Assembly: GCA_017861475.1 (NCBI GenBank) | Contig: JAGFXV010000025.1 | Span: forward strand, 1-15,898 | Direction: 5' to 3' | DNA from: Bacillota bacterium | GTDB taxonomy: Bacteria > Bacillota > Syntrophomonadia > Syntrophomonadales > Syntrophomonadaceae | DNA length: 15,898 nucleotides | In this document: positions 1-15,898 of the stretch, piece after piece | Layout: every line of letters begins with the position of its first letter | Numbering within the stretch: the first letter of the stretch is position 1 | Translations under genes and position numbers: made by a program | The notes under the pieces: model-generated | Told to the model about the DNA's origin: nothing | Databases searched by the model: none | The model's input: the letters and a program-made list of their open reading frames with translations, nothing else

Positions 1-1
1 A

Positions 2-1333
2 TCTATTCGCTCCAATCTGGTTTATGATCAGATTGCCAATGATAAAATCAGTTTACTGTTGGAAGAAATTCCTGATGCGGTCATTGCCATTAACAGTTCC
101 GGAACCATTATGAACGCCAATCAAGAAACGGCATCTTTTATGGGATTGTCGCAGAGCCAGCTCAGAGGGCGGAACGTCAGTGAATTTTTGATTGGAGATT
201 TGGATTATAGTAACCTTAGATCTTTTTCCCAAGGGTTTAATGTATTTAATGATGTTTCTGTGCGAGCTAAAGGCAAAATCTATAATATTGTTATGAAAAA
301 AAGCATCATTGGCAATTACAACGGTAATCCTCTGATCCTTGTTACTTTTAAGAGAAAACAATTTAAAGCGATCACTGCGCCGTCACTAATACCAAATCAA
401 TATTACCAATTTGATGACTTGATCGGTGAAAGTAATGAAATGAAAAAGATTAAGAATATTGCTGCCAGAGCAGCTCAATCTACAGCCAATATCCTCATCC
501 AGGGAGAAAGCGGGACCGGTAAAGAATTGGTGGCACAGGCAATTCATCAGGCCAGTCGCCCGCAGGGGCCTTTTATTGCCGTCAACTGTGGAGCTTTTAC
601 CAAAGAGTTGTTGCAGAGCGAGCTTTTCGGCTATGAAGAGGGAGCTTTTACGGGTGCCAAAAAAGGCGGCAAGCCTGGCAAATTTGAAATGGCTGATGGG
701 GGAACTTTGTTTTTGGACGAGATAGGCGAAATGCCGCTTGATATGCAGGTCAGTTTGTTACGATGTCTGCAGGACAAAACAATTACCCGGGTAGGCGGAA
801 CTGAACTGAGAAAAATCAATTTACGAGTGGTCGCCGCCACCAATCAAAACCTTTATAAACAGGTGAAAGACGGAAACTTTAGAGAAGATCTCTATTACAG
901 ATTAAATGTTATTGAAATTACTATGCCGCCATTGAGGGAGCGATTGGCTGATTTGCAACTTATGGCCGAGACCCTGGTCAAACAGATTCAGGCTGATCAC
1001 TGCAGCACGACCGAGATTGCCATATCTCCGGAAGTTCTCGAATGTCTCAAGTTATACAACTGGCCGGGAAATGTCAGAGAACTCAGAAATGTGATGGAAA
1101 GAGCAATTATTTATTCAGATGGAGAAGAGATCACACTGGAATGTCTGCCGGATCATATCCGGGAGGGTAAACCCCGCACGGAAGGCAACGATTTGCGCAA
1201 GGAATATGAAAAGATGGCGATCCTGGAAGTTCTCAACAAACACAAGGGCAATATCAGCAAGACAGCCGAAGAACTTGGCATGGCCAGATCAACCCTATAT
1301 CAAAAGATTGAAAAGTTGAATATAACATATTAA
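2..1333 (+). CDS. Sigma-54-dependent activator, PAS-AAA+-Fis (5' end missing)
   Basis: The reading frame is open to the left edge, so the true start lies outside the window; the TTG at 59 falls inside a conserved PAS helix and is not a start. A PAS-like sensor is seen first (IPDAVIAINSSGTIMNAN), then a linker and a complete AAA+ sigma-54 interaction domain: Walker A GESGTGKE, the RNA-polymerase-contacting loop GAFTGA, Walker B GGTLFLDEIGE, the sensor segment RVVAATNQNL and an arginine region FREDLYYRLNVI. The last 45 residues form a Fis-type helix-turn-helix (NISKTAEELGMARSTLYQKI). Such proteins bind upstream elements as oligomers and drive ATP-dependent open-complex formation by sigma-54 RNA polymerase. 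PAS-AAA-Fis proteins usually sense small molecules or CoA thioesters; the ligand here is unknown. Two matching -24/-12 promoters with a shared upstream repeat lie downstream (1612 and 9559), which suggests this is their activator. Family assignment is certain; the target assignment is inference. Confidence -1.
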   Translation, partial: SIRSNLVYDQIANDKISLLLEEIPDAVIAINSSGTIMNANQETASFMGLSQSQLRGRNVSEFLIGDLDYSNLRSFSQGFNVFNDVSVRAKGKIYNIVMKKSIIGNYNGNPLILVTFKRKQFKAITAPSLIPNQYYQFDDLIGESNEMKKIKNIAARAAQSTANILIQGESGTGKELVAQAIHQASRPQGPFIAVNCGAFTKELLQSELFGYEEGAFTGAKKGGKPGKFEMADGGTLFLDEIGEMPLDMQVSLLRCLQDKTITRVGGTELRKINLRVVAATNQNLYKQVKDGNFREDLYYRLNVIEITMPPLRERLADLQLMAETLVKQIQADHCSTTEIAISPEVLECLKLYNWPGNVRELRNVMERAIIYSDGEEITLECLPDHIREGKPRTEGNDLRKEYEKMAILEVLNKHKGNISKTAEELGMARSTLYQKIEKLNITY

Positions 1334-1382
1334 ATCTTTATACTTTCCTGACGATTGAGACCAACTTAATAAATAAAAGTAT

Positions 1383-1428
1383 AATCGCGCATGCAACCAA
1401 TCTGATTACATGCGCGATTTTTTATTTT
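1383..1428 (+). terminator. Intrinsic terminator after the activator gene
   Basis: A perfect 11-bp stem (AATCGCGCATG at 1383-1393 and its complement at 1409-1419) with a 15-nt loop is followed directly by a T-rich run (1418-1428). It lies 50 nt past the regulator stop codon. It should separate the regulator transcript from the etf operon, which has its own promoter. Confidence -1.
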
Positions 1429-1450
1429 AGATTTGTCGCTTAGAATAAAG

Positions 1451-1494
1451 TGATCGATTATCCAAAATACAAAACGATTGAAATAAATACAAAA
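1451..1494 (+). promoter_or_regulatory. Putative upstream activator site (copy 1)
   Basis: This block closely matches 9404-9447: the first 20 bases (TGATCGATTATCCAAAATAC) differ at one position, and about 32 of the first 40 match. Inside it AAATACAAAA occurs twice (1465 and 1485), exactly 20 bp or two helical turns apart. The block starts 162 bp before the GG of the -24 element at 1613. A repeated element at a typical enhancer distance before two sigma-54 promoters is most simply the binding site of the Fis-type activator encoded just upstream. Binding itself is inferred. Confidence -1.
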
Positions 1495-1611
1495 GCCTGT
1501 CATAAATCCTGGAATTCATTTCTGCCCTTTCTTAAAATCATTCGATTAAAATGCCTGTTTTACTTCAACCATCGACGATCCCGGATAGAATCATAAAGAC
1601 ATTTTTATGTC

Positions 1612-1627
1612 TGGCATGCAATTTGCA
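1612..1627 (+). promoter_or_regulatory. Sigma-54 (-24/-12) promoter of the etf operon
   Basis: TGGCATG-CAAT-TTGCA matches the -24/-12 consensus (TGGCAYG-N4-TTGCW), with GG and GC in the invariant spacing. Transcription should start near 1637, leaving a leader of about 90 nt before etfB. A near-identical promoter lies at 9559. Confidence -1.
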
Positions 1628-1657
1628 CTTCCCTGAGTCAGAATAACATTTTCAGCA

Positions 1658-1697
1658 GACAAAAGTGTTTGTCACTGCAAGGCAATTTTAGTTGCAG
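1658..1697 (+). promoter_or_regulatory. Two small hairpins in the etfB leader
   Basis: Two consecutive perfect 6-bp inverted repeats lie in the untranslated leader: GACAAA (1658-1663) with TTTGTC (1668-1673), and CTGCAA (1675-1680) with TTGCAG (1692-1697). A short T5 run follows at 1705-1709, just before the ribosome binding site AGGGGG (1710-1715). They could stabilise the message or tune its translation. No known riboswitch is recognised and the stems are short. Confidence -1.
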
Positions 1698-1726
1698 CAA
1701 TAACTTTTTAGGGGGTAGCCATAAGT

Positions 1727-2494
1727 ATGTCTAAAATCATTGCGTGCTACAAATGGGTAGCAGACGAAGCCGACATCAAAATCAATCCGGATCTGACGGT
1801 AGATCTCAAAAAGGCCAAAGGAAAAATCAGTGACTATGACCGGAATGCAATCGAAGCGGCAGTCCAAGCCGCCGGCAGTTTGGGCGGTAAAGCAGTTAGT
1901 CTGACCTTTGGCAATGCTTCCGCCAAGCAATCCTTGAAGGACGCTCTGTCCCGCGGTCCTGAAGAGGGATATTGGATCAATGCAGAAGAGGCAGCAACTG
2001 CTGATGGATCAATAACTGCAAAAGCCCTGGCCGCTGCGATAAACAAGATCGGTGATTATAGTTTGATCATCTGTGCAGAAGGGGCCAGTGATACTTATGC
2101 CCGTCAGACCGCACCACGCATAGGCGCAGCCTTAAACCTTCCGGTAATAACCTCAGTTGTTCAAATGACTTTCAACGGCAACAGCCTGACCGCGGTCAGA
2201 AAACTTGAAGACAGCACGGAAACGGTACAGACAGAATTACCGGCTGTTGTTGCAATTTTGCCGGAAGCCAATGAGCCTACTATTCCTGGTTTGAAAGCAG
2301 TTATGGCAGCCGGAAAGAAGCCCGTCACTGAATATACAGCAGCTGATTTGGGTATAGATTTTACCCCTAAAAATCAAGTTACTGCAGTCAAGGGTTATGT
2401 AATGAACCGCAAGAACATCATTTTCAACGAAGGCAGTACTGCTGATCAGGTGAAAGCACTGGCAGCCGCTTTAAGAAAGGAGTGTGTTCTGTAA
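1727..2494 (+). CDS. etfB: Electron transfer flavoprotein subunit beta (FixA/EtfB)
   Basis: 255 residues, the normal length for EtfB. The N-terminus (IACYKWVADEADIKINPDL) and the segment KISDYDRNAIEAAVQAAG are typical of the family, as is the central part with GASDTYARQTAPRIGAAL and the nucleotide-binding region. EtfB pairs with EtfA to carry electrons between acyl-CoA dehydrogenases and other carriers in the cytoplasm; the beta subunit binds AMP in simple ETFs and a second FAD in bifurcating ones. With fixC and fixX next in the operon this is the FixA-like type that may bifurcate, but sequence reading alone does not settle the cofactor. ATG 1727 follows AGGGGG at 1710-1715. It is the first gene behind the sigma-54 promoter, and its stop overlaps the etfA start (TAATG). 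Confidence -1.
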   Translation: MSKIIACYKWVADEADIKINPDLTVDLKKAKGKISDYDRNAIEAAVQAAGSLGGKAVSLTFGNASAKQSLKDALSRGPEEGYWINAEEAATADGSITAKALAAAINKIGDYSLIICAEGASDTYARQTAPRIGAALNLPVITSVVQMTFNGNSLTAVRKLEDSTETVQTELPAVVAILPEANEPTIPGLKAVMAAGKKPVTEYTAADLGIDFTPKNQVTAVKGYVMNRKNIIFNEGSTADQVKALAAALRKECVL

Positions 2495-3399
2495 TGGCAG
2501 GCGTTTATATATATAGCGACAGAATGGATCTGGCTGCTGAACTGGTCGGTTTTGTAAAGGAAAACCAAAATAGCGCACAGGTTTTGTGTTTTACCCAAGC
2601 TGAAGCAGATCAGTTGACCTCCATTGGAGCAGACAAAGTTTGTTATCTGCAGGGTGACAGTCCGCTGGTTGAAAATTACGGACAAGCCATTGCTGAATAT
2701 TTGAAACAAGCAAACGCAGAACTCTTTGTTGTGGGGGCAACCGCAAGAGGAAGAGATCTGGCCGCAAGAGTCGCTGGATATCTTGATTGTGCAATGGTAA
2801 GTGATGCTTCCAGTCTTAGTTTGGAGAGTGGAAAGCTGCGTGCGGAAAGAATGATGTATGGCGGAGCCGTTGTACAAAGCGAAGAAATAACCGGATTATG
2901 TGTTGTTACTGTGGCTGCAGGCAAATACCAACCGGTTACCGGCAGTGCTTCCGTTGAGACCGTTCAAGTTACTGCGGACAACAGAGTGAAATTGTTGGAA
3001 ACAGCACCGATCGTCAAAGAAGGCGTTGACTTGAGACAGGCTTGCAACGTGGTTTGTGTCGGTCTTGGACTGGAAAAAGAAGAAGATTTAAAAATAGCCA
3101 GAGATCTGGCGGCCGCCATTGATGCTGAACTTGGCTGTACCAGAGGGGTCGCTGAAGAAAGACATTGGCTACCGGTGGAACAGTATATCGGCATATCCGG
3201 TGCTATTATCAAACCGCAGCTGTATATTTCCATGGGCGTATCCGGACAGGTGCAGCATGTCTTTGGTGTTCGTGATGCTAAAGTTATCGTTGCCATTGAC
3301 AGCAATGAAAAAGCTCCTATTTTCCGCTCGGCCGATTTTGGCATCGTAGGCGACATGTATGAAATCGTACCTTTGCTGACCCAAGCCATAAAAGGCTGA
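2494..3399 (+). CDS. etfA: Electron transfer flavoprotein subunit alpha (FixB/EtfA)
   Basis: 301 residues. The C-terminal FAD-binding domain is clear: GISGAIIKPQLYISMGVSGQ, then VQHVFGVRDAKVIVAIDSN, KAPIFRSADFGIVGD and a short helix. The GISG loop stands where many housekeeping EtfA proteins have GQTG, closer to the FixB/CaiB-type branch. The start at ATG 2494 overlaps the etfB stop (TAATG) and follows AAAGGAG at 2476-2482. A GTG at 2482 would overlap that ribosome binding site and is rejected. The protein forms the heterodimer with EtfB and would pass electrons between the acyl-CoA dehydrogenase encoded downstream and FixC. UGA is its stop codon, showing that UGA is read as stop in this organism. 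Confidence -1.
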   Translation: MAGVYIYSDRMDLAAELVGFVKENQNSAQVLCFTQAEADQLTSIGADKVCYLQGDSPLVENYGQAIAEYLKQANAELFVVGATARGRDLAARVAGYLDCAMVSDASSLSLESGKLRAERMMYGGAVVQSEEITGLCVVTVAAGKYQPVTGSASVETVQVTADNRVKLLETAPIVKEGVDLRQACNVVCVGLGLEKEEDLKIARDLAAAIDAELGCTRGVAEERHWLPVEQYIGISGAIIKPQLYISMGVSGQVQHVFGVRDAKVIVAIDSNEKAPIFRSADFGIVGDMYEIVPLLTQAIKG

Positions 3400-3440
3400 T
3401 TTTGTTCAAAAGTTAAAGTCTGTCCAAAGGGGAGAAAAAA

Positions 3441-4733
3441 ATGAGTGAAACTGAAAAAATGGATGCAATAATCATCGGAGCCGGGCCGGCCGGCATTGCC
3501 TGCGCTTACACTCTGGCCAAGGCAGGTAAGGAAGTTTTGGTGATTGAAAGGGCAGAATCACCGGGGGCAAAAAACGTAACCGGAGGCAGGGTCTATAGTT
3601 ATGCGCTGGAGATGGTAGAGGAGGGACTCACTTCCGAAGCTGCGCTTGAACGGAAAATTACCCATGAACAGATCATGATGCTGGATGGAGATCAAGCTAT
3701 CAATATCGATTACCATAACCCTGCTTACAACAGTGAAGAGAAAACTGCTCAATCATACAGTATCTTACGGGCTCGATTTGATGAATGGTTTGCTGGCAAA
3801 GCCGAAGAAATGGGAGCAATGGTAGCCTGCGGCATAAAAGTTGATAAATTATTGAAGAAAGATGGAAAAATCGTCGGCGTGCTCGCGGGAGAAGATGAAA
3901 TGTATGCCGATGTTGTGGTTGCGGCTGACGGAGTAAATTCCTTAATGGCCCAGAAAGCTGGACTTATCAAAGACATTCCGGCACATAACGTGGGCGTAGG
4001 GGTTAAAGAAGTAATAGAACTGCCGGCGAAAACGATCCGGGAACGATTTAATCTGCAAGAGGATGAAGGAGCTGCCCGCATGATCCTTGGCTGTACGGAA
4101 GGCATCCATGGCGGCGGATTCTTGTACACCAATCAGGACAGCATTTCGTTAGGCTGTGTATTCATGCCGGAAGAAGTTGCGGCGCATGGAAAATCCGTCC
4201 ATGAAATATTTCAGAATCTCAAAATGCACCCCGCCATTTATCCATTAATTGCAGACGGTGAAACAGTAGAATATGGAGCTCATCTGGTCAGTGAAGAAGG
4301 ATACCGCGGCATACCTAAAAAGCTGTATCGCGATGGTTTCTTGATGGTTGGCGATGCCGCCGGATTTGTAATCAATACCGGTTATTCCATCAGGGGTATC
4401 GATTTAGCTATTGTCAGCGGTGTGGCTGCAGCCAGAGCGATATTAACTGCGCCATCGATTGAACAAGTGGGTCCCGCCTATATGAAAGAACTGAACAATG
4501 CGGAACTTCTGCCTACCATGAAAGCAGTTGACGGATACACGGATCTGCTGTCCATTCCACGCATCTATACCAGTTATCCCCAAACGGCCCTGGGTGTGTT
4601 TGAAAAACTATTTACGGTCGATGGAAAGAAACCCGAGAGTGTCATTAAAGGGGTCAAAGCGGTGCTGAAAAGCAATGGATTATCTTATTGGCAGCTTTTT
4701 AAAGATGCTTTAAGGGGGTATAGATCAGTATGA
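3441..4733 (+). CDS. fixC: FixC-type ETF:quinone oxidoreductase flavoprotein
   Basis: 430 residues, usual FixC length. An N-terminal FAD-binding Rossmann motif (DAIIIGAGPAGIACAYTLAKAG) is followed by KNVTGGRVYS, typical of FixC/geranylgeranyl-reductase-like flavoproteins, then the second FAD motif DVVVAADGVNS and the third GFLMVGDAAGFV. FixC accepts electrons from EtfAB and passes them to quinone together with the ferredoxin-like FixX. It acts as a membrane-associated protein without transmembrane helices. The ribosome binding site AAGGGGAG lies at 3427-3434. The stop overlaps the fixX start (ATGA), implying translational coupling. Functional direction (quinone reduction from acyl-CoA oxidation, or bifurcation from NADH as in FixABCX) is not decided by sequence. 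Confidence -1.
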   Translation: MSETEKMDAIIIGAGPAGIACAYTLAKAGKEVLVIERAESPGAKNVTGGRVYSYALEMVEEGLTSEAALERKITHEQIMMLDGDQAINIDYHNPAYNSEEKTAQSYSILRARFDEWFAGKAEEMGAMVACGIKVDKLLKKDGKIVGVLAGEDEMYADVVVAADGVNSLMAQKAGLIKDIPAHNVGVGVKEVIELPAKTIRERFNLQEDEGAARMILGCTEGIHGGGFLYTNQDSISLGCVFMPEEVAAHGKSVHEIFQNLKMHPAIYPLIADGETVEYGAHLVSEEGYRGIPKKLYRDGFLMVGDAAGFVINTGYSIRGIDLAIVSGVAAARAILTAPSIEQVGPAYMKELNNAELLPTMKAVDGYTDLLSIPRIYTSYPQTALGVFEKLFTVDGKKPESVIKGVKAVLKSNGLSYWQLFKDALRGYRSV

Positions 4734-5023
4734 GCATAAGCAGAATGGAAGCTCCGGAACTTCTAAGTTTAAATAGATTTAATGTAGACGAAGATGAGCC
4801 TCATATCGTGCTTGATAAGAATAATTGTTTACTATGCAAGGAAAAACCGTGTTTGGTTGTCTGTCCAGCAGTGTTATACAAGCTCAACAAAAATGGCGAA
4901 ATGAGCTTTGACTATGCCGGTTGTCTGGAATGCGGCACTTGCCGGGTGATGTGCAGGAACAAGGGGATCGTTAAATGGGAATACCCACGGGGAACTTTTG
5001 GGGTCAGTTTCCGGCAGGGATAG
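4730..5023 (+). CDS. fixX: FixX ferredoxin-like protein
   Basis: 97 residues, the standard FixX size. Two cysteine groups are seen: CLLCKEKPCLVVCP and CLECGTCRVMC, followed by the conserved FixX tail with KWEYPRGTFGV. Known FixX/ETF-QO proteins bind one or two iron-sulfur clusters and form the electron exit of FixC toward quinone. The second group retains all four cysteines of a CxxCxxCxxxC site. It overlaps fixC by 4 nt (ATGA), so the two are probably made in equal amounts. This completes an intact etfB-etfA-fixC-fixX module. Confidence -1.
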   Translation: MSISRMEAPELLSLNRFNVDEDEPHIVLDKNNCLLCKEKPCLVVCPAVLYKLNKNGEMSFDYAGCLECGTCRVMCRNKGIVKWEYPRGTFGVSFRQG

Positions 5024-5125
5024 AATTCCGTTTTTCAGCATTTAAAAAAGGGAGGGATGATAACGGTAATCAGCTGGTAAAAACCAAAACTAATCGATTG
5101 AAAAATTTGAGGAGGTATTTTTGTT

Positions 5126-6264
5126 ATGTGGTATATGACTGAAGAAAGACAATTGATGCTCAACGTAGCCAAGGAATTTGTGGAAAAAGAAGTAAAACCG
5201 ATGGCCATGGAAATCGAGAAAACCCATGAATTTCCCACCAAACTTTTTAAAAGAGCTGGCGAACTGGGATTCCTGGGCATAACAGTTCCCGAAGAATTTG
5301 GCGGACTGGGAGGAGACTTTACTACCCTTTGTTTAGTTTGTGAAGAAATCGCAAAGAGCATGCCGGTTCTGACCGTTGCCATGACTGCCCATAGCTGCCT
5401 GGCTGGTGGACTGATCAAAATGCTGGGAACTCCTGAGCAAAAGAATAAATATCTGACACCGGCTGCAACCGGAGATATTGTACTGGCTTGCGCTTCCACC
5501 GAAGGTGTTGGCGGTTCCAACCAGATTGAATATACGACCCGTGCAGTTCAGGATGGCGATGAGTGGGTAATCAATGGTTCCAAAGTGTTGATCAGCAATA
5601 TTGGCGTTGCAGATGCCTATGTAATATTAGCAGTTACCGGTGAAAAAGTTGATCCCGTAACCAGATCGTTGATGCCGGAACTCCCGGACTTGAAATTGGC
5701 AAACACGAGCTCAAACTCGGATGGCATGGATCTGCGACCGGCAGCGTCTCATTCAGAAATTGCCGTGTTCCCAAAGATGCATTGATTGGACCTCTGCATG
5801 GCGGAATGATGGCCATGTTTGTCAGCGCCACTGATGAGTTCCTCAGCTGTGGACCGGTCGGGCTTGGAATGGCAGAAGCCTGCTATGAAATGGCTTTAAA
5901 CTACAGTCTGGAAAGAGTGCAGTGCGGACAGAGCATGTTTGACCGCTTCCAGCTTACCCGCCATAAACTGGTCAAGATGTACACCGAGATTGAATCACTA
6001 CGCGCCCTGGTTTATAGTTCAGCAGCCAAAAGAGATTCCGGCAATCCCAGTCTGGCTGAAGGCCGCATGCTGAAAGCGAAAGGTTATGAAGTATCTGAAT
6101 ATGTAGCCAATGAAGCCATTCAACTATTTGGTGGTGTTGGTACCATCGTTGATACCGGCCTGGAACGCTTCTGGCGCGATGCCAAAATGATGGCCATCGG
6201 TGGAGCTTCAGTGGAAGCTTTGAACGAACAGATCGCCATGATGATCAAAAATAAAATGGTTTAA
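5126..6264 (+). pseudogene. Acyl-CoA dehydrogenase, frameshifted near 5667
   Basis: Two overlapping frames together make one acyl-CoA dehydrogenase of about 379 residues, the normal family size. ATG 5126 follows GAGGAGG (5109-5115) well; the frame reads the N-terminal helical domain and the beta domain through VTRS (codon at 5666), then loses homology and stops at 5783-5785. From 5668 the next frame reads VDAGTPGLEIGKHELKLG and continues uninterrupted through the C-terminal domain to 6264. Family members have roughly four to five more residues at the join (pattern ..AFIV before DAGTPG), so about 13 or 16 nt appear lost. Two imperfect 12-nt repeats, GTTGATCCCGTA at 5648 and GTTGATGCCGGA at 5668, flank the spot. 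The canonical catalytic Glu of IYEGTSE is replaced (AIGGASVE), as in isovaleryl-CoA dehydrogenase-like members with the base elsewhere. This is either a recent lesion or a sequence error; if intact, the enzyme would donate electrons to the adjacent EtfAB. Confidence -1.
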
Positions 6265-6382
6265 TTCTCATGCCGGGGTAGTTTAATGATTTAAAGGTTA
6301 TCACGGTCGTGCCTGAGCTACCCTGACCAGAATGAATAAAAGACTGTCATCTATAAGTTTTTTACGCTGGGAGGGTTTCATA

Positions 6383-7450
6383 TTGGAAAACAAGACAATG
6401 AAAGCATTGGTTTATCAGGCACCTCAAAACTATGGCCTAATGGACGTCCCGGTACCCCAAATTATTGACCCGACGGATGTTATCGGCAAAGTAACATTGG
6501 CAGCCATCTGTACAAGTGATATTCATATTGTGCATGGTGAAGTTGCCAGTGCTGTCGCCCCGAGGATTATCGGTCACGAGTTTTGCATTGAGATCGTGGA
6601 GATTGGAGCCGATGTTAAAACTGTCAAACCCGGAGATCGTTGTGTAGTTAAGCCTTCTGCTTCCTGTGGAGAATGCGTCATGTGCAAAATGGGTGTTCGC
6701 TCGGCCTGCTTAAAAGGTGGTATATTTGGAACCACTGTTGACGGATGTTTTGCCGAGTACATGAGAGTTCCTTTCGCCGATCAGAAGGGCGAACTTTACA
6801 AGATCCCGGAAGGACTGGATGAGGAATCTGTGATCCTTCTTCCCGATATGCTGGGGACAGCATATTATGCCTGAAAGATCTCAGAAATAAAACCAGGACA
6901 AACTGTAGCGGTGATCGGCGTGGGCCCGGTGGGACAAAGTACCTGTCTGCTGGCCAAGAAAGTTTTCGGAGCTAAAAAAGTAATCGCCATTGATATTCTG
7001 CCAAATCGAATCGATTTGGCATTAAAAGCAGGGGTTGCAGATGTTGGCATCAACCCTGCCACAGATGATATTGCCGCAATTATTAAAGAAGCAACCGGTG
7101 GTATGGGTGTTGATTGTACCATTGAGGGAGCTGGAGTAGCGCAAACCATGGCAATGGCAGCCGGCATTACCCGCGTAGGTGGGATTGTTTCGACCATTTC
7201 CATCTTCAACGAACAGTATGTAGGTATTCCCATGAACGAGATGCTGATCAAAGGACAAAAACTGCACTTTGGCATTCAGACTCAGGAAGGCGTACCCGAA
7301 ATGATGAAAATGATACAGGACGGAAAAATCGACGCACGCTTTATTACTACACATCGTGCGCCGCTCAATGATATCATGAAAGGCTTTGAAGTCTTTGGCA
7401 ATCGCCAGGATGGGTGCGTCAAATGGTTGGTTACACCTTATGAAAGATAA
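6383..7450 (+). pseudogene. Zinc alcohol dehydrogenase (MDR family) with in-frame TGA at codon 164
   Basis: The frame would encode 355 residues of a zinc-dependent medium-chain dehydrogenase, broken only by TGA at 6872-6874. The first part has the catalytic zinc ligands (Cys43, GHE at 64-66, probable Asp155) and the structural zinc cysteines CGECVMC plus Cys109. The part after the TGA holds the NAD(P)-binding Rossmann motif VIGVGPVGQS and the rest of the fold without further damage. The start is TTG 6383, not the ATG at 6332: GGGAGG lies at 6370-6375, and the resulting N-terminus MENKTMKALVY lines up with MQKETMKALVY of the paralogue at 15379. In that paralogue the TGA position is Leu. The product would oxidise a secondary or beta-hydroxy alcohol, perhaps of a CoA thioester, but the substrate is not readable. 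It may be a recent nonsense mutation, a sequence error, or (less likely) readthrough. Confidence -1.
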
Positions 7451-7532
7451 CCCAATGAAACGAAACATGTAAAAATGACTACTGATAAAGCTGATTACAT
7501 CATAGGTGAGATAAAAAGGGAGGTTATTTATA

Positions 7533-8366
7533 ATGAAAAATCCAAGTTTTGTAATGACATCAGATGAAATGCAAGCCTTTAAAAATGGCGACTATATGAA
7601 GACCGGAGCCGTATTGGGCGGCTTTGAAGGTATCTATGTATCCTGGCAGACTGATCCCAAAGCAATCAAGAAAATATTACCCGCACCGTTGGACTTTTTC
7701 CTACCCATTGCTACTGCCTATGTTGCTAACGTTGCCAAACCCAACTATGCAGCTCCTTATCTGGAAGCAGGTATTGGCGTTCCCGCAATTTATGAGGGGG
7801 CCATGGGATTCTATTTTATTAATTTCCAACTCAAAGGCGAAGGTGCTGCCATGGGTACTTTCCTGGGACGTGAAAATGGTGGTATCCCGAAGAAATTTGC
7901 GGATGAATTGGTGTTAACCAGAGATGGCAACGCTGTCAAGGCTTATGTGGAACGCGACGGTGTTCGCCTGATTGACATCGATGCTGTGATTGGCGTATAC
8001 AACACTCCCGATGCTGCCACTTTGTTTGCTCCTTATACTCCTGGCGCAGTTGCTGAGGGATGCAACTATTTATACAAATTTGATTTTGATCAGATGCCTG
8101 ATGGAACAACAGCTTTTAGCAATCTAAGACTGCGACAGTCATTTTCGAAATCAACTGTTCATGAATTCTTGCCGGCAACCTGCAAAGTAAGTCTTCAGTC
8201 ATCTGAAAATGATCCCTGGGCAGAACTGCCAATCGTAAAAGTACTGGGTGGAGGCTACACCAATCTTGATATGCACCTGGTTGGAGACCATACCATATGC
8301 CAGGTTGACATGGATGAACTGCCCAAACTCCTGAAAGGAAAATTTGACAAAGTATTTCTTGGCTAA
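7533..8366 (+). CDS. Acetoacetate-decarboxylase-family protein
   Basis: 277 residues, slightly longer than clostridial acetoacetate decarboxylase. The active-site segment GRENGGIPKKFAD (Lys120, Lys121) matches the GREVWGYPKKLA segment of the Clostridium enzyme, whose first lysine forms the Schiff base and whose second lowers its pKa. Both lysines are kept. The family includes true decarboxylases of beta-keto acids and enzymes doing aldol or dehydration chemistry through the same imine. In an operon otherwise made of acyl-CoA enzymes, a beta-keto acid or cyclic beta-keto acid is a reasonable substrate, but this is inference. GGGAGG at 7519-7524 sets the ATG start. A hairpin with terminator character follows the gene (8419-8457). 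Confidence -1.
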   Translation: MKNPSFVMTSDEMQAFKNGDYMKTGAVLGGFEGIYVSWQTDPKAIKKILPAPLDFFLPIATAYVANVAKPNYAAPYLEAGIGVPAIYEGAMGFYFINFQLKGEGAAMGTFLGRENGGIPKKFADELVLTRDGNAVKAYVERDGVRLIDIDAVIGVYNTPDAATLFAPYTPGAVAEGCNYLYKFDFDQMPDGTTAFSNLRLRQSFSKSTVHEFLPATCKVSLQSSENDPWAELPIVKVLGGGYTNLDMHLVGDHTICQVDMDELPKLLKGKFDKVFLG

Positions 8367-8418
8367 TATAAACAAAATTTGAATCGTATATAGATACTTT
8401 TGCAGGGTAACCCCTGAT

Positions 8419-8460
8419 CAAATGAGCTATCCCCCAATGAAAGAGATAGCTCATTTGTTT
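8419..8460 (+). terminator. Strong hairpin between the decarboxylase-like and crotonase genes
   Basis: A perfect 13-bp inverted repeat (CAAATGAGCTATC at 8419-8431, complement at 8445-8457) encloses a 13-nt loop and is followed by TTTAAT, only a short T run. It may act as a partial terminator, or as a stabiliser or processing site that sets different levels for the genes before and after it. The downstream gene has its own strong GAGGAG site and no visible promoter of its own. Confidence -1.
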
Positions 8461-8485
8461 AATAGCAATAGAGGAGATGAAATAA

Positions 8486-9286
8486 ATGTATCCGTATGAG
8501 AAGAAATATGATCATGTCATAAAAGTGGAAAAAGAAAACCATATAGCGACCATTACTTTTGATTGTCAGCAAAATATGAACCGTTTGGGTGAACAGACCA
8601 TTGATGAATTTACAGCAGCATTGGAAGACTGCCATTGGGATAAAGACGTTCGCGTTATTATTTTAAGAGGAACCGGTGATTGGTGTTTTGGCCCTGGTGA
8701 TCTGCCGATCATTCAGACCAAATTAGCCAAGAGTTTGCCCGATGGCCGTGAGGTCATGTATGAAATCGCCAACATGATCAAGAAAATGTATACCATCTCC
8801 AAGCCGATCATTGGCGTAGCTGAAAGCGGTTGCATTGGTGGAGGCTGCAATCTGCTGCTGTCCAGTGATATCGTTATCGCTTCCGAAACTGCCTATTTCC
8901 TGCAAATCTTTGCTGACTATGCATTAAGTCCTGATACCGGTGGACTGTGGGCACTGCAGCGCCTGGTCGGACCGATGAAGGCGAAAGTTCTGGCCATGAC
9001 TGCTGAACCTGTTCCTGCCAAGGCAGCAATGGAAATGGGGATGATCTACAAAGTAGCGCCTGATGCTTACGCTGAAGCGGTCGCGCTGGCTACCAAGATT
9101 GCCGCTAAATCTCCGGTTGGTATCAACCATATTAAACAAATCAGCAATCGTATGCATGATTACACCATGGAGACATATTTCCAGGTCGAAGGTGACTATC
9201 TGACACTGGGTGCTCTCAGCCAGGACTTTAAGGAAACCAACATTGCCGTTGCCCAACAAAGAAAACCCGAATATAAAGGTTATTAA
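8486..9286 (+). CDS. Crotonase-family enzyme (enoyl-CoA hydratase/isomerase-like)
   Basis: 266 residues, standard crotonase size. The oxyanion-hole segments are visible: FGPGDLP (residues 68-74) and GCIGGGCN (115-122), then SPDTGG (148-153) and the LQRLVG helix. The two catalytic glutamates of enoyl-CoA hydratase are absent: the residue after GGGC is Asn122 instead of Glu144 (rat numbering), and the second is Phe in FLQIF. An Asp in LSPDTGG is retained, as in PaaG-like isomerases. Hydration is therefore doubtful, and double-bond isomerisation, C-C hydrolysis or another crotonase reaction on a CoA thioester is more likely. ATG 8486 follows GAGGAG at 8471-8476. It is the last gene of the first operon, followed by a terminator at 9336. 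Confidence -1.
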   Translation: MYPYEKKYDHVIKVEKENHIATITFDCQQNMNRLGEQTIDEFTAALEDCHWDKDVRVIILRGTGDWCFGPGDLPIIQTKLAKSLPDGREVMYEIANMIKKMYTISKPIIGVAESGCIGGGCNLLLSSDIVIASETAYFLQIFADYALSPDTGGLWALQRLVGPMKAKVLAMTAEPVPAKAAMEMGMIYKVAPDAYAEAVALATKIAAKSPVGINHIKQISNRMHDYTMETYFQVEGDYLTLGALSQDFKETNIAVAQQRKPEYKGY

Positions 9287-9335
9287 AAAAATATAATTCT
9301 CCAAAAATATAGTCATGTTATCATATCTCTTATTT

Positions 9336-9375
9336 GCAGCTCGTCGCTTATACCGGCGGGCTGCTCTTAATTTTG
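9336..9375 (+). terminator. Intrinsic terminator ending the etf operon
   Basis: GCAGCTCGTCG (9336-9346) can pair with CGGCGGGCTGC (9354-9364) in an 11-bp stem with two G-U pairs and a 7-nt loop, followed by the T-rich TCTTAATTTT. It lies 50 nt after the crotonase stop and ahead of the second promoter region, so it marks the boundary between the two operons. Confidence -1.
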
Positions 9376-9403
9376 TAGCATTTCTGAATACTTCATATAT
9401 ATA

Positions 9404-9447
9404 TGATCGATTTTCCAAAATACAGTTCGAAGGATATTAATACAAAC
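9404..9447 (+). promoter_or_regulatory. Putative upstream activator site (copy 2)
   Basis: This is the second copy of the element at 1451: TGATCGATTTTCCAAAATAC is identical except for one base, followed by a diverged middle and the conserved TTAATACAAA. AATACA occurs at 9419 and 9439, again exactly 20 bp apart. The block starts 156 bp before the GG of the -24 element at 9560, nearly the same distance as in the first operon. It is most likely a binding site for the PAS-AAA-Fis regulator. No gene is seen between 9287 and 9633. Confidence -1.
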
Positions 9448-9558
9448 AAAACAACAAAAATATTTAAATGATTATTATTTGGCAAAGATAACCATAAGAA
9501 TACGTGCTGAACCCCGACAATACGGCAACTAAAATTTATATTAAACAGTATGCATGAT

Positions 9559-9574
9559 TGGCATGGATGTTGCA
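9559..9574 (+). promoter_or_regulatory. Sigma-54 (-24/-12) promoter of the cooC/hgd-like operon
   Basis: TGGCATG-GATG-TTGCA is a full -24/-12 match, with the same -24 and -12 blocks as the promoter at 1612 and a different 4-nt spacer. Transcription should start near 9585. That lies only a few bases before the ATG at 9592 and supports the later start at 9634 for the first gene. Confidence -1.
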
Positions 9575-9633
9575 CTTATAGGTTTACATAGATGACGGTC
9601 AAACAAATTAACGAAAAAAGGAGTCCGGTCAGT

Positions 9634-10395
9634 ATGGTAGCGGAACGACCTAAAGTAATTGCAGTTTGCGGAAAGGGAGGAGTCGGCAAAACATCCATTT
9701 CAGCACTGATAACCAAAGTTTTGATCGCCGAAGGTAAAAAAAGAATTTTAGCGATCGATGCTGATCCAGCAGTTGGTTTTGCCAGTGCACTGGGAATTAA
9801 GGTTGGAAGAACAGTCACAGATATTCGCAATGAAGTCATTGAAAAAAGCAAGGTCGACCGATCTGACAAAAAAGCGATTCTGGCGAAAATTGATTATCAG
9901 GTTTTTGAAGCCATGATTGAAAAAGACGGATATGCTTTTTTGGCAATTGGGCGTCCGGAAACAGACGGTTGCTATTGCCGGGTCAATACGTATTTAAAAA
10001 CGATCATTGAAGCCATGGTCCTGAATTTTGACTATGTAATTATTGATGGTGAAGCCGGGATCGAACAGGTAAACCGGAGGGTTATGGAAGAAGTAAGCCA
10101 TCTGTTGCTTGTATCAGATTGCAGTTACAAAGGGATCAATGTCATAAAAACCATTAACGAGGTTGCTGCCAGCGGGGTTATGAAATATGAAAGAGCCGGA
10201 GTTCTGTTGAACCGATTAAAAGACGACAGAGAAACGGAACTGGTGGACCTGGAACCTTTGGAATTACTCGGCGCCATGTTGGATGATGACATGATCCGCA
10301 GCTTCGATATCCAGGACAGGCCGCTGTTGGAGCTCCCATTCAATCAGTCCTGCGAAAAAATTAAAGAAGTATTAATTAAATTTGATGTTCTCTAA
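9634..10395 (+). CDS. cooC: CooC-type P-loop ATPase (nickel/metallocluster chaperone-like)
   Basis: 253 residues from ATG 9634, preceded by AAAGGAG at 9617-9623. An upstream in-frame ATG at 9592 has no ribosome binding site and sits almost at the predicted transcript start, so it is rejected. The deviant Walker A motif CGKGGVGKTS (residues 12-21), the ILAIDADPA switch region and FDYVIIDGEAGIEQ define a MinD/NifH-like SIMIBI ATPase. The pair Cys113-Tyr-Cys115 in DGCYCRVN matches the metal-binding CxC of CooC, which forms a dimeric Ni(II)/Zn(II) site and helps nickel insertion into CO dehydrogenase. No CO dehydrogenase lies in the window. Instead the operon holds HgdB-type proteins and an acetyl-CoA synthase fragment, so the client may be one of those, or the gene may support a metal site encoded elsewhere. 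Family placement is firm; the client is unknown. Confidence -1.
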   Translation: MVAERPKVIAVCGKGGVGKTSISALITKVLIAEGKKRILAIDADPAVGFASALGIKVGRTVTDIRNEVIEKSKVDRSDKKAILAKIDYQVFEAMIEKDGYAFLAIGRPETDGCYCRVNTYLKTIIEAMVLNFDYVIIDGEAGIEQVNRRVMEEVSHLLLVSDCSYKGINVIKTINEVAASGVMKYERAGVLLNRLKDDRETELVDLEPLELLGAMLDDDMIRSFDIQDRPLLELPFNQSCEKIKEVLIKFDVL

Positions 10396-10458
10396 GAAAC
10401 GATAAATCGATTTAAGATCATTGGAAAAACCAACTAAAAAATGGGTGGTGTAAATTAT

Positions 10459-11625
10459 ATGGAAAAAATAAAAGAGCTTGCGTTTTTTGAGAAATTACTA
10501 AATACTCCCCAAAATTCGCTGGTAGACAAAGCGGTTAAAGAAGGAAGGATCCCTATTGCCTATAATTGTTATACTGCGCCTGAAGCGCTGCTTTCCGTAG
10601 GCAAAGCATTTCCGGTACGCCTGAGAGCACCGCAGACGACCAGCACAGAATTGGCAACTTTCTACATGTCACCATTTACCTGTTCTTATTCGCGCAGTAT
10701 TCTGGAAGCTGCTTTGGATGACCAGTATGAATTTATACAAGGCATGGTATTTGCCGCCTGCTGCGTTCAGATCCAAAGAACTGCACACAACTACAAACTG
10801 CAGAAACTCAAAGGTGATGAGAAATTTGTTCATTATCTGATCGATGTTCCACGCAAAGAATTTGATGCATACGTACCAGCTTTGGTAGCTGATCTGAAAA
10901 AACTGGCAGGGCTTATGGAAACCACTTACGGCCTTGATATGAGTGAAGAAAATATTAGAAAAGCCATTCATGAGCAAAACGAGTTCAACAAGCTTTTGAA
11001 GGAAATATCTGATTTCAGAAAACTTGATAAACCTAAAATTACCGGTTCCGAATGGCATATGGTCTATACTGCATGCAAAACCGCACCCAAGGATATGCTG
11101 GTTGAACCTCTCAAGAAATTAAAGACTGCTCTGGAGAAACGGGAAGGCTTTGAGGCAAAGGCAAGACTTATGGTGATGGGTTCCATTTGTGACAATCCGG
11201 CTTACATCGAATTGATTGAAAGCCAGGGCTGTTTGGTGGTTGCAGACCGTTTCTGCTACGGTTCACTTCCCGGGATGGAAATGATCCCTGAAGAAGGCGA
11301 TGTATTTACGAACCTGGCACTTTTCTATCTGGAATCCAACGAATGCCCAAGAATGATGGAAAAAATGGAATTCCGTGCGGAACGTGCAGAGAATTACCTT
11401 GAAGAATACAAGGCGGACGGGATCATCTTTGAAACCTTAAAGTTCTGTGATGTATGGGGATACGAAAAACTTAAAACCCTGAAGATCCTTGAAGACAAAG
11501 GCATACCTTGTGTAAGGATCGAAAGAGAATATGCTTTAAGCGGCGAAGGCCAAATGAAAACCAGAGTACAGGCCTTTATTGAAAGCATACAAAATAAGCA
11601 GCTGACTGAAAAGTTAGCTAAATAG
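10459..11625 (+). CDS. 2-hydroxyacyl-CoA dehydratase/benzoyl-CoA reductase family subunit (HgdB/BcrC-like), small
   Basis: 388 residues from ATG 10459, set by GGTGGTG at 10444-10450; the in-frame ATG at 10441 overlaps that site. The family pattern is visible from end to end: NCYTAPEALLSVG (Cys37), a second cysteine in FTCSYSRS (Cys75), the AACCVQIQR segment (Cys101/102), a middle helical region, and the late motif LKFCDVWGYEKLK (Cys330) followed by GIPCVRIEREY and the GQMKTRVQAFIE tail. In known members three cysteines hold a [4Fe-4S] cluster that receives one electron from the activase and makes a ketyl or aryl radical of the acyl-CoA substrate. It lies 11 nt before the larger homologous gene, with the activase behind that, so a two-subunit enzyme is likely. 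Whether it dehydrates a 2-hydroxyacyl-CoA, reduces a ring or does something else cannot be decided. Confidence -1.
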   Translation: MEKIKELAFFEKLLNTPQNSLVDKAVKEGRIPIAYNCYTAPEALLSVGKAFPVRLRAPQTTSTELATFYMSPFTCSYSRSILEAALDDQYEFIQGMVFAACCVQIQRTAHNYKLQKLKGDEKFVHYLIDVPRKEFDAYVPALVADLKKLAGLMETTYGLDMSEENIRKAIHEQNEFNKLLKEISDFRKLDKPKITGSEWHMVYTACKTAPKDMLVEPLKKLKTALEKREGFEAKARLMVMGSICDNPAYIELIESQGCLVVADRFCYGSLPGMEMIPEEGDVFTNLALFYLESNECPRMMEKMEFRAERAENYLEEYKADGIIFETLKFCDVWGYEKLKTLKILEDKGIPCVRIEREYALSGEGQMKTRVQAFIESIQNKQLTEKLAK

Positions 11626-11636
11626 GGGGCGAAAGT

Positions 11637-13343
11637 ATGAGTGATATTACAAAGGGAATGCTCGCGCAAGCAATTCTTAACGATAGTATAAAAAACATGA
11701 TGATGGAGCAGACCAAGGCAGGCATGGCCAAGTTTAAAAGTCCTGAATTCAAGGCTGCATGTATGAAAGCAGTTGCAGATCCGGCAGCGAGAGAGGCATT
11801 AATCAAGCAACTGATGGCTGATCCTTTAACTGCACCGGTCGCTTTTAAATTGTTCAGTCCTGAAGCGCAAGCTGCGATGAAAGCACAGTCCAAGAAAAAA
11901 TCCAAGGGTAATGCAAAAGATCAGTGGGTGGATTTTAAATACTGGTTAAAATGCTGGAAGACTTGTATGCATCAGCCTGAAAGCAAAGAAGACAAGGCCA
12001 AAATGAAGCAAGCACAGATGGACTTCCCCTGGATGATCGACCTTATGAAAACAGTTTCCATGGGTAAAAGATACACAGAAGGCCGTACCGGCATTGCCCT
12101 GCAAATGAGTTGGAAAGCGATCATTCATCAGGCTGCCGCTACGATCGAACAACTGAATAATGTTTTCCTTGATCCGGAAAATACAGTCCTGGCACAGATC
12201 ATGGTGCCGACTCAGATCTACAAAGCCATGGATCTACATCATTTTTGTGCTGAAACACCTGCCAACATCCTGATCATGATGGATCAGCACTGTCATGAAA
12301 AATATATCGATGAAGTGGTTAACCACGGTTTGCCGGATGATACCTGCAACTACGCATCCCAGACACCAGGGGTGGTTTTGGCCGGACATCTGCCCAATCC
12401 CGGAACTGCTTTAATTTGCTCGAATCTGCCCTGTGAAGCCGGATTCTCATCCTATGCCATTGTTGAACGCGAGTTGGGTATTCCCACTTATCGTCTGGAT
12501 GTTCCTTATAACTTTAAGACAGAGGAAGATCGCGCAGCCTATGTAAAAGATATGTTTGGCATGATTGCCTTCCTGGAAGAAACAACCGGTCATAAAATGG
12601 ACTGGGATAAACTGAGAAAAGTATGCGAAGATACCAACAAATTGGGCGAAATTGAACTGGAACGCTGGGAAATGAACCGTTCCGAAAATCCTCCGGTCTG
12701 TAATGATATGTTGTGGTTCCCGCATCTGTGCTTCTTCTCCATGGATGCAGGCCGTGCAGATGCCGTGCCTCTCTTTGAAGATCTGCAAAAATTAGGACGC
12801 AGAGCTTATATGAAGAAAGAATGTTCAGTAAAACCGATGAAGTACCGTGCGATTCTCTGGAATCCTCCGACCTTCGGATATACCTACTTCTGGAGTTGGA
12901 TGGAAAGATGCTGGGGCATCGGGGTTGTCCAGGACATGGAAACCTATGGACCGGTTAATGTGATCGATACCACTTCTCCCGAGTCCATGCTGGAAGGTCT
13001 GGCTCTGCAGTGGTGTAACGCTGCCATGTCAAGACATACCCGCGGACCTGCTGAAAACTGGATGGGTGATGTGGCAAAATTGACTGAAATGTATCGCCCC
13101 GATTTCATTCTTAATCTGAACCATATGGGATGCAGAAGCAGTCTGGGTCTGACCGGAGCGATGAAAGAATGGGCCAACGAAAATGATATGCCGGTCTGCA
13201 TCGTTGACTATAGCATGTATGACAGCCGTGTAGTTTCCAGACAGGGAATCAGAGATCAGATCAACAACTTCATGATGAACATTATGCATGCAGAACCGTT
13301 GGATCCGAGTCTCCTGGTATTTGACGACGACAATGCATGGTAG
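11637..13343 (+). CDS. Large HgdB/BcrC-family subunit with N-terminal extension
   Basis: 568 residues, clearly longer than the usual 380-480 of this family. Residues 1-90 form an extra, Met/Ala/Lys-rich, probably helical region ending in a lysine-rich linker (QSKKKSKGNAK). The family core follows: a stretch around HHFCAETPANILI (Cys204), DDTCNYASQTPG (Cys237), ICSNLPCEAG (Cys261, Cys266), and the late LNHMGCRSSLG (Cys499) with MPVCIVDYSMYDSR and SRQGIRDQINNF. These correspond in order to the cysteine-bearing motifs that bind the [4Fe-4S] cluster in HgdA/B and BcrB/C. The start at ATG 11637 follows GGGGGCGAAAG (11624-11634), 11 nt after the small subunit. It should pair with that subunit, and either or both may carry clusters. 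Trp and Met are frequent, as in other substrate-binding subunits. Substrate is unknown; membership in the family is confident. Confidence -1.
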   Translation: MSDITKGMLAQAILNDSIKNMMMEQTKAGMAKFKSPEFKAACMKAVADPAAREALIKQLMADPLTAPVAFKLFSPEAQAAMKAQSKKKSKGNAKDQWVDFKYWLKCWKTCMHQPESKEDKAKMKQAQMDFPWMIDLMKTVSMGKRYTEGRTGIALQMSWKAIIHQAAATIEQLNNVFLDPENTVLAQIMVPTQIYKAMDLHHFCAETPANILIMMDQHCHEKYIDEVVNHGLPDDTCNYASQTPGVVLAGHLPNPGTALICSNLPCEAGFSSYAIVERELGIPTYRLDVPYNFKTEEDRAAYVKDMFGMIAFLEETTGHKMDWDKLRKVCEDTNKLGEIELERWEMNRSENPPVCNDMLWFPHLCFFSMDAGRADAVPLFEDLQKLGRRAYMKKECSVKPMKYRAILWNPPTFGYTYFWSWMERCWGIGVVQDMETYGPVNVIDTTSPESMLEGLALQWCNAAMSRHTRGPAENWMGDVAKLTEMYRPDFILNLNHMGCRSSLGLTGAMKEWANENDMPVCIVDYSMYDSRVVSRQGIRDQINNFMMNIMHAEPLDPSLLVFDDDNAW

Positions 13344-13384
13344 AAATTGATATGTAAAAGGAAGAGAAAAGGAAGGTATATATA

Positions 13385-14191
13385 ATGAGTACGACATATG
13401 TATGCGGTTGTGACGTTGGTTCAACTTACGGCAAAGCAGTGATTATGGATTTGAACGGGAAAATCGTAGGAAGTTCCATCGTACGCAGCAAAATCGACCC
13501 GGAAGAAACCAGCAAGTTGGCCATTGCCGAAGCTACAAAAGGAATTGATGGCCTTAGTATGAACGACTTTGCTTACCTGGTGGGAACGGGTTACGGCCGG
13601 AACCGTGTACCCTTTGCCAATGAGAATATCAGCGAAATTAGCTGTCATGCAATGGGTGTTCATATTACCAATCCTGCCATTAAAACCATCGTCGATATCG
13701 GCGGACAGGACTTAAAAGGGATCACAATTGATGAAAATGGTTCGGTTAAACATTTTGCCATGAATGATAAATGTGCTGCCGGAACCGGTAGATTCTTTGA
13801 AGGAATGGCACGTGCATTTGAAGTTGATTTGCAGGAATTCTCGGATATGTCATTAAAAGCGAAAGAAATACTGCCGATCACTTCACAGTGCAGTGTTTTT
13901 GCCGAGACTGAAGTAATCAGTATGGTTGCCCAGAAAAAGAACCCAAATGATATTGCCGCTGGCATTCAGGCATCTGTTGCCAAAAGATGTTTCACAATGC
14001 TGAAGAGCGCAGGGATAGAGCGGGAAGTGACTATGACTGGCGGGTGTGCTAAAAACAAAGGATTAAAGAATGCTTTGGAAAAAATACTGAAGTTTGAAAT
14101 CACAGAATTAAGCACAGATCCTCAGTTGATGGGAGCTCTTGGCGCATGTGAATTTGCCCGTAAAAAAGCATTGGTTGCCAAGGCTGGGTAG
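13385..14191 (+). CDS. ATP-dependent activase of the HgdC/BcrA/BadF family
   Basis: 268 residues, close to the HgdC (260 aa) type of single activator. ASKHA-fold ATP sites are seen: CGCDVGSTYGKAV at the N-terminus, TIVDIGGQDLKG in the middle and VTMTGGCAKNKGL late. The two cysteines that bridge the homodimer [4Fe-4S] cluster are present as NDKCAAGTGRF (Cys130) and ITSQCSVFAETEV (Cys169). In known systems the reduced activase hydrolyses ATP to push one low-potential electron into the partner protein. Here the partners must be the two HgdB-like proteins directly upstream. Electrons would come from ferredoxin or flavodoxin. GGAAGG at 13371-13376 sets the ATG. The single HgdC-size activase points to a homodimeric activator rather than the two-subunit BcrA/BcrD arrangement. 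Confidence -1.
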   Translation: MSTTYVCGCDVGSTYGKAVIMDLNGKIVGSSIVRSKIDPEETSKLAIAEATKGIDGLSMNDFAYLVGTGYGRNRVPFANENISEISCHAMGVHITNPAIKTIVDIGGQDLKGITIDENGSVKHFAMNDKCAAGTGRFFEGMARAFEVDLQEFSDMSLKAKEILPITSQCSVFAETEVISMVAQKKNPNDIAAGIQASVAKRCFTMLKSAGIEREVTMTGGCAKNKGLKNALEKILKFEITELSTDPQLMGALGACEFARKKALVAKAG

Positions 14192-14244
14192 CATGATCGT
14201 TTTTCAATATTTATTTATATCTGTATAAAAGAGGAGGAAAAACA

Positions 14245-14397
14245 ATGATTAAAAAGTTATTGCCCATTGCCGGGATTGTATTTATTGCAACTATCTTAGC
14301 GGTTAAAACGGATTGGGATGAAAAATTAACCGATGAAATCGAACCTTTACTCATGACCGCTGCCAAGATAAAGGCAACGCTGAATGGCTTATCCTAG
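14245..14397 (+). CDS. 50-residue single-pass membrane miniprotein (A)
   Basis: A short gene with a very strong ribosome binding site, GAGGAGG at 14231-14237, eight bases before ATG 14245. Residues 1-4 are basic (MIKK), residues 5-20 form one hydrophobic helix (LLPIAGIVFIATILAV), and the tail is mixed-charge: KTDWDEKLTDEIEPLLMTAAKI across residues 21-42. By the positive-inside rule the N-terminus should be in the cytoplasm and the tail outside; an uncleaved anchor seems likelier than a signal peptide. The pattern D-x-D-x-x-L-x(4)-[IV]-E-P-x-L recurs in the next gene (FDLDDALIKKVEPKL), so the two are probably paralogues. No known family is recognised. Location between the activase and the acetyl-CoA synthase-like gene suggests a membrane anchor or assembly role in this complex, which is inference. 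Confidence -1.
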   Translation: MIKKLLPIAGIVFIATILAVKTDWDEKLTDEIEPLLMTAAKIKATLNGLS

Positions 14398-14423
14398 TTT
14401 TATGGAGAGGAAGTGCAACTGAA

Positions 14424-14627
14424 ATGGAAAAAGCAGCAAAATTAGCCAAACTGGGCAAAGGTGTTTTAACGCTGGCTGGCGTAGCTGGTATCGCATTATT
14501 TACCGTCTACTGGTTTGATTTGGATGACGCGCTGATCAAAAAAGTGGAACCAAAACTGAAGGCCAAGGCAGAAGCATATCAGGCACAGAAAGCTGCTGCT
14601 GCAGCTGCAGCCGCCGCACAGGAATAG
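14424..14627 (+). CDS. 67-residue single-pass membrane miniprotein (B), Ala-rich tail
   Basis: ATG 14424 follows GGAGAGG at 14404-14410 (13-nt gap). A basic N-terminal amphipathic stretch (MEKAAKLAKLGKG) leads into one hydrophobic helix at about residues 14-31 (VLTLAGVAGIALFTVYWF), then FDLDDALIKKVEPKLKAKAE and a long alanine run near the C-terminus (eight or more Ala, written with mixed GCN codons, so not a simple repeat artefact). The segment after the helix aligns with that of the 50-residue protein just upstream, including the EP-x-L pattern, so this looks like a tandem duplication with divergence. Function unknown. The gene ends 16 nt before the acetyl-CoA synthase-like gene and is surely co-transcribed with it. 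Confidence -1.
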   Translation: MEKAAKLAKLGKGVLTLAGVAGIALFTVYWFDLDDALIKKVEPKLKAKAEAYQAQKAAAAAAAAAQE

Positions 14628-14643
14628 GAGAAGGTGATCCATC

Positions 14644-15360
14644 ATGTTTGATGCTTATTTAGATCAAGTAAAGACCATATTAAATGCCGAGGATATCCGG
14701 GAAAAAACCAACGTTTACACATGTAATAAAAACAAGGCCTGGCCGCGCACCGAGCGCCAAATTATTTTGAACAATGAAACTGCCGTTGAGCTTGGGCATC
14801 CCAGTACAGAATCGGTGTCATTCTTACTATGGACCGAGTCTGCAGATAAAATTAAAGATAATAATATAACCATCATTGGACCAGATTTGGATCAAACCAA
14901 CGCAGAACGGATACCCTACGGCAAAATCGTTTTGGTAAAGACGACTGGTTTTGATAAAGATAATGCCTACAAGCGTTTTGAAAAGATGGATCATTTAAAA
15001 TTTAAATCAGAGTTAGAGGGATTTATGTTGCGCTCGGTGCCACAGGATTACAAGGAATGGAGTCGGGTCAGCAAAAAGGCTATAAAATCCGGTTTCAATT
15101 TAAAAGTTTTGGGCGGAGAACTGATTAGAGATCTAAAGACCCTTGATTTTGTAGAAGCTGTAGAAATAATCTTTATTACTTCCAGCAAGGAAGATGTAGC
15201 AAAGTTCAAGCAAATTGGAGAAATTGTCAGTAAGGCTACCATGGCAATGAACAAAATGTTTGAAGATCTGGAATTTGATTGTGAACATTGCACGTTTAGA
15301 GAAGTATGCGATGAAATCGATGGCATGAAGGGCATGCACAAAAAAGCAATGGCAGGTTGA
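14644..15360 (+). CDS. Stand-alone acetyl-CoA synthase (AcsB/CdhC) middle-domain-like protein with CxxCx5C tail
   Basis: 238 residues. The order of motifs resembles the central, CoA-binding domain of AcsB/CdhC: NETAVELGHPSTESVSFLLW, then NITIIGPDLDQ, IPYGKIVLVKTTG, a helix, FMLRSVPQDYKEWSRVSKKA with GFNLKVLGGELI, and VEIIFITSSKEDVAKF; AcsB has comparable LPLGILVKVYG, INWLRVSKDAVAKGFRFKNYG and VQVTIFTDEAKVKEYM segments. In AcsB this domain leads into the A-cluster domain. Here the protein ends just after DCEHCTFREVCDE, with Cys213, Cys216 and Cys222, reminiscent of the first three A-cluster cysteines; the nickel-binding CGC region is absent. It cannot be a full acetyl-CoA synthase. It could bind CoA or an acyl-CoA and a metal or Fe-S centre, and partner the CooC and HgdB-like proteins. 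The similarity is judged by eye, fairly confident for the domain, unknown for function. GGAGAAGG at 14627-14634 sets ATG 14644. Confidence -1.
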   Translation: MFDAYLDQVKTILNAEDIREKTNVYTCNKNKAWPRTERQIILNNETAVELGHPSTESVSFLLWTESADKIKDNNITIIGPDLDQTNAERIPYGKIVLVKTTGFDKDNAYKRFEKMDHLKFKSELEGFMLRSVPQDYKEWSRVSKKAIKSGFNLKVLGGELIRDLKTLDFVEAVEIIFITSSKEDVAKFKQIGEIVSKATMAMNKMFEDLEFDCEHCTFREVCDEIDGMKGMHKKAMAG

Positions 15361-15378
15361 GGTAAAAGGAGTGGCAAA

Positions 15379-15898
15379 ATGCAGAAAGAGACAATGAAAG
15401 CTCTGGTATATCGCGGACCAGGACAATATCAACTGGAAGACGTAGCCATACCGCAAATAATTGAACCAACTGATGTTATAGGCAGAGTAACACTTTCAAC
15501 CATCTGCAGCAGCGATGTTCATGTATTGGAAGGTCACATGAATAACGTCTCTCTTCCCAAGATCATAGGCCATGAATTTTGCGCGGAAATTGTTGAGGTT
15601 GGTTCAGATGTTAAAGAATTAAAAGTAGGGGATCGTGTACAGGTAATGCCCGGTATTTATTGCGGAAGCTGTAAATTCTGCAAGGCCGGGGTAGCAATCA
15701 TGTGTGAGCATAAAGATGCCGGCGTTCTTGGTGCAAATGGCGTTGACGGCTGCCAGGCCGAATATGTAAGAGTACCAATGGCAGATAAATTCTGCATTAA
15801 AATCCCGGATGGCATGGAGGATGAAGATATTCTTTTATTGGGTGATATGATGGGTACCGCCCGCTACGGACTTGAAAACGCATCCTTTAAAGCAGGAC
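15379..15898 (+). CDS. Second zinc alcohol dehydrogenase (MDR family), 3' end outside window
   Basis: The frame runs 173 codons from ATG 15379 to the window edge without a stop. The N-terminus MQKETMKALVYRGPGQYQL is a clear paralogue of the broken dehydrogenase at 6383. Zinc ligands are kept: Cys in STICSSDVH, GHEF, an Asp in LLGDMMG, and the structural cysteines CGSCKFC plus a fourth in IMCEH. The NAD-binding domain lies beyond the edge. AAAGGAG at 15365-15371 is 8 nt before the start. As the intact copy in the second operon it could supply the same dehydrogenase step as the interrupted gene of the first operon. The substrate is unknown; oxidation of a hydroxyacyl-CoA or alicyclic alcohol fits the context (for example 6-hydroxycyclohexenecarbonyl-CoA dehydrogenases belong to this fold). 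Confidence -1.
   Translation, partial: MQKETMKALVYRGPGQYQLEDVAIPQIIEPTDVIGRVTLSTICSSDVHVLEGHMNNVSLPKIIGHEFCAEIVEVGSDVKELKVGDRVQVMPGIYCGSCKFCKAGVAIMCEHKDAGVLGANGVDGCQAEYVRVPMADKFCIKIPDGMEDEDILLLGDMMGTARYGLENASFKAG

What the first reader, a model, noticed from the sequence alone, without database searches (positions are those of the whole stretch)
9634..15360. Hybrid operon: CooC + HgdB-type pair + activase + membrane miniproteins + acetyl-CoA synthase fragment
Each family is known separately, but CooC and acetyl-CoA synthase domains belong to Wood-Ljungdahl nickel enzymes, while HgdB/HgdC belong to ATP-driven radical dehydratases and reductases. Here they share one sigma-54 operon with tight spacing and no CO dehydrogenase or complete acetyl-CoA synthase nearby. 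This suggests a radical acyl-CoA enzyme with an extra metal-dependent or CoA-binding partner and a membrane tether.
Basis: partly seen in the sequence, partly recalled or inferred. Interest (0 to 1): 0.85.

Follow-up and report, generated by a model that had tools for sequence, protein, structure and literature searches.

The report
ATP-driven reductase with acetyl-CoA-synthase-like partner
A gene cluster seen in several bacterial phyla joins an ATP-driven, benzoyl-CoA-reductase-like enzyme to a small stand-alone piece of acetyl-CoA synthase and a metal-loading-type ATPase, which suggests an undescribed metal-assisted reaction on CoA compounds.

Summary
At 9634-15360 lie CooC, two HgdB-family subunits, an activase, two one-helix miniproteins and a 238-aa CdhC-domain protein, behind an exact sigma-54 site. 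The refuting test was run from the CdhC side: in 26 of 26 stand-alone CdhC loci (window, G162, 24 MAG contigs) HgdB-family and/or activase genes are beside it. CooC is present in 23; the other three contigs end 2, 179 and 450 bases past CdhC. Of 20 full-length acetyl-CoA synthase (ACS) loci, 0 have HgdB-family or activase genes in the 17-20 kb read. The CdhC protein is no decayed fragment: it is the ACS middle domain plus the first three A-cluster cysteines (invariant in 29 of 29 aligned), without the fourth cysteine and the CGC motif. Its CooC groups apart from ACS-operon CooCs. Four hosts whose locus has only the window's type of module show no CODH over cut-off and no ACS. The HgdB-family pair keeps the six double-cubane and three [4Fe-4S] ligands of benzoyl-CoA reductase BzdNO, so I read it as an ATP-driven reductase. 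Substrate, metal and complex are unknown. From the HgdB side the association is nearly untested.

The parts
59..1333 (+). sigma-54-dependent activator, 5' part cut by the window edge
   Evidence: best NF041552 PrdR 399.5 bits, below its cut-off of 795
1612..1627 (+). sigma-54 promoter-like site, exact match
1727..5023 (+). EtfB, EtfA, FixC-like and FixX-like genes: a FixABCX-type set, possible source of low-potential electrons
   Evidence: matches to FixA, FixB, FixC, FixX families, all below cut-off
5126..6264 (+). acyl-CoA dehydrogenase, reading frame broken in two near 5785
6332..7450 (+). Zn-alcohol dehydrogenase, reading frame broken in two near 6874-6911
   Evidence: first part
7533..8366 (+). 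acetoacetate-decarboxylase-family protein; relative also beside the module in L002
8486..9286 (+). enoyl-CoA hydratase family protein
9336..9364 (+). terminator-like hairpin between the two transcription units
   Evidence: 11 pairs; 6 such sites found in the region, 7.0 in shuffles
9559..9574 (+). sigma-54 promoter-like site, exact match, about 60 bases before cooC
9634..10395 (+). CooC-type ATPase with P-loop and CYC motif
10459..11625 (+). HgdB-family subunit, BzdN-like: six cysteines matching the double-cubane ligands (ORF opens at 10441; start at 10459 likelier)
11637..13343 (+). HgdB-family subunit, BzdO-like: three cysteines of the catalytic [4Fe-4S] cluster, plus a helical N-terminal extension of about 150 aa
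13385..14191 (+). BcrA/HgdC-type ATP-dependent activase
14245..14397 (+). miniprotein, one hydrophobic helix-length stretch
14424..14627 (+). miniprotein, one hydrophobic helix-length stretch
   Evidence: relative in L002
14644..15360 (+). stand-alone CdhC-domain protein: ACS middle domain plus Cys213, Cys216, Cys222
15379..15898 (+). Zn-alcohol dehydrogenase, 3' end beyond the window; 18 bases after the CdhC gene

Best explanation
The module encodes an ATP-driven, low-potential reductase of a CoA thioester, built like class I benzoyl-CoA reductase, with an added metal-carrying CoA-ester partner. Proposed flow: low-potential electrons (in this lineage plausibly from the FixABCX-type proteins encoded next door) reach the activase; ATP hydrolysis drives them onto an [8Fe-9S] double cubane in the BzdN-like subunit and then onto the aqua-[4Fe-4S] site of the BzdO-like subunit, where the substrate is reduced. 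The CdhC-like protein binds the CoA part or an acyl group through its ACS-type middle domain and holds a metal cluster on its three A-cluster-type cysteines; the dedicated CooC loads that cluster, possibly with nickel. Shown by sequence: conservation of cluster-ligand positions, the fold, the gene association, and the separate, co-evolving CooC group. Inferred: reductase chemistry, electron source, metal identity, physical complex. Unknown: the substrate.
Against: No biochemistry. The cysteine tail of the CdhC model has pLDDT under 50. Only three A-cluster cysteines are kept and the CGC motif is absent, so an ACS-like nickel site cannot form in this protein alone. No call showed that W139 binds CoA. 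By Foldseek the HgdB model ranks HadB first (4.5e-14) ahead of BzdO (1.6e-13). HgdA/HgdB relatives exist for which no CdhC was listed (Desulfosporosinus fructosivorans and a 2.09-Mb contig), so the partner may be dispensable for the core reaction. Beta-oxidation genes beside the L010 module would also suit a 2-hydroxyacyl-CoA dehydratase.
Confidence: 0.5

Rival explanations
1. Maturation pair: the CdhC-like protein and CooC are assembly factors that build or insert a special cluster into the HgdB-family subunits and take no part in turnover.
For: CdhC and CooC behave as one unit: adjacent in 21 of the 23 loci that have CooC and co-evolving at r 0.96, while each follows HgdA and activase only at r 0.38 to 0.45. 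In 5 loci (L008, L011, L012, L016, L022) one CdhC-CooC pair sits between two different reductase sets, as expected of a shared accessory.
Against: BzdNO gains its [8Fe-9S] cluster when produced in E. coli from a plasmid with bzdNO alone (PMC11971306, passages). A CoA-type domain is not an obvious need for an assembly factor.
Confidence: 0.27
2. An ordinary (R)-2-hydroxyacyl-CoA dehydratase with accompanying genes.
For: PF06050 pair with a single activase; HadB ranks first by Foldseek and second by VIA-align; beta-oxidation genes beside L010.
Against: All six BzdN double-cubane positions are kept in 23 of 23, whereas in the printed HadC alignment the positions of Cys43 and Cys272 are not cysteine; no NCBIfam dehydratase cut-off is reached (111 of 700 and 53 of 750 bits).
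Confidence: 0.13
3. Neighbours by shared regulation only: the CdhC-like and CooC genes serve something else, such as CO or CoA sensing.
For: In the window CooC is 4.2 kb from CdhC; the distribution is patchy (stand-alone CdhC in 2 of 398 phylum genomes).
Against: 26 of 26 stand-alone CdhC loci carry HgdB-family and/or activase genes against 0 of 20 full-length ACS loci, across several phyla.
Confidence: 0.06

Closest known systems
Class I benzoyl-CoA reductase, BzdNOPQ type (PDB 8S02)
   Same: Heterodimer of PF06050 subunits plus BcrA-type activase; six double-cubane and three [4Fe-4S] ligand positions
   Different: Far below the bzdN cut-off (114 of 454 bits); one activase gene in the window's type; about 150-aa N-terminal extension on the catalytic-type subunit; CdhC-like protein and CooC added
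Double-cubane cluster protein DCCP and its reductase (6ENO, 7YYL)
   Same: Best NCBIfam match of the 394-aa ORF product is the double-cubane family (143 bits)
   Different: 143 bits against a cut-off of 350; two different subunits; the second keeps only three conserved cluster cysteines
(R)-2-hydroxyisocaproyl-CoA dehydratase HadBC
   Same: Fold of the catalytic-type subunit, single activase
   Different: HadC lacks cysteine at two of the six double-cubane positions in the printed alignment
Acetyl-CoA synthase AcsB/CdhC
   Different: 238 aa instead of about 700; no fourth A-cluster cysteine, no CGC motif; third cysteine spaced five residues, not eight, from the second
CooC/AcsF-type nickel ATPases
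   Same: P-loop, CYC motif, best solved relative 3KJE
   Different: Separated by a 100/96 branch from both CooC-like groups found beside ACS

Membership tests
Class I benzoyl-CoA reductase (BzdNO type) | Six double-cubane cysteine ligands in the BzdN subunit | tested here: met
   23 of 23 copies over 300 aa; mapped through and ligand numbers
Class I benzoyl-CoA reductase (BzdNO type) | Three [4Fe-4S] ligands in the BzdO subunit | tested here: met
   (29 of 29 copies over 400 aa); Cys95 and Cys380 align exactly, Cys128 one residue off
Class I benzoyl-CoA reductase (BzdNO type) | Score over the family's curated cut-off | tested here: not met
   bzdN 114 of 454; benz_CoA_red_C 95 of 421
Class I benzoyl-CoA reductase (BzdNO type) | Reduction of benzoyl-CoA | not testable with these tools
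   needs purified enzyme
Double-cubane reductase DCCP (NF040772) | Score over the curated cut-off | tested here: not met
   143 of 350 bits
(R)-2-hydroxyacyl-CoA dehydratase (HadBC) | Score over the curated cut-off | tested here: not met
   111 of 700 and 53 of 750 bits
Acetyl-CoA synthase | Middle (CoA-interacting) domain | tested here: met
Acetyl-CoA synthase | Four cluster cysteines and CGC motif of the A-cluster | tested here: not met
   three cysteines aligned, protein ends 16 residues after Cys222; the 28 full ACS compared were picked by these motifs
CooC nickel ATPase | P-loop ATPase with CxC motif | tested here: met
CooC nickel ATPase | A CODH or ACS client encoded in the same genome | tested here: inconclusive
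   no CODH over cut-off and no ACS in the window's bin and the hosts of L002, L003, L010, L013, L019, L024; CODH over cut-off in 16 of the 24 hosts of L002-L025. Bins may be incomplete
CooC nickel ATPase | Nickel binding and transfer | not testable with these tools
   needs purified protein

The most novel reading that the evidence does not exclude
A nickel (or other metal) site held on the three A-cluster-type cysteines, completed by a ligand from a partner protein, forms an acyl-metal intermediate from a CoA thioester, and the ATP-driven double-cubane reductase feeds it with electrons below the normal biological range. That would be A-cluster-like chemistry working outside the Wood-Ljungdahl pathway: reductive acyl or C-C bond chemistry on CoA esters.
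Probability: 0.17. Interest if true: 0.93.

Novelty: new variant of a known kind. Interest (0 to 1): 0.72.

Why it matters
It links two of the hardest metal chemistries of anaerobes, ATP-driven Birch-type reduction and the acetyl-CoA synthase A-cluster, in one gene set found in several phyla. It gives CooC a probable client that is neither CODH nor ACS, and it offers a small natural A-cluster variant in which the metal needs of three cysteines can be tested. The nearest cultured host of the HgdB-family pair seen here is Desulfosporosinus fructosivorans, though no CdhC protein was listed for it.

Tried and rejected
Ideas dropped. (1) Link to the 'Magic' benzene-activation cluster: outline and passages of PMC13101534 describe flavoproteins, an Fe-S protein and CoA transferases; the terms CooC and CdhC do not occur in its main text. 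(2) Riboswitch ahead of the operon: no Rfam match in the window at gathering threshold. (3) CdhC relatives in viral contigs: none confirmed. (4) 'Degraded acetyl-CoA synthase fragment': rejected, since the protein is conserved over its full length in 29 aligned sequences (the window and 28 of the 120 listed relatives). (5) Identity of the 493-aa neighbour in the Desulfobacterota-type loci: no Pfam, NCBIfam or solved relative. (6) Reverse test from the HgdB side: only the window's genome has the long-type HgdB at E 1e-60 among 63 genomes of its class and it stands far above the rest of 398 of its phylum (next match 120 bits, L068, whose 3.8-kb contig holds HgdA, HgdB and activase but no CdhC), so the test has almost no sample. 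(7) Residue-level CoA site: no passage naming a CoA-binding residue was found. Literature searches that did not show this gene set: (listings and starts of abstracts only; open-licence PMC only). Rows dropped: copies under 300 aa (HgdA) or 400 aa (HgdB), one CooC (L014) cut by its contig end, loci lacking a long enough copy of the protein compared, 22 of 46 pattern stretches that tblastn did not confirm.
Full report
What is there. The window carries two transcription units, each behind an exact sigma-54 site (1612 and 9559; 0.03 expected, 0 of 200 shuffles reach 2), with a terminator-like hairpin at 9336-9364 between them (6 such hairpins in the region, 7.0 in shuffles). Unit one holds EtfBA, FixC- and FixX-like genes (matches to the FixA, FixB, FixC and FixX families, all below cut-off), an acyl-CoA dehydrogenase and a Zn-alcohol dehydrogenase (both broken in two frames), an acetoacetate-decarboxylase-family protein and an enoyl-CoA hydratase. 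Unit two holds CooC, two HgdB-family subunits, an activase, two miniproteins, the CdhC-like protein and a second alcohol dehydrogenase, with gaps of 11-53 bases. In L010 and L003, which also have a sigma-54 activator gene, sites with one mismatch lie shortly before the HgdA gene (L010 6168, L003 6200) and before the L010 hydratase (11706); at one mismatch this is only weakly above chance (11 of 100 and 43 of 200 shuffles do as well).

Is the association real? The CdhC-like protein has 184 matches, the best 120 listed. A pattern scan of one genome per species gave 24 loci, chosen by this protein alone; a profile search of 398 sampled genomes of the window's phylum found 112 with a match, of which only the window's and G162's are stand-alone (every other listed match lies in an open frame of 360 aa or more, most over 700). 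Counting the window, 26 loci: HgdB-family genes in 25 (L018's contig begins within an activase gene), activase in 25 (L019's contig is 3 kb), CooC in 23; the three without CooC are on contigs that end 2, 179 and 450 bases after the CdhC gene, and in L005 those 450 bases hold the start of another HgdB-family gene. CooC directly follows CdhC in 21 of 23; in the window and in L002 it lies more than 4 kb before CdhC, ahead of the HgdB-family genes. Control: in 20 of the 28 full-length ACS loci in hand (the best-scoring ones, all from the window's phylum), read over 17-20 kb, 0 have HgdB-family or activase genes at E 1e-8, while all 20 have CooC-like genes. The titles of the 24 loci name Coriobacteriia, Clostridium, Tissierellales, Desulfobacterota and 'Deltaproteobacteria' groups, Spirochaetaceae, Dehalococcoidia, Actinomycetota and an unplaced bacterium, 24 of 24 as metagenome-assembled genomes; binning errors in single cases cannot be excluded, also for the window's own contig.

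Two reductase types. Type A (window, L002, L003, L010; also a second set in L008, L011, L012, L016, L022) has one activase and a catalytic-type subunit of about 496-568 aa; type B mostly has two activases and a subunit of about 445-469 aa. In those five loci one CdhC-CooC pair lies between a B and an A set. Many B loci add a GMC-type flavoprotein (12 loci), a 493-aa protein without known family (12 loci) and an Fe-S protein (10 loci); an aldehyde ferredoxin oxidoreductase family gene is near in 5 loci (clusters, families read on L008).

CooC. The 22 usable module CooCs lie on one side of a 100/96 branch, apart from both CooC-like groups beside ACS (32 rows), with CxC in all 54 rows. CdhC and CooC distances correlate at r 0.96 over 23 loci and HgdA and activase at 0.91 over 21; the cross pairs reach 0.38-0.45, partly because the best-scoring HgdA and activase switch between sets A and B; for all six pairs 0 of 999 permutations are as high. 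The four hosts whose locus shows only type A (the window's 77%-complete bin and those of L002, L003, L010) have no CODH over cut-off and no ACS C-terminal domain; their weak CODH-model matches, where present, are at 31 bits or less. Of the 10 hosts tested for the ACS domain 7 lack it, the other three of the 7 being L013, L019 and L024, which also lack CODH over cut-off. CODH over cut-off is present in 16 of the 24 hosts of L002-L025. The window's two sister species lack CODH, and lack the module too.

Miniproteins. Window, L002, L003 and L010 have one or two short proteins with one hydrophobic stretch between activase and CdhC. The motif search itself hit only the window; those of L002, L003 and L010 were read by eye in the gaps, so the other loci are not fairly tested. 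They may anchor the complex to the membrane; nothing tests this.

Mechanism and function. Best reading (0.5): electrons, in this lineage plausibly from the FixABCX-type set (also present in L002), pass through the activase with ATP hydrolysis to a double cubane and an aqua-[4Fe-4S] site; the CdhC-like protein carries a metal cluster, loaded by its own CooC, and binds the CoA part or the acyl group. The main rival is a pure maturation role. Against it, BzdNO assembles its double cubane in E. coli without such genes. Enoyl-CoA hydratase, 3-hydroxyacyl-CoA dehydrogenase, thiolase and CoA-transferase family genes beside L010 and acyl-CoA dehydrogenase genes beside the window and L002 modules suggest that the product enters beta-oxidation.

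Limits. Seen from the HgdB side the association is nearly untested: type A occurs in 1 of 63 genomes of the class and 1 of 398 of the phylum. A 2.09-Mb contig carries at least five HgdA copies and likewise no listed CdhC. So stand-alone CdhC always comes with reductase genes here, but the reductase may not always come with CdhC.

Novelty. None of the searches (listings and abstract starts) showed this combination. [quoted passage not shown]

Noticed in passing
window 5126-6264 and 6332-7450: The acyl-CoA dehydrogenase and the first Zn-alcohol dehydrogenase are each split over two reading frames, either assembly indels or pseudogenes; the module genes are intact.
   Followed up: no
window 1727-5023: A FixABCX-type set next to an ATP-driven double-cubane-type reductase, also in L002, recalls nitrogenase and carnitine arrangements (recalled) and could supply low-potential electrons.
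   Followed up: partly
L008:1931-3409 and its cluster in 12 loci: A 493-aa protein with no Pfam, NCBIfam or solved relative lies before type-B modules; a weak relative (71 bits) also in L056.
   Followed up: partly
proteins P0242, P0266, P0268, P0282, P0287 (contig length 2091942): At least five BzdN-like subunits and two BzdO-like subunits (P0148, P0172) share one contig length, suggesting an organism with an expanded set of such reductases.
   Followed up: no
L008:13934-15877, L016:15161-17943: An aldehyde ferredoxin oxidoreductase family gene follows the tandem reductase modules (Pfam read on L008, L016 by clustering); in L016 an acyl-ACP thioesterase family gene comes next.
   Followed up: no
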